A stretch of DNA of 64,000 nucleotides from contig CAMQZC010000008.1 of NCBI GenBank assembly GCA_947039485.1, forward strand, positions 20,879 to 84,878, written 5' to 3'. The DNA comes from an uncultured Verrucomicrobiales bacterium (lineage in GTDB: Bacteria > Verrucomicrobiota > Verrucomicrobiia > Verrucomicrobiales > Akkermansiaceae). Position numbers and translations under genes: made by a program. Positions within the stretch are counted from its first letter, which is position 1, and every line of letters starts with the position of its first letter. The notes under the pieces are model-generated. The model saw only the letters and a list, made by a program, of their open reading frames with translations, was not told the origin of the DNA and made no database searches. This document shows positions 1-64,000 of this stretch, one piece after another.

Positions 1-2954
1 TCCTCCCCACCCTCGGTGGTCAGACGGCACTCAACTGCGCTATGGACCTCGACCGTCTGGGTATCCTCACCGCTCACAACGTACGCATGATTGGTGCCAC
101 CGCTGACGCGATTGACAAGGGCGAAGATCGCCTGCGATTCAAGGACGCCATGATCAAGATTGGTCTTGATGTCCCCGCCTCTGGTGTAGCCCACACAATG
201 GCTGAAGCTTGGGACGTTGCCAACACAGTGGTTGGTCGCTACCCCCTCATCATTCGCCCTGCCTTCACCCTCGGTGGTACAGGCGGCGGCATCGCTTACA
301 ACAAGGCTGAGTTTGAGGATATTGTAGGCCGTGGCCTCGACCTCTCCCCTGTCACAGAAGTGCTCATTGAAGAGTCTCTGCTGGGTTGGAAAGAATTCGA
401 AATGGAGGTCATGCGCGACCGCAATGACAACTGCGTGGTGATTTGCTCCATTGAGAATTTCGACCCCATGGGCGTACACACAGGTGACTCAATCACAGTG
501 GCTCCTATCCAGACGCTCACTGACCGTGAGTATCAATGCATGCGCGATGCATCATTCGCCGTTATCCGCGAGATTGGCGTTGAGACTGGTGGTTCTAACA
601 TTCAGTTCTCCATGGACCCCAAGACAGGTCGCATGATTGTCATTGAGATGAATCCCCGCGTGAGCCGCAGCTCCGCTCTCGCCTCCAAGGCAACGGGCTT
701 CCCCATCGCTAAGTTTGCTGCTAAGCTCGCTGTAGGTTACAGCCTCGATGAGCTGCGCAACGACATCACCCGCGAGACTCCTGCTTCCTTTGAGCCCTCA
801 ATTGACTACGTTGTCACCAAGATTCCTCGCTTCACCTTCGAGAAGTTCAAGAAGGCTGACGAGCGTCTCACTACCGCGATGAAGAGCGTGGGTGAGGTCA
901 TGAGCATCGGACGCACCTTTAAGGAATCCATGCAAAAGGCTCTCCGCTCCCTCGAAACTGGTCGCTGGGGCTTTGGCTTTGACACCAAGGAACCACAGAA
1001 CCCCACTCGTGCGGAAATCTGTGCCAAACTTACTATCCCCAACGCTGAGCGTATCTTCTGGCTGCAAACAGCCTTTGTCAATGGCTTCACTCAAGAAGAA
1101 ATCGTTGAGCTCACCGCTATCGACCCTTGGTTCATCGACCAGCTTGAGCAAATTGCCGCTGCTGGGATGAATCTCAAGAATCTCGACCTGCGCGAGGCCA
1201 AGCGTCTCGGCTTTGCTGACCGCCAAATCGCACTCGCTCGCGGCTGCACGGAGGACGATGTACGCGCACAGCGCAAGGAAAAGGGCATCATCCCCACCTA
1301 CCGCCTCGTTGACACCTGCGCGGCTGAGTTTGAGGCTTACACGCCCTACTACTACTCCACCTATGGTGAAGAAAACGAGGCTCGACCCAACGATAAGAAG
1401 AAGATTGTCATCCTCGGTGGTGGTCCCAACCGCATCGGTCAGGGTATTGAGTTTGACTACTGCTGCGTGCACGCATCCTTTGCTCTCAAGGAGCTAGGCT
1501 ATGAGACTATCATGGTCAACAGCAATCCTGAGACGGTCTCTACTGACTATGACACCTCAGACAAGCTTTACTTCGAGCCTCTCACTCTTGAGGATGTGCT
1601 CAACATCTGCGATCAGGAGCAGCCTCACGGCGTGATTGTCCAATTTGGCGGTCAAACTCCTCTCAATCTCGCAGCGGCTCTCGAAGAACGCGGTGTACCC
1701 ATCATCGGCACAAGCCCACGCAGCATTGAGCTGGCAGAAGACCGCAAGTACTTCTCAGCCCTGCTCGATGAGCTCGACCTCAAGCAGGCCGAGGCAGGCA
1801 CTGCCACCAATGAAGATGAGGCTATCGTCGTTGCTAACCGCATCGGCTACCCTGTGCTCGTACGCCCCTCCTTCGTGCTGGGTGGCCGCGCCATGATGAT
1901 TGTCTACAGTGAAGCTGAGCTGCGCACCTACATGCGTGAAGCTGTTGATGCCTCTCCTGAGCGTCCTGTGCTGGTTGACCGCTTCCTTGAGAACGCCATG
2001 GAGATTGACGTTGACGTCATCGCTGATGGAGAGACTCAAGTCATCGGTGCCATCATGCAGCACGTTGAGCCAGCGGGTATTCACTCCGGTGACTCCGCTT
2101 GCATCATCCCCCCCAGCCAAGTCAGCGATGCCATGATGGCTGAGATGACTCGCGCCGCTAAGTCACTTGCCCAAAAGCTTGAGGTACGCGGTCTGATGAA
2201 CTGCCAGTTCGCCATCAAGGATGAGGAACTCTACATCATCGAGGTCAACCCACGCGCTAGCCGCACCGTACCCTTTGTCTCCAAGACAATTGGCGTACCT
2301 CTTGCCAAGCTTGCTGCTAAAGTCATGAGCGGTATGACCCTCAAGGAGCTCGGATTCACCACTGAGGTGACTGTGCCCTACTACACTGTCAAGGAAGCTG
2401 TCTTCCCATGGAATCGCTTCCAAGGTATTGACGTCGTACTAGGACCTGAGATGCACTCCACAGGTGAGGTTATGGGTATCGACCGCGATCCCGATATTGC
2501 TTATCTCAAGAGCCAAATCTCCGCCTTTAACACCCTGCCATCAGAGGGCAAAGTCTTTGTATCGGTCAATGACCGCGACAAGGCAGCTGTCCTCCCCATC
2601 GCAGAAAAACTCATTACCGCAGGCTTTAGCATCTGTGCGACCAAGGGTACAATGGACCATCTGGTAGCTAATAACATCACCTGTGAGCGTGCTTACAAGG
2701 TGCTTGAGGGTCAACGCCCCAACATTGTCGACTGCATCAAAAATGGTGACATCGTCTTCATCGTCAACAGCCCCGGCTCCCATGACGCTCGCGAAGATGA
2801 GGTAGCTATCCGCGCTGCCGCGGTGAGCAACCGAATCTCCTACTGCACCAACATGTCTGGCGCTGCTGCCTGTGCTTCCGCCATGCTCAACAGCATTGAC
2901 AAGGAAACAGAGGTCTGCACAATCCAAGAATATCATGCGATCTTAAAAGGATAA
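1..2954 (+). CDS. carB: Carbamoyl-phosphate synthase large subunit (5' truncated by window edge)
   Basis: Frame is open upstream of the listed ATG ([19 protein letters not shown]); two ATP-grasp halves, [20 protein letters not shown] motif, C-terminal MGS-like domain. Confidence 0.97.
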
Positions 2955-2976
2955 ACAACACTCTAACAACAACTTA

Positions 2977-3008
2977 CTCACAGCAGTCGATATTTCGACT
3001 GCTGTGAG
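2977..3008. terminator. Perfect 14-bp hairpin after carB
   Basis: CTCACAGCAGTCGA-TATT-TCGACTGCTGTGAG. Confidence 0.6.
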
Positions 3009-3023
3009 CTTGTTTCCAGCAAG

Positions 3024-4322
3024 ATGATCAGCAGCACTATCCAGCCACGCCCCGAGCGATCCCTGTACATGGGTTGCTTTGCCGCGCCTGCGATTGAGCA
3101 AATACGCGTAGCTTTCATCGGGATGGGGAGACGCGCCCAGCATCTCAGCACCCTGCTCGCCCCCATGGAGGGTGTGAGTATCGTGGGCATCTGCGACATC
3201 AAGCCCGAGCGCACGGAGGAGGCCTTGTCCATCCTCCATGAGCTAGCTGAGCCCTCTGCCACCTGCTACGGTAAGGATGAGCTGGACTACCAACGCATGC
3301 TAGCTGAGCTCAAACCTGATGCGGTCTTTATCACCGTGGGTTGGAACCATCACGCGACGGTCGCCTGCGCCTGCATGGAAGCAGGTGCCCATGCCTTTGT
3401 CGAGGTACCCCTCGCTACCTCCATCAAGGATCTCTGGCAGATTGTTGATAGCTCTGAGAAGCATCAACGCCACTGCATGATGATGGAGAATGCTAACTAC
3501 GGCCGTCACGAGCTACTCTTTCTCAACATGGTGCGCCTCGGTCTCATCGGGGAACCCGTGCATGCGGAGGGAGCCTACATCCATGACCTGCGCTTCACCC
3601 TGACGGATGACAATCGCACTGAGTCCGAGTGGCGCACGCGCCACTACTTGCATCGCAATGGCAATCTTTACCCCACCCACGGGCTAGGCTCGCTCTCTCA
3701 ATATATGAATCTGGGGAGAGGCTGCGACAGCTTCTCTCACCTCGTCTCTATGTCGAGCAGCTCAAGGGGCTTTGGAAACTACAGCAGCGAGCACTTCCCT
3801 GCGGATCATGAGTGGAACAGTCAGCCCTTTGCCTGTGGCGATATCAACACCTCTATCATCCAGACCTGCATGGGGCGCAGCATCATGCTGCAATGGGATG
3901 AGTGCAGCATGCGTCCCTACACGCGACACAACTTTATCCAAGGCACACGAGGTATCCTCGCAGGCTACCCCACGCGCGTCATCTCCGAGCTCCTCGGTGC
4001 CAAGGAGCACGATGATTGGACTCAGGGGGAGGCCCTGGAGGCTATCTATAAGCAGTATGATCACCCCCTCTGGAAGAGGCTGGGCGCACGTGGCGAGGAG
4101 TTAGCTGGCAAGCGAGCTCGCGACTACATCATGCTCAGTCGCATTGTCCACTGCCTGCGCAGGGGAGAGCCCCTCGACCAGAACGTCTATGAGGGAGCCT
4201 ACTGGTCATCAGTCGCCGAGCTCAGCGAGCGCTCTGTGGCGGCCGCTGGAGAGCCTGCTAGCTTCCCCGATTTCACGCGTGGCGACTGGCGCAAGACGCC
4301 TGGTATCATCATCCACGACTAA
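3024..4322 (+). CDS. Gfo/Idh/MocA family oxidoreductase, GH109-like
   Basis: N-terminal Rossmann motif IRVAFIGMGRRAQHL; FVEVPLA; RNGNLYPTHGLGSLSQYM, typical of the GH109 family. Confidence 0.8.
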   Translation: MISSTIQPRPERSLYMGCFAAPAIEQIRVAFIGMGRRAQHLSTLLAPMEGVSIVGICDIKPERTEEALSILHELAEPSATCYGKDELDYQRMLAELKPDAVFITVGWNHHATVACACMEAGAHAFVEVPLATSIKDLWQIVDSSEKHQRHCMMMENANYGRHELLFLNMVRLGLIGEPVHAEGAYIHDLRFTLTDDNRTESEWRTRHYLHRNGNLYPTHGLGSLSQYMNLGRGCDSFSHLVSMSSSSRGFGNYSSEHFPADHEWNSQPFACGDINTSIIQTCMGRSIMLQWDECSMRPYTRHNFIQGTRGILAGYPTRVISELLGAKEHDDWTQGEALEAIYKQYDHPLWKRLGARGEELAGKRARDYIMLSRIVHCLRRGEPLDQNVYEGAYWSSVAELSERSVAAAGEPASFPDFTRGDWRKTPGIIIHD

Positions 4323-4412
4323 TTCCGTATAGTTACCCTACCCCCTCTGGGCTGGGTGATTTTCTCGAGGCCTTCTATTTGAGTACTTTCTCGATCTCAT
4401 ATATGATGAGCT

Positions 4413-4982
4413 GTGATGACTACATCCACACGAGATACACAAATTGGCGTGAGCTATATGCTGCGAGCAACCGCAGCAGCCACGATAAGCGCAAAGGTCG
4501 GCAAGGTGACCTATACACTAGCCAGACACACAGGAGACGAGAGTGCTCTATTCTTCATCTCTCCTGCCACACAGGTTACGATTGAGCATGAGGGCGATTT
4601 TGTCTTAACCTATTGTTTTAAAGGAGCCTTCGCGTCTGCTTCAGGCGAAGGCGCAAAAAGAAATGCATCACTCCAGCGAGTTGAACTAACCGATAACAGC
4701 CATCTCCTACTTGAAGGAAGCATGTACTATGTCCTGCCCCCCTCAGCGGCACTCAAACTAACGGGCTGGGTCAATCCTCAGACCGATAGAGTATGCACCT
4801 GCGAACTGGAGCTCAACCCAGGGGCACGAGTTGACTGGTCAGCTCTAGCTAGCGTCTGCATCGACGGTGGCACCCTACCAGTCGAAATTGCCCAAGGCTC
4901 AGCTGAGGTCTACGCCATCCGCTGGACAGGACAAAACACGCTCATCAACCACGCGTACTCCGTCAAACTAACAAGCAACTAA
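4413..4982 (+). CDS. Hypothetical protein, possible phage-structural-like protein
   Basis: 189-aa ORF immediately followed by the ORF at 4984 (1-nt gap). Confidence 0.5.
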   Translation: MMTTSTRDTQIGVSYMLRATAAATISAKVGKVTYTLARHTGDESALFFISPATQVTIEHEGDFVLTYCFKGAFASASGEGAKRNASLQRVELTDNSHLLLEGSMYYVLPPSAALKLTGWVNPQTDRVCTCELELNPGARVDWSALASVCIDGGTLPVEIAQGSAEVYAIRWTGQNTLINHAYSVKLTSN

Positions 4983-4983
4983 T

Positions 4984-5535
4984 ATGTCCTACGCAAAATT
5001 CAACGACAAGGCAGATATTGAGTTCTTCCAGCGCATCCCCAACATCACAGGAGCCACAAAGGAAGAGATCGAATGCTATGCGACAGAGGCTGGATACAAA
5101 AGCATCCTGACGCGCAGCAAAACTCACCAATACTGCGAGAAGAACTACCGAGAGACAAGCAAATGCATCATCGAGGAGTGGCTTGAGATGAGCTATGAGC
5201 AGGCCGCGAGCTCACATAAACAGCGCGCCGAGCAGCGCGCTAACGAAGCCATTGCCACCACAGCACAAGTTGATGTGAGCGGCCTCGGTCTGAGCGCCAT
5301 CTACAGCCCAGAGAAACAAACAGAGCTATCCAATCTACTCGTCCTCGGCATAGGCGCGAGCTACATTGATGCTGATGGGCACGCTCATGAGATGAGCATT
5401 GAGCAGCTGCGCGAGATAGCGCTCGCACTCATGGCACATAAATCCGCTATTGAGGCTCAGAAGCTCAGCTGCATCAGAGCTATTGATACCGCAACTACAG
5501 CGGCAGAAGTAGCCGCCGTTGCAATCGACTACTGA
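4984..5535 (+). CDS. Hypothetical protein with C-terminus resembling phage tail DUF4376-type domain
   Basis: YIDADGHAHEMSIEQLREIALALMAHKSAIEAQKLSCIRAIDTATTAAEVAAV resembles the C-terminal pattern of tail-fibre-associated DUF4376 proteins. Confidence 0.5.
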   Translation: MSYAKFNDKADIEFFQRIPNITGATKEEIECYATEAGYKSILTRSKTHQYCEKNYRETSKCIIEEWLEMSYEQAASSHKQRAEQRANEAIATTAQVDVSGLGLSAIYSPEKQTELSNLLVLGIGASYIDADGHAHEMSIEQLREIALALMAHKSAIEAQKLSCIRAIDTATTAAEVAAVAIDY

Positions 5536-5550
5536 TGCCTCGACAATAAA

Positions 5551-5580
5551 AAACAGTCTCTCGCAATCGAGAGACTGTTT
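5551..5580. terminator. Rho-independent terminator, possibly bidirectional
   Basis: AAACAGTCTCTCG-CAAT-CGAGAGACTGTTT followed by a T run. Confidence 0.8.
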
Positions 5581-5604
5581 TTTGCTATTAAGATATCTAG
5601 AATC

Positions 5605-6021
5605 TTAGACTGCAGGAGCAGGTGTAGGTGCTACGCATTGTGTTGCAGGGACGAGCTTGATGGCTTTGCAATGCTTATGAGCAGGAGCGGCACATGGCTT
5701 GCAGGATGTTGCTGGAGCAAGCTTCATGGCTTTGCAGCACTTCTGAGCTGGTGCTGCGCAGGGCTTGCAGGGCTTGCAGGCAGGAGCGGCACATGGCTTG
5801 CATGGCTTGCATGGCTTACATGGCTTGCAGGCAGGAGCTGCGCAGGGCTTGCAGGATGTTGCTGGAGCAAGCTTCATTGCTTTGCAGCACTTCTGAGCTG
5901 GGACTACTTGAGCTGGTGCTACTAGAGCTGGTGCGACTTGAGTAGGTGCTACTTGAGTCGGTGCTACTTGAGCAAGGATTGGCAGAGCTGCCAACAGGGC
6001 GAAAATCAATGATTTCTTCAT
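5605..6021 (-). CDS. Exported Cys/Pro/Lys-rich repeat protein
   Basis: Signal-peptide-like MKKSLIFALLAALPILA, then QVAPT repeats, QKCCKAMKLAPATSCKPC (twice) and CKPCKPCKPCKPC; 18 Cys in 138 aa. Confidence 0.65.
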   Translation of the reverse strand: MKKSLIFALLAALPILAQVAPTQVAPTQVAPALVAPAQVVPAQKCCKAMKLAPATSCKPCAAPACKPCKPCKPCKPCAAPACKPCKPCAAPAQKCCKAMKLAPATSCKPCAAPAHKHCKAIKLVPATQCVAPTPAPAV

Positions 6022-6142
6022 ATTATTTGATGTTTTAGTGGGTTAGATACGAAGCCCAAGACATCTCGGGCAAGTCTCTATAGACTCTCATTTTCGGGCT
6101 GATTAATCAAGCCTTATTCGAGTCTTATTCGAAATGAAAAGC

Positions 6143-6173
6143 GAGCCAGCAAGCTCATAGAGGCTGCTGGCTC
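6143..6173 (-). terminator. Hairpin downstream of rph
   Basis: GAGCCAGCA...TGCTGGCTC, T-rich on the minus strand side. Confidence 0.5.
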
Positions 6174-6195
6174 GAGAATTAAGGGATAAATAATT

Positions 6196-6978
6196 TTACT
6201 TACGCGCGAAGAAGTCACGCAGATTGGAGAGGTCGCTTGGCACAGTCTCATCAGCTCGGGCGATAGCCTCACGCTGGACGACGGCTATGTCTTGGACGCC
6301 CTTGCTAGCAAGAGCAATCATCTGAGCCATCTCATCAGGGGTAAAGACAGCCTCCTCACCAGAGCCCTGCAGCTCGACAAACTCACCGGCATCAGTCATG
6401 ACAACATTCATGTCAACCTCCGCATCACGGTCCTCTACGTAGCAAAGGTCAAGCAGGACGGTGCCCTCGCACTTCCCAACGGAGACCGCGGAGATGAGCT
6501 TCTTGAGGGGACTTTTCACAAGGAGACCCTTTGATACGAGCCGATTGAGGGCGATAGCGAGGGCGACTGTTGCGCCCGTGATGCTAGCGGTACGTGTACC
6601 ACCATCAGCCTGCAGGACATCACAGTCAATCCAGATGGTACGTGGCCCGAGGGCTTCTAAATCAACTGCCGCACGGAGACTACGGCCAATAAGTCGCTGA
6701 ATCTCAACAGAGCGACCATCAACACGGCCAGAGGTGCTATCGCGACGCTTGCGATCGAGCGTGGAGTAAGGCAGCATGGCGTACTCAGCAGTGAGCCAGC
6801 CACCGCTGACGCGCTGATTCTTCATCCAGCGTGGCACATCTTCTTCAATGGTCACCGCGCAAATCACGCGTGTGTCACCAAAGCAGGCAATTACGGAGGC
6901 TGAGGCGTGGGGAGCCACGTCTAGGATAAACTCAAGGGGGCGCATCTGATCGAGGCTACGGTCATCGTGTCGTTTCAT
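6196..6978 (-). CDS. rph: Ribonuclease PH
   Basis: RPLEFILDVAPHASASVIACFGDTRVICAVT...AEYAMLPYSTLDRKRRDS...EIQRLIGRSLRAAVD; start set at MKRHDD because a promoter-like element lies just upstream (the ORF track starts at 6996). Confidence 0.95.
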   Translation of the reverse strand: MKRHDDRSLDQMRPLEFILDVAPHASASVIACFGDTRVICAVTIEEDVPRWMKNQRVSGGWLTAEYAMLPYSTLDRKRRDSTSGRVDGRSVEIQRLIGRSLRAAVDLEALGPRTIWIDCDVLQADGGTRTASITGATVALAIALNRLVSKGLLVKSPLKKLISAVSVGKCEGTVLLDLCYVEDRDAEVDMNVVMTDAGEFVELQGSGEEAVFTPDEMAQMIALASKGVQDIAVVQREAIARADETVPSDLSNLRDFFARK

Positions 6979-7110
6979 ATGGAGAGACTCTAGCACATCC
7001 AGCGCGCGCTAACAATGGCAAAATGAGCATTGACAGAATCCGCTTCACTATGTTAATTTACCTCTAGAGTAATTCAAATCCCATTACTCATCCCCTCCCA
7101 CCCTCTCTTT

Positions 7111-7593
7111 ATGAAGGACAGCCTCGCGCAATTCATCAAAATCGGTCTCATTATTCTCGGGTTCTCCATCATCCTCGCATGGCTAGACACCCGTATCTTC
7201 GAGCCCAATCGCATGCCTCCCTGCCAGCAAGATCAGCTGGCAGAACATCACATTTGCCTCGAAAAATTGCTCAAAGATTGGAGTGATAAGATCGTGTGGA
7301 TTGATGCACGCAATCAAAATGATTTTGAAGTCAATCACCTGCGCCTCCCTGACAACCGCATGTTCCAAATCCAGTCAGGCGACGAGATGCAACAACAAAT
7401 TGATGCCGCTATCGCCCGACTTCTTGAGGCCGGGGAGAAGGGCGAATGCGTGGTTGTCTTTTGCAGCATGGGGTGCAGCAAGGCAAATGATGTCGCCGCA
7501 GAGCTCCGTCAATTGGGTCTAATTGATGCGCCCGTCTTTATCCTTGAGAGAGGTTGGGATGCTATTAAGAAAGATAATAGCCTACTCAACTAA
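7111..7593 (+). CDS. Rhodanese-like domain membrane-anchored protein
   Basis: N-terminal TM, then VWIDARNQNDFEVNHLRLPDN...VVVFCSMGCSKANDVAAELRQLG. Confidence 0.75.
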   Translation: MKDSLAQFIKIGLIILGFSIILAWLDTRIFEPNRMPPCQQDQLAEHHICLEKLLKDWSDKIVWIDARNQNDFEVNHLRLPDNRMFQIQSGDEMQQQIDAAIARLLEAGEKGECVVVFCSMGCSKANDVAAELRQLGLIDAPVFILERGWDAIKKDNSLLN

Positions 7594-7606
7594 ATAAACC
7601 TAGTCC

Positions 7607-10600
7607 ATGTCCTCCCCCTCGGCACAAACGCCTGATGAGCTCATCATCACCGCCTGTGCCATCCTAGACCCCCTCCCCGTCTCCCTCCTCCCCAAGGAGC
7701 TCCGAGGCAGGGCAGAAACACTTCATCATCGAGGACTACTCCTCATTGACAACGCTGGCTACTCAGTCAAGCAGCAGGAGCGCATCAGCCAGCTGCAAGC
7801 CAGATTTGAGGGCAATGCTGAGCTCGGCAGACTCATCGCCGCCATCATCCCCGAACTTCGCCTCCTCCCCCGACATCCTGGCGCCTCACATCTCCGCGCG
7901 TTGGCGCGATTTGCCCTCTGCAAAGGAGATGGTCCAGCCTTTCTAGAGAACTTTAATCTCTACGGGGACATGGTTCATCCGGGCTGGCACCCCGATCGTG
8001 ATCATCAGATCTTTTGGCCGTCAGTTCTCGGTGAGCAGCTGCTAGATGCCGAGCTGATTCCAGAAAGTAAGGCTAGCGAGGAGCTCTTTGCCCTACAGCT
8101 CGCATACTACAGCCTCCGTGAGCAGCCTGAGCAGATGGCGAGCCTCCTCCCCGATGCGACAGAGGAGCTCCTCTGCATCCACGACTGCCTCTGTGCTGAC
8201 CTCTCTCGCTTGCGCAGCCGTCCCAGCAGCCCCCTTTCTCAGGCCTGCATCCTACTGTTGCAAGGTGAATGGCAGGAGTCCCACCGCAGATTCAACAACT
8301 GCATGGGTAGAAGTCTACACGCAGGCATCCTCCTCCAGCAGCGCAGGATTCAATCAATACTCCCTCTGGCCCTACTCGCAGCCCTGCGAGCCAAGGCAGG
8401 CAGGCAGAGCATTGACCAAAGCATCAGCCTAATACTCAAAACGCTCCCTTCACAGAGCGGCTTAGCGCTCTGTACCGCCCTCGCCAAGCAAGACCCAGCC
8501 GACGCCTGCGCCGCAGCACAGGACATACGCCCCGAGACGGCCTTTGACCACATGCTACTCGCCATCCTCCCAAGCCCCCAAATCAGCGGAGAGCAAGCTC
8601 TGCAAGCCTGCGCTGCCAACTGGCCCCTCTACGCCCACTACATCGCAACAGCCCTACCCGAGATGGCAGAGCTAGCCATCTACCGCCACAAGGACATCGC
8701 CAGCATCGCCCCTCTACGACACATTGCCAGCCTAGCCCCTATCCCTGAGTTGGACGAAGAAAAGCGCATCTTTTGGGATATCCAGCTCGATGAGACAGGG
8801 CAGCGCATCAACAAGGTGCAACCACGCATCCTGCTCGCCTCAGACGAGGGAAAAAAACTCGGCCGCCCCATCTCCTACGACAAGCTGCGACGTGGAGACT
8901 ATGCGGCAGCCTGCTCCCAAGAGGATCTACGACTTATCCAGCATATCAGCAGAGATGAGCGACTGCACACCGCCGCTTGGAGCCTCAACAGCGCAGGCAT
9001 TGCCTCCCTCTCCCATCACCCGCGGCTGCGCCTCATCGGTGCCGCCTCAAGCCGCAGCCCTCTCCAGCTCCTGCCCCCCAGCAGCCCGCAGGCAGATCCC
9101 CGAGAGCTGAGCCGTCACGGCAATGGCCGCTACCAACTCGGTGCCAACGGCCAATTATCACTCAGTCCAAATCCTGACACACACGCCCTCGCCATCCTAC
9201 TGAGCTATCGCGAGCAAGTCCTACAATTTAGCCTCCCCCTATCCATCCCCTGCCCCTCAGGCCTACGCGCAGAGCGACTCGTTGAGCAGAGCTGGCAGGT
9301 TACAGGTGAGGTCGCCGCCCTACACGCCCTGCAATTACTCAAGGAGCTTGCGCATCAACAAGAGCTTCAACTCCTCTGGCAGGGATCGGAGCCCATCAGG
9401 CTCAGAGAGCGAGCCACTGGAGATATCCAGATTCAGATTCAAAAAAGCAAGCTGGGTCAGTGGCTAGAAATTGGCGCCCAGTTAGCGATAGATGAGAGCC
9501 TCGTTTACGAGCTCCGCGACCTGCTCCCCCTCTACCAACAGCGTGTCGGCAACTGCCTACCACTGGGCGAGGGGCAGTATCTCCCCCTCTCTCCCAAGCA
9601 GGAAGAGCAGCTCGCCTTTCTCTCCAGCGGCAGCTTTACCCAGCGCCGCAAGCAGCTCATGAGCCCAGCAGCCCAAGGCCGGCTGCATCAACTCTGGCCA
9701 GAGCAAATCCCCAGCTCAACTCCAAGCGAGGTAATAGTCACCCCCGCGACTCTACAAGCCCAGCTGCGTCCCTATCAGGAGTTTGGCTTCCGCTGGCTAG
9801 CCAAACACGCCGCCGCAGGCTGCGGCTGCTGCATCGCTGATGAGATGGGGCTAGGTAAGACCATCCAGCTACTCAGCCTACTGCTCCACCGTGCCGAGCA
9901 GGGCCCGAGCCTCATCATCGCCCCCCTCTCACTGCTGCGCAACTGGTGCAATGAAGCTGCCCAATTTGCCCCCACGCTACGCGTGCAGCTCTACAGCCGA
10001 GAACAGCCCCTGCAGCTAGCAGCAGGCGACATCCTCATCGCCAGCTACGGGCAAATTACCCACCAAATTGAGCACTTTAGCAGCATCCACTGGGACTGCA
10101 TCATCCTCGATGAGGCGCAGGCGATTAAAAACCCGCGCTCCCAGCGCAGCCGAGCCATCAACAAGCTGCACTCCACCTGCCGCATCGCCGCCACAGGCAG
10201 CCCACTCGAGAACCACATCAGCGAGCTCTGCACCATCATCAACATCCTCAACCCCAACCTACTGGGCAGCATACAAAAAACCCAGCGCGGACTGGAGCAA
10301 AAAGAACAGCTCTCAGCCATCCGCCAACTCATTGCCCCCCTCATCCTGCGCCGCCGCAAAAAGGACGTCCTCCCCGAGCTCCCCTCCATGATCGAGACCC
10401 TCATTGCCGTCGAGCTCAGCAAGCAGGAGAGGGCCCTCTACGAGAGCCACCGCCGAGCAGCCCTAGAGAGCCTCCAGCAGGAGAGCCACAGCAGCATCCA
10501 CGCACTCGCCGCACTCAACAAGATGCGCCGCATCTGCTGCCACGGCGGTCTCATCGATAAGCGCATCAAGGAATCCTCCAAGCTCACGCACCTCGCGGAG

Positions 10601-11083
10601 CTACTGCAAGACCTCCTTGCCGAGGGGCACCGCGTGCTCATCTTTAGCCAATTTAGCTCGCTTCTCCGCCTAGCGCAGCAGCAGATGACACAGCAGATCA
10701 AGCTCCATAGCCTCTATCTGGATGGCAAAACCCCAGCCAGAGAGAGAGCGGAGCTCGTCGAGCAGTTCCAAAACGGCGCAGGCGAGGCATTCTTCATCTC
10801 CCTCAAGGCAGGAGGGACAGGGCTCAACCTCACCGCAGCGGACAGCGTCATCCTGCTTGACCCATGGTGGAACCCTGCCAGCGAGGCGCAGGCAGCAGCG
10901 CGAGCGCATCGCATCGGGCAAGACTCACCGGTCACACTCTTCCGCATCATCAGCTGCGACACCGTTGAGGAGCAAGTGCTAGAATTGCAGCGAGAGAAAA
11001 AACTACTCATTGAGGATTTTGAGCAGATGAGTGCAGACCAGCTCCAGCAGCTACTTGATCAACAATCTCAAATCCTTGTTTGA
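7607..11083 (+). CDS. SNF2-family DEAD/DEAH helicase
   Basis: DEMGLGKTIQLLSLLL, DEAQAIKN, LKAGGTGLNLTAADSVILLDPWWNPASEAQAAARAHRIGQ. Confidence 0.93.
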   Translation: MSSPSAQTPDELIITACAILDPLPVSLLPKELRGRAETLHHRGLLLIDNAGYSVKQQERISQLQARFEGNAELGRLIAAIIPELRLLPRHPGASHLRALARFALCKGDGPAFLENFNLYGDMVHPGWHPDRDHQIFWPSVLGEQLLDAELIPESKASEELFALQLAYYSLREQPEQMASLLPDATEELLCIHDCLCADLSRLRSRPSSPLSQACILLLQGEWQESHRRFNNCMGRSLHAGILLQQRRIQSILPLALLAALRAKAGRQSIDQSISLILKTLPSQSGLALCTALAKQDPADACAAAQDIRPETAFDHMLLAILPSPQISGEQALQACAANWPLYAHYIATALPEMAELAIYRHKDIASIAPLRHIASLAPIPELDEEKRIFWDIQLDETGQRINKVQPRILLASDEGKKLGRPISYDKLRRGDYAAACSQEDLRLIQHISRDERLHTAAWSLNSAGIASLSHHPRLRLIGAASSRSPLQLLPPSSPQADPRELSRHGNGRYQLGANGQLSLSPNPDTHALAILLSYREQVLQFSLPLSIPCPSGLRAERLVEQSWQVTGEVAALHALQLLKELAHQQELQLLWQGSEPIRLRERATGDIQIQIQKSKLGQWLEIGAQLAIDESLVYELRDLLPLYQQRVGNCLPLGEGQYLPLSPKQEEQLAFLSSGSFTQRRKQLMSPAAQGRLHQLWPEQIPSSTPSEVIVTPATLQAQLRPYQEFGFRWLAKHAAAGCGCCIADEMGLGKTIQLLSLLLHRAEQGPSLIIAPLSLLRNWCNEAAQFAPTLRVQLYSREQPLQLAAGDILIASYGQITHQIEHFSSIHWDCIILDEAQAIKNPRSQRSRAINKLHSTCRIAATGSPLENHISELCTIINILNPNLLGSIQKTQRGLEQKEQLSAIRQLIAPLILRRRKKDVLPELPSMIETLIAVELSKQERALYESHRRAALESLQQESHSSIHALAALNKMRRICCHGGLIDKRIKESSKLTHLAELLQDLLAEGHRVLIFSQFSSLLRLAQQQMTQQIKLHSLYLDGKTPARERAELVEQFQNGAGEAFFISLKAGGTGLNLTAADSVILLDPWWNPASEAQAAARAHRIGQDSPVTLFRIISCDTVEEQVLELQREKKLLIEDFEQMSADQLQQLLDQQSQILV

Positions 11084-11108
11084 CAGCGAGCTGACCAGAT
11101 GCTATGCT
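11080..11108 (+). promoter_or_regulatory. Sigma70-like promoter for thioredoxin-like gene
   Basis: TTGACA-N17-TATGCT. Confidence 0.6.
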
Positions 11109-11129
11109 AATCTCCAATTCAATCATTTT

Positions 11130-11705
11130 ATGAAAACAAAAGAAATCATTTTAGCCCTCAGTGCGGCCTTCCTCATCAGCATCGCTAGCCCCTGCCAAGC
11201 CAAGGAAGAAGCCCCAACCGCCGACAAAACAGAGCAACGCGAAAAGAAGAAGAAGGAGGCTCCCACCGACCTTCAAAAATCCCTGCGCAAGCTCAAGTAC
11301 GCCCAAGGTCGCCCCAATCTCAAGGCAGACTACTACATCTACCTCCAATCAGCCAGCTGGTGCCCCCCCTGCCGCAAGGAAATGCCCATCATCTGCGAGG
11401 AGTACCCCAAGATGAAAAAAGCCAATGTTGAGCTCATTCTCATCAGCTTTGACCGCAGTAAGAGTGCGGCCAAGGACTTCCCTAAAAAACATAATGGTAA
11501 ATTCCCTGTCACCATGAAGACAGACAAGAACCTCGATAAGCTGGTTGGATTTACCAAGGCCTCAGGCATACCTCATGCCACGATCCTCGATAAATACGGC
11601 AAGGTTGTAGCTAATGGCCATGGTGCCCTCGTCCAGGACTGGAAGAAATACACGGACAAAGAACCAGTCAAGCCTGAAGAAAAAACAAAGGAAGAGAAAA
11701 GCTAA
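11130..11705 (+). CDS. Secreted thioredoxin-like/TlpA-type protein
   Basis: MKTKEIILALSAAFLISIASPCQA signal peptide; SASWCPPCRKEMP active site. Confidence 0.85.
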   Translation: MKTKEIILALSAAFLISIASPCQAKEEAPTADKTEQREKKKKEAPTDLQKSLRKLKYAQGRPNLKADYYIYLQSASWCPPCRKEMPIICEEYPKMKKANVELILISFDRSKSAAKDFPKKHNGKFPVTMKTDKNLDKLVGFTKASGIPHATILDKYGKVVANGHGALVQDWKKYTDKEPVKPEEKTKEEKS

Positions 11706-11736
11706 GAAGCAACCAACTCATCACTGATGATATTTT

Positions 11737-11770
11737 GCAGCTCTCCCCACCTCGGGGAGAGCTGCTTTTT
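11737..11770 (+). terminator. Rho-independent terminator
   Basis: GCAGCTCTCCCC-ACCTC-GGGGAGAGCTGC followed by T8. Confidence 0.9.
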
Positions 11771-11796
11771 TTTGGCGGCGCTCTGCACTCGCAGTC

Positions 11797-11825
11797 TTGA
11801 CCCCGGGCTTCATTTATGCCATACT
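11797..11825 (+). promoter_or_regulatory. Promoter abutting rnz start codon (leaderless candidate)
   Basis: TTGACC-N17-CATACT, 8 nt before ATG 11834. Confidence 0.6.
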
Positions 11826-11833
11826 CAACCCCG

Positions 11834-12745
11834 ATGCTCGATATTTGTCTCCTCGGCACGGGTGGTACCCAGCCCCTAGCCAATCGCTGGCTCACATCCC
11901 TGCTAGTTCGCTATCAGGGTCACAGTGTGCTCGTTGACTGTGGCGAGGGTACTCAGATTGCCGCACAGAAGGCGGGCTTGAGCCTCAAGCCCGTGGATAA
12001 GATTCTCATCACCCACCTGCACGCAGACCATACCAGCGGCCTGCCCGGTCTGCTGCTCTCCATGGGCAACATGGGCAAAACCACACCTCTATCCATCATC
12101 GGACCTCTGGGCACAGAGCGCGTTGTTGAGTCGCTGCGCTGCATCGCCCCAGGGCTACCCTACGAGATTCGCGTCAGTGAGCTTGAGGAGCCAGAGATGA
12201 CAATCCCCTTCCTCGATGTTGACATCTTCGCTTTCCGCGTGCAGCACGGCATCCCCTGCTATGGCTATAGCTTCAGCTTGGCTCGATGCGGCAAGTTCTC
12301 CCCCCAGCGAGCACGTGAGCTCAATATACCTCTGGAGTATTGGCGACTACTGCAAGCTGGTGAGACCCTTGAGCATGACGGCGTGACATTGACCCCAGAA
12401 ATGGTTCTTGGAGCTGATCGGCGTGGCATCAAAGTCACCTACTGCACCGACACGCGCCCCTGCCAGAGAATCATCAAGGCTGCGGCTCAATCAGACCTCT
12501 TCATCTGCGAGGGCATGTATGGCGATGACGCCATGCTGCCCAAGGCGCTAGAAAACCGCCACATGCTTTTCAGCGAAGCCGCTCAACTCGCCCATGATGC
12601 AGGCGATGTGAGAGAGCTTTGGCTAACACATTTTAGCCCATCACTGCCTAACCCCAGAGCATTTCTGCATATTGCGCAGGCTATCTTCCCTAACAGTGTA
12701 GTACCTCGCGATGGTTGGAAAAAAGAAATAGTGTTCCCTGAATAA
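11834..12745 (+). CDS. rnz: Ribonuclease Z
   Basis: MLDICLLGTGGTQPLANR; ITHLHADHTSGLPGLL; ORF track start 11816 overlaps the promoter. Confidence 0.92.
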   Translation: MLDICLLGTGGTQPLANRWLTSLLVRYQGHSVLVDCGEGTQIAAQKAGLSLKPVDKILITHLHADHTSGLPGLLLSMGNMGKTTPLSIIGPLGTERVVESLRCIAPGLPYEIRVSELEEPEMTIPFLDVDIFAFRVQHGIPCYGYSFSLARCGKFSPQRARELNIPLEYWRLLQAGETLEHDGVTLTPEMVLGADRRGIKVTYCTDTRPCQRIIKAAAQSDLFICEGMYGDDAMLPKALENRHMLFSEAAQLAHDAGDVRELWLTHFSPSLPNPRAFLHIAQAIFPNSVVPRDGWKKEIVFPE

Positions 12746-12769
12746 GTATTGCCATTACATGCTTTTCTA

Positions 12770-12798
12770 TTGACTTTAAAGCTAATTATGGATATAAC
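12770..12798 (+). promoter_or_regulatory. Promoter abutting LpxR-like start codon
   Basis: TTGACT-N17-TATAAC, 6 nt before ATG 12805. Confidence 0.6.
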
Positions 12799-12804
12799 CC
12801 TCAA

Positions 12805-13776
12805 ATGTCCATGACCACGGCTCTTGTCATTGGTGGCGTCTACGGCTTGACCGCGCTAACCAATCCCATCACCCAACCCGAAGAAAGCTCAGACTGGAAG
12901 GCTCCCAGCCACCACCTCCGTCTGTCTGCGGAAAATGATATCCTCTTTAGCGAGGATGCTGACTATAGCCATGGCACGCGCCTCGACTACGCGCAGCTCA
13001 TGAAGAATGGCGACTACTGGGGTGCAAGCATCACGCAAAGCATCTACACCCCCTACCATAATAGCACAGGCAACAACATTGGGGAGCGCCCCTACGCGGG
13101 TCACCTCGCCCTAGGCGCTGGCTACATCAAAACAGGTGAAAATTTTGGCTGGAGCGCTGAATTCCAAATCGGGGTAACCGGCAATGAATCCGGTGCGCAA
13201 GAAGTGCAAGACTTTGTCCATGATATCGGCGATATGTGGAAATGGGATGGATGGGATGCCCAAATGCCAAGCGAAGTCACCTTACAGCTCACCACGCGCC
13301 AAGACTTTAACATTGGCAAGTTTGAGATCAACGGCAGCAACGGCTGGCAGAGTGATAGCATGCTTTACACCCAGCAAGAGCTAGGCACCGTCTCCGTCCG
13401 TGCAGGCATAGGCTACATCTTCCGCTATGGCAAAAACCTCCCCCAGCGCATGCGCGACACCGCCATTGGTGCCGCTAACTTTGCGGTAAACGGTCTAACC
13501 AAAGACAGCTATAACCCACGCGCAAGCTCCTACTTCTTTGTCAGCAGCATCTATCTGGAGTATGTAGCGCATGATATTTTCTTGGATGGAGGATTCTTCA
13601 AAGACTCCGAACGCACCTGTGGCAAACAGCCTTGGCTCTTTGAGTACCGAGCTGGCCTTGGGATCATCCACAAGAGTATCGACTACTACATCGGCTGCGT
13701 CGTCCCCACGATGAGCTACGGAAGTCAGGGATACACCCCCGCCTACGGCACCCTGAGCATCGGTTGGAACTGGTAA
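12805..13776 (+). CDS. LpxR-family (lipid A deacylase-like) outer-membrane protein
   Basis: AENDILFSEDADYSHGTRLDY...NIGERPYAGHLALGAGY...QELGTVSVRAGIGYIFRYG. Confidence 0.75.
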   Translation: MSMTTALVIGGVYGLTALTNPITQPEESSDWKAPSHHLRLSAENDILFSEDADYSHGTRLDYAQLMKNGDYWGASITQSIYTPYHNSTGNNIGERPYAGHLALGAGYIKTGENFGWSAEFQIGVTGNESGAQEVQDFVHDIGDMWKWDGWDAQMPSEVTLQLTTRQDFNIGKFEINGSNGWQSDSMLYTQQELGTVSVRAGIGYIFRYGKNLPQRMRDTAIGAANFAVNGLTKDSYNPRASSYFFVSSIYLEYVAHDIFLDGGFFKDSERTCGKQPWLFEYRAGLGIIHKSIDYYIGCVVPTMSYGSQGYTPAYGTLSIGWNW

Positions 13777-13806
13777 GCTATTTTTAATAAATCTAGTGAT
13801 AGACTC

Positions 13807-13854
13807 GACGAGCTAGTTCATAGGGCGCTCCTAAGCCCTATGAACTAGCTCGTC
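13807..13854. terminator. Perfect 20-bp hairpin between LpxR-like and ResB-like genes
   Basis: GACGAGCTAGTTCATAGGGC-GCTCCTAA-GCCCTATGAACTAGCTCGTC. Confidence 0.6.
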
Positions 13855-13906
13855 AAGTTTAGCTTTGGGCTAGCTTATTGCGCATCACTATGCTAAACTC
13901 CCCCCC

Positions 13907-14980
13907 GTGAGTTTCCTTCTTAAATATAGCCAAATGCTCTTGGGCGCCTGCTGCGTCCTCTTGATGACCGGAGCATTCCCCCTGCTGGGCGTCCCTGAGA
14001 TTTACCAGAGCGGCGTCATGCTGCTACTTGGTATCCTCACCGCAGCGCTTGCACTCTCAGGCGCTCTCTGCCTCGCTCGCAAGAAAATATCGCGCCTCAT
14101 CTTTGGCTGCATCGCGAGCTTCTTCTGCATCGCGGGTCTCATTGCCAGCTACCGCTACGGGGCTGAGGCAATCAACTACGCCTCCATTGGTGGTGGTGGA
14201 TGGTTTGCAGCAGTTGCCATGGGCTGCTACGGAATGATGGGTCTACTCTTTTTTGGCATCTTTGGCTACCTGCTCACGCGCTTCATGACGCGCAATCTCT
14301 GGCTCGCAATCGCACATCTGAGTCTCGGGCTTATCGCCTTGGGTGCCTACCTCGACTTCTGCTTCGAGGAGCGCGCCAGTCTTACCCTCGCCACCAGTAG
14401 TACCGAGCCAACAGAGTCGGTCATCACGCCCGATGGCCGTGAGCTCGCATTGGGATTTGGCGTCCGAGCCAAGACTTTCAAGGTAAGTTACTACCCCAGC
14501 CCCTATGGACTCTACGAGCGTCAGGGCAATGCATGGAAGCTCATCGCCACACTTGAGGATAAAGACGGCATCCTCCACCACGGAGAAGAGAGCTGGGATA
14601 GCAAGTTGGTCAAGACCAACCTCGGCATGGGTGACCAAGCCTATCTTGCTCTGCCTGCCAGCAGCAGCAACGCCATGCGACTCATCACACGAGAGCCCGC
14701 CACCGTAAAAAACTACGAGGCAAACTGCGAAATCAGCCACCGCAAGGGTAAGTACGATCTCGTCCTGCGTGTCAATGAGCCTATCGAGCGCCAAGGCTGG
14801 GGGCTGAGCCTCATCAACTTCAAAGAGATTGGAAACCAGACCATCATCCAAATCCAAGCACGCAGCGCGCCGGGGCGACTCATCGCGATGTCCGGCATGA
14901 TCGGACTCATCATCAGCATAGCCGCGAGCTGCTGGTGGAGAAAAGAAGATATCCTCCTACCGAGCAACTCTCAATCATGA
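13907..14980 (+). CDS. ResB-like cytochrome c biogenesis membrane protein (GTG start)
   Basis: N-terminal TM helices, periplasmic domain, C-terminal SAPGRLIAMSGMIGLIISIAASCWW; overlaps CcsA. Confidence 0.65.
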   Translation: MSFLLKYSQMLLGACCVLLMTGAFPLLGVPEIYQSGVMLLLGILTAALALSGALCLARKKISRLIFGCIASFFCIAGLIASYRYGAEAINYASIGGGGWFAAVAMGCYGMMGLLFFGIFGYLLTRFMTRNLWLAIAHLSLGLIALGAYLDFCFEERASLTLATSSTEPTESVITPDGRELALGFGVRAKTFKVSYYPSPYGLYERQGNAWKLIATLEDKDGILHHGEESWDSKLVKTNLGMGDQAYLALPASSSNAMRLITREPATVKNYEANCEISHRKGKYDLVLRVNEPIERQGWGLSLINFKEIGNQTIIQIQARSAPGRLIAMSGMIGLIISIAASCWWRKEDILLPSNSQS

Positions 14981-15735
14981 GCCTCATCACAATCCTTACC
15001 ATCCTCTGCCTGCTGCTGCAACTCGCGGCAGCTACCGCAGCACTGCTCAAGCGCGAACAGTACTGCAACAGCCTGCTCATCACAGGCTGCCTGATTGCCA
15101 TCCTGCTCTTGATTGCCAACTGGTACGCCGCGCACGCCCCACCCTTTGGCAACATGCGCCATGTGTTCTGCTTCTTCCCCCTCGCGCTGAGTGCAGCTCT
15201 GCTACTGAGCCGCAAGAGCATCCCACGCAGCTTCACCCCCTACTTTGCACTCGCCTCAAGCATCACCCTCATCGGGGCTCTGTGCATGCCTCTACAGAGC
15301 AGCTGGCGACAGATGCCAGCCCTGCAATCACCTTGGTTTGCCCCGCATGTCACAAGCTACGTGCTCTCCTACGGCCTGATGCTGGTGGCAACCCTCATTG
15401 TACTGCGCAGCTTTGCCCTCAAAGGCAGCCATAAGGAGCTGCATCTTCAAGTTGCGGATAGAGCTGTTCGCCTCGCCTTCCCCTTCATGACATTTGGTCT
15501 CTGGAGTGGTGCCCTCTGGGCAGATGCCGCCTGGGGCCGCTACTGGGCTTGGGATATCAAGGAAGTCTGGTCACTCATCACATGGACCATCTACATCATG
15601 TACTTTCACAGCCAGCGACAGCAACCTGAGTACCGCCGCGTGCTGCTTCTTACCGCCTTTATCGCCCTCATCATCACCTTCCTTGTAGTCAATCTCCTAC
15701 CCAAAGTTGAGTCACTACATAGTTATGCGCAGTGA
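14977..15735 (+). CDS. ccsA: Cytochrome c biogenesis protein CcsA/ResC family
   Basis: WSGALWADAAWGRYWAWDIKEVWSLITW motif; ATGA overlap with previous stop (the ORF track starts at 14935). Confidence 0.88.
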   Translation: MSLITILTILCLLLQLAAATAALLKREQYCNSLLITGCLIAILLLIANWYAAHAPPFGNMRHVFCFFPLALSAALLLSRKSIPRSFTPYFALASSITLIGALCMPLQSSWRQMPALQSPWFAPHVTSYVLSYGLMLVATLIVLRSFALKGSHKELHLQVADRAVRLAFPFMTFGLWSGALWADAAWGRYWAWDIKEVWSLITWTIYIMYFHSQRQQPEYRRVLLLTAFIALIITFLVVNLLPKVESLHSYAQ

Positions 15736-15855
15736 TTGAACGGCTCAATTTAGGGAATCCTATCAAATATAGCAGAAAAAACAGAATCAACGCTTGACCT
15801 TCCCCCTACATTTTGCTTTAATATCCTCAGAAGACTCACCATTCCTTCATCAATC

Positions 15856-16020
15856 ATGAAAGCTACATCTCTCATTCTTGCCGTTTTCAGCGCCATTGCC
15901 ATCAGCTCCTGCTGCTGCCAAGCTGATCCTATGCCCAAGCTGTCCCCAATGCCTAAGTACACTGAGGTTCCCCTCTTGAGCGAACCCATTGTTATCCTTC
16001 CTATGAAGGGTCAAAAGTAA
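15856..16020 (+). CDS. Small lipoprotein-like peptide (54 aa)
   Basis: MKATSLILAVFSAIAISSCCCQADPMPKLSPMPKYTEVPLLSEPIVILPMKGQK*; lipobox-like, followed by a terminator. Confidence 0.6.
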   Translation: MKATSLILAVFSAIAISSCCCQADPMPKLSPMPKYTEVPLLSEPIVILPMKGQK

Positions 16021-16040
16021 GGCAGCAGATTTTACAACAA

Positions 16041-16069
16041 AGCGCAGTCCTCGGACTGCGCTTTTTTTA
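16041..16069 (+). terminator. Rho-independent terminator
   Basis: AGCGCAGTCC-TC-GGACTGCGCT-T7. Confidence 0.9.
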
Positions 16070-16111
16070 TTGAGTAATCGCGCCTTTTTTGTTAGCGGTG
16101 GCGGAGGAGGC

Positions 16112-17062
16112 TCAAGCTCCCTCTCTGAGCAAATCCCCAATCACAGGATGCCTCAACAGCACCTTACCGCAGGCCCCTGCGTCATCGGCACTAGGTAGGT
16201 CATTGCGGCTGTGGTAGCCCTCACAGAGGAGAAATGGCAACAAATGGACGCGCGTTGCCTCCATCGACTGCATCCGCTCATGAATCGACTCCTCTGAGCC
16301 AAAGTGAGCCAGCTTAATTTCAAGACCAGGTAGAGCCTTGCGCAGACGGCGGCAGAACAGCTCGGGCTCTGGTGCCGACTCCTGCCCCTGAGGCGCAGCA
16401 TGGGCAACCACCAACACGCCATTAAGCCCACTGCCCTGCCCAATCTGAGGGCGCAAGTGATCAGCCACGAGGCAAGGTAAGAAGGGGGAGGCTCCCAGCA
16501 CTGGCTGCATGACAAACTGAGGCTGCCCATCTGGGTAGAGCTGACTGAGCAGTGATTCGAGACGCTCACCACTAGAGTAGCCACTCTGCATCATCATAGG
16601 ATAGACCAAGATAGGGCGGTGCGCCTTGGGTAGAGAGGATCCCTTGAGCGAGGCGAGCTGATGTAAGCTACTAAAGTAAGTCCTGCGCGCTGGCAGATCA
16701 ATACCCGGAGGAGCGATACCGATACCGACATCACTGTAGCTTACCACGAGATGCTGCGCCTTGTGACGCCTGCGAGCAAGATGGCGCAGGTAGATAATCA
16801 GAGCCGCCCCAGCAATGCAGAGCTGGGAGAGGATGAAGTGAAAGTAAATCAGCCAGCGCAGCTCATGCTCACGCTGGGGGCTATTAGCATCATCGAGCAG
16901 CTCGACTCCGCAGTAAATCGAGCCCCAGACCGCCGCAGCAAAGACCACTGCGCAGAGCAGCAGCCATTGAGGGCGAGGATGAATGACTTGTTCTGGTCGC
17001 ACCAGAGTAAAAGCTTTAGACCGTTTGGTCGTTTTCGACGCGTGCAGCGCGGCGCACTTCAT
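16112..17062 (-). CDS. CbiX/sirohydrochlorin-chelatase-like protein with two N-terminal TM helices
   Basis: VLVVAHAAPQGQES...THVLLPFLLCEGYHSRNDLP-type chelatase pattern after WLLLCAVVFAAAVWGSIYCG and FILSQLCIAGAALIIYL; start uncertain, overlaps secDF 3' end. Confidence 0.65.
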   Translation of the reverse strand: MKCAALHASKTTKRSKAFTLVRPEQVIHPRPQWLLLCAVVFAAAVWGSIYCGVELLDDANSPQREHELRWLIYFHFILSQLCIAGAALIIYLRHLARRRHKAQHLVVSYSDVGIGIAPPGIDLPARRTYFSSLHQLASLKGSSLPKAHRPILVYPMMMQSGYSSGERLESLLSQLYPDGQPQFVMQPVLGASPFLPCLVADHLRPQIGQGSGLNGVLVVAHAAPQGQESAPEPELFCRRLRKALPGLEIKLAHFGSEESIHERMQSMEATRVHLLPFLLCEGYHSRNDLPSADDAGACGKVLLRHPVIGDLLREGA

Positions 17063-19565
17063 CCTTAATATCGTGCTTGCGTGCAAAGAAGAGCACCACT
17101 GGAGCAGCGATAAAGACAGATGAGTAAGTACCGACAAACATACCGATAAGCATCGTCACGGAGAAGTCCTTCATCGCAGGACCACCCAGCACGCAGAGAG
17201 CTATGAGCACCGCTACTGAGGAGAGACCCGTCAGGATGGTACGAGGCAGGGTCTGATTGATCGCCTCATTCATGATGTCGGAGAGTTTTTCATTGGGCTC
17301 TGCGAGGTGTAGCTGCTCACGGATACGGTCATAAATAACAATCGTATCATTGATGGAGTAACCAGCCACCGTCAGGAATGCACCCACGTGAATGATATTG
17401 AGCTCCGTACCAAAGAGAATCACCATACCGATAACAAAGAGAATATCATGAGCAATAGCTACAAGAGCACCCATCGCAAAGGACCACTCGAATCGAAGGG
17501 AGAGGTAAACCGTAATCCCCAGCAGACCTGCCGCAAGGGCGTAGACAGCCGTGATAAAGAAGGTTGACCCCAGTGAGGCGCTGATATTATCAACAGAGGG
17601 CACAGGAAGCTTGTCCATGTTGGGCACCGTCGCGCGCAAATCAGCATCAATGAAGGCTGCCTCCTGAGCGTTAGCGCAGCGAATCTTGAAGTTGCGATCA
17701 GAGGCTACGCCCATCTCTTGAGCGTTGGGTATCTTGGAGAGCTTCAGCGTATGGAGTTGCTTGTCCATAGCCTCATAACTCACATCAACACTCTCAGGTA
17801 CAATGTAGGTGAGAGTCGAGCCACCCACAAAGTCAATACCCAAGGCCTTATCCTGTTGGATAACACCTGCGTAGAGAGCCATCAGAAGAATGGCGGAGCC
17901 GGAAGCAATCATGCAAATCTTGCGCATGCCCATGAAGTCAAAGACAACACCATCAAGCGGAGGACGGGAGAAATGCGAGTCAGTGAGCACACCGAAGTGG
18001 TCAGCCCAGTAGAAGAGTACGCGTGTAACCACAATCGCACCAATCATCGAGGTGACGATACCCACGCAGGTTGTCACCGCAAAGCCCTTAATCGAGCCGC
18101 TTGCCAACCAGAAGAGAATAACAGCAGTAATCAGCGAGGTAACGTTGGAGTCAAAAATCGCAGAGAAGGCCTTATCGTAGGAGTTACGCAACGCGGTGAG
18201 GAAGTCGCGACCAAGTTGCTTCTCCTCACGCAGACGCTCATAGATGAGCACATTGGCGTCAACAGCCACACCCATCGTCAGCACGATACCAGCGATACCG
18301 GGCAGCGTCAGAACAAAGCCAAAGAGGCTCATCAAGCCCAGCAAAATGAGAATATTGATTGAGAGACCCACCATCGCAATAATACCTGTGCTACGGTAGT
18401 ACCAGAAGCAGAATCCAAAGACGGCGAAGTAACCGACGATACCAGCCCAGATACCCTGCGTGAGGGCGCTTTTACCAAGCTGAGCACTCACATCCTTACG
18501 ACCCTCGACAACGAGGTCGCTAGAGAGGGGATTGGCGAGAGCCTTCGAGATATCCAGAGTCTCCCCGGGCGCGTCCAGCCCCGTGATTTGAAATTTTTTA
18601 CCCAGAACATCATTCACAGATGGAGCACTCTTGACAACACTATTGAGCACCACCGCGAGGCGGTCGACCCCCTTGGCCATATTGCTAGTCAGATGACGCA
18701 TCTTCTTGGCACCTTCATTGCTGAGCACAACATCGGCTTGACCATGACTCAGAGCATTCGGACGAGCGTCGACCACATCCTTACCAGTCACGTAAACACC
18801 CTGCTGCATTGCAGCGTAGGGCTTGAGCAGGACGATATAGTCAATCACTTCCTTGCCCTGCTTATTGATGAACGGCTTGCCATCCTGGTCCTTCACAGGA
18901 TGTTCGAGAATCATGTAGTCAGTCAAGCCCAAGCTTGCTGGGATGCGGGGATGAGCCAGCTTACGGTGCTTGCCCATAGGATTGGCAGCTACAGCGGCTA
19001 GGTGAGCTTCCTTACGAGCCTCGTAGGCCTTGATGGATTCCAGCACCTCGGGCTGTTGAGTGATAGCGTTACTGTTGGGATGGACAGCCAGCAGCTCCAA
19101 CTTAGCCATCTTGGTGAGCATCGTCACCATGGCATCGAGCCTCTCCTTATTCACAGCATCGTCACTAGACTGCTGAGGAATCTGAATCAAAATCTTGTTA
19201 CCTGAGTGAATAATCTGCACCTCACTCGTGCCAGAGGAATTCAAACGATCATTGAGAATATCACAGGCCTGCTGCATATCCTCCTGAGAGGGAGGCGCCT
19301 GCTTCCCAGTCGCCTCATCAATCTTGGGTTGCACCTCGAGCGTCAGCTCTGAGCCACCCTTGATATCAATACCATAGTTAATCCCCTGATCAAACAGAGA
19401 TAAAATGGAGAAGGCGGCAACACCCACGATAAAAATTGAACCTGCGCCACGCTTGAGGCTATCGACCTCTGCAGAGAGATACCAGAAGAAAGCCACCAAG
19501 AGCAGCATACCAGCGCAAAAGATGAAGCCAGCGCTATAGAAAAAAGATTGAAGAAGGTCTAACAT
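17016..19565 (-). CDS. secDF: Protein translocase SecDF fusion
   Basis: GIDIKGGSELTLEVQP; GVAVDANVLIYERLREE; GIDFVGGSTLTY; GYSINDTIVIYDRIRE. Confidence 0.96.
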   Translation of the reverse strand: MLDLLQSFFYSAGFIFCAGMLLLVAFFWYLSAEVDSLKRGAGSIFIVGVAAFSILSLFDQGINYGIDIKGGSELTLEVQPKIDEATGKQAPPSQEDMQQACDILNDRLNSSGTSEVQIIHSGNKILIQIPQQSSDDAVNKERLDAMVTMLTKMAKLELLAVHPNSNAITQQPEVLESIKAYEARKEAHLAAVAANPMGKHRKLAHPRIPASLGLTDYMILEHPVKDQDGKPFINKQGKEVIDYIVLLKPYAAMQQGVYVTGKDVVDARPNALSHGQADVVLSNEGAKKMRHLTSNMAKGVDRLAVVLNSVVKSAPSVNDVLGKKFQITGLDAPGETLDISKALANPLSSDLVVEGRKDVSAQLGKSALTQGIWAGIVGYFAVFGFCFWYYRSTGIIAMVGLSINILILLGLMSLFGFVLTLPGIAGIVLTMGVAVDANVLIYERLREEKQLGRDFLTALRNSYDKAFSAIFDSNVTSLITAVILFWLASGSIKGFAVTTCVGIVTSMIGAIVVTRVLFYWADHFGVLTDSHFSRPPLDGVVFDFMGMRKICMIASGSAILLMALYAGVIQQDKALGIDFVGGSTLTYIVPESVDVSYEAMDKQLHTLKLSKIPNAQEMGVASDRNFKIRCANAQEAAFIDADLRATVPNMDKLPVPSVDNISASLGSTFFITAVYALAAGLLGITVYLSLRFEWSFAMGALVAIAHDILFVIGMVILFGTELNIIHVGAFLTVAGYSINDTIVIYDRIREQLHLAEPNEKLSDIMNEAINQTLPRTILTGLSSVAVLIALCVLGGPAMKDFSVTMLIGMFVGTYSSVFIAAPVVLFFARKHDIKDEVRRAARVENDQTV

Positions 19566-19751
19566 GAATACTTAGGGTAAAATGAACGCCAAATAATAGC
19601 ACCGCTACCGCCAAGGGTCAAGCCTGCATCTGAATCTGATCCAAAAATGGCACAAATATGGCACAAAAAGCGCGAGCAAGGAGGCCCTCCAACAAAATTG
19701 GGCTTCACTTCGCCTCAACAACTGGCGCGCTTTTGTGCCTAACTAAGGATT

Positions 19752-20480
19752 TTAATGATAAATCATACGCTTGGTCATCCCACCATCAATAATCATATTG
19801 ATACCATTGATGAAGTCGCTCTGCTCGGAGGCCAAAAAAAGCGCAGCTCGCGTAATATCCTCTGGCTTGCCCACGCGCCCTGAGGGATGCTGCAGGTGAT
19901 CCTCCTCGCTCATCCAGCTACGATCCCCGACTTGTATCCAACCTGGGCTAATAGCATTCACCGTGATTCCCGTCCCAGACAAGGAGACGCAGAGGCTATT
20001 GCTCATCGAGACAATCCCCCCCTTGGTCATACCATAGACCTCCCAGTCTGCCTCATTTTGATGCCATCGAGTGGAAGCGAGGTTGATGATGCGCCCATAT
20101 CCAGCCCCGACGTTTGCCTCGACAAAGTACTTACAACAAATGAAGCTCGCGCTGAGATTCACAGCGATGATGCGCGCGAGCTCCTCCTCACTCACAGAGC
20201 TAATCGACTTACGAAACTGACCAATGGCAGCATTGTTGATGAGGATGTGCACAGGACCAATATCCCTGCGTATCTGAGCAAATAGAGCGGCTATCTCGCC
20301 ACTCTGAGTTATATCAAGCTGATGAGTAGCGATATTTTCTTCCTCAAAGCTCATCTCCTGCATGTCAATAGCATGCACACTATAGCCTGCCGCCGCAAAG
20401 TCGCGTGCGAGCTGCTGACCTATCCCCTGCGCGGCACCCGTTATAATGACGCGCTTATTCTCTGTTATTTCTGTATTCAT
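19752..20480 (-). CDS. SDR-family oxidoreductase
   Basis: VIITGAAQGIGQQLARDFA; NNAAIGQF; YGMTKGGIVSMSN; INMIIDGGMT. Confidence 0.93.
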   Translation of the reverse strand: MNTEITENKRVIITGAAQGIGQQLARDFAAAGYSVHAIDMQEMSFEEENIATHQLDITQSGEIAALFAQIRRDIGPVHILINNAAIGQFRKSISSVSEEELARIIAVNLSASFICCKYFVEANVGAGYGRIINLASTRWHQNEADWEVYGMTKGGIVSMSNSLCVSLSGTGITVNAISPGWIQVGDRSWMSEEDHLQHPSGRVGKPEDITRAALFLASEQSDFINGINMIIDGGMTKRMIYH

Positions 20481-20540
20481 ATGATTAATCTATAGCCCCA
20501 ATCGGGGTGATGCAAAGCATAGAAGGCCTGCGCCTGCGTT

Positions 20541-21056
20541 TTACGATGCTCTCTTAGCATCGCTGAGCATCGCCACAATGGCGCGATGCCCGCGCTTTGT
20601 TGCCGAGGCGATGGCACTGAGCCCCTTGCAGCTCACGATGCTTTGGTCTGCGCCTGCGTTGAGCAGGACGAGAGCAAGCTCCGCATGACCGCGCTTGGCA
20701 GCTTGGATGAGAGGCGTACGTCCGCTGGAATCCAGCGCATTGAGCTCGGCTCCGCGCGCAATGAGCAGAGTGGCGGCGGCAGCTTGCCCATGCTTAGCCG
20801 ACTTGTGCAGAGGCGTGCGTCCTCCATCATCTCGCGCCTCAATGTCAGCACCTGCATCCATGAGGTAGGACATGACCTCAATCGCTCCATGCTTGGCAGC
20901 GGCATTGAGTGGCGTGCAGGCAGAGCAATCGCGCTCCTCTATATTAGCCCCTTGGGCAATTAGTATTTCGAGCTCTTTCAGAGAGCCAAGTTTGGCGGCT
21001 TTTACTACGGGGCTGGGGACTTTAGGTGATTTTTCTTTCTTTTTCATCTTTGTCAT
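20541..21056 (-). CDS. Ankyrin-repeat protein
   Basis: Four ANK repeats, e.g. CTPLNAAAKHGAIEVMSYLMDAGADIEARDDGGRTPLHKSAKHG. Confidence 0.92.
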   Translation of the reverse strand: MTKMKKKEKSPKVPSPVVKAAKLGSLKELEILIAQGANIEERDCSACTPLNAAAKHGAIEVMSYLMDAGADIEARDDGGRTPLHKSAKHGQAAAATLLIARGAELNALDSSGRTPLIQAAKRGHAELALVLLNAGADQSIVSCKGLSAIASATKRGHRAIVAMLSDAKRAS

Positions 21057-21240
21057 TCCTTTCTATCTTGTTTGATATTTTTTACTCACCAGTGAGAGCA
21101 AGTGCTCTTTTGTAAGTAATTGTCTAAATAGCATATTTCGAGATAAATCTCAAGCTTATTCACCTATCAAATAGAAAACAATTTAAGCTTTCACTATTTT
21201 AATAGGCTGAAGCAAAAAGCACCATAGACAACAAAAAGGC

Positions 21241-21269
21241 TTGTCGTTGCTGTATTTAAAAGCTAGGAT
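21241..21269 (+). promoter_or_regulatory. Promoter abutting lpxA start codon
   Basis: TTGTCG-N17-TAGGAT, 6 nt before ATG 21276. Confidence 0.5.
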
Positions 21270-21275
21270 AAGCCT

Positions 21276-22058
21276 ATGTCTGACATCCATCCTACAGCGA
21301 TTATTGACCCAACTGCCCAAATTGCAGACAACGTTAAGATTGGCCCCTACTGCGTAGTTGGTCCGCACGTCACCTTGGGTGAGGGTTGTATCCTCCACAG
21401 CCATGTTGTGTTAGAGGGTCCTTCATCCTTTGGCAAGGGCAATGAATTCTTCCCTTTCTCCGTGATAGGGCTCAAGTCTCAGGATTTGAAGTACAAGTGC
21501 GAGCCTACCTACCTTGAGGTGGGTGATTACAACGTCTTCCGCGAGAACTGTAACATCAACCGATCCACCACGCCTGAGACAAAGACCGTGATTGGCAGCC
21601 ACAACCTCTTCCTGATCAACTCCCACTGCGGCCATGAGTGCATCGTGGGTGATCACTGCATCCTCAGCGGCTACGCTGGTGTGGCGGGACACTGCGAGAT
21701 TGGCGACTATGCAATCATCTCAGGCTTTGCCGCCTTGCATCAATTTGTGCGCGTGGGTGAGCACTCCATCATCGGAGGCTGCGCTCGCGTGACGCAGGAT
21801 GTCCCCCCCTTCACCATCGCAGAGGGGCTCCCCGCTGTGGTACGAGGCATCAACAGCATCGGCCTGCAGCGACGCGGCTTTGAGGAGGAGGATGTGCGTG
21901 CCCTACGCCAGTGCTACAAGAAACTCTACCTCAACAAAGGCGTGAATTTTGAGCAAGCCCGCTTAGAGCTACTTGCTGATGAGAAATATGGCAGCAACCC
22001 CAATCTCAAGCGCATGCTTGAGTTCATCAATAGCTCCGTGCGCGGCTGCATCCGCTAA
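21276..22058 (+). CDS. lpxA: UDP-N-acetylglucosamine acyltransferase
   Basis: IHPTAIIDPTAQIADNVKIGPYCVVG hexapeptide repeats; GLQRRGF. Confidence 0.96.
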   Translation: MSDIHPTAIIDPTAQIADNVKIGPYCVVGPHVTLGEGCILHSHVVLEGPSSFGKGNEFFPFSVIGLKSQDLKYKCEPTYLEVGDYNVFRENCNINRSTTPETKTVIGSHNLFLINSHCGHECIVGDHCILSGYAGVAGHCEIGDYAIISGFAALHQFVRVGEHSIIGGCARVTQDVPPFTIAEGLPAVVRGINSIGLQRRGFEEEDVRALRQCYKKLYLNKGVNFEQARLELLADEKYGSNPNLKRMLEFINSSVRGCIR

Positions 22059-22092
22059 ATCAACGGTAAAATTACACTTCTATCTTTAACAG

Positions 22093-22800
22093 ATGAAACA
22101 CCCCCATATTGTTTTTGATCTGGATGGCACCCTTGTGGAGTCATTACCCGGCATCGCCTTGGGCATCAACCAAGCACTTAAGCGCATGGAGAAGCCTCAG
22201 CAAAGCGAGGCAAACATCCGCAACATGATTGGACAGGGCGCGGCTCACCTCTGCGCACAGGCACTAGGCTACCGTGACACCCCCGAGGCAGCGCCCGAGG
22301 AGATTAGCTGCCTGCTTGAGCTCTTTAAGCAAGAGTATCTCACGAGCTGGCAGGGCAATGGCACACGTGCCTACCCCGGCACAATCTCCATGATGATGCG
22401 CCTCTGCGCCACAGGGGCAAAGATCGCCATCCTCTCCAACAAGCCCATGGAGCACACGCAAGCAATTGTGCGCAAAATATTTTCAAATCTCCCCATTGAC
22501 CCCATTTTGGGCTATCAAAAGGGGAGCTTCCCTCGCAAGCCTGACCCTAGTGCCTTGCTTTATGTAGCAGAGCAATGGGGGGTAGAGCCTAAGGAGCTGA
22601 TGCTCGTGGGTGACTCCATCCATGACGCGCAGACGGCAAAGAACGCAGGTAGCCAGCTGGTACTCGTACCTTGGGGCTATGCGCTACTTGAGCAGCTACT
22701 TGAGTGGCGACGTGAGGAGGGTAGTCCCATCGTAGGCAGCATGGAGGGGCTCACGCAATTCTTGCTCACAGGCAAGACGCGCATCCAGACGAGGCATTAA
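22093..22800 (+). CDS. gph: HAD-family phosphoglycolate phosphatase-like hydrolase
   Basis: IVFDLDGTLVESLPGI; KPDPSALLYVAEQWGVEPKELMLVGDSIHDAQTAKNAG. Confidence 0.85.
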   Translation: MKHPHIVFDLDGTLVESLPGIALGINQALKRMEKPQQSEANIRNMIGQGAAHLCAQALGYRDTPEAAPEEISCLLELFKQEYLTSWQGNGTRAYPGTISMMMRLCATGAKIAILSNKPMEHTQAIVRKIFSNLPIDPILGYQKGSFPRKPDPSALLYVAEQWGVEPKELMLVGDSIHDAQTAKNAGSQLVLVPWGYALLEQLLEWRREEGSPIVGSMEGLTQFLLTGKTRIQTRH

Positions 22801-22897
22801 ACCTGCCAAAACAGCGATAAGCAAGGAGAGCCATCGGCCCATCCTCCATGCAACCACCGCGAATTGAGCTCCGGCAAAGCCGCTGAGAGAGCCTTGA

Positions 22898-23338
22898 TCA
22901 GTCTCGATGGTAAGGAGACCCAGCCAGCAGAGTATGGACGCGATAAATCTGCTCCATGAGCACGACTAGAGCCAACTCATGCTGCATCGTATGCTTACCC
23001 AGACACAGCGTCACATCAGCCGCCTCTCGCAGAGCAGCCGAGTGACCATCAGCCGCACCAATCAAAAAGGCAACCCTCTTCACCGAATGCAGCATCCAGC
23101 CGCGCAGCTTCTTCTCAAACTCTCTCGTCGTCCAATTCTGCCCACGCTCATCCATCGCAATACGCAGGCATCCCTCGCTCGCATCCAGCAATCGCGCTGA
23201 CACATCTGCTTGAGAACCAGCCTTAACATAGCGCAAAGTAACCTTACCCAAAGGCTTGAGCCGCTGCTCAAAAAAGGCAAGTCCATCCTTTGTATATCCA
23301 ATAGCGGGCTTACCCGCGACAATGACCAATATCTCCAT
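22898..23338 (-). CDS. rlmH: 23S rRNA pseudouridine1915 N3-methyltransferase
   Basis: AFLIGAADGHSAALREAADVTLCLGKHTMQHELALVVLMEQIYRVHTLLAGSPYHRD; start 23338 or 23344. Confidence 0.92.
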   Translation of the reverse strand: MEILVIVAGKPAIGYTKDGLAFFEQRLKPLGKVTLRYVKAGSQADVSARLLDASEGCLRIAMDERGQNWTTREFEKKLRGWMLHSVKRVAFLIGAADGHSAALREAADVTLCLGKHTMQHELALVVLMEQIYRVHTLLAGSPYHRD

Positions 23339-23385
23339 AGCCATACTCTAGCTTATCTCTCTAAATAAGTGAAGCCTGAAAAGTC

Positions 23386-23414
23386 TTGCAATTGACAAGA
23401 TAATAGGCTACGCT
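23386..23414 (+). promoter_or_regulatory. Promoter abutting obgE start codon
   Basis: TTGCAA-N17-TACGCT, 7 nt before ATG 23422. Confidence 0.5.
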
Positions 23415-23421
23415 CCACCGC

Positions 23422-24696
23422 ATGTTCGTAGACAACATTCGTATCTTCGCCAAAGCAGGCAAGGGAGGCAACGGCCTCGCCAGCTTCCGCCGTGAGAAAT
23501 TTATCCCCCGTGGTGGCCCCGATGGCGGCGACGGCGGCAATGGAGGTGATGTCATCCTTGAGGTGGCAAGCGGCTGCAATGACCTGCGTAGTTTCTTCTA
23601 CGACCCCAAGCTTATTGCAACAAGTGGTCGCGATGGAATGCACGTGCGCAAGCACGGCAGAAACGGCAAGACCATGGTCGGCCGCGTCCCTCTGGGCACC
23701 ATCATCTACCGCAGCAACGCATCCAGCATGCATGAAGCCACCTTCCTCGAGCGTGAGGGTGATGGCATTGTGCTTGAGCAAATCGCTGACCTCACCACAC
23801 CAGGTGAGCGCTTCATGCTCTGCAAAGGCGGCATGGGCGGTCGCGGTAACTGGCATTTCAAAACAGCAACCAATCGCACACCTAGTGAGTTTGAATACGG
23901 CACCGAGTGCGAAGAGGGCGTTTTCTTCTTCGAGCTACGCCGCATCGCTGATGCCGGCCTCGTAGGCTACCCCAATGCGGGCAAGAGCACACTACTGGGC
24001 GCAATCTCAGCAGCTAGCCCCAAGGTAGCCAGCTACCCCTTCACCACGCTACAACCTATCGTCGGTGTGGTCGAGTACCCCAACTTTAACCGCGTCGTTG
24101 TCGCAGACATCCCCGGTATCATTGAAGGCGCCTCGCGCAATCGTGGTCTGGGTCACGAGTTCCTGCGCCACATCATGCGCTGTCAGGTACTACTCTTTGT
24201 CGTAGACATGTCAGGCATGGAGCATAACCCCATCGAGGCAATTGCAACCCTGCGCGCAGAGATCAGTCTCTACTCCGATGAGATGGCCACGCGCCGCTGG
24301 GTTATCATCGCCAACAAGATGGATGATGAAGCCGCTGAGGAGAATCTCGCCATGCTGCGCATGCGTTTCCCCAAAATTGAAATCATCCCCATCTCTGCCG
24401 CCGAGAAGACAGGTATCGAAGGATTCAAGACACGCCTTCAGGAACTCATCGTCGCAGAAACAGCTCATAACATCCACATCGCCGAGTTAAAGAGCGTGCG
24501 AGAAGCAGCCGAACTAGCAGCAGCTGAAGAAGCCGCCGCTGAGGAAGCCGCAGCCGAACTAGCAGCAGCTGAAGAAGCCGCCGCTGAGGAAGCTGCAGCC
24601 GAACTAGCAGCAGCTGAAGAAGCAGCCGCCGAGGAAGCCGCAGCCGAACTAGCCGACGACGAGACTCAGTCCGAGCAAGACGTGGTGCCTAGCTAA
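23422..24696 (+). CDS. obgE: GTPase ObgE/CgtA with repeat-rich acidic C-terminal tail
   Basis: Glycine-rich OBG fold, GYPNAGKSTLLGAIS, DIPGIIEGA; C-terminal ELAAAEEAAAEEAAA repeats. Confidence 0.96.
   Translation: MFVDNIRIFAKAGKGGNGLASFRREKFIPRGGPDGGDGGNGGDVILEVASGCNDLRSFFYDPKLIATSGRDGMHVRKHGRNGKTMVGRVPLGTIIYRSNASSMHEATFLEREGDGIVLEQIADLTTPGERFMLCKGGMGGRGNWHFKTATNRTPSEFEYGTECEEGVFFFELRRIADAGLVGYPNAGKSTLLGAISAASPKVASYPFTTLQPIVGVVEYPNFNRVVVADIPGIIEGASRNRGLGHEFLRHIMRCQVLLFVVDMSGMEHNPIEAIATLRAEISLYSDEMATRRWVIIANKMDDEAAEENLAMLRMRFPKIEIIPISAAEKTGIEGFKTRLQELIVAETAHNIHIAELKSVREAAELAAAEEAAAEEAAAELAAAEEAAAEEAAAELAAAEEAAAEEAAAELADDETQSEQDVVPS
24511..24645 (+). repeat. Three 45-bp tandem repeats inside obgE
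   Basis: 24511-24555, 24556-24600, 24601-24645, each gaactagcagcagctgaagaagc..., encoding ELAAAEEAAAEEAAA. Confidence 0.95.
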
Positions 24697-24736
24697 CAAG
24701 CATTTCAAAAAAAACGCAGCTAAAGCAAAATAATGC

Positions 24737-24765
24737 TTGTGTCGCGAGGAAGGTTCTGCTAAAAT
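24737..24765 (+). promoter_or_regulatory. Promoter of tRNA-Val
   Basis: TTGTGT-N17-TAAAAT. Confidence 0.55.
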
Positions 24766-24785
24766 CGCCTCGCACACGCTGCAAC

Positions 24786-24858
24786 GCAGGGATAGCTCAG
24801 TTGGTAGAGCAACACCTTGACATGGTGGAGGTCGTAGGTTCGAGTCCTATTCTCTGTA
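24786..24858 (+). tRNA. tRNA-Val (GAC)
   Basis: Cloverleaf: acceptor GCAGGGA/TCTCTGT, anticodon loop TTGACAT, T-arm GGTTCGAGTCC; no encoded CCA. Confidence 0.9.
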
Positions 24859-24888
24859 TAGGCTTTTTAAAAGCCAAGTAACATTACA

Positions 24889-24921
24889 AAAACCCGTATC
24901 TTTTAGAGATACGGGTTTTTT
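24889..24921 (+). terminator. Rho-independent terminator after tRNA-Val
   Basis: AAACCCGTATC-TTTTA-GAGATACGGGTTTTTT. Confidence 0.88.
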
Positions 24922-25085
24922 GCGTCCCTGAACCCAAGCCTCCGCTCCATTTTAGAGCTGAGCAGCTCTGCAGCAAAGCTCCGGATAATGACCGAGCTAA
25001 GCTCTGAGTCCTAGCCACCCTTTCTGCTTGCTTTCTGCGCAGCTAGATTGTATGCTCATCACCGACATACCCCATTCTTTATATT

Positions 25086-25559
25086 ATGCAACTTAATCAA
25101 GACATCCTCGATCAAAAAGGCCTCAAGCTCAATCCCGCACCCGCACCTGTCGGCTCCTATGTCCAGTGCCTGCGCACGGGCAATTACCTACACCTCTCTG
25201 GTGGCGTCTCCATCAATGGCGATGTCTCCTACTATGGCAAGGTAGGCGCTGATGTAAGCATCGAGGATGCACAGTGTGCCGCGCAAGCAGCCATCCTTAA
25301 TCGTCTTGCCGTAATTTCTGCCGAGTTGGGCAGCTTTGATGCGATGCGTCGCATCGTGGCAATCAATGGCTTTGTAAATTGCGGCCCCGATTTCACGGAG
25401 CACGCCAAGGTACTCAACGGAGCTTCTGACTTGCTCGTTGCTCTCTTTGGACCTGAGGCTGCACACTCCCGCTCTGCCGTGGGTGTCATTAGCCTGCCTC
25501 TGGGTGTGGCTGTCGAAATCAATATGATTGTCGAGATTGAGCCTGAGCTCATCAAGTAA
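25086..25559 (+). CDS. RidA/YjgF family protein
   Basis: VGSYVQCLRTGNYLHLSGGVS...INGFVNCGPDFTEHAKVLNGASDLLVALFGPEAAHSRSAVGVISLPLGVAVEINMIVEIE. Confidence 0.88.
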   Translation: MQLNQDILDQKGLKLNPAPAPVGSYVQCLRTGNYLHLSGGVSINGDVSYYGKVGADVSIEDAQCAAQAAILNRLAVISAELGSFDAMRRIVAINGFVNCGPDFTEHAKVLNGASDLLVALFGPEAAHSRSAVGVISLPLGVAVEINMIVEIEPELIK

Positions 25560-25582
25560 TTTCATTTAAAAAGCTGGCGCAC

Positions 25583-26122
25583 ATGGCTACAATTATTTTA
25601 GGTGTGACGGGCTCCATCGCTGCCTACAAGGCGGCAGATGTGGCCTCTCGTCTAGTGAAGCTCGGACACAGCGTCCATTGTGTTTGCACGCCATGTGCGC
25701 TGCAATTTGTGACACCCCTCACGCTGATGACCCTCTCACGCAATCCTGTGGTGAGTAGCTTTGAGGATGAGACAGGCTCGTGGGTACCGCTGCATATCAA
25801 GCTGGCAGCGATGGCGGATTTATTCTGCGTGCTGCCTGCCTCGGCAAATACCATCGCTTGCATGGCTCAGGGCTTGGCACCCAATGCGCTCACCAGTCTT
25901 TATCTAGCCTGTCGAGCTCCGGTGCTAATTTTCCCCGCGATGAATGGATTGATGTGGGATCACCCCGCAACACAACAAAATGCGGCCACACTAGCTGCGC
26001 GCGAGAATCACCAAATTATTGGCCCTGACAACTGCGGTATCTTGGCATGTGGTGATGAGGGCAAGGGGCGCTTGGTCTCTGCCGACTGCGCCATTGAGGC
26101 AATTGTTGCGGCGCTGGCTTGA
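25583..26122 (+). CDS. coaC: Phosphopantothenoylcysteine decarboxylase (stand-alone CoaC flavoprotein)
   Basis: GVTGSIAAYKAADVASRLVK; PASANTIACMAQGLAPNAL; FPAMNGLMWDHPATQQN. Confidence 0.85.
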   Translation: MATIILGVTGSIAAYKAADVASRLVKLGHSVHCVCTPCALQFVTPLTLMTLSRNPVVSSFEDETGSWVPLHIKLAAMADLFCVLPASANTIACMAQGLAPNALTSLYLACRAPVLIFPAMNGLMWDHPATQQNAATLAARENHQIIGPDNCGILACGDEGKGRLVSADCAIEAIVAALA

Positions 26123-26239
26123 GCCGCTGCGAGCCGCTCACATTATGACACCCGAAGCGACGTATCGCAACACAATAGAGGCTCCTAATGAATGGTTACT
26201 AGAGCTTTGTAGCTTTGTTGCTTTACCCTAACTTACTTG

Positions 26240-26268
26240 TTGACTTCAAAGCTAGAGCACGCTATACT
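26240..26268 (+). promoter_or_regulatory. Promoter abutting AMP-binding gene start codon
   Basis: TTGACT-N17-TATACT, 8 nt before ATG 26277. Confidence 0.65.
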
Positions 26269-26276
26269 TTTGTCAC

Positions 26277-28454
26277 ATGGCTAAGCGATACATCAGTGGA
26301 GTAGAGAACATCCCCAGCAAAGCATCTTTCTTCATCCCTAATAGGATGGATGCATCCGCACTCAAGCAAGTAGATGCTGCTCTCGGAGGCAAACGGCGTG
26401 TGGCTTTCCTCATGGAGGAAGTCCTATGTCCTGATGCACCAGTAATGCGGATGATTACTGCGCCTGGTCGCAAGTTGCTGCGATTCACCTTCCGCGAGGC
26501 CAAGGGTCAATTGCTGCGTGAGCAAATAATGGCCCTACTCAATGATGGTTATCATGTAATTTTTGTCCCAGGCAAGCCCGTCAGCCCCCACGGCTTAATA
26601 TCGGATGTGCCCAAGCCCTTCATGATGCAGCTCTCTGCGCTGCATATCTCACCTGTACCTCTTTTTGTCGGCTATTATCGCAACGCTTTGGTGAATCTTT
26701 TCTGCACAGATGGTACTTACCATATTATTCAAATTCGCTTCTGCGCAAAGCTTACCCCCGGACCACTGATGGGGGAGCGCCTATTGAGCTCATGGTTCGA
26801 GGCTTCAACTAAGCTTTATCCCAATGTACCCATACTCGCCAAGTCTCTGACGAGTCTTATGGTAAAGGGTATGCGTCGCAATCCAAATGTAGAACTGGTG
26901 GACGGCCTTGACGGGAGTTCCTTGCCATATTACAAGGTCCTTGGCGTGTCGATGGCTCTATCAATTGAGCTCAAGCGCACAATTCGGGAGCCCCGCATTG
27001 GCATTATCCTGCCTCCGGGCAAGGGGGGCTGCATCGCCAACTACGCGTGTATGCTAGCGGGTCTTGTACCAGTTAATATCAATTACACAGCCTCGGATGC
27101 AGCCTTTGGTAGCATTGTGCGCCAGAGTGGTATTAAGAAATTCATCACAGCAAAGGCCTTCATGACCAAGTTGCCCAACTTCCCTTGGCCCGAGGACGCT
27201 GACATCATCCATCTCGACCGCACACTCAAAGCGCTGCCCAAGAGCGCGCTTATATCCAATGTCATGCTGGCTCGATTTGCCCCCATCGCGGTACTCAAAT
27301 CGATGTTTGAGATTAATACGCGCAAGGGTGATGATGAGGCCTTCTTGGTCTTCACCTCAGGCTCATCAGGTGAGCCCAAGGGAGTGATCTTCACTCACCG
27401 TATGCTCATCACCAACATTACCCAGATCATGAGTCGTATGCAGATGCCTGCTACCTCTAGCGTGCTCTGCAGCTTACCCATCTTCCATAGCTTTGGTCTG
27501 ACCTTTACAACGCTGACGCCCCCTATTGCTGGCTTCAAGATGATCACCTATCCCTCTCCGCTGGAGCACAAGCGACTCAACGAGCTCATTGTTGAGCATG
27601 AGGTACGCCTTGTAGTCTCGACACCTACTTTTTCACGCGGCATGTTGCGACGCGCAACAGCTGAGACCTACAAATCCGTTTATTATTTTGTCGTCGGCGC
27701 CGAGAAGCTACCCAAGGATCTCAATAATGAGTTTATCAACAAGTGCGGCATCCGCCTCTGCGAAGGCTATGGACTGACCGAGACATCGCCTGCCGCCTCC
27801 GTGAATGTGGAGCTGCGAGGTCCCCGCCCAGAGCAGCCCTACTATACATCTGGTTATTGCGAGGGCACAATTGGACAGCTGATGCCAGGTCTCACGGTAC
27901 GTATTACCGATCCAGACGATGACAGCAAGAGTCTCCCACTCTCGAGTCAAGGTATGATATGGTTCAAAGGCGGTAATGTCTTTAAGGGCTATCTGGGTCA
28001 AGAGGATCGCCGCGATGATGTTTTTGATGGTGATTGGTTCCGCTCTGGTGACTTGGGTAGCGTCGACCTCAATGGCATGATCACGCTGGGTGGTCGTCGC
28101 TCTCGCTTCTCGAAGATTGGCGGTGAGATGGTACCCCACGAGGTAGTGGAGAAGACCATTGATGCCATGCTCACAGCCAAATTAGGAGCCTCCGATCTAC
28201 CTCGCGTAGCTATCGTCGGTGTACCAGATAAGCTTAAGGGCGAGTCGATGGTACTGCTCTCGACAGTACATGCGAGCAGCTTTACAGAGACGCTCAAGGA
28301 AATTCGCGATTACATGGTCGCGGATGGCCAGCCTCGCCTCTGGGTACCTCGCGAGATTTGCCCCGTGGAGGCTATCCCCATCCTCGGCAGTGGCAAGATG
28401 GACCTCAAGGGCTGCGAGTTGCTAGCACATGAGGCACTGGGCATCTCAACCTAA
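26277..28454 (+). CDS. AMP-dependent acyl-ACP/CoA synthetase with degenerate N-terminal acyltransferase-like domain (Aas-like)
   Basis: FTSGSSGEPKGVIFTH; GYGLTETSP; WFRSGDLG; N-terminus GVENIPSKASFFIPNRMDA resembles the PlsC fold but lacks HX4D. Confidence 0.82.
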   Translation: MAKRYISGVENIPSKASFFIPNRMDASALKQVDAALGGKRRVAFLMEEVLCPDAPVMRMITAPGRKLLRFTFREAKGQLLREQIMALLNDGYHVIFVPGKPVSPHGLISDVPKPFMMQLSALHISPVPLFVGYYRNALVNLFCTDGTYHIIQIRFCAKLTPGPLMGERLLSSWFEASTKLYPNVPILAKSLTSLMVKGMRRNPNVELVDGLDGSSLPYYKVLGVSMALSIELKRTIREPRIGIILPPGKGGCIANYACMLAGLVPVNINYTASDAAFGSIVRQSGIKKFITAKAFMTKLPNFPWPEDADIIHLDRTLKALPKSALISNVMLARFAPIAVLKSMFEINTRKGDDEAFLVFTSGSSGEPKGVIFTHRMLITNITQIMSRMQMPATSSVLCSLPIFHSFGLTFTTLTPPIAGFKMITYPSPLEHKRLNELIVEHEVRLVVSTPTFSRGMLRRATAETYKSVYYFVVGAEKLPKDLNNEFINKCGIRLCEGYGLTETSPAASVNVELRGPRPEQPYYTSGYCEGTIGQLMPGLTVRITDPDDDSKSLPLSSQGMIWFKGGNVFKGYLGQEDRRDDVFDGDWFRSGDLGSVDLNGMITLGGRRSRFSKIGGEMVPHEVVEKTIDAMLTAKLGASDLPRVAIVGVPDKLKGESMVLLSTVHASSFTETLKEIRDYMVADGQPRLWVPREICPVEAIPILGSGKMDLKGCELLAHEALGIST

Positions 28455-28502
28455 TCCCCTTCCCCTCCTTGCAACGTTAATGAGCAAGGGAATTAAATAA
28501 AA

Positions 28503-28533
28503 AGCAGTGACCTCTGAGTCACTGCTTTTTTTG
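28503..28533 (+). terminator. Rho-independent terminator
   Basis: AGCAGTGAC-CTCTGA-GTCACTGCT-T7. Confidence 0.85.
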
Positions 28534-28693
28534 GCTCCTCATCTAAAATTGGAGGAGCCAAAACACAGCATTGCAACGAGAAGAGCAGGCAACAACCGCA
28601 GCAGAACACAGCTTGGAACAATTTCAACCATCAAGCCATCAAAATTCGGGACACAAAAAAGCCAGCCTCTTATTGAGACTGGCTTTTATTTAA

Positions 28694-28767
<74 letters not shown>

Positions 28768-29005
28768 ATTTTATCTGGCTGTGAAGCCGTGCGCAAATTA
28801 TAGATGAAATAGGGCCCGGAGTCAAGCTAGAAATTGCTGTAAATATCAGTTTTTTTAGCGTAGGCTTGCCTTCTGTTGGTTATCTGAGAGATAAGAAATT
28901 AGCTCTTAAGATTAATCCGCTGCTTGAGAGGCAAAGTTGCAGGACCGTGCACGATCCTCGGAGCCAATAAATATTAATTACAACCGTCGATCAAAACATA
29001 ACAAA

Positions 29006-29041
29006 TAAGCCCGAAGCCCCTATTAATCGGGACTTCGGGCT
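29006..29041. terminator. Bidirectional-type terminator hairpin
   Basis: AAGCCCGAAGCCC...CGGGACTTCGGGCTT. Confidence 0.7.
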
Positions 29042-29062
29042 TGCTTTACTACGCCTCCTCTT

Positions 29063-29587
29063 TTAGCAATTACTGAAGCGGCACAGGCCATCAGCAATAG
29101 CTGCAGCGACGAGCTCGGGGCTAGCGCTCATCATGGCTGCATCACGGGCATTGCTGATGAAGCCACACTCTACAAGCACAGCCACGGGGGTGGTCGCGCG
29201 CAGGATGTAGAGATTGTCGCGCCGCTGCACATGCTGCGCGCGACCAGGCATCAGCTCACAGAGCGGACGTGCAATAGCCATGGCCAGCTGCTTGCCCTTG
29301 CTGCTGATGTAGCAGACATGGGCACCGCGCGCACGGCTGTTGCTAGCACAGTCAGCATGCAGACTAATGAGCAGCTGTGCTGAGCTCTTGTTGACCGCCT
29401 GCGCGCTGAGCCTGAGGTCAGCACTATTACTCTCATCGGCGAAGTCGATGAGCTGCACCTCATGCTCTGCCTGCCTCAGCAGCTGCGCCAGATGCGTAGC
29501 GATGACACAGCAAAGCGAGTGCTCCTCATAGCCATTGCCGCTTGCACCTGTCCCGTCCGCGTGTCCAATATCGATAGCGATTTTCAT
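29063..29587 (-). CDS. N-acetylmuramoyl-L-alanine amidase (Amidase_3 family)
   Basis: MKIAIDIGHADGTGASGNGYEEHSLCC...LLISLHADCASNSRARGAHVCY...VLVECGFISNARDA. Confidence 0.88.
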   Translation of the reverse strand: MKIAIDIGHADGTGASGNGYEEHSLCCVIATHLAQLLRQAEHEVQLIDFADESNSADLRLSAQAVNKSSAQLLISLHADCASNSRARGAHVCYISSKGKQLAMAIARPLCELMPGRAQHVQRRDNLYILRATTPVAVLVECGFISNARDAAMMSASPELVAAAIADGLCRFSNC

Positions 29588-29588
29588 C

Positions 29589-29900
29589 TCATTTGCCTTC
29601 GTTATTGACCCAATCAATCGCAGTATCTTCTTGCATCTCATGTCGCTCTTGCATCACTTCAAGCACATAGTCTGCAAGCTGTATCTGCTCCGCGCTCAAA
29701 CTGCAAGCGCTCAAACCAAGCCCTGCTATGGCAGCAACGATAGCCGCCGTCACCAGCTTCCAGAGCCAATCAGGCAGAGCCCATCGAATCGTGGCTGCTC
29801 GAGCTAGGGCGAGCAGGGTGTGAGCCAAGTAGAGCTCGTTGTTACTTGGTCTAGTTTTCTGCTGTTTTGTTTTATTGTTGTTTTCTATCATCGTTGTAAT
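29589..29900 (-). CDS. Small membrane/lipoprotein-like protein upstream of amidase
   Basis: ALPDWLWKLVTAAIVAAIAGLGLSACSLSAEQIQLADYVLEVMQ; adjacent to the amidase; start uncertain. Confidence 0.45.
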   Translation of the reverse strand: MTTMIENNNKTKQQKTRPSNNELYLAHTLLALARAATIRWALPDWLWKLVTAAIVAAIAGLGLSACSLSAEQIQLADYVLEVMQERHEMQEDTAIDWVNNEGK

Positions 29901-30156
29901 CGTGGGTAGTCTCGACCCACAATCGCAATATAACACAGCACGCGACATCTGGCAGCTCTCAGCCATGATGCGAGTCATCCAGACCAGCATGGGCTTGGTA
30001 GCTTTACTAGGGCATGAGATGAGCCTTTGAATAAATCGAAATTATTCCATAATATAGCTGTAGAAAACCGCCCTGCGCCTGCGTTCATTATGATAGGACA
30101 AGCTCTTGCAGCAACTCGCGGCAAGCAGTAGTTACAAAAACCATTCCATCACTTAT

Positions 30157-30819
30157 ATGAAAACAAGCACACTCCTCCTCTCCGCTCTTTTTATGCTACC
30201 CCTCAGCCTCAGCGCCCAAGAAGCAGCCAAAGGCAAATGCCAAGCAGCTCACTCACCAACTGCCAAGCTCGTACGAGCTGGCCAAATAATCGACAAAGAT
30301 AAAGATGGAAGCCTGCAAGACAACGAGCTCAATAAACTCAAGAAGAACTACGAAGATAAAGCCAGCAAGAAGAAGGCTCGTATCCTTGAGAAATTTGACA
30401 GCAACAAAGATGGCATCCTCGATGAGACAGAGAAGGCCGCGATGAAGGCTAGCTGCGCGGCAAAGAGAGAAGAAAACAAAGCCAAGCGCATGGCAAAAAT
30501 GCTCCAAAAGTTCGACAGCAACAAAGACGGAGTCCTCGACGATACAGAAAAGGCAGCCATGCGTGAGCAATTCAAAAAGCACAAGTGTGGCAAGGGCAAA
30601 GGTAAGCATCGCCATCACAAGATGGGCAACCCTGGGCGCATCGTAGACAATAACAAGGATGGCATCCTCGATAAGATCGAACTCAACAAGCTCTCCACCG
30701 TCTATGATAGCGCAGCTGACCGCGCCGAAAACGCAAGCGACAAAAAAGCGAATGGCAAAAAAGAGCGCCGTGCAAAAAAACGCGCTCACCAAGAAGCAGC
30801 AAGCAATGCAGCGCAATAA
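30157..30819 (+). CDS. Exported EF-hand-type calcium-binding protein
   Basis: Signal peptide MKTSTLLLSALFMLPLSLSA; DKDKDGSLQDNE, DSNKDGILDETE, DSNKDGVLDDTE, DNNKDGILDKIE. Confidence 0.85.
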   Translation: MKTSTLLLSALFMLPLSLSAQEAAKGKCQAAHSPTAKLVRAGQIIDKDKDGSLQDNELNKLKKNYEDKASKKKARILEKFDSNKDGILDETEKAAMKASCAAKREENKAKRMAKMLQKFDSNKDGVLDDTEKAAMREQFKKHKCGKGKGKHRHHKMGNPGRIVDNNKDGILDKIELNKLSTVYDSAADRAENASDKKANGKKERRAKKRAHQEAASNAAQ

Positions 30820-30847
30820 AGACGCCTAGCTCCTATAGATATTTCCT

Positions 30848-30880
30848 GCGGACTCTTGTTTATCGAGAGTCCGCTGTTTT
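30848..30880 (+). terminator. Terminator hairpin
   Basis: GCGGACTCT...AGAGTCCGC followed by a T-rich run. Confidence 0.75.
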
Positions 30881-30963
30881 ATTTTTCAGAGGGCGCGAGG
30901 GGGCTATAGAGTTTACTAACCCGCGCCTAGATGTTATCCTAGGGTTCCACCGCCTAGATCACA

Positions 30964-31890
30964 ATGGATACCCCTACCCCAGCCCCATCTCTCCTGCGAA
31001 GTCATCTCATGGCCTTTGCCGCGATGCTTCTCTTTGCAATCATCAGCCCCTGCGCCAAGCTGCTGCTCGCGCAGAGCCCCATCGACAGCGTGATGATTGC
31101 AAGCCTGCGCCTTATCGGATCGGCCATCTTCTTGCTCCTCCTCCTCCCCATCCTACCACGCCAGCGCATACAGCGTGGGGACATACTGTCCCTCCTCCTC
31201 ATGTCGCTCTGTGGCATGGCACTGAGCATGTATAGCTACACCATGGGCATTGGGCTCACGCTACCCTCACACGCGGGTATCCTGACAACGCTGCCGCCAA
31301 TGTTTGTACTGCTGCTGGGCTGGGTCTTTCTCAAGCAACGTATCCCATGGATGCGTGCTGTAGGCATCGCCATTGCGGCTATCGGCGTACTCATTCTCGT
31401 CGTGAGCAACAGTCATGCCGCTAGCTCGGCGAGCAATATCCTGCTAGGCGATGGACTCTGCCTGCTCGCGCAGCTGCTACTAGCCTGCTACTTTGTCTTC
31501 TTTACAGGACTAATCAAACGCTACCACCCCTTTGTGCTGCTTAGCTGGCTCTTTGGCATCTCTAGCCTGATTGTCTTGCCCTTTGTCTGGGATGACATCC
31601 TGCACTTCCCTTGGGCGCAACTCTCGGCAAGCAGCTGGGGCTATATCCTCGCCATCGTATTGGGTAGTACGCTCATCCCTTACCTGCTCATCACTGGAGC
31701 CCAGCGCATCCTCGCCCCCAGCGTCGTCACATGTTACAATTATGTGCAGCCACTCACAGCACTCCTACTCAGCCTCGCTTGGGGACTAGAGACCATGAGC
31801 TGGGGCAAGGCAATTGCCATCAGCCTCATCCTCATAGGGCTCTCCATTGTCATCGAGCTGATCAAAGCTCCTACCAAGAACGTTAGCTGA
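30964..31890 (+). CDS. EamA/DMT-family transporter
   Basis: Ten hydrophobic segments; LLRSHLMAFAAMLLFAIISPCAKLLLAQSP; C-terminal YNYVQPLTALLLSLAWGLETMSWGKAIAISLILIGL. Confidence 0.87.
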   Translation: MDTPTPAPSLLRSHLMAFAAMLLFAIISPCAKLLLAQSPIDSVMIASLRLIGSAIFLLLLLPILPRQRIQRGDILSLLLMSLCGMALSMYSYTMGIGLTLPSHAGILTTLPPMFVLLLGWVFLKQRIPWMRAVGIAIAAIGVLILVVSNSHAASSASNILLGDGLCLLAQLLLACYFVFFTGLIKRYHPFVLLSWLFGISSLIVLPFVWDDILHFPWAQLSASSWGYILAIVLGSTLIPYLLITGAQRILAPSVVTCYNYVQPLTALLLSLAWGLETMSWGKAIAISLILIGLSIVIELIKAPTKNVS

Positions 31891-32028
31891 GCGATTGAGC
31901 CGTGCCCTGACCGCATGAATCCGGCACGAAACAACCCATTGCTACTAAACCCTATTGTAGATATTTCAACTAGGCTCAATATTGAATATAATACAAGACA
32001 ATGCGCCAAAAAGCCGCCATCATGACAA

Positions 32029-32057
32029 TTGACAAAGGATACTCTTTCTGGTATAAC
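32029..32057 (+). promoter_or_regulatory. Sigma70-like promoter of PEP-CTERM gene
   Basis: TTGACA-N17-TATAAC. Confidence 0.65.
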
Positions 32058-32088
32058 TAATCTCAGATTCTAACAAACCTTCTACAAA

Positions 32089-32843
32089 ATGAAAAAACAT
32101 TAACAATTGCATTGTTTAGCCTTTTTTGCGCTGCCTCAGCCATGGCTACAACTTACACGACTGAGAACGGCGTAGGCAAATGGGAAAACGACACCATCTC
32201 TGGTAGCGGCTTAAGCCAAGGTATGTATTATGGCTTTGGTTTCACATTGAATAGCGACTCGCTTAATGCAGAGAAGCCTAATGCAGAGAAGCCTAATGCA
32301 GAGAAGCCTAATGGTACCGGAGGATCCCTGACGAGCGCAACAGGTGGTGACGCTAGCTTTGCCACTGGCGACAAAGTCGCATTGACAAAAATATCAGTAG
32401 CTGGCTATAATTCCAGTATATCAGCGTGCTTTGGCAACGTCGCTGGTATAGAAATTACGGGTAGTGACGGCACATCCTTCAAGAGCGACAGTATGGAGAC
32501 TACCGCAGGAAAGGCTAGCGATCCCTGGGATCCAAGTCACTTATATTCTTCGGCTACTGCAACATTCACCTTCCCTGAAGATATCTTCTTAACGATTGGC
32601 ACTCAATACACTGCAGCGTTTTTCAACACAGCTGGAGAAAAAATCTTTGCGTACCTTCGTATTTCAACGAATGGCGATCTTGGCTATGACGTGAGAGACG
32701 CCAATGGCAATATCCAATCTTCTGGATACAGTGCGGCTGGTCTCACCGTCGTGACTGAGGGAACACCCGCCGTCCCTGAGCCAGCAACTACGACTCTGAG
32801 CTTGCTCGCGCTCGCTGGCCTCATGGCTCGCCGCAGACGCTAA
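32089..32843 (+). pseudogene. PEP-CTERM sorting-domain protein, out of frame by 1 nt in the poly-A tract after the start codon
   Basis: ATGAAAAAACATTAA stops at codon 5; one extra A gives MKKTLTIALFSLFCAASAMATTYT... ending VPEPATTTLSLLALAGLMARRRR. Confidence 0.8.
32265..32309 (+). repeat. Three perfect 15-bp tandem repeats (NAEKP)
   Basis: aatgcagagaagcct x3. Confidence 0.95.
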
Positions 32844-32871
32844 GAAAGACCTAGCATCTCAACTTTAAACA

Positions 32872-32905
32872 AGCCCAGCACCGACCAAAGGTGCTGGGCT
32901 TTTTG
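32872..32905 (+). terminator. Rho-independent terminator
   Basis: AGCCCAGCACC-GACCAAA-GGTGCTGGGCT-TTTT. Confidence 0.88.
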
Positions 32906-33066
32906 ATGCAAGTGATCTTCTCAATTAAAATTAGCTACCACGCGCGATTTATTATTTGAGAAGATGAAGCATCATCATCATTTCTGCCAGCTCTTTTTTA
33001 GCCGACTTTTGTTTTTTCTCAATGAGCAAGGCCTGATCTAATCAGAATAAAGAGGCATTTAAAACG

Positions 33067-33095
33067 TTGACCTAGTAAGTTATCTTCTATATAAT
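33067..33095 (+). promoter_or_regulatory. Consensus promoter abutting lipoprotein start codon
   Basis: TTGACC-N17-TATAAT, 6 nt before ATG 33102. Confidence 0.7.
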
Positions 33096-33101
33096 CGCCG
33101 A

Positions 33102-33842
33102 ATGATCACCGTCATTCGCCTAAGCTTCATCACCATCCTCGCAGCTATCCTCTCAGCCTGCTCCTACGGCAGTCATAAACAATTCGAGAAAATCCCCGCC
33201 ACCGCCTTTCTCCCTCACAAACTCAACTACGTGGGTGAGCCCTTTGACGGAGAGTGGCGCGACACCAATCACAAAGCGATCAAAGGCAAGATTTACGTCA
33301 GCATTGCCCCTGTCACCGTACAGTCTCCCCTCTGCTACAAAAATCCCGTTCTCGTGAACGAGGCAAAGCACATTGCCAAGCGCTTTGAGCGCCAGCTCAA
33401 GAAGGAATTCGTCCAGCTCAAAAAATCGAACATCTACATCGTCAAGCAGGCACCCGCGGGTCACACCCTGCTCACCATTCAATGCGCTATCATCGACCTA
33501 CAAGCCACCAATACCAAGGCCAATGTCGTAGGTACAGCAGCTGGCGTCTACGTACCTGGAGCATCCGTCGCCACAAATCTCTTTGACAAGGGGCATATCA
33601 CCTTTGCGGCTAAGATTTATGCAGGCAACAAGCTCGTGACCCAATTTGCAGAGTGCGACAACAAACCAACCTCCCTGATTGTCTCTCTGGACAACTTCAC
33701 ACCCTATGGTAACCAACGCGCCATTGTTGATGAGTGGGCGCATGCTATAGCCATGGATATCAAAGGCTACGCCTCGGGCAAGCGAGTCCATGGAGCACAC
33801 CGTGTTCGTGTCATTAGCGGCTACACTCCAGCAGAGGATTAA
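33102..33842 (+). CDS. Hypothetical lipoprotein
   Basis: MITVIRLSFITILAAILSACSYG lipobox; 246 aa. Confidence 0.75.
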   Translation: MITVIRLSFITILAAILSACSYGSHKQFEKIPATAFLPHKLNYVGEPFDGEWRDTNHKAIKGKIYVSIAPVTVQSPLCYKNPVLVNEAKHIAKRFERQLKKEFVQLKKSNIYIVKQAPAGHTLLTIQCAIIDLQATNTKANVVGTAAGVYVPGASVATNLFDKGHITFAAKIYAGNKLVTQFAECDNKPTSLIVSLDNFTPYGNQRAIVDEWAHAIAMDIKGYASGKRVHGAHRVRVISGYTPAED

Positions 33843-33912
33843 GACTCCTCAAGCACAAATCTCTGTTAAACCCTGCTCCATATACTCAATGAGCAGGCTG
33901 ACATGGTAGCCC
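33830..33912 (-). pseudogene. Remnant of the 3' end of a CAT-like gene (duplicated)
   Basis: gaggattaagactcctcaagcacaaatctctgt...ctccatatactcaatgagcaggctgacatggtagcc matches the intact CAT 3' end at about 34229-34304. Confidence 0.75.
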
Positions 33913-33934
33913 CTATACCCATATTGTGGGCATA

Positions 33935-34235
33935 GGGGTTGATGGCATCAACGTACCTAGCGCATCCGTCGCCTCAAATAATGTTGGCAAGGGACACATC
34001 AGCTCTGCGGCTAAGATTGACGCCAACAACAAGCTCGTGACCCAGCTACGGAGCGAGACAACAAAGCAAGCACCCGCATTGGATCTCTGGATAACTCCTC
34101 CAGCGCTGAGTCCGCCACCCCGCCATGATTGATGCGTTGACGCATGCCATGGGTGTCAAGGGCACGTTACGGGCAAGAGCGCCCATGGAGCGCAGCCTTT
34201 CCGCGTCATTGGGGAACTACACCTGCAGAGGATTA
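33935..34235 (+). pseudogene. Remnant of the 3' half of the 33102 lipoprotein gene (duplicated, frameshifted)
   Basis: INVPSASVASNNVGKGHISSAAKIDANNKLVTQL vs VYVPGASVATNLFDKGHITFAAKIYAGNKLVTQF. Confidence 0.85.
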
Positions 34236-34883
34236 AGAATCCTCGAGCGCAAATCTCTGCAAGCCCTGCTCAATATACTCAACGAGCAGGCTGACATGGT
34301 AGCCATCAACAAAGCCGTGATGGTACTGGATGGCTATCGGCATCATGAGACGCCCCTCGCGCAGCCTCGCCTTACCAAAGCCCAGACGTGGCACATCCGC
34401 AGGCCCTACGGGATTAAAAACAAGCGAGGTAAAACTCAGTCTTGTAAGCACGGTTACATAAAAGAGATTCGTATCTGCACTCCCCCCATAGGGAAAGCGC
34501 GTATCAGCCGCTGATGCGTCTAAACGCTCACGAGCTATCGCCGCAAAGGACGCAAAATCACGGTGGTAGTCGAGACAGGCAAAGCCAAAGCTATGATCGG
34601 GGCGCGCCACTGTCGTGGAGCCAAAGACCTCGCTGCACTCCACAATGGAGCCCTCCTTCTCAGGGTGGAAGCGGTAGCGAAAGTTCACAATCTCATTAAT
34701 CGCATTCTGACTGCAGAACATGTAGGCGAGGAAAAACGATATCCCTCGCGCAGAGCAGGCTGCCTTGGCCTCCGTCACATCAATCTCAGCGGTAATCACG
34801 CCAATGGGGTTGACTCCCTCCATACGGCTGAAGAACTCATAGTAAGGCTTACGATCCCAGCTCTCGATATCTATCTCTCTCAT
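34233..34883 (-). CDS. Chloramphenicol acetyltransferase-like (CAT fold) protein
   Basis: REIDIESWDRKPYYEFF; active site IQYHHGFVDGYHV. Confidence 0.85.
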   Translation of the reverse strand: MREIDIESWDRKPYYEFFSRMEGVNPIGVITAEIDVTEAKAACSARGISFFLAYMFCSQNAINEIVNFRYRFHPEKEGSIVECSEVFGSTTVARPDHSFGFACLDYHRDFASFAAIARERLDASAADTRFPYGGSADTNLFYVTVLTRLSFTSLVFNPVGPADVPRLGFGKARLREGRLMMPIAIQYHHGFVDGYHVSLLVEYIEQGLQRFALEDS

Positions 34884-34914
34884 GACTCAATCATCCCTAA
34901 TGCATAACAACAAA

Positions 34915-34944
34915 GAGCCACCGAGCAAAAAGCTAGGTGGCTCT
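34915..34944. terminator. Hairpin between CAT-like and TIGR04073-like genes
   Basis: AGAGCCACC...GGTGGCTCT. Confidence 0.6.
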
Positions 34945-34972
34945 GAAATTGTAATTTACTCAAGCGTGTTGC

Positions 34973-35407
34973 TTAGTTGGGCTGACTGCGAGTGAATGAC
35001 TCTTGGGATTGGAAGCCAAGCTCCTGAGGAAGCTCGGAGAAACCTCCCCAGACATTGTAGCGACGGCTACCACTGCGACCGCAGCTACCCTGATAGGGTG
35101 GGCGGTAAGTGCACTTGTAAGTAGGAGCCCAAAAGGTAACAAGCTCATACACACCATAACCCATACGCTGGAAGGTGCGTGAGAGACCATCAACCACACC
35201 GACGCTAGCGCCAGCATAGTTGCCTTGAGCACTGTTCCACTTAAAAATGGTAACAGGTAGTTCCTCAACGGCATAGATAATGTTACCCAAAGCACGTCCG
35301 AGCTTACGGGTAGCGGTGTATTCCGAAGCGGGCGGGGCCTGGATGTCGGCCATAGCTGTACCCGCGAGGGCCAGCAACAGGGTGGATGAAAGTAGTAAGC
35401 TCTTCAT
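34973..35407 (-). CDS. Exosortase-system-associated protein, TIGR04073-like
   Basis: MKSLLLSSTLLLALAGTAMA; RKLGRALGNIIYAVEELPVTIFKW...VGVVDGLSRTFQRMGYGVYELVTFWAP. Confidence 0.72.
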   Translation of the reverse strand: MKSLLLSSTLLLALAGTAMADIQAPPASEYTATRKLGRALGNIIYAVEELPVTIFKWNSAQGNYAGASVGVVDGLSRTFQRMGYGVYELVTFWAPTYKCTYRPPYQGSCGRSGSRRYNVWGGFSELPQELGFQSQESFTRSQPN

Positions 35408-35474
35408 GTTGGAAATATTGATACCATATTTAGAGAGGCGTCGCAAGTAAAAAAAACCTTCTTCGCAGAGTTTT

Positions 35475-36710
35475 TTACAGAGTGCTAATATCCAAATCAA
35501 TTTCCTCATCGCTCAGATAGCACCCTAAGTCGGATCCATACCAATGTCCATTGGTAAATGCGGCGCGAGTTCGGAACCCACCACCACAGAGGGAGAAGAA
35601 CTTACAGCGACCGCATCGCCCCTCGATACTTTTTTGACGCACCAGTGGATCAGCTGAACCACGGAGCTCATCGAGCTGCGTACTCGCCTCACCAGCACGC
35701 GCCTCCCAAATCTGAGAAAAGGCGTTATCCTTCACATTACCCAGCGTCACACCCTGCCAAAACTGATCGGGATGCACATCACCCTGTGTATCTATGTTAG
35801 ATATGCCGCGGCCAGAGCTATTCGCACCGCCACCATTCCACTGCAACAAGCTCAGGGTCTGAGCAGCGAGTGGGGAGCCCTCGCGCAGCTGGCGCAGCAG
35901 TAGGTAAATCCCATCTGCAGGCTGAGTCACGGTCAGCAGCTCACGGCCAGAGCCTGAGGCATGCCATGCCTCAGCTCGTGCGATGAGCATATCCATCGCT
36001 GCACGCGCCTCTTCCGGCGTAAGACTAGCCACATCCACCCCGCGCCCTGTAGGTACTAGGTGATAGAAGCAAACGCGCTGGATGCCCTGCTCCTCAATAA
36101 AGTCTAAGATCTGCTCCATGCACTGCACATTATTGCGCGTCAGCGTCAGGCGCAGTCCTGTCTTCTGCCCCACCTCCTCACAGAGACGGAACCCACGAAT
36201 AGCCGCCTCAAAGCTGCCCTTCACACCGCGGAACTCATCATGAATATCCCCAATACCATCTAGCGAGATACCCACGTAGGCCACCTCCAGCTTCTTAAAG
36301 AGAGCCGCGAGAGCGGGCGTAATGCGTGTTCCATTTGTTGAGATGGTCACCTTGAGACCACGACCCGTCGCACGCTCCAGAATCTTGGGCAGCTGGGGGT
36401 GCAGAAGAGGCTCGCCGCCCGAGAGCAGCAGCGCGCTCGCGCCATAATCAGCGAGATCATCAATCACCCCACAGCACTGCTCCCAGCTCAGCTCACCGTC
36501 ATAGAGCTCGGCATGCGAGTCAGCATAGCAGTGCACGCAGCGCAGGTTACAGGTGCGCGTGATATTCCACACCACAATAGGCTTTCGGGCACGCGAGGAA
36601 GCGGGCATACATGCAGCAGTGCTCTCATCGCGGCGTCCATGCCCCTGTCCATATCGTAGGTGGTCAGCTGGCTGTGCAGCACCAGTCCAAAGTCGTGTAA
36701 TATTAATCAT
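35475..36710 (-). CDS. ahbC: 12,18-didecarboxysiroheme deacetylase-like radical SAM/SPASM protein
   Basis: MINITRLWTGAAQPADHLRYGQ; VVWNITRTCNLRCVHCYADS; VCFYHLVPTGRG; SPASM Cys cluster CGRCKFFSLCGGG. Confidence 0.82.
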   Translation of the reverse strand: MINITRLWTGAAQPADHLRYGQGHGRRDESTAACMPASSRARKPIVVWNITRTCNLRCVHCYADSHAELYDGELSWEQCCGVIDDLADYGASALLLSGGEPLLHPQLPKILERATGRGLKVTISTNGTRITPALAALFKKLEVAYVGISLDGIGDIHDEFRGVKGSFEAAIRGFRLCEEVGQKTGLRLTLTRNNVQCMEQILDFIEEQGIQRVCFYHLVPTGRGVDVASLTPEEARAAMDMLIARAEAWHASGSGRELLTVTQPADGIYLLLRQLREGSPLAAQTLSLLQWNGGGANSSGRGISNIDTQGDVHPDQFWQGVTLGNVKDNAFSQIWEARAGEASTQLDELRGSADPLVRQKSIEGRCGRCKFFSLCGGGFRTRAAFTNGHWYGSDLGCYLSDEEIDLDISTL

Positions 36711-36733
36711 AATTGTCGTGTATTAAAAAATCT

Positions 36734-37801
36734 TCAAGCCCGCCCTCGCAAGGACGCAGGGATATAAGAACAAAGCGGGTCGGCAGCCATCATATCGCCC
36801 TCCATCCCCAGAGCGCGCGCACGCGAGCCACCGCAGAGACGGCGATACTCACAGCGACCACACTTACCACCCAGCGCATCATCATCGCGCAACAGGCGAA
36901 AAAGAGGATGCGTCCGATAGACATGAGCCAAGTCATCCACCTTCACATTTCCTGCCGTCATCGGGAGGAAACCACTAGGCTGAATATCGCCATTGTGAGA
37001 GATAAAGAGTACGCCCTTGCCATCGCGCGTCGGGATGGCAGCGCGAGCGGGCTTCTCCCCGCGCAACGCAGCCTGCGCTATCGCCACGCGGCGGTAGTGA
37101 TGCCCCTCTGTAGTCTTCACCCCAAAGCTAACCTCACGGCTCAACTGCTCGATACGCAGCCAGACATCCTCCACCTCATCAGCAGATGGCAGCTCATCGA
37201 GTGAAGCACGCCCCGTAGGCACCAGCAAGAACACACTCCACATATCGGGTTCAATCTCACGCATCAGCGAGAGAAATCCATCCAGCTCAGCAATCGTGCT
37301 CTTGGTAATTGTCGTATTCACCTGTAGGTGGATGCCCGCCGCCTTGCAGCGGCGAGCCGCCTCCAGCGTGCGCTCAAAGGTATGCGGTACTCCGCGAAAG
37401 CGATCGTGGGTCTCCTGCGTCGCTCCATCGAGACTCAAACTCAAGCTATGCACGCCCATCTCCTTGAGGGCAACCATATCAGCGCGCAAAAGCAGTGGTG
37501 TCGCAGCAGGACTCAGAGCCACGCGCAAGCCCTTGCTAGCGGCATAGCGCACAAGCTGCTCCATATCGGAGCGCAGCATAGGGTCACCGCCCGTGAGCAC
37601 CAGCATAGGGGGACGCAGTGCGGCAATCTGATCAATGAGGGCTATCGACTCATCATGAGTCAGCTCATCGGGCAATGGACGAGGTTGAGCCGTAGCACGG
37701 CAATGTGTACAAGCTAACGCGCATGCGCGGGTCAGCTCCCAAAACATAATGAAAGGAGTCTCATCTAAATCAAGCGAAGCAAAGTGGGGACGTGCAGACA
37801 C
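36734..37801 (-). CDS. Radical SAM/SPASM protein, TIGR04053/AhbD-like
   Basis: FIMFWELTRACALACTHCRATAQPRPLPDELTHDE; LSLSLDGATQETHDRFRGV; KTTEGHHYRRV; CGRCEYRRLCGGSRARA. Confidence 0.8.
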   Translation of the reverse strand: MSARPHFASLDLDETPFIMFWELTRACALACTHCRATAQPRPLPDELTHDESIALIDQIAALRPPMLVLTGGDPMLRSDMEQLVRYAASKGLRVALSPAATPLLLRADMVALKEMGVHSLSLSLDGATQETHDRFRGVPHTFERTLEAARRCKAAGIHLQVNTTITKSTIAELDGFLSLMREIEPDMWSVFLLVPTGRASLDELPSADEVEDVWLRIEQLSREVSFGVKTTEGHHYRRVAIAQAALRGEKPARAAIPTRDGKGVLFISHNGDIQPSGFLPMTAGNVKVDDLAHVYRTHPLFRLLRDDDALGGKCGRCEYRRLCGGSRARALGMEGDMMAADPLCSYIPASLRGRA

Positions 37802-38011
37802 GCTCAGATTTTACCACTAGCAGCAGCAGCAAGCAAGCACCAATACAACAGAGTCAACTAGAGAGCGAGTAATCAGCACTTCACCATCCACAATCTCCGC
37901 GCTGCCCATTCTCCAGCGAGGGCAGGCTATCCACAGGAACCCATTTTCACAATACTCCATCAGGTGAAAATAGAAAAAAACAAAAAAACAAAAAACCTTA
38001 AGATAAAATCC

Positions 38012-38040
38012 TTGACACAGGAATCAATATCATGTATATT
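38012..38040 (+). promoter_or_regulatory. Consensus promoter of rpsU
   Basis: TTGACA-N17-TATATT, about 50 nt before ATG. Confidence 0.75.
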
Positions 38041-38090
38041 TGCCGCCCATCCCGAACACTTAATCCAACTAAGAAAAGACCAGATTTCAT

Positions 38091-38330
38091 ATGCGTTCCA
38101 TCACTGTACGTAAAGGCGAACCAATCGACCGCGCCCTCAAGCGCCTCAAGACAAAACTCGACACCGAAGGTATCCTCGAAGAAATGCGCCGTCGCCGCAA
38201 CTTCGAATCCCCAGTCGAAACTAAGCGCCGCAAAGCCCGCTCTGCAGGCAAGCGCAACAAAATTAAATGGCGCTTCACCAACAAGGAAGAGATTGCAGTA
38301 TCCGCTGTAACTCCATCCGTTGAAGCCTAA
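38091..38330 (+). CDS. rpsU: 30S ribosomal protein S21
   Basis: MRSITVRKGEPIDRALKRLKTKLDTEGILEEMRRRRNFESPVETKRRKA. Confidence 0.93.
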   Translation: MRSITVRKGEPIDRALKRLKTKLDTEGILEEMRRRRNFESPVETKRRKARSAGKRNKIKWRFTNKEEIAVSAVTPSVEA

Positions 38331-38356
38331 ATTGGCTCGTTCGGGTAATTTTAAGA

Positions 38357-38395
38357 AAAAGGCGAATCCTCAGGGATTCGTCTTTTTCTTCTTTT
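38357..38395 (+). terminator. Terminator after rpsU
   Basis: AAAAAGGCGAATCC-TCAG-GGATTCGTCTTTTT. Confidence 0.88.
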
Positions 38396-38520
38396 AATAA
38401 TAACGAGTAGGACGTTGATGATAAATCCCTGCCTTAGACCAGCGCAGAGGATCGCAGGCAGAACTAAGGTCTTGGAGTCCTTGCCCGACACACTTTCCCT
38501 GCCAGCAACTAACTTTTAAC

Positions 38521-38549
38521 GTGACAAGCCGCGCCCCCTCGCGCATACT
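38521..38549 (+). promoter_or_regulatory. Promoter abutting LOG-family gene start codon
   Basis: GTGACA-N17-CATACT, 7 nt before ATG 38557. Confidence 0.5.
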
Positions 38550-38556
38550 ACGAGAC

Positions 38557-39639
38557 ATGAAAGAGAAGAGTCATCTTGCAGCTCGCGACATCAGCGCCAA
38601 CTCCGAGCAGGTCGAGTCCATCCACATCCCAGCCTCCACAGGCAATCCCATCCTTGACGCGAATCTCTACGACATCGCCCATCGATTCAGCGGGGGACAC
38701 AGCCCAGACTGCATCCTCCAGCTACTATCCACCGTCATGAATGCGGCCTCCAGCCCGCTTGGCGAGCATGACCTACAGATCATGAATCGCAGTCTCGCTG
38801 AGCTTTATCACGCTGACATGCTTTTCCACCCCTACGAGCACACAATTAAAGTAACCTGCTTTGGCTCCGCTCGCATCAAGAAAGGCAGCCCCGCCTACAG
38901 CATCGCCCATGACTTTGCCAAGCTCGCCATTGAGGCAGGCACCATGGTCATCACAGGTGGTGGTCCAGGAATCATGGAGGCAGCCAATGAGGGAGCTGGA
39001 CGTGAGAACTCCTTTGGTCTCAACATCACCCTACCCTTCGAGCAGCATCCCAACCCAATCGTGGATGGCAGCAACAAGATGATGGACTTCTACTATTTCT
39101 TCACCCGCAAGCTCAATCTCGTCAAGCAGACAGATGCGCTCGTGGCATTCCCCGGTGGATTTGGCACCATGGATGAGATTTATGAGAGCATCACGCTCAT
39201 CCAGACAGGCAAGAGCATCATCTTCCCCATCGTACTCATTGACCCCCCAGGCGACCAGTTCTGGACGCGCTGGATGAACTTTGTCAAGAAGGAGCTCGTC
39301 GAAGAAGGACTTATCTCACACGATGACATGGATTTCATCTACCTCACCAAAAGCGCAGTGGATGCCGTGGCTCACATCGAGAAGTTCTACAGCCGCTATC
39401 ACTCCTACATCTATGAGGGCAACGGTATCACTATCCGCATCAAAGAGCCCCTGCCAAAAAGCACACTGAGCCTCATCCGAGATGAATACAGCGATATCCT
39501 ACCCAATGGTATAACACAACTCATGCACGATGAGCAGGACTGCGATTGCAACCTCTGCGATCTACCCCGACTCAAGGGGCAATTCACACCGGGCAACTAC
39601 GCGCGCCTGCGCCAGCTCATTGATGAGATTAATGACTGA
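38557..39639 (+). CDS. LOG-family (lysine decarboxylase-like) Rossmann-fold protein
   Basis: ITGGGPGIMEAANEGAGR; ALVAFPGGFGTMDEIYESITLIQTGK (PGGxGTxxE). Confidence 0.88.
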   Translation: MKEKSHLAARDISANSEQVESIHIPASTGNPILDANLYDIAHRFSGGHSPDCILQLLSTVMNAASSPLGEHDLQIMNRSLAELYHADMLFHPYEHTIKVTCFGSARIKKGSPAYSIAHDFAKLAIEAGTMVITGGGPGIMEAANEGAGRENSFGLNITLPFEQHPNPIVDGSNKMMDFYYFFTRKLNLVKQTDALVAFPGGFGTMDEIYESITLIQTGKSIIFPIVLIDPPGDQFWTRWMNFVKKELVEEGLISHDDMDFIYLTKSAVDAVAHIEKFYSRYHSYIYEGNGITIRIKEPLPKSTLSLIRDEYSDILPNGITQLMHDEQDCDCNLCDLPRLKGQFTPGNYARLRQLIDEIND

Positions 39640-39672
39640 TAGTGCAGAGGAATCTTATCATCCATCATAACA

Positions 39673-39703
39673 ATAGGCGTCTACCACCACGGTAGACGCC
39701 TAT
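39673..39703. terminator. Perfect 13-bp hairpin terminator between convergent genes
   Basis: ATAGGCGTCTACC-ACCAC-GGTAGACGCCTAT. Confidence 0.8.
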
Positions 39704-39732
39704 TATCTTTAAATACGCACAAGGTGCCCTGC

Positions 39733-40644
39733 TCAATGCAGCAACTTAGCACCCTTGACCCTGAGGCGGCGCGACTCAGCCGCATAGCCAAAGGAGCCCT
39801 CATCACCACGATTCTCATCCTTGCGGATATGGCGAGGCGCGCTGCCATAGCGGCGCATGTAGTCCACGATACCCTGCCCCACAGACTCGGCGTAGGCCAC
39901 AGCATTTTTGTGCTTCGTAAGATAATTGGCATGGTTGCGATTATTGACAAAGGCGACCTCGATAATAGCTGCTGGGATACCAGAATCATCACAGGCATTC
40001 ATCCAACCTGCTCCGCGCCCAGCATCAACAGATCGCTGCTGCAGGCTGATACCACGACCGCCATTGGGCATGCCGTTGGGCTCATCAAGGATATCCTCCT
40101 CCATGCGGGTCTTGAGACACTCCGCGAGCTGACGCCCATTATACTTGTTATAAACAAGCAGACCTTGAGAGCCGCCCGAGACCCAGCGAGAGGAGGAGGA
40201 GTTGAGATGAAGGAATACAGCACAGCTCGCCTTGCTCCAAATAGCGTAATCAGCACTTACCATACCACCTGAGACGCGATCGGGATGGTAGCGCGAGGGG
40301 TAGCGACCCAAGCCAGCACCGGGCTTCTTGAGATGCACCACGCCAGACCGCTTGGCATACCTGCGCATCTCCGCATCACTGGGCATATTGCCCCGGTTGC
40401 TAACAGCGCATTTGTAACCTGCGCGCTCAATCACGCGCTTGGTATAATAACTGTACTCATACCAAAACTGAACCTCCTCGAGTCGAGTACCATTGACGGC
40501 AGAGGGCGCGCGCGCCCCCGCAGCCTGCGTCGCGTGACCGATATCGAGCACGACAACCCCTCCTGCTCCCCCTGTCCAGCTAGAGCAGGAGGATAAAATC
40601 AGAGAACAAGCGAGTGAGAGAAAACAAATCAGAGTGTGACGCAT
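39733..40644 (-). CDS. Lipoprotein N-acetylmuramoyl-L-alanine amidase (Amidase_3)
   Basis: MRHTLICFLSLACSLILSSCSSW lipobox; VVVLDIGHATQAAGARAP; AVFLHLNSSSSRW; AAIIEVAFVNNRNHANYL. Confidence 0.8.
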   Translation of the reverse strand: MRHTLICFLSLACSLILSSCSSWTGGAGGVVVLDIGHATQAAGARAPSAVNGTRLEEVQFWYEYSYYTKRVIERAGYKCAVSNRGNMPSDAEMRRYAKRSGVVHLKKPGAGLGRYPSRYHPDRVSGGMVSADYAIWSKASCAVFLHLNSSSSRWVSGGSQGLLVYNKYNGRQLAECLKTRMEEDILDEPNGMPNGGRGISLQQRSVDAGRGAGWMNACDDSGIPAAIIEVAFVNNRNHANYLTKHKNAVAYAESVGQGIVDYMRRYGSAPRHIRKDENRGDEGSFGYAAESRRLRVKGAKLLH

Positions 40645-40650
40645 CCACTG

Positions 40651-40679
40651 ACTATAAATACTCCTCACATCCCTGTCTA
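40651..40679 (-). promoter_or_regulatory. Promoter abutting amidase start codon
   Basis: Minus strand TAGACA-N17-TATAGT, 6 nt before ATG 40644. Confidence 0.55.
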
Positions 40680-40814
40680 GTCCAGAAAGAGACATCCGCA
40701 CAATACTCTCTACATTTTTTTCACTAAAAATACAATTTCCAGCTTGACCTTCGAGACAAATAAGAGTATACTTCGCCCGCACCCCTTCTACCCGAAGGAT
40801 GCAACACCGCAAAA

Positions 40815-40887
40815 GTCTCGTTCGTCTAGCGGTCTAGGACTCTCGCCTTTCACGCGAGCAACACGGGTTCGAGTCCCGTACGAGATG
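40815..40887 (+). tRNA. tRNA-Glu (TTC)
   Basis: GTCTCGT/ACGAGAT acceptor, CTCGC-CTTTCAC-GCGAG anticodon arm, GGTTCGAGTCC. Confidence 0.95.
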
Positions 40888-40890
40888 CTA

Positions 40891-40925
40891 ATGAAAAGAG
40901 CTACCACTTTGGTAGCTCTTTTCTT
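40891..40925 (+). terminator. Terminator after tRNA-Glu
   Basis: AAAAGAGCTACCA-CTT-TGGTAGCTCTTTT. Confidence 0.85.
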
Positions 40926-40949
40926 TTACCCATAATCAACGCTTTTATT

Positions 40950-42320
40950 ATGATTCGATTCTTCAATATGGAGGAGTGCCGCCGCCTTCTCGCGCTCATG
41001 CTCCCCCTCTTTGCAGCCTACGTCCTACAAATGACAATGGGAGTCATTGATACAATTGTCGCAGGACAAGCAGGCCCAACCGAGCTCGCAGGCGTGGCGA
41101 TGGGTAACTCCTCCTCCTTCCCCTTCTTCCTCGCAGCTGGCGCCACAATTAGCATCATCGGGCCTATCATCTCGCGCCTACGCGGTGAGGGACGCAGCGC
41201 GCGTATCGGCCACATCCTCAATAATGGCAAGATTCTCGCAGCAATTCTTGGGGTACTCACCATTGGGGCCATGCTCAGCGTGAGCCTCATCATCCCCAGC
41301 ATCAGCAGCGATGCGCAGAGCGCCACCATCGCGCAACACTATATATACTACCTCAGCCTCGGTATCCCTGCGCTGATTATGCAGCGCGTCATCCAATCCA
41401 ATTTCGAGGGCCACAGCCAGACGCGCCCAGCAATGGTCGTTGGCCTCTTTGGAGCCCTGCTTAACTACCCACTCAATGTCTCCTTTGTCTTTGGCTGGGG
41501 CCCAATCCCTGCCATGGGTGGTGCTGGCTGCGGCCTAGCAACAGCACTCATCAACATTGCCAACTTTGCCGCTCTCTTTGCCCTGAGCTATAGCTCGAGC
41601 CGCCACCGTGGCTACATCAAGCAAATGCTGCGCTGGCGCCGTATCGACTGGAAGCCCTGCAAACGCATCCTCACACTAGGTATCCCCCTGGGCTTTGCCA
41701 CGCTGGCAGAGGCCTCCTTCTTTGGCGTGGTCACACTCATCATAGCAGCCCTCGGCGTCGTAGCGGTCGGAGCCCAGCAGATCGCTATTAGCGTCTCGAG
41801 CATCATCTTCATGTTCCCCCTCTCCATGAGCATCGCCGCGTCAATCCGCGCCGCCTACCACATTGGCCAAAAGGATGCAACCAAGTTCAAGCAGCTCGTT
41901 GCCACCGCCCTCGTCACCACTCTCTGCGGTGTCTCCATCATCATGTGCGCCTCAATCACCCTGCGCTACCCACTACTCAGATGCTACACCGATGAGACAG
42001 CCATCATCGACATTGCGCAACTACTCATCATCCTCTGTGCCCTCTATCAGATACCCGATGCCATCCAAGCCCTGATGAACGGCATCCTGCGCGGCTGCCA
42101 CGACACACGCATCATCACCGCTGTTACCATCAGCTGCTACTGGATGCTCGGCGTCCCCCTCTCCTTCATCCTCATCCGCACGGACTTAATTGTCCCAGCC
42201 ATGGGCCCTGCTGGTGCTTGGGTGAGCTTCATCGTCGCCCTCACAGCCACGGCCATCTTGCTCAGCCTGCGACTGCGCCACACCACACGCAAAATGATTA
42301 CTCAAGGAGATATTTATTAA
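40950..42320 (+). CDS. MATE-family efflux transporter
   Basis: MLPLFAAYVLQMTMGVIDTIVAGQAGPTELAGVAMGNS; twelve hydrophobic segments. Confidence 0.93.
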   Translation: MIRFFNMEECRRLLALMLPLFAAYVLQMTMGVIDTIVAGQAGPTELAGVAMGNSSSFPFFLAAGATISIIGPIISRLRGEGRSARIGHILNNGKILAAILGVLTIGAMLSVSLIIPSISSDAQSATIAQHYIYYLSLGIPALIMQRVIQSNFEGHSQTRPAMVVGLFGALLNYPLNVSFVFGWGPIPAMGGAGCGLATALINIANFAALFALSYSSSRHRGYIKQMLRWRRIDWKPCKRILTLGIPLGFATLAEASFFGVVTLIIAALGVVAVGAQQIAISVSSIIFMFPLSMSIAASIRAAYHIGQKDATKFKQLVATALVTTLCGVSIIMCASITLRYPLLRCYTDETAIIDIAQLLIILCALYQIPDAIQALMNGILRGCHDTRIITAVTISCYWMLGVPLSFILIRTDLIVPAMGPAGAWVSFIVALTATAILLSLRLRHTTRKMITQGDIY

Positions 42321-42338
42321 TATTAAATTAGTACATTC

Positions 42339-42640
42339 TACTCTTTTGACAAGAAAGAACTACAGCACCTTCTCCCGTTAACCTTACCACTCTTCATCGC
42401 CTACTTGCGGCAGGTGATCATGCTGGGCGTGGATACCATCGTGGCAGGGCGAGCGAATGTAACAGATTTTGCGACTATTGGATACTTGGAGTACCGCTCT
42501 CCTACATCTTCATTCACAAAGACCGGCTCGGACCCGCAGGAGCATGGATTAGCATGATTGTATCAAACGCAGCCGCAGCAGTACTACTCCGCATCAGACA
42601 GCACAAGAGATCAAGCAAACTCATCGCCAGCTGGAAAATC
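42339..42640 (+). pseudogene. Internally deleted and frameshifted MATE paralog
   Basis: FDKKELQHLLPLTLPLFIAYLRQVIMLGVDTIVAGRANVTDFATIG then, shifted frame, ILGVPLSYIFIHKDRLGPAGAWISMIVSNAAAAVLLRIRQHKR, matching MATE N- and C-termini. Confidence 0.85.
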
Positions 42641-42642
42641 CG

Positions 42643-42671
42643 TTGACAATCGACCCTACGCACACTACAAT
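42643..42671 (+). promoter_or_regulatory. Promoter of purN
   Basis: TTGACA-N17-TACAAT, 10 nt before ATG 42682. Confidence 0.65.
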
Positions 42672-42681
42672 ACCGCCCAAC

Positions 42682-43278
42682 ATGACAAGCTCCCAGAAAC
42701 TCCGCATCGCAGTCCTCGGCTCCGGCTCCGGCTCCAACTGCCAGTCTATTTTTAATGCCATCGATGATGGCAGCTTAAATGCAGAGGTCGTCATCGTACT
42801 CACCGACATCAAGGGTGCCTACATCCTCGAGCGCGCCGCCAACCGAGGCATCCGCAACGAGCTCATCGACTGCCAAGGCTTCAAAAACAAATTTCCCCTT
42901 GAGTCGCAGCAGGCCCTCGCCGCACAACTCACCGAGCTCAACATCGACCTCATCTGCCTCGCTGGATTCATGCGCCTCGTCAAGCACCCCCTCCTCAACG
43001 CATTCCCCAACCGCATCCTCAACATCCACCCTGCACTCCTGCCAGCCTACCCCGGTATCGCAGCATGGAAGCAAGCCATCGATGATAAAGCCTCGCAAGC
43101 AGGCTGCACTGTACACTATGTCGATGCAGGCATGGACACAGGTGAAATCCTTATGCAAGCCTACGTCCCCGTCCTTAGCAACGACAACGCTGAGAGCCTA
43201 CATGAGCGCATCCAAGTTCAGGAACACATCCTCTACCCTGCCGCCATCAAATCAGCAGCGGCACGCCTTGCCCTCTAA
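42682..43278 (+). CDS. purN: Phosphoribosylglycinamide formyltransferase
   Basis: LRIAVLGSGSGSNCQSIF; LAGFMRLV; NIHPALLPAYPG; CTVHYVDAGMDTGEIL. Confidence 0.95.
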   Translation: MTSSQKLRIAVLGSGSGSNCQSIFNAIDDGSLNAEVVIVLTDIKGAYILERAANRGIRNELIDCQGFKNKFPLESQQALAAQLTELNIDLICLAGFMRLVKHPLLNAFPNRILNIHPALLPAYPGIAAWKQAIDDKASQAGCTVHYVDAGMDTGEILMQAYVPVLSNDNAESLHERIQVQEHILYPAAIKSAAARLAL

Positions 43279-43300
43279 GGAAGAGCAAAAGCAATTTACC

Positions 43301-43333
43301 GAGCAGCGCACCCACGGGTCCGCTGCTCTTTAT
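43301..43333 (+). terminator. Hairpin terminator after purN
   Basis: GAGCAGCG...CGCTGCTCTTTATTTT. Confidence 0.65.
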
Positions 43334-43439
43334 TTTACCCACAACTCAAGACACGCAGGCTGACTGAAGGCCAGTCGCAGCCTGAGCAGAAAAAACCGAG
43401 CCACAAAAGGTTATTTTTACAGCTTTTGCATCATTTTAC

Positions 43440-43468
43440 TTGACGAATAATGCAAATATAAGTATAGT
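43440..43468 (+). promoter_or_regulatory. Promoter of rplX-secY operon
   Basis: TTGACG-N17-TATAGT upstream of rplX. Confidence 0.7.
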
Positions 43469-43526
43469 ATCGCACCCACAGGGCAACAATGCTCTGCGGA
43501 CAAGGAAAAAACGAAACAACCCCACG

Positions 43527-43751
43527 ATGAAGACCCACGTGAAAAAAGGTGATACTGTTGAAGTAATCACTGGAAAAGCCAAGGGCAAGCGTGGCGTCGT
43601 ACTTTCCCTTAACGAAAAAAAGCAAACTGTCATAGTTGAAGGTGCTCGCACCATCAAGAAGGCAGTAAAGCCCACCGAATCTGATCCAGAGGGTGGCGTT
43701 AAGGAAATGGACGGCCCCATCCACATTTCGAATGTGAAGAAAGTGAGCTAA
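43527..43751 (+). CDS. rplX: 50S ribosomal protein L24
   Basis: [28 protein letters not shown] track start 43440 overlaps the promoter. Confidence 0.93.
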
Positions 43752-43831
43752 TTACCGCAAGGTAATGAGTTCCGCGCTTAAGCCAAAACCCTAACATCAT
43801 TAACAACAAGAGCTGACCCGCTATTATAATT

Positions 43832-44404
43832 ATGAGCAAACCAAACATGCTTAAATACTACCAGGACACGGTCGCAAAGACCCTCCAGGAGAAGCACAAC
43901 TACACAAATATTCACCAGACTCCTCGTTTAGAGAAGATCGTGGTGACTACATGCATGGGCAAGCACCCCGACCGCAAACAAGCAGTCGAGGACGCCATCG
44001 CCGAAATCGGCAAAGTCACTGGCCAAAAGCCAAGTGCTACATTTGCACGCAAGAGCGTCGCTAACTTCAAGCTGCGTGAGGGCGAAATCCTCGGCGCACG
44101 CGTCACATTGCGTTCTACACGCATGTGGGAGTTCCTCGACCGCTTTATCAACATCACTGCCCCCAACATTCGTGACTTCCGCGGTCTTTCGCCTAAGTCA
44201 TTTGATGGTCGTGGCAACTATGCCGTCGGTATTTCTGACCAATCCATTTTCCCTGAAATTGAGATTGACCAGATTAAGCGCGTCATCGGTTTCGACATCA
44301 TCTTCGTCACATCTGCAACAACAGATGAAGAAGGTCGCAGCCTGCTTACAGAATTGGGTATCCCATTCCGCAAGCCTAACAAGAAAAAAGAAGTTAACGC
44401 CTAA
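43832..44404 (+). CDS. rplE: 50S ribosomal protein L5
   Basis: NIHQTPRLEKIVVTTCMG; ITGQKP-type; NYAVGISDQSIFPEIEID. Confidence 0.96.
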   Translation: MSKPNMLKYYQDTVAKTLQEKHNYTNIHQTPRLEKIVVTTCMGKHPDRKQAVEDAIAEIGKVTGQKPSATFARKSVANFKLREGEILGARVTLRSTRMWEFLDRFINITAPNIRDFRGLSPKSFDGRGNYAVGISDQSIFPEIEIDQIKRVIGFDIIFVTSATTDEEGRSLLTELGIPFRKPNKKKEVNA

Positions 44405-44418
44405 CCTACATTACCATT

Positions 44419-44820
44419 ATGGCAGTATTAAGTGATCCCATTTCCGACTTCCTTACCCGCGTCAAGAACGCAGGTCTCGCACGCAACGAGTCCTTCACAG
44501 CTCCCTTCTCTAAGATTAAAGCAGAAATTGCCCGTATCTTACAAGCAGAAGGTTACATTTGGAGCTTCGAAGTGACTGGCGAAGGCAAGGACAAAGTCAT
44601 CAAGGTCAAGTCCAAGTATAACGCTAAGGGCAAGTCCATCATAACAAACGTAAAGCGCTGCTCCAAGCCTGGTCGCCGCCATTACGTTACCTCCAGCGAA
44701 ATCCCAACCGTCATGAACGGCCTCGGTATTTCGATCGTATCCACCTCCGCTGGTCTCATGACGGGTGCTAAGGCACGCAAAGAGCAAGTCGGTGGTGAAC
44801 TCCTCGCCATCGTTTGGTAA
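44419..44820 (+). CDS. rpsH: 30S ribosomal protein S8
   Basis: DPISDFLTRVKNAGLA; GLGISIVSTSAGLMTGAKARKEQVGGELLAIVW. Confidence 0.96.
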   Translation: MAVLSDPISDFLTRVKNAGLARNESFTAPFSKIKAEIARILQAEGYIWSFEVTGEGKDKVIKVKSKYNAKGKSIITNVKRCSKPGRRHYVTSSEIPTVMNGLGISIVSTSAGLMTGAKARKEQVGGELLAIVW

Positions 44821-44845
44821 TTAACCCCTATATAGAATATATTAT

Positions 44846-45385
44846 ATGTCACGCGTAGGTAAAAAAATTATCATCGTCCCCGCAGCAGTCACAATTACCA
44901 TCAATGGTACAACTGTGACAGTTACAGGCGCCAAAGGCGAACTCAGCTGGACGATGCCTAACGGCATCATCGCCACCCTCGAAGGTGCCGATCTCGCAAT
45001 CACACGTGCCGATGAAAGCCGCAAATTGCGCGCTCTCCATGGCACAAACCGCTCCCTCATCGCTAACATGATTGAAGGTGTCGAAAAAGGCTTCGTCAAG
45101 GAGCTTGAAATTATTGGTGTCGGTTTCAAGGCCATCGTTAAGGGCAGCGCTCTTGACCTTGCACTTGGCAAGTCCCACCCTATCCTCCACCCAATTCCTG
45201 CCGGTCTTACAATCACTGTAACCGACAACACAAAGGTGAAGGTTGAAGGTATCGACAAGCAGGTCGTCGGCCAATTCGCCGCCGAAGTTCGTAGTTACTA
45301 CCCACCTGAACCTTACAAAGGCAAGGGTGTTCGCTATGTTGGCGAGCACGTACGTCGTAAGGAAGGTAAGAGCGTTGGTAGGTAA
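44846..45385 (+). CDS. rplF: 50S ribosomal protein L6
   Basis: MSRVGKKIIIVPA; PEPYKGKGVRYVGEHVRRKEGK. Confidence 0.96.
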   Translation: MSRVGKKIIIVPAAVTITINGTTVTVTGAKGELSWTMPNGIIATLEGADLAITRADESRKLRALHGTNRSLIANMIEGVEKGFVKELEIIGVGFKAIVKGSALDLALGKSHPILHPIPAGLTITVTDNTKVKVEGIDKQVVGQFAAEVRSYYPPEPYKGKGVRYVGEHVRRKEGKSVGR

Positions 45386-45415
45386 GCAAGCAAAATCTAG
45401 TAAATTCACAAGAAT

Positions 45416-45766
45416 ATGAGCACTATCAATCGTAAAGCAATTCGCAGCCGCGTTAAGGTCCGCATCCGTAAAAAGATCAGTGGAACAGCAGCACGCCCTC
45501 GCCTGGCTGTGATTTTCTCCAACAAGCACGTTTATGCACAACTTATCGATGACGTCGCAGGCGTCACCCTTTGCGCTGCATGCACAAAGAATGTGGACAT
45601 GAACAAGGCTAACAAGGAATCCTCCGCTAAGGTAGGTAACCTCGTAGCCGAACGTGCCCTGGCCGCCGGTATCACTGACGTCGTCTTCGACCGCGGTGGA
45701 TTCCTCTATCACGGTAAGGTTAAGTCTCTCGCAGACGCAGCTCGTGAAGCAGGCCTTAAATTCTAA
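45416..45766 (+). CDS. rplR: 50S ribosomal protein L18
   Basis: [48 protein letters not shown]. Confidence 0.95.
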
Positions 45767-45783
45767 TCTGAAAGATAAATAGA

Positions 45784-46593
45784 ATGAAGACTGAAGAAAC
45801 GAAGGCAGCAGCCCCAGCAGCCCCAGCAGCAACTGCTACTCCCGCAACAGCAAAGCCAGCAACGGCTACAGCTCCAGGGACAGCACAGCAGCCCTATCAG
45901 CAGCGTGGACCTCGCGGTCCATACCAAGCTCGCACTGGCCCATACCAAGCTAACGGTCGCACTGGTCCTCCAAACGGTCGCCCAGGTGGTCCAGGTGGTC
46001 CTCCAAACGGTCGCCCAGGTAGTCCTTTTGGTCGCCCAGGTGGTCCTCCAAACGGTCGTGGTGGTCGCCCACCTCGTCGTGATGGACGTCGCAACGACGC
46101 ACCAGTAGACGACGGCCCTCAACTCATGGAAAAAGTGGTTTTCGTAAACCGCTGCGCCAAAGTTGTTAAAGGTGGTCGCCGCTTCTCCTTCTCCGCCCTC
46201 ATCGTTGTGGGTGACCAGAAGGGTCAAGTAGGCTACGGTTTCGGCAAAGCAAATGAAGTATCAGAAGCTATCCGCAAGGGTACTGATACAGCAAAGCGCG
46301 GCATGAAGAAGGTCGTCGTTGTTAACGGCACTATCCCCCACGAAATCTACACAGAATACGGTGGTGGCAAGATCATCCTCAAGCCCGCAGCTCCCGGTAC
46401 TGGTCTCATCGCTGGTAACACAGTTCGTGCCGTACTCGAAGCAGCTGGTGTGCAAAACATCATCGCTAAGTCTCTCGGCTCCGCAAACCACGCAAACGTT
46501 GTCAAGGCAACCATGAAAGCAATGCTCACAATGCGCACTGCTGACGAGGTTCTCGGCGACCGTGGCAAGAAGAAGAAGGACTCCTCCATCTAA
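45784..46593 (+). CDS. rpsE: 30S ribosomal protein S5 with about 110-aa Pro/Gly/Arg-rich N-terminal extension
   Basis: Core [46 protein letters not shown]; extension with [16 protein letters not shown] repeats. Confidence 0.94.
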
Positions 46594-46624
46594 TCAACCC
46601 CCGACAAGATAGAATATAACAATC

Positions 46625-47086
46625 ATGTTGACACTTGACAATCTCCAGCCTAATCCCGGTGCTAAGCATCGTAAGAAGCGTCTCGGTTGCGGCGAAAGCA
46701 GCGGCCTCGGCAAAACTTGCGGTAAAGGCAACAAGGGCCAAAAGGCACGTTCCGGCGGATCTATTCGCCCTGGCTTCGAAGGTGGCCAGATGCCCCTGCA
46801 TCGCCGTCTTCCTAAAAAGGGTTTCAATAACACCCGCTTCCGTGATACCATCGCAATCGTAAACATTGAACAGCTCGAAGCTTTCTTCGCAGCTGGTGAC
46901 AATGTCACCGAAAACGAACTGCGCGCAAAAGGCCTTGTAAAAGGTGACTGCGACGCCGTTAAGGTACTCGGCAACGGCAACCTCTCTAAGGCAATCAACC
47001 TCGTAGTTGATTTCGCCAGCAAGTCGGTTGCTGCTAAGATTGAGGCAGCTGGTGGCACACTCGTGCTGCTTAGCGAAAACGCCTAA
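46625..47086 (+). CDS. rplO: 50S ribosomal protein L15
   Basis: LDNLQPNPGAKHRKKRLGCGESSGLGKTCGKGNKGQKARSGG. Confidence 0.96.
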   Translation: MLTLDNLQPNPGAKHRKKRLGCGESSGLGKTCGKGNKGQKARSGGSIRPGFEGGQMPLHRRLPKKGFNNTRFRDTIAIVNIEQLEAFFAAGDNVTENELRAKGLVKGDCDAVKVLGNGNLSKAINLVVDFASKSVAAKIEAAGGTLVLLSENA

Positions 47087-47113
47087 ATCTAGCTAACAAA
47101 CTCAAACCGCAGA

Positions 47114-47136
47114 ACCGTGCAGCAGCTCGCTGCACG
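47114..47136 (+). terminator. Hairpin between rplO and secY
   Basis: CCGTGCAGC-AGCTC-GCTGCACGG. Confidence 0.5.
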
Positions 47137-47323
47137 GTCTCTGTGTGAGGAGCAATGAGAGTCCATCACCTCGATTGTGATATACGGACATCAGAACCCC
47201 TTTTGGATTGACGCCTCAGCCTTTGCATGCTAAGATAAGGCAGCCGCTAATCCAGCTAGAACTCGCCCCCCCCGAGCTCGACCAATAATTTTACCAACCA
47301 CATCCAACGAAACCCCTAGCAAA

Positions 47324-48808
47324 ATGATTTCTGCATTTGCCAACACAATGAAGGTTCCTGAACTCAGGAGCCGCATTCTATTCACCCTCCTCATGATCGT
47401 CATCGTACGACTTGGGGTTCATATTCCACTGCCTGGCGTTGACGTCACAGCACTCAGCAACTGGATGGAAGAACAAACCGCGATTGGTGGCAACCCCCTT
47501 GGTGGCATTGGCTCCATTCTCACGATCTTCTCAGGTGGTGGTCTCCAGAAGTGTGGTATCTTTGCACTGGGTATCATGCCCTACATCTCAGCCTCCATCA
47601 TGACCCAACTCCTCGGAGCGGTCGTCCCATCATGGGCTAAAATGATGCGCGAAGAAGGCGGTCGCCAAAAGATGACCAAGTACACCCGTATCATAGCCAT
47701 TATCATTGCTATCGCTCAAGGTTACTTCCTCACCCAGACCCTGCGTGACCCCGCTCGTCTCCTCAATCTTAATGGTCTGAGTGACCTAGTCATGTACCCC
47801 AACATGCTCTTCACCATCTCCACCATCTTTATCATCGTCACAGGCACCATGTTGCTCATGTGGATTGGTGACCAGATTACAGAGCGCGGCATCGGCAACG
47901 GTGTCTCCATCATCATCTCCGTCAACATCATTCACGCACTGCCTGGCGCCTTTGCCATCGCATGGAACAGCTTCATTATGAAGGATGGAGAGTTCAACCC
48001 CCTCGGTGCACTCACCATGGTTGCTCTCGTCCTCTTCATGGTAATGGTCATCGCCCTGATCGTAACCATCACCCAAGCTCAACGCCGCATCCCAGTACAG
48101 CAGCCCAAGCGTGTGGTTGGTCTCAACAAGATGACCCAAGGTGGTACACAGTACCTCCCCCTCAAGCTCAACTACTCTGGCGTGATGCCCGTCATTTTTG
48201 CCACCGCCATCATGGCACTGCCCAACATGCTCGTCATGTACCTCTTCCCCGCTGACAGCTTCATGCACGGTGTCTCTCAGGCTCTGATCTCTCAGCACAA
48301 CATCTGGTACTACGTATTTGCTGGTATTCTCATCTTCTTCTTCTCCTTCTTCTGGGTAGCAACCATGTTCCAACCCCAGCAAATTGCTGAGGATATGCAA
48401 CGCAGCGGCGGCTACATCCCAGGCGTACGCCCCGGTGAAGCCACAGCCCTCTTCCTCGACCAGACCATGACCCGTCTGACACTCGCAGGCTCAATCTTCC
48501 TCACCCTCATCTTCTTCCTCCCCAGCCTCCTCTTTGTCGCTGGTGGGCTCGACCCGATGGTCACCCAATTCTTTGGCGGCACATCCCTACTCATCCTTGT
48601 TGGCGTACTGCTCGACATGATGCGTCAGGTTGAGACCACACTGCTTCAGAAGAACTATGATGGATTCATGAAAAAAGGCAAGGGTGCTAGCAAATATGCA
48701 CACCTGCAAGGCAACGCAAAACCTGAAGACGACAGCCGCTGGCTCGTCATCGTCTGGACCATCCTTGCTATGGTGGTCATCGCTGCAGCCGTCATCTTGA
48801 GCAAATAA
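47324..48808 (+). CDS. secY: Preprotein translocase subunit SecY
   Basis: MKVPELRSRILFTLLMIVIVRLGVHIPLPGVD; ALGIMPYISASIMTQLL; GIGNGVSIII. Confidence 0.97.
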   Translation: MISAFANTMKVPELRSRILFTLLMIVIVRLGVHIPLPGVDVTALSNWMEEQTAIGGNPLGGIGSILTIFSGGGLQKCGIFALGIMPYISASIMTQLLGAVVPSWAKMMREEGGRQKMTKYTRIIAIIIAIAQGYFLTQTLRDPARLLNLNGLSDLVMYPNMLFTISTIFIIVTGTMLLMWIGDQITERGIGNGVSIIISVNIIHALPGAFAIAWNSFIMKDGEFNPLGALTMVALVLFMVMVIALIVTITQAQRRIPVQQPKRVVGLNKMTQGGTQYLPLKLNYSGVMPVIFATAIMALPNMLVMYLFPADSFMHGVSQALISQHNIWYYVFAGILIFFFSFFWVATMFQPQQIAEDMQRSGGYIPGVRPGEATALFLDQTMTRLTLAGSIFLTLIFFLPSLLFVAGGLDPMVTQFFGGTSLLILVGVLLDMMRQVETTLLQKNYDGFMKKGKGASKYAHLQGNAKPEDDSRWLVIVWTILAMVVIAAAVILSK

Positions 48809-48831
48809 GCTCCCAGATAACAAATCTTAAA

Positions 48832-48862
48832 AAAGCCCGAGCTCATCACGAGCTCGGGCTTC
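48832..48862. terminator. Rho-independent terminator after secY
   Basis: AAGCCCGAGCTC-ATCAC-GAGCTCGGGCTT. Confidence 0.85.
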
Positions 48863-48882
48863 TTTTGTATTAACCGCAAAAG

Positions 48883-49173
48883 TTAAATCACAATAAAGAA
48901 TCCAAAGAACTGAAGCAAGCGCAGCAGCACATAGATAAAGACGGCCAGAAGCAGCGACCAGAGAGCCTTGGAGAAACAGTGCGTGAGCACCAGCAGCAGC
49001 AAGAGCAGCACCCAAATCAGCAGCACCGAGCTAACGGTATCATGGGCAAGCAAATCACTCACACCACAATCCATCAGACGCTGTATCTGAGCCTGCAGCC
49101 ACTCCAAGGCAATATCAAAAGAGGAATTCACCTCCATAACATAATTGGGTGATGAAGGAGGAATTAAACTCAT
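48883..49173 (-). CDS. Small hydrophobic membrane protein, hypothetical
   Basis: VLLIWVLLLLLLVLTHCFSKALWSLLLAVFIYVLLRLLQFFGFFIVI; between secY terminator and divergent MFS gene. Confidence 0.5.
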   Translation of the reverse strand: MSLIPPSSPNYVMEVNSSFDIALEWLQAQIQRLMDCGVSDLLAHDTVSSVLLIWVLLLLLLVLTHCFSKALWSLLLAVFIYVLLRLLQFFGFFIVI

Positions 49174-49371
49174 GGCAAATAGGTAGCATAATATGAGCAA
49201 ATTGTCAAGAGTACAAGCATAACTCAAGGCTCGAATAATTGAAGACAAGAGCGCATCTAGTGCGTGCTAAACGGGCTAGCCCTAGTCATTGTGTAAGCCT
49301 AGTCATAGCGCGTTTAGCCGATTTTACGCTTGCTAAAAAAAGCATCTATGCAATAATGTTGAGACCTACAT

Positions 49372-52017
49372 ATGAACGAACCAGAACTTAAACACAAAGA
49401 GCCTAGCCCTCAGGAATGGCGTGCATTCTGGACACTCGTTGCCGTGCAAGCTCAAAACGCCTTTAATGAGAAAGCGGTTCAATTCCTCCTTATCCCCTTG
49501 GGTGTCTGGCTCTGGGGCGCCGCCGATAGCACACTTGAGTACGTACTCGGTGCGATTTTCGTCATCCCCTACATCATCTTCTCACCCATCGTCGGCTGGC
49601 TCTCTGATTGCTACTGCAAGACGCGCATCATTCAGATCATGAGCATCATTCAATGCTTTGTCATGGCCTGCATGCTCTTTTGCTTCTACCAGCGTGACAT
49701 GCAAGCCGCGATTATCTGGTTTGCCGTCTTTGCCACCCAAGCCACGGTACTGAGCCCTGCCAAGAAGGGGATTGTCAAAGACCTGCTAGGCTCCAAGTAC
49801 ATCGCCTTTGGCTCAGGCATTATTGAGGTCAGCCTCGTCTTTGTTCTCCTCGTCGCTCAAATTGGTGTTTTCTTCCTCTACAGCTACCTGCTAGTCTACT
49901 TTAGCGACATGCCCGATGCTGAGCACATGGCTGGCTGGCGATCAGTCCAATTACCCACTTGGATTTTCCTCGGCCTAGCGATCATGGTCGCAGCCCTCTC
50001 CTTCATCCTGCCACGCTATCCATCGCTGCAAAAACGACCCTTTAGCATATCTCTGTTCTGGGAGCACTTTGGTCAGGTAAAATACCTCTGGAAGAATCGC
50101 GAATTGCGCCTCAGTGAGCTTGGCATATCCTACTTCTGGTGCCTTGCCAGCTCACTCTTTCTCATCATTATCCAGATTGCCAAGGATATGGCAACCCAGA
50201 ACCCCGGTATTGACTTCAGCCTCCAGTGCGGTATCCTTATGGCCTGGCTTGGCGGTGGTGTTATCACAGGTGGCACAATAGCCTCTGTGCTCTGCCTGCG
50301 TAAAAATGAGCTTGGGCTCATCCCTCTGGGAGCCATTGGTATCACCATCTCCACCCTGCTGCTCTGCATCCTCAATACCGACAGCGTCGCTAGCCATATC
50401 ATGCTGCTCTGCGCAGGCGCCTTTGGAGCCGCCTACCTCCTCCCCCTCAACGCCTACTTGCAAGACCACTGCGACCCAGCCAACCGAGGCAATATCATTG
50501 CTGCTGGCAACCTCATTGACAACCTCATGGGTCTCGTGGCCGTGGCCCTGATGTGGTTCATCCACGATTGTGGTGGCAACTCCCACCATCAATTCTTCGT
50601 CCTTTTCCTGCTGAGTCTCTTTATCATGGTCACCTCCCTGCGACTCATCCCTCAGGAGTTCCTGCGCATGGTCGCAATCTGGTGTATGCACCTCGCCTAC
50701 CGCCCCCGCATCATCAATGAATCGCGCATCCCCGAGCAAGGAGGGGCCCTGCTCTTTGTCAACCACGTCACCTACGCTGATGCCATCTTCCTCTCCATGA
50801 TTTGCCCACGTCCCGTGAGATTCATCGTCGCAGAAGAATTCATGGCTAGCAAAGTCCTCGGATGGATACTCGAGATGTTCAACTCCCTACCCATCTCCTC
50901 CAAAAACCCACGAGAAGCCATCATCAAGGCCGCAGAAGGCATTGATAATGGTGAGCTCATCTGCATCTTCCCCGAGGGACAACTCACCCGCACAGGCTGC
51001 CTGAGCCCCATTCGCCGCGGCATGGAAGTCGTCGCGCGACGCACCAAGGCCCCCATCATCCCCATCTATATTGACGGGCTCTGGGGCAGTATCTTCTCCT
51101 ACTACCGCAACCGTTTCTTCACCAAAGTACCCAAACGCGTCCCCTACCACTTCACCGCCGCTATCGGCGAGCCCATGGATCACGGGAGCTTCAATAGCGA
51201 GCTTGCGCTAAATGTCTTCCGCAAGCTGTCAGCCACCTGCATTGAGAGCCGCGACGGCGGCAGCAAAGAAGCCATCCTGCGCACCCTTGAGCAAATTGGC
51301 AACCAAACATTAGTCAGCTGCAAGGAAGGCTCCATGACAGGCTCCCAAATCATGGCCGCCATGATCAGCCATAGCATCCCCTCCATCTGCCCCCCCCCCA
51401 TCCAAAAATGGCTACGCACGCTCTATAGCAGCTGCGACAAATTCGCCGAGCTGCACCGCATCTGGATGAATACCACCCAACTTCGCCGCGTTAACTCCCT
51501 GCGAGAGGGCATGCGCCACCCCCTGCTGAGCAGCATCGGTAACAAAGAGCCCCACGAGGTCGTCATGGCCATCTTCTGGCCCATCATGACCCACACCCCC
51601 ATCCACCTCATCAGCAGCGATCAGGAGGAAATCCCCGATAACATCACTCAGATAGTTGGGTCCTCACACCTGCGACGTATCCTCTACAAGATCTTCCCCA
51701 CGAGACAGACCCCCTTCTACGACTTTAGCGAACGCGCAGCCATGTCATGCCCTAACATCAACTGGCGCCCCTGCCATGCCACGGTACGCGGCTGCATCAT
51801 TGCAATGAGCATGGGGCACGGAGTCTACAAAATGTATGATGGCACCATCCAGCTTGGCACACGCCCCCGCACGAGGGGACTCCTGCTGCCGGGCTATGAG
51901 GTGCAAAAGAACTCAGACGGTGAAATCATCTTACGCAGCCCCGTACTATCCAAGGAATACACCCTGCCACGCAACCTCTACCTCGATGAGAGCGGCTTCC
52001 TCGCAGAGCTCGCATAA
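49372..52017 (+). CDS. LplT/Aas-like fusion: MFS transporter, PlsC-type acyltransferase, degenerate AMP-ligase-like C-terminus
   Basis: MFS domain (NAFNEKAVQFLLIPLGVWLWG...), acyltransferase motifs FVNHVTYADAIF and IFPEGQLTRTG, C-terminal GLLLPGYEVQKNSDGEIILRSP. Confidence 0.82.
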   Translation: MNEPELKHKEPSPQEWRAFWTLVAVQAQNAFNEKAVQFLLIPLGVWLWGAADSTLEYVLGAIFVIPYIIFSPIVGWLSDCYCKTRIIQIMSIIQCFVMACMLFCFYQRDMQAAIIWFAVFATQATVLSPAKKGIVKDLLGSKYIAFGSGIIEVSLVFVLLVAQIGVFFLYSYLLVYFSDMPDAEHMAGWRSVQLPTWIFLGLAIMVAALSFILPRYPSLQKRPFSISLFWEHFGQVKYLWKNRELRLSELGISYFWCLASSLFLIIIQIAKDMATQNPGIDFSLQCGILMAWLGGGVITGGTIASVLCLRKNELGLIPLGAIGITISTLLLCILNTDSVASHIMLLCAGAFGAAYLLPLNAYLQDHCDPANRGNIIAAGNLIDNLMGLVAVALMWFIHDCGGNSHHQFFVLFLLSLFIMVTSLRLIPQEFLRMVAIWCMHLAYRPRIINESRIPEQGGALLFVNHVTYADAIFLSMICPRPVRFIVAEEFMASKVLGWILEMFNSLPISSKNPREAIIKAAEGIDNGELICIFPEGQLTRTGCLSPIRRGMEVVARRTKAPIIPIYIDGLWGSIFSYYRNRFFTKVPKRVPYHFTAAIGEPMDHGSFNSELALNVFRKLSATCIESRDGGSKEAILRTLEQIGNQTLVSCKEGSMTGSQIMAAMISHSIPSICPPPIQKWLRTLYSSCDKFAELHRIWMNTTQLRRVNSLREGMRHPLLSSIGNKEPHEVVMAIFWPIMTHTPIHLISSDQEEIPDNITQIVGSSHLRRILYKIFPTRQTPFYDFSERAAMSCPNINWRPCHATVRGCIIAMSMGHGVYKMYDGTIQLGTRPRTRGLLLPGYEVQKNSDGEIILRSPVLSKEYTLPRNLYLDESGFLAELA

Positions 52018-52059
52018 GGGGCCGAGCAAAATGCATCCCAGCATAACTGCGCATTTAGC

Positions 52060-52088
52060 TTGACTAATTGCCCATTTTATTGCAATAT
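52060..52088 (+). promoter_or_regulatory. Promoter of the saccharopine-dehydrogenase-family gene
   Basis: TTGACT-N17-CAATAT, 10 nt before ATG 52099. Confidence 0.5.
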
Positions 52089-52098
52089 TCGCCTCACA

Positions 52099-53328
52099 AT
52101 GAAACGAGTTCTCATCATCGGTGCAGGTGGCGTAGGCCATGTCGTCGCTCACAAATGTGCGCAAATGTCGGATGTCTACAGCAGCATTCATCTTGCTTCT
52201 CGAACCAAGAGCAAATGTGATATCATCGCAGCTGACGTGAAAGCGCGCAGCGGCGTGGAAATTAGCACACATACTATTGACGCTGATGACGTCGCCGCAA
52301 CAGTGACCCTCATCAAGGAAGTCCAGCCAGACCTCCTGCTCAACGTCGCGCTGCCCTATCAAGACCTGCCCCTCATGGACGCCTGTCTCGAAGCTGGTGT
52401 TGACTACCTCGACACCGCAAACTACGAGCCCAAGGATGTGGCTAAGTTTGAATACAGCTGGCAGTGGGCCTACCAAGATCGATTCAAGAAAGCTGGTCGT
52501 TTTGCCCTGCTCGGCTCTGGCTTTGACCCCGGTGTGACCAACGTCTACACAGCGTGGGCACTCAAGCATCACTTTGATGAGATTGAGTACCTCGACATCA
52601 TCGACGTCAACGGCGGTGACCACGGTCAGGCCTTTGCAACCAACTTCAACCCAGAAATCAACATCCGCGAGGTGACCGCTCCCTGCCGTCACTGGGAGAA
52701 TGGTGACTTCCAAGAGACTGAGGCCATGAGCATGCATCAGCCCTTCAGCTGCCCACAGGGCGTAGGCTCCTATGAGATCTACCGCATGTATCACGAGGAG
52801 ATGGAATCACTCGTCAAGCACATCCCCACAATCAAGCGTGCGCAGTTTTGGATGAGCTTCTCACCCAACTACATCAACCACCTGCAGGTATTACAAAATA
52901 TTGGCATGACCCGCATTGATAGTGTGAACTACAATGGTGTTGAGATCGTGCCCTTACAATTCCTCAAGGCCGTACTTCCAGACCCTGGTGATCTGGGCAA
53001 GACCACGCATGGTCGCACCTGCATTGGCTGCGTGATTCAAGGTAAAAAGGATGGCCAGTACAAGGCCATCTACATCTACAACATCTGCGACCATGAAGAA
53101 TGCTTTGCAGAAGTTGGCTCACAGGCCGTCTCCTACACAACTGGCGTACCAGCAGCAATTGGCGGTCGCTTGATGCTTGAGGGCACGTGGTCAGGTGAAG
53201 GCGTTTCTAACATGGAGCAAAATGACCCTGATCCATTCATGGATGCACTCAACCAGTATGGCCTGCCATGGCAGTACATCGAACTGAGAGAGGAAGATGC
53301 GAAGGCCTTCCGCGTGTCTCAAGGCTAA
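52099..53328 (+). CDS. Saccharopine dehydrogenase family, carboxynorspermidine dehydrogenase-like
   Basis: MKRVLIIGAGGVGHVVAHKCAQ; GSGFDPGVTNVYTAWALKHHFDEIEYLDIIDVNGGDHGQAFATNFNPEINIREV. Confidence 0.85.
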   Translation: MKRVLIIGAGGVGHVVAHKCAQMSDVYSSIHLASRTKSKCDIIAADVKARSGVEISTHTIDADDVAATVTLIKEVQPDLLLNVALPYQDLPLMDACLEAGVDYLDTANYEPKDVAKFEYSWQWAYQDRFKKAGRFALLGSGFDPGVTNVYTAWALKHHFDEIEYLDIIDVNGGDHGQAFATNFNPEINIREVTAPCRHWENGDFQETEAMSMHQPFSCPQGVGSYEIYRMYHEEMESLVKHIPTIKRAQFWMSFSPNYINHLQVLQNIGMTRIDSVNYNGVEIVPLQFLKAVLPDPGDLGKTTHGRTCIGCVIQGKKDGQYKAIYIYNICDHEECFAEVGSQAVSYTTGVPAAIGGRLMLEGTWSGEGVSNMEQNDPDPFMDALNQYGLPWQYIELREEDAKAFRVSQG

Positions 53329-53355
53329 AGTGCCTGATAGCAATTAATATTCTCA

Positions 53356-53390
53356 AGACTCAAGTCACCGCGGTGGCTTGAGTCTTTTGC
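53356..53390. terminator. Terminator hairpin between convergent genes
   Basis: GACTCAAGTCACCGCGGTGGCTTGAGTC followed by TTTT. Confidence 0.75.
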
Positions 53391-53394
53391 CTGC

Positions 53395-54318
53395 TTATTT
53401 TCTAGCGCGTGGGTGGAACTGCTGGTGCAAGCTTTGCAATCGCTTCTGCTCCACATGGGTATAAATCTGCGTTGTCCCTAAATCAGCATGCCCTAGCATG
53501 TCCTGTATCACGCGCAGGTCAGCGCCATTCTCCAAGAGGTGTGTCGCAAAGGAGTGCCGAAGGATATGCGTAAACACATGCGAAGTCAAGCCAGCCTCCA
53601 AGGCACGCTTCTTGACGATTTGCAAGAGTCGCTGCCTTGTCAACCCCCTGCCTCTCTGGCTCAAGAAGAAGACACCCTCCTCTCGCCCCATCCCCAGCAG
53701 CGAAGGTCTCACCTGATGCCAGTAGCGCTGCAATGCCACCCGTGCGCGCCCACCCAAGGGGACAAAGCGAGTCTTCCCCCCCTTGCCCTCAACGCGGACA
53801 AAGCCCTCGTCCCAATCAATTTGCTTGGCCTGCAAGCTCACCAGCTCACTAGCCCTCAGCCCACAGCTATAGAGCAGCTCCAGCATAGCGCAGTCACGCA
53901 GGGATAACGGACGCTCATCACTACCGATGAGCTCAAGCATCTGCCCTACTTCTGCCGCTGGCAGGCAATGAGGCAGCGTCGCGGGGAGGCGACCAGCGCG
54001 CAGGAGAGCCGCTGGATTATCAACAATGAATTGGCGCTTGCGCAGGAAGCGAAAGAAAACGCGCAGGTGCGCGATCACGAGGCGCGTACTAGATGCTGCC
54101 AGCCCGCTCTGACGCAGCTCTCGCAGGTAGAGGCCTAATGTCTCTAGGTGGATGTCAGCAGCCTGCTCATCTCTAGCCTCTGACCAAGCAATGAAGCGGT
54201 GTAGGCTCTGCTCGATTGAGATTTGATAGTTGCTGCTCAAACCTCGCTCTGCCGCGAGGTAGAGCAGGAGGGCATCAAGGAGCTCATTCCAGCTTTTGCG
54301 AGCCTGCTCAGGCATCAT
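53395..54318 (-). CDS. xerD: Tyrosine recombinase XerC/XerD family
   Basis: LYSCGLRASELVSLQ; VFTHILRHSFATHLLENGADLRVIQDMLGHADLGTTQIYTHVE. Confidence 0.9.
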   Translation of the reverse strand: MMPEQARKSWNELLDALLLYLAAERGLSSNYQISIEQSLHRFIAWSEARDEQAADIHLETLGLYLRELRQSGLAASSTRLVIAHLRVFFRFLRKRQFIVDNPAALLRAGRLPATLPHCLPAAEVGQMLELIGSDERPLSLRDCAMLELLYSCGLRASELVSLQAKQIDWDEGFVRVEGKGGKTRFVPLGGRARVALQRYWHQVRPSLLGMGREEGVFFLSQRGRGLTRQRLLQIVKKRALEAGLTSHVFTHILRHSFATHLLENGADLRVIQDMLGHADLGTTQIYTHVEQKRLQSLHQQFHPRARK

Positions 54319-55052
54319 TGTCCTGATGCCGATTCAGGCAGGTCAGGGATATCCATATCATCCACAGCAAAGGGTGCTAGATTGCGTGAAGCCTTTGGAG
54401 TCACAGCTGCTTGGGCTTTCCTAGCTTCTTTCTTCTCAATGGCATTCTTGGTCTCGGTGAATTCTTGATTATTCTTACTACTCTTGCTAACTAGAGTGAC
54501 CATGCGCCCGTTTTTGTCAAGGGAAGCGCTAGAATCTTCATCCAGCTCCATGCCGGGGAAGAGCTCGCTGGTATCGACGCTCGATCCGATAAGTGAGTTC
54601 TCCACATCAGGGATGATGAGACTGCCATCGGCGTTAAACAAGTTTGGATCAATAAAGCCCTCGGGCAGTGGCGGAGTAAAGTCACTCTCGCGCATATAAC
54701 CACGCTCACCCTTGTTCGTCTCGATAAAGTAGTAGATACCCTCACAGGCAATAATCTCGGCATTCTCCGCCTTGACAAGCTGACCCTTGAGCATCTCATC
54801 ATAGTCAGGATTGCTGATGAAGATAAAGGCCTTGCCTTCATTGATCGTAACTTTTTCACCACCAGTATAGAGCCCTTTCTTGAAGCGCTTGAGACGCTCT
54901 GCTTTACGAGCCGTCTCAGCACCCGGGGGGTCTAAGGCGGATTCTGGCATCAGGTGAGGAGGCGTATTATTCTTCAAATCACCCCCCTTGATACCAACAC
55001 AAGAGGAAATCAGTCCACAAAGGGCAATGAGGGTGAGTTGATTTATCTTCAT
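54315..55052 (-). CDS. Hypothetical lipoprotein, possibly SH3-like
   Basis: MKINQLTLIALCGLISSCVGIK lipobox; overlaps the recombinase start by 4 nt. Confidence 0.65.
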   Translation of the reverse strand: MKINQLTLIALCGLISSCVGIKGGDLKNNTPPHLMPESALDPPGAETARKAERLKRFKKGLYTGGEKVTINEGKAFIFISNPDYDEMLKGQLVKAENAEIIACEGIYYFIETNKGERGYMRESDFTPPLPEGFIDPNLFNADGSLIIPDVENSLIGSSVDTSELFPGMELDEDSSASLDKNGRMVTLVSKSSKNNQEFTETKNAIEKKEARKAQAAVTPKASRNLAPFAVDDMDIPDLPESASGQ

Positions 55053-55089
55053 AGCGATAGATTAACTTATTTATGACTAGTTGACAAGC

Positions 55090-56112
55090 TCAGTTTTCAA
55101 CAGGGAAGCTGAAGGCCGCAAGGAGTTGCTGAGCGGCAGAGACGGGATCCATGCGATCAATGGAAACTTTTTGCTCAATGATGGGCAGGCGCGCGGCGAC
55201 ATCAGGGTGGGTCTCAAAGGATTCCAGCAGGGATTCATGCACGAGGGAGCGCACCCATTGCAGGGACTGGCGGCGGCGACGTTGGTACCACTCTCCACTC
55301 TCTATCTGACCTACGCGGAAGCTCTCAAGAGTTTGCTCGATGCTATCGATATGGGTACCCTCGACCGCGGAGCAAGTAAGCACCTGAGGTTTCCAGCCCG
55401 GGGTGGGGCTTTGCAGGTAGTGCAGCACCATCTTGAGCTCTTGCTGATGTGTGAGAGCTGCCTGATGATTATCGCCATCATCCTTGGTGACGATGAGTAG
55501 ATCAGCGAGCTCCATAATCCCTCGCTTGATACCTTGCAGGTCATCGCCAGCACCAGTGATGAGGAGGAGGAGAAAGATATCGACCATGGATCGCACGGTG
55601 GTCTCACTCTGCCCGACACCGACGGTCTCGATGAGCAGGAAGTCGTAGCCAGCCGCCTCACAGGCAATCATTGTCTCGCGGCTCTTGCGCGCTACACCTC
55701 CGAGAGTGCCGCCTGAGGGGCTAGGGCGAATGAAGGAGTTTTTCTGACCAGAGAGTTCTTCCATGCGAGTTTTATCCCCCATGATGGAGCCCTTGGATAT
55801 CGTGGATGAGGGGTCAATTGCGAGGACCGCCACCTTGAGCCCTCTCTTGCACAGGTACATACCAAAAGCCTCAATGAAGGTAGATTTTCCGGCACCTGGG
55901 ACACCAGTAATACCGACGCGAATCGCCTTACCTGAGTGGGGCAACAGCTTCGCAACAAGGCGGCGCGAGGCCTCTTGGTCGCGCTTGGCATTACTCTCAA
56001 TGAGAGTGATGGCGCGTCCGAGCTGGGCGGAGTTACCTGCGAGCACACCCTCAGCGAGAGCATCGGGGTCATGTCGGGAAACGAGGGATTTTTGAGGTGT
56101 AGGTGTATTCAT
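55090..56112 (-). CDS. meaB: Methylmalonyl-CoA mutase-associated GTPase MeaB/ArgK
   Basis: VGITGVPGAGKSTFIEAFGMYL; FLLIETVGVGQSETTVRSMVDIFLLLL; GDNHQAA. Confidence 0.95.
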   Translation of the reverse strand: MNTPTPQKSLVSRHDPDALAEGVLAGNSAQLGRAITLIESNAKRDQEASRRLVAKLLPHSGKAIRVGITGVPGAGKSTFIEAFGMYLCKRGLKVAVLAIDPSSTISKGSIMGDKTRMEELSGQKNSFIRPSPSGGTLGGVARKSRETMIACEAAGYDFLLIETVGVGQSETTVRSMVDIFLLLLITGAGDDLQGIKRGIMELADLLIVTKDDGDNHQAALTHQQELKMVLHYLQSPTPGWKPQVLTCSAVEGTHIDSIEQTLESFRVGQIESGEWYQRRRRQSLQWVRSLVHESLLESFETHPDVAARLPIIEQKVSIDRMDPVSAAQQLLAAFSFPVEN

Positions 56113-56191
56113 AGTGAGGCTGCTTAACTTGGCTCTATCCTACTACGCAGAGGCTGCTAGGGCAAGCAAGATTTGCTGCATGATGAAGCAC

Positions 56192-59100
56192 TTATTTCAT
56201 ACCTAGCTCATCACGAAGGAATGGCGCGGTGACGCTCTTCTTGCTCGCAGCTACATGAGCTACTCGACCTTGGGAGATAATCACCCCCCCCTGCTCCCCT
56301 GCCTCGGGGCCAAGGTCAATCATGTAATCAGCCTCCGCGATAAGCTCTAGATTGTGCTCAATGACCACGACGGTATTCCCCATCTCGACGAGACGACGCA
56401 ACACCCCGATAAGCAAGCGTACATCATGCGGATGCAGCCCAATACTGGGCTCCTCGATGAGGTAGAGATCCTGCGGCATCGCTAGCCCTTTCTTGATGGC
56501 AGTCATGGCGGCGCGCCTCCCCTTGATGAGCTCAGCAACAAGCTTAATGCGCTGCGCCTCACCTCCTGAGAGGGTATTGCTGGCCTGCCCAAGGCTGAGG
56601 TAGCCAAGCCCTGTCTCGCAAAGCAGCTTCAGGGGGTCGGCAAGTCGGGGCTGTGAAGCAAAGTACTCAGCGGCATCTTCCATGCTCATCTCAAGCACCT
56701 CAGCAATATTCTTCCCCTTGTATCGGGCTTGCAAGGTGCGCGAGTTGTAGCGCGCCCCTCGACAGCTCTCACAGAGTACGGAGCACGGAGGCAGGAAATC
56801 CATCTCCTGCTTTTGCATGCCTGTACCCTTGCAGCTCTCACAGTTACCAGAGGGGGTATTGAAGGAGAATCTCCCAGCATCAAAGCCGAGGCGCTTCGCA
56901 TCTGGAGAGCTAGCAAAGAGCTTGCGTATCTCATCAAAGATGCCAATGTAGGTTGCAGGGGTCGATCGAGGGGTCTTGCCGATAGGACTTTGGTCGACTT
57001 GATAGAGGGCTCGCAGACTATCCAGCCCCTTGCTGCTCTTCCAGAGGTCGCGCTGCTCGGCAGGCAGTTTAGCCCCTAGTGCCTCACGGACAGCTGGTCC
57101 GAGGCTACCGATAATCAGAGAGCTCTTGCCTGCGCCTGAGGGACCTGTAACAACACTGAAGCGCGCACGCGGAATTTTAAGATTAACATCCTTGAGGTTA
57201 TGCAGGCAGCAGCCTTTGAGCTCAAGGTAATCTACTCCCCGAATGGGCAGGTACTTGCCGCAGTAGGGGTGCTTTTTCTGAGCTTGGTAGGCGAGGGCTA
57301 GCCCTGTGATGGAGTCTGGCATTTGGGAGATTTGCTCAAAGCGGCCTTGCGCGATGATTTCTCCACCATGGATGCCAGCCCCTGGACCGAGGTCGATGAT
57401 GTGATCGGCCTGCTTCATAGTATCGATGTCATGCTCGACGACGAGGAGGGTATTGCCGCGCGACTTGAGCTCAGCTAGCGTGTGAAGCAGCCGCTGGTTG
57501 TCCTTGGGGTGCAACCCGATGGTAGGCTCATCAAGGACGTAGAGGACACCACGCAGGGCTGAGCCGAGCTGCGCGGCAAGTCGGATGCGCTGGGTCTCAC
57601 CACCTGAGAGAGTCGTAGCTGAGCGATCCAGAGAGAGGTAGCCAAGCCCGACGCGCTCCAAGAAGAGGAGTCTCTGCTCAATCTCAAGCATGACATTGCG
57701 CGCAATATCACCCTCGCGGCCTTCAAAGTGCCAGCCCTTGATGAGGCTGAGAGCCGCCGTGGCATCCAGAGAACCTAGCGAGGCGATATTGCAATCAAAG
57801 AGCGTTACGCCCAAGGCAAAGGAATTGAGGCGCGCGCCCTGACAAGCTGGGCATATCTCTCGACGATCTTCCTTGAGCGCAGCTTTTTCTACATCGCGGT
57901 CATAGCGCAGCTCCATCTCTAGAGCAGAGAGTTTATCCTCCTCCTTGAGGCTGACTTTCGACACAAATCCGTGCCCGAGGCAGCGCATGCACCAGCCACG
58001 GGGAGAGTTGAAGGAGAAACTCGCAGGCTCAGGCTCAGGATAACTCTCACCACAGCTACCGCAGCTCAGGCGCGTACCCAGCAGCAGCTCGCGCTCAGCG
58101 ATGAGGAGGCGTACGAAGCCATCGCCCATTTGCAGGGCCCGATTAAGGCAGTCTTGGAGTCCGACATCGTCGCAGTCCTTGCCATTCATCCTGATGTGCC
58201 CCGACATGACTGAGAGCTCAGCGAGCACGATATCAATATCATGGTTAGCATAGCGGTCAAGAGGCTCAAAATCGCTCGGGCTCATGAGACGACCATCGGC
58301 GCGCAGCAGGGGGTATTTTTTCTTCTCAGCCCAGCGAGCAAGATCAGCGTAGTGACCTTTGCGGTTGCGCACAACGGGAGCAGCAAGCATGAGAGAGGCC
58401 GGCTTCTTCGCAAGCTCAGCTTGCAGCAGAACAAATATCTCCTCAGCAGAGCGTCTACCCACAGGCACGTGGCAATGAGGGCAGTGGGCTGTACCAAGCT
58501 TGGCGTAGAGCAGTCGCAAGAACTGCCATATCTCAGTAACCGTGCCAACCGTCGACTTGGATCCACCGCGCGAGCGGTTTTGCTCAATCGCCACAGTGGG
58601 GGGCAGTCCAGTGAGGCTATCCATATCCGGAGTCTCCATCTGCTCGGTGAATTGACGAGCGTAGGGGCTCATGACGTCCATGAATCGCTTTTGCCCCTCG
58701 GCAAAGATGATATCAAAGGCCAGCGTACTCTTCCCACTACCAGAAAGACCCGTGACAACGGTCATCTCATTGCGGCGGATGTCCACGTCAATATTCTTGA
58801 GCTGATGGTGACGTGCACCACGCAGGGAGATGCAGTCCGCTATCATTGTCTCATGCTCACTAGGCAGGGTAGAGATCGGGGCAGCCTTTGGCGTACCTTT
58901 GATACCCAGAGCATCAGCGAGGTAGGCATGGGTATAGCCCCTGCCCGACTCAGAGACCTGCTCAGGCGTACCTTGGGCGACAATTTGCCCGCCCTCACGT
59001 CCGCCCTCGGGGCCGAGATCGATCACGTAATCCGCACACTTGATGAGCTCGATATTATGCTCAATAACGAGCAGGGAATGACCCTCATCCACGAGGCGGT

Positions 59101-61690
59101 GAAAGACGCGCAGCAGCAGCTCAAGATCGCTAAAGTGGAGACCTGTACCCGGCTCATCGAGGATGAGCAGCTTTTTCTCACCCTCAGCCTCAGAGAGCAG
59201 GCGTGCGAGCTTGAGACGTTGATTCTCACCACCTGAGAGCGTATTGAGGGGCTGGCCGAGGCCTAGATGTCCAAGCCCGACATCAAGCAGAATCTGCAGG
59301 CGCGAAACAATGCGACGCGCACGCACATTAGACTCATTGGCAAAGAGTTCTTGGGCTTGTCGAACATCCAGCGCGAGCATCTCCGCCATGTTATAGCCCA
59401 GCAGTTGCAGGCTGAGAGCTTGGGGGCTGTATCGAGCACCCTCGCAGAGCGCGCAGGGGACAAAGATATCAGAGAGGAACTGCATCTCAACTTTCTCCTG
59501 ACCGAGACCCGCACAGCGAGCACAGCGACCATCGCCGCTATTGAACGAGAAGTAACCAGGCTTGAGCCCACGCGCGGCAGCAGCAGGCTCTGCCGCATAG
59601 AGGGCGCGGACATCCTCAAAGACGCCCATATAGACAGCTGGGGTCGAGCGCGGCGTGCGCACAATAGGGCTCTGATCGACAAGCAGCACATCAGAGAGCG
59701 CAGCCAAGCCATCAATGGAGTCCATGGACTGCTCAGCCTCATCATCTAGCGACCCGGGGTGCGCATGGCCATAGATGACTTGACAGGCGAGCGAGCTTTT
59801 ACCACTCCCCGAGACACCCGTGAGGCAGGCGTAGAGACCGAGGGGGATATCAACATCAAAATTGCGCAGGTTGTGGCAGTTCACCCCGCGCAGGCGCAGC
59901 ATCTTCTTGCTCTTGCGCCTCTTTTTTGGCAGGGCAATTTGACGCCTACCAGAAAGATACTGAGCCGTGATCGAGTCAGACTTCGCCAGCTCTGAGGGAG
60001 TGCCCGCAAAGACGAGATGCCCCCCAGCAGCCCCACTACCAGGGCCTAGATCTATGAGGTAATCAGCCGCACGCATGACAGATTCCTCATGCTCAACAAC
60101 AACAAGGCTATTGCCCCTCTCGGCGAGGCGGCGCATGGAGGCAATGAGACGCTCGGTATCGCGCGCATGCAAACCGACGGTGGGCTCATCGAGCACAAAG
60201 AGAGTCTCAGTGAGTGCCGCACCGAGGCATGCCGTAAGACTCACGCGCTCAATCTCCCCCCCCGAGAGGGAGCGTGTGAGGCGATTTGCCGCTATGTAGC
60301 CCAGTCCCACCTCACAAAGGTAGGCAACGCGGCTGCGAAACTCACGTGCCGCCTGCTGGAGGCTGCGATCATCACCCAGTCGAGGCAGCACCTGCTCATC
60401 GAGCCATGGCAGTAGCTCATCCATGGGCATCGCCTGCAGCTCAGGCACCGTCTTGGCGCCTACCGTAAAGGCCAGAGCCTCGGGGCGCAGCCGCCCACCA
60501 TGGCAGGATGAGCAAACCGAGTAGACGCGGTAGTAGCCGAGAAAAACACGCACGCTCATCTTGTGGGCGTGCTTCTCCATATCGGCAAATATCCCATCAA
60601 AGCCATACCAAAGCCCCTGTGCGCTAGCCTCCCATGGGTCAAGCTCAGCAGCCTCTCCATGGATGACCCAAGCACGCTCATCATCACGCAGCTTCTCCCA
60701 AGCAATCTTGAGGCGCACAGCCTTGCGCTTGCGATTAGCGGCAATGAGATCATCATAGCACGCCGAGAGCGTCGCCGAGCTGAGCATCTTGAGAGCCCCA
60801 TCCGCAATGCTTTTATCAGCAATCACGCCACGCGTATAATCGTAGGAGATAGAGCGACCATAGCCCTTGCAGTCGGGGCATGCACCCAAGGGAGAATTAC
60901 CAGAAAAAAGACCAGGGCGAGGCTCTAGCAAGGGATACCAGTCCGCGCGATAGGAGCTCGTAGGCTGCCAAATCCCCTCCTGTGAGAGCAGGGAGATATG
61001 CAGCACATCCTGCCCAAGACGCATGGCCGTCTCCATCGCCTCCATGAGACGCTGGCGGTTCACATCGCTGATTTTCACGCGGTCTTGGATAAGCATCCAA
61101 GCACCCTCAGGCATGGAGCTGAGGCTAGAGAGCCGCTTCACCTCCCCATCCAGCAGCACACGGAGATAACCTTGCCCCTCAAGAGCTTGACTCATCTCAT
61201 CAAAGCTGCCAACAGGCTCAATCTCAAAGCAGATGAGAGCATCCACCCCCAGCGCAGCCTCAAGCAGACGCAGCACCACGGACTGAGCAGACTCCGGGCG
61301 TATGAGATTACCCTGCGCATCATGACCAATGGCGAGGCGTGCAAAGATGAGCTTGAGATACTCATTGAGCGCAGTCATCGTGCCCACCGTAGAGCGAGAG
61401 TTCTTCACCGAATTGCGCTGACCCAGCGCAATGGCAGGCGGGACATTCTCGAGCGAATCCACATCGGGGCGGCTCATCCTATCCATGAACTGTCGCACAT
61501 AGGGGGAGAAGGTCTCGACATAGCGGCGCTGCCCCTCTGCGTAGAGCGTACTCATCGCCAGCGAGCTCTTACCACTACCGCTGGGACCTGTCACCACGCT
61601 AATACCGCGCAGGGGCAAGTCCACATCAATGGACTTCAAATTATGCTCACGCGCCCCACGAATCTGGATAAAACCAGCCTTAGTCTTCAT
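56192..61690 (-). CDS. uvrA: Excinuclease ABC subunit A, duplicated/fused form (1832 aa)
   Basis: Four Walker A motifs (GPSGSGKSS, GVSGSGKSS, GLSGSGKST, GPSGAGKSS) and four LSGGE signatures; CxxC zinc-binding segments in both halves. Confidence 0.95.
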   Translation of the reverse strand: MKTKAGFIQIRGAREHNLKSIDVDLPLRGISVVTGPSGSGKSSLAMSTLYAEGQRRYVETFSPYVRQFMDRMSRPDVDSLENVPPAIALGQRNSVKNSRSTVGTMTALNEYLKLIFARLAIGHDAQGNLIRPESAQSVVLRLLEAALGVDALICFEIEPVGSFDEMSQALEGQGYLRVLLDGEVKRLSSLSSMPEGAWMLIQDRVKISDVNRQRLMEAMETAMRLGQDVLHISLLSQEGIWQPTSSYRADWYPLLEPRPGLFSGNSPLGACPDCKGYGRSISYDYTRGVIADKSIADGALKMLSSATLSACYDDLIAANRKRKAVRLKIAWEKLRDDERAWVIHGEAAELDPWEASAQGLWYGFDGIFADMEKHAHKMSVRVFLGYYRVYSVCSSCHGGRLRPEALAFTVGAKTVPELQAMPMDELLPWLDEQVLPRLGDDRSLQQAAREFRSRVAYLCEVGLGYIAANRLTRSLSGGEIERVSLTACLGAALTETLFVLDEPTVGLHARDTERLIASMRRLAERGNSLVVVEHEESVMRAADYLIDLGPGSGAAGGHLVFAGTPSELAKSDSITAQYLSGRRQIALPKKRRKSKKMLRLRGVNCHNLRNFDVDIPLGLYACLTGVSGSGKSSLACQVIYGHAHPGSLDDEAEQSMDSIDGLAALSDVLLVDQSPIVRTPRSTPAVYMGVFEDVRALYAAEPAAAARGLKPGYFSFNSGDGRCARCAGLGQEKVEMQFLSDIFVPCALCEGARYSPQALSLQLLGYNMAEMLALDVRQAQELFANESNVRARRIVSRLQILLDVGLGHLGLGQPLNTLSGGENQRLKLARLLSEAEGEKKLLILDEPGTGLHFSDLELLLRVFHRLVDEGHSLLVIEHNIELIKCADYVIDLGPEGGREGGQIVAQGTPEQVSESGRGYTHAYLADALGIKGTPKAAPISTLPSEHETMIADCISLRGARHHQLKNIDVDIRRNEMTVVTGLSGSGKSTLAFDIIFAEGQKRFMDVMSPYARQFTEQMETPDMDSLTGLPPTVAIEQNRSRGGSKSTVGTVTEIWQFLRLLYAKLGTAHCPHCHVPVGRRSAEEIFVLLQAELAKKPASLMLAAPVVRNRKGHYADLARWAEKKKYPLLRADGRLMSPSDFEPLDRYANHDIDIVLAELSVMSGHIRMNGKDCDDVGLQDCLNRALQMGDGFVRLLIAERELLLGTRLSCGSCGESYPEPEPASFSFNSPRGWCMRCLGHGFVSKVSLKEEDKLSALEMELRYDRDVEKAALKEDRREICPACQGARLNSFALGVTLFDCNIASLGSLDATAALSLIKGWHFEGREGDIARNVMLEIEQRLLFLERVGLGYLSLDRSATTLSGGETQRIRLAAQLGSALRGVLYVLDEPTIGLHPKDNQRLLHTLAELKSRGNTLLVVEHDIDTMKQADHIIDLGPGAGIHGGEIIAQGRFEQISQMPDSITGLALAYQAQKKHPYCGKYLPIRGVDYLELKGCCLHNLKDVNLKIPRARFSVVTGPSGAGKSSLIIGSLGPAVREALGAKLPAEQRDLWKSSKGLDSLRALYQVDQSPIGKTPRSTPATYIGIFDEIRKLFASSPDAKRLGFDAGRFSFNTPSGNCESCKGTGMQKQEMDFLPPCSVLCESCRGARYNSRTLQARYKGKNIAEVLEMSMEDAAEYFASQPRLADPLKLLCETGLGYLSLGQASNTLSGGEAQRIKLVAELIKGRRAAMTAIKKGLAMPQDLYLIEEPSIGLHPHDVRLLIGVLRRLVEMGNTVVVIEHNLELIAEADYMIDLGPEAGEQGGVIISQGRVAHVAASKKSVTAPFLRDELGMK

Positions 61691-61729
61691 GGAATGATTC
61701 TAGCATAGCCCCCCGCCGCAATAAAGCTT

Positions 61730-61840
61730 CGTATGTGTCTTGCTGCTGGTATCGGGCTGCAGCAAGCGAGCTCAAGATGATTCTGATTTATTTCTCAGGC
61801 GTACTTTTCTTCATCAATTGATTTAGACGATTCTCAACAT
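61730..61840. repeat. Direct repeat copy 1 (acyltransferase 3' end and downstream flank)
   Basis: cgtatgtgtcttgctgctggtatcgggctgcagcaagcgagctcaagatgattctg... matches 63896-64000 with about 3 mismatches. Confidence 0.95.
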
Positions 61841-63821
61841 GCTTGATCACAAGATCTGATCCATCCACGGAAAAATGATCATCATCCCAATAGATAATTT
61901 CACCTTGATCTCCGTTTATTTTTAATTTGTGCTTATCGGGAAAGAAGAAATCCTCCACATCAACGACAGTGATTAATCCTTCCTTCTCCATATCATCCAA
62001 CAAGAGATTCGTTCGTTGACTTCTCTTTATATAGTCTGCGTAACTTGCTATATTTCCCGTATAATCTGGCGAGAACTTGTACGCGTATGTTCTTGCCTGC
62101 CTATACGCTTTCGAATCAAATCCTTGCTCTGGGCTCGGCTGCAAAACAATCAACGTTTTGCCCATCGCCTTAATAGCATGGGCAAATTGCCTTAAGCCGA
62201 CCTCCATGATACTTGCCGAATCAAGCAAATCGGGCTTCTGCTTATGCTTTAAAACAATCTTCATATAGGGTGGCTCATTATTAGCCCCCTCAATATATGA
62301 ATTTAATCGAGATGAGGCAATCACATAATCAATATTTTCCTGCCTTGACAACCACTCTAAAATTGCTTCCATACGCTCAGATGAGGTATTTCCCTTACCT
62401 ATAACATCTACATGTCTAGCTAAGAGACGCGACCTATTAATATAAAGGCCATTAATTTGATTACGCTCCGAATAAGCATTCATTGCAGACACATAATGCA
62501 TAGCATGACTATCCCCGATCAACACATAGCGAGGATTAACATCTTCGCCAAGCACTTTAAGAGCCTTCGATTCTTCCTCTTCTCCAGCGCTCTTCGGGTA
62601 GTCACCCAAAGTTGAATTTGGTAATTTCTTAAAACCATAGAAACTGCCATCATCTGTGACGATTATCCCCGAAGCCCTCGCTAACACGGGCACTTTTACC
62701 ACGAGCACAGCGTAACTGATGACGAACACCGACGAAAGAGAAGTGATAATCAGACCCCTTTTCAAACTCCAGTTTGTACTAAAACGCACAGGCATCTCCA
62801 CGTACCGCCAAGAGAGGTATGCCATCATCAAAGAAAGCAGAAAAACAGATGCCAGCCCCCATGGATTCTCAGAGTTAAAGCTGTAGTAATTCCAGTAAAC
62901 AATAAGCGGCCAGTGCCACAAGTATAATGAATAGGAAATTTTCCCAACAAAAACGAAAGGAGACGATTTGAGCAGCTTGCCAATCAGCCCGAAACAACCA
63001 TAACGAATGAGCAACGCCGTACCTAAAACAGGCGGTAAGGCCATCAATCCGGGGAACATCGTTGCATCATCATAGGCAAAAAAAGGAAGCACGCAGAGCA
63101 ACAAACCTAGATAGGCATAAATCTTGAAGGAAATCCCCTCCTCCGCGCTATTAACTCGAGGCCAGTAAGCCAGCAGCGACCCAGCCAAAAGCTCCCAGGC
63201 ACGCGTCGGTAATAAAAAGAAATTAAAGGTATCTGCACCAATAATATTACAGAAAATCGATAAGCCTAACGAAGCAAGCGCCAACACAGAGAGAACAACA
63301 AAGCTCCGCCTTATCCCCACACGAAAACAGAGCAACATCAGCAATGGAATAACCATATAAAACTGTTCCTCAACCCCTAAAGACCAAAGATGAAGCAAGG
63401 GATTATTAGCGCTATCTAGGTCAAAATATCCTGAATTCTTATAGAAAAACACATTCGTCACAAAGGCCCCGCTATACCTCGCCGCACGTAGTATCGACTC
63501 CAACCCCTCTCCAGCATAAAGAAAGAGTGATGAGAGCAAGACAGCCAGGATAAGAACCGCGTAAGCCGGAATAATACGCCGTATACGCTTACTATAGAAA
63601 TTAGCAATCGAGAACTGACCCTTCTTTGAGGAATTGAGAATCCCCTGCGTAATCAAATAGCCAGAAATTACAAAGAAAATATCAACACCTACATAACCGC
63701 CGGGGCAAAGCGAGGCAAGAATATGGTAAACAACGATGGGCAAGACCGCCAGCGTCCTAATACCATCGATATGCGGGTAATAATTTTTATGCAAGGTTTC
63801 CACATTACGCTCTGACGACAT
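61788..63821 (-). CDS. OafA/YrhL-type acyltransferase with C-terminal SGNH-like domain
   Basis: HIDGIRTLAVLPIVVYHI; GVDIFFVISGYLIT; LHLWSLGVEEQFY; SGNH-like LIGDSHAMHY and DDDHFSVDGSDL. Confidence 0.9.
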   Translation of the reverse strand: MSSERNVETLHKNYYPHIDGIRTLAVLPIVVYHILASLCPGGYVGVDIFFVISGYLITQGILNSSKKGQFSIANFYSKRIRRIIPAYAVLILAVLLSSLFLYAGEGLESILRAARYSGAFVTNVFFYKNSGYFDLDSANNPLLHLWSLGVEEQFYMVIPLLMLLCFRVGIRRSFVVLSVLALASLGLSIFCNIIGADTFNFFLLPTRAWELLAGSLLAYWPRVNSAEEGISFKIYAYLGLLLCVLPFFAYDDATMFPGLMALPPVLGTALLIRYGCFGLIGKLLKSSPFVFVGKISYSLYLWHWPLIVYWNYYSFNSENPWGLASVFLLSLMMAYLSWRYVEMPVRFSTNWSLKRGLIITSLSSVFVISYAVLVVKVPVLARASGIIVTDDGSFYGFKKLPNSTLGDYPKSAGEEEESKALKVLGEDVNPRYVLIGDSHAMHYVSAMNAYSERNQINGLYINRSRLLARHVDVIGKGNTSSERMEAILEWLSRQENIDYVIASSRLNSYIEGANNEPPYMKIVLKHKQKPDLLDSASIMEVGLRQFAHAIKAMGKTLIVLQPSPEQGFDSKAYRQARTYAYKFSPDYTGNIASYADYIKRSQRTNLLLDDMEKEGLITVVDVEDFFFPDKHKLKINGDQGEIIYWDDDHFSVDGSDLVIKHVENRLNQLMKKSTPEK

Positions 63822-63827
63822 GAGAGA

Positions 63828-63855
63828 ATTATAACTAAGACTAACTTAAAGTCAA
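63828..63855 (-). promoter_or_regulatory. Promoter abutting acyltransferase start codon
   Basis: Minus strand TTGACT-N16-TATAAT, 6 nt before ATG 63821. Confidence 0.65.
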
Positions 63856-63895
63856 TAGCAATACGCCATCACATACCCCTTGCAAAAAGGATCCC

Positions 63896-64000
63896 CGTAT
63901 GTGTCTTGCTACTGGTATCGGGCTGCAGCAAGCGAGCTCAAGAAAATTCTGATTTATTTCTCAGGCGTACTTTTCTTCATCAATTGATTTAGACGATTCT
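63896..64000. repeat. Direct repeat copy 2: start of a probable second acyltransferase copy running off the window
   Basis: Near-identical to 61730-61834, including the codons of the acyltransferase C-terminus. Confidence 0.9.

What the first reader, a model, noticed from the sequence alone, without database searches (positions are those of the whole stretch)
61730..64000. Surface acyltransferase flanked by near-identical direct repeats: edge of a tandem gene array
61730-61834 and 63896-64000 are nearly identical (about 3 differences), including the last coding stretch of the acyltransferase and its downstream flank, with a period of 2166 bp. The window ends inside what appears to be a second acyltransferase copy. 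Such pairs can recombine to alter O-acetylation of surface glycans.
Basis: partly seen in the sequence, partly recalled or inferred. Interest (0 to 1): 0.62.

Follow-up and report, generated by a model that had tools for sequence, protein, structure and literature searches.

The report
Tandem duplicate of a surface acyltransferase gene
The window ends where a short-read assembly broke inside a real head-to-tail duplication of one gene for a sugar-acetylating membrane enzyme; this is an ordinary gene duplication hidden by the assembly, with an untested possibility that copy number changes the cell surface.

Summary
In detail: 61730-61834 and 63896-64000 are 102/105 identical at a period of 2166 bp. 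The window also ends exactly at the end of its contig (C8). Three further facts explain the break. The last 55 bases of C8 equal 61780-61834. Contig C37 starts with exactly the 55 bases of 63837-63891. Ten other contig-end pairs in this genome share exactly 55 bases and none shares more. This is the footprint of a k=55 de Bruijn assembly that collapsed a 2112-bp repeat (61780-63891) holding the whole acyltransferase gene and its promoter. The simplest order is uvrA – acyltransferase – 54-bp linker – acyltransferase – C37 (ion channel, rpsA), so a second full copy almost certainly exists. Whether there are more than two is unknown, and exact identity of the copies cannot be read from a collapsed repeat. 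The gene encodes a 677-aa AT3-SGNH transmembrane O-acyltransferase of the OafA/OafB type with the tested catalytic motifs intact. It is AT-rich and has no close match in 76 genomes of the genus, suggesting recent acquisition. Recombinational copy-number change is plausible but untested. A wider pattern of repeat-flanked acyltransferases in the genus was tested and rejected. This is a known kind of event on a known gene family.

The parts
61788..63821 (-). AT3-SGNH O-acyltransferase gene, 677 aa (copy 1; the assembled sequence is the collapsed sequence of all copies)
   Evidence: ORF; PF01757 residues 18-337 and PF19040 residues 421-662, far over cut-offs; R22-X10-H33, GGYVGVD (41-47), R79xxR82, GDSH (436-439), D646xxH649
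61780..63891 (.). Collapsed repeat edge E (2112 bp): full gene plus 70 bp upstream of the annotated start
   Evidence: Its first 55 bases recur as the last 55 bases of contig C8 and its last 55 bases are the first 55 of contig C37
61730..61834 (.). Left copy of the 105-bp direct repeat (3' end of gene and its downstream flank)
63896..64000 (.). Right copy of the 105-bp direct repeat = start of the second duplication unit; runs to the contig end
63892..63945 (.). 54-bp unique linker between the two copies (holds 4 bp of new junction sequence and the 3' flank of copy 2 with three substitutions)
   Evidence: lies between the last 55-mer of E and the recurring first 55-mer of E
63828..63855 (-). 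Promoter-like TTGACT-16-TATAAT, 6 nt before the annotated ATG, inside the shared unit, so each copy would carry its own promoter
   Evidence: 11 of 12 consensus bases; the only such match in 64 kb, 0.02 expected
61739..61767 (-). Hairpin-forming 3' flank of the gene, present in both copies (the one change within the stem keeps a G-U pair)
   Evidence: z -2.28 (copy 1) and -0.97 (copy 2); weak, no T-run
56192..61690 (-). Left neighbour: uvrA, double-length (1832 aa)

Best explanation
The genome carries at least two head-to-tail copies (period 2166 bp) of a gene for an AT3-SGNH transmembrane O-acyltransferase, between a double-length uvrA and an ion-channel gene. SHOWN: the repeat, its period, the 54-bp linker joining the end of one unit to the start of the next, the exact 55-base overlaps at both contig ends, the protein family and its intact catalytic motifs. 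INFERRED: the second copy is full length and near-identical; the assembler collapsed the copies and broke the contig there. INFERRED from the family: the AT3 domain passes an acetyl (or other acyl) group from cytoplasmic acyl-CoA across the inner membrane to the periplasmic SGNH domain, which puts it on a surface or periplasmic glycan. Each copy carries its own promoter-like site, so duplication probably raises dosage. RecA-dependent exchange between about 2.1-kb copies could delete or add copies (possible, not shown).
For: Window ends at contig end. Last 55 b of C8 = 61780-61834; first 55 b of C37 = 63837-63891. Ten other contig-end pairs share exactly 55 b, none more, so k=55. No other place in the genome holds either 55-mer. 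The 3 mismatches end at 61779 and the shared edge begins at 61780, as a graph vertex should. 27 of 76 contig termini lie in tandem arrays against 10 of 300 random segments, so tandem repeats are what breaks this assembly. Protein. Each copy has its promoter inside the unit. One RecA gene is present.
Against: No read, coverage or long-read data. Sequence identity of the two coding copies is directly visible for only 47 coding bases; short-read assemblers merge close variants, and the non-coding flank already shows 3 differences in 50 bp. The genome may come from a metagenome, so copy number may differ between cells.
Confidence: 0.9

Rival explanations
1. Only a short repeat (about 105 bp, or a truncated gene remnant) follows the linker; there is no second full acyltransferase.
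For: Only 105 bp of the second unit is assembled; short gene remnants flank some acyltransferases in relatives.
Against: It needs two missing contigs: one continuing from C8's end and one leading into C37's start. Neither 55-mer occurs in any other contig of a 95%-complete assembly, while one collapsed 2112-bp edge closes both ends at once.
Confidence: 0.06
2. The linker is the junction of a circular (excised) form of the unit, that is, a mobile gene circle, not a chromosomal tandem copy.
For: A circle of the unit would also give the end-to-start junction; the gene is AT-rich and apparently acquired.
Against: No recombinase lies in the unit. The linker copy of the 3' flank has three substitutions against the chromosomal copy, which a fresh circle would not have.
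Confidence: 0.02
3. Strain mixture: some cells carry one copy and others two or more, the assembly being a composite.
For: The genome has 38 contigs with many unresolved tandem arrays; duplications of this size are usually unstable (established knowledge; for a larger dynamic duplication see PMC9946442).
Against: No read data to test it; it is compatible with, not an alternative to, a tandem duplication in at least part of the population.
Confidence: 0.25

Closest known systems
AT3-SGNH fused O-acetyltransferases (OafA/OafB of Salmonella, OatA of Staphylococcus; PF01757 + PF19040)
   Same: Same two domains in the same order, R-X10-H, GG-Y-xGV-D, RxxR, GDS and DxxH motifs as set out in PMC7448272; profile and fold match to the OafB SGNH structure 6se1.
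   Different: Acceptor glycan unknown; 28-35% identical to the 24 relatives aligned; lies beside uvrA, not in an O-antigen or capsule locus; duplicated in tandem.
RecA-dependent tandem duplications with variable copy number (e.g. the 208.6-kb duplication of Burkholderia thailandensis, PMC9946442)
   Same: Direct head-to-tail copies that can give homology for later loss or gain of copies.
   Different: Here the unit is 2.2 kb and one gene, without insertion sequences; no copy-number variation has been seen.
Phase-variable AT3 acyltransferases (OafB of S. Typhi, oafA of Haemophilus; reviewed in PMC9558356)
   Same: Same enzyme family; expression of surface acetylation is switched in populations.
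   Different: The review describes on/off expression switching (epigenetic for S. Typhi); no such signal was identified here, and copy number would be the variable.

Membership tests
AT3-SGNH fused O-acyltransferase | AT3 membrane domain (PF01757) followed by SGNH domain (PF19040) in one chain | tested here: met
   104.8 bits (cut-off 31) and 111.1 bits (cut-off 27), residues 18-337 and 421-662
AT3-SGNH fused O-acyltransferase | TMH1 R/K-X10-H, TMH2 GG-F/Y-XGV-D and RxxR motifs | tested here: met
   R22...H33, G41-D47 (GGYVGVD), R79xxR82; motif definitions from PMC7448272
AT3-SGNH fused O-acyltransferase | SGNH block I (GDS) and block V (DxxH) catalytic triad | tested here: met
   GDSH 436-439, D646xxH649, with G436, S438, D646 and H649 invariant and D437 nearly so in the 25-sequence alignment
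AT3-SGNH fused O-acyltransferase | Helical membrane domain plus periplasmic alpha/beta SGNH fold | tested here: met
   AlphaFold2 mean pLDDT 82.7; Foldseek hits 6se1 and PatB; profile hit to 6se1, E 1.2e-9
AT3-SGNH fused O-acyltransferase | Acetyl transfer to a surface glycan | not testable with these tools
   needs an enzyme or glycan assay
Tandem gene duplication | End of one unit joined to start of an identical unit in direct orientation | tested here: met
   63837-64000 runs from the last 55 bases of the unit through 54 bp to its first 55 bases
Tandem gene duplication | Second full-length copy of the gene | tested here: inconclusive
   Implied by contig-end overlaps but not assembled
Phase-variable or copy-number-variable locus | Copy number differs between cells or strains | not testable with these tools
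   no reads; no other genome with this gene at DNA level is held in the genus

The most novel reading that the evidence does not exclude
The tandem pair is a dynamic copy-number switch: RecA exchange between about 2.1-kb near-identical units (or more than two of them) tunes surface glycan O-acetylation in this bacterium, with gene conversion keeping the coding copies alike while the flanks drift.
Probability: 0.07. Interest if true: 0.5.

Novelty: new member of a known kind. Interest (0 to 1): 0.17.

Why it matters
Mostly as a caution. A standard annotation of this assembly counts one acyltransferase where there are very probably at least two, and the contig ends show how to see such hidden duplications without reads. 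If copy number does vary, it would be a simple way to tune surface acetylation, which in other bacteria affects phage attachment and immune recognition.

Tried and rejected
(1) A genus-wide pattern of acyltransferase genes bracketed by direct repeats. Several relatives show such brackets: L016 75 bp, L123 65 bp, L124 94 bp, L019 43 bp, L209 43 bp. The repeats are of unrelated kinds (hairpin repeats, coding repeats that look ankyrin-like to me, a neighbouring-gene remnant), and control segments from elsewhere show direct repeats of the same spacing at a broadly similar rate (2 of 12 window segments and 7 of 34 others). Rejected as a pattern. (2) Collapsed tandem acyltransferases in relatives whose gene lies near a contig end: no contig terminus recurs inside the stretch fetched (for 8 of the 20 only one end was fetched). 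(3) Microhomology at the duplication borders (AGCTTCGTATG / AGCTCCTTATG, 9 of 11): 2% of random border pairs do as well; too weak. (4) Conserved synteny beside uvrA: no acyltransferase was found in the 5' flank of uvrA in the loci read from relatives; flanks were short in some.

Full report
OBSERVATION. The repeat is real: 105 bases, 61730-61834 and 63896-64000, three mismatches (61745, 61778, 61779), spacing 2166. It holds the last 47 bases of the acyltransferase ORF (61788-63821, minus strand, 677 aa) and 58 bases of its 3' flank. The mismatches are all outside the ORF.

WHY THE WINDOW STOPS THERE. The window is C8:20879-84878 of a genome of 38 contigs, and C8 is 84878 bases long, so the window ends at the contig end. 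The last 55 bases of C8 are identical to 61780-61834. A second contig, C37 (10,970 bp), begins with exactly the 55 bases of 63837-63891 and then diverges. To test what 55 means I took both ends of all 38 contigs. Ten other end pairs share exactly 55 bases and none shares more. This is what a de Bruijn assembly with a last k of 55 leaves behind. (That k=55 is a SPAdes default is from my own knowledge.) 27 of 76 contig termini lie in tandem arrays, against 10 of 300 random 400-base segments of the window, so tandem repetition is a main reason this assembly breaks.

WHAT FOLLOWS. The stretch 61780-63891 (2112 bp) is one collapsed graph edge E. It is entered from the uvrA side and from the linker 63892-63945, and left towards that same linker and towards C37. 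Since the linker starts at E's end and finishes at E's start in direct orientation, every passage through it is E-linker-E. No other contig carries either 55-mer. The simplest reading is uvrA - E - (linker - E)n - C37 with n at least 1. A short repeat without a second gene would need two further contigs that are not there. Two limits remain: n is unknown, and E may be a merged sequence of slightly different copies. The three differences in the 50-bp non-coding flank show that the duplication has had time to diverge, or that flanks drift while the coding part is kept alike; reads would decide.

THE GENE. Pfam finds Acyl_transf_3 (residues 18-337) and the SGNH domain fused to AT3 (421-662), both far over cut-off. 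The motifs described for fused AT3-SGNH enzymes in PMC7448272 that I tested are present: R22-X10-H33, GGYVGVD at 41-47, R79xxR82, GDSH at 436-439 and D646xxH649. A profile of 25 relatives finds the OafB SGNH structure 6se1 (E 1.2e-9). The predicted structure (mean pLDDT 82.7) has a helical membrane part and an SGNH part that matches 6se1 and the peptidoglycan O-acetyltransferase PatB. A TTGACT-16-TATAAT site lies 6 nt before the annotated ATG, inside the shared unit; it is the only such match in the window, 0.02 expected. It would give either a leaderless message or a slightly later start codon.

ORIGIN. The gene is 43% G+C between neighbours at 54-57%. No genome of the 76 searched in the genus, other than its own, has more than short DNA matches to it; the best relatives are 35-39% identical as proteins and do not sit beside uvrA in the loci read. 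The divergent ion-channel gene at the start of C37 also lacks close relatives in the genus (best 40%). A lineage-specific acquisition followed by tandem duplication is the likely history (inference). A distant paralogue on C4 is broken (frameshift and stop), so the duplicated locus holds the only intact AT3-SGNH gene found in this assembly.

MECHANISM. By family knowledge, the AT3 domain takes an acyl group from cytoplasmic acyl-CoA and delivers it through the membrane to the SGNH domain, which transfers it to a glycan. Two copies with their own promoter should raise dosage. With a RecA present the copies can recombine, as in the far larger B. thailandensis duplication (PMC9946442), but nothing here shows that they do.

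VERDICT. Observation confirmed; the second copy is very likely; the functional claim is untested. An ordinary tandem duplication of a known kind of gene, hidden by assembly.

Noticed in passing
G000:C4:34371-36309 (L006:6348-8322): A second AT3-SGNH gene of this genome, broken by a frameshift and an in-frame TAG; the only other SGNH-fused acyltransferase found.
   Followed up: partly
27 of 76 contig termini of G000 (L127-L202): Contig ends of this genome are strongly enriched in short tandem arrays (periods 8-145 bp), so the genome is rich in minisatellite-like repeats that break short-read assembly.
   Followed up: partly
56192-61690: UvrA of double length (1832 aa, two UvrA-like halves); a double-length UvrA model exists in NCBIfam (PRK00635, 1809 positions) but this protein scores below its cut-off.
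   Followed up: no
L116:297-4958 (G003, upstream of uvrA): Two adjacent paralogous ORFs (728 and 719 aa) with 96% identical 671-bp stretches: another tandem gene duplication in the genus.
   Followed up: no
L117:1-851 and 3850-4700 (G023): 851 bp repeated at 99.9% identity within 4.7 kb, in coding sequence that looks YD/Rhs-like by eye.
   Followed up: no
L016 (G046:C109): Acyltransferase gene bracketed by 75-bp hairpin-rich direct repeats (89%); similar TACGATGTACGA-type intergenic repeats occur in several relatives.
   Followed up: partly
L124:3986-4079 and 6226-6319 (G045): The 3' part of the gene before an acyltransferase recurs just after it (94 bp, 86%), as if the acyltransferase had been inserted with duplication of the neighbour's end.
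   Followed up: no
L121:1711-5658 (G058:C19): Open frame of 1316 aa with about 600 residues of no Pfam match in front of an AT3-SGNH protein.
   Followed up: no
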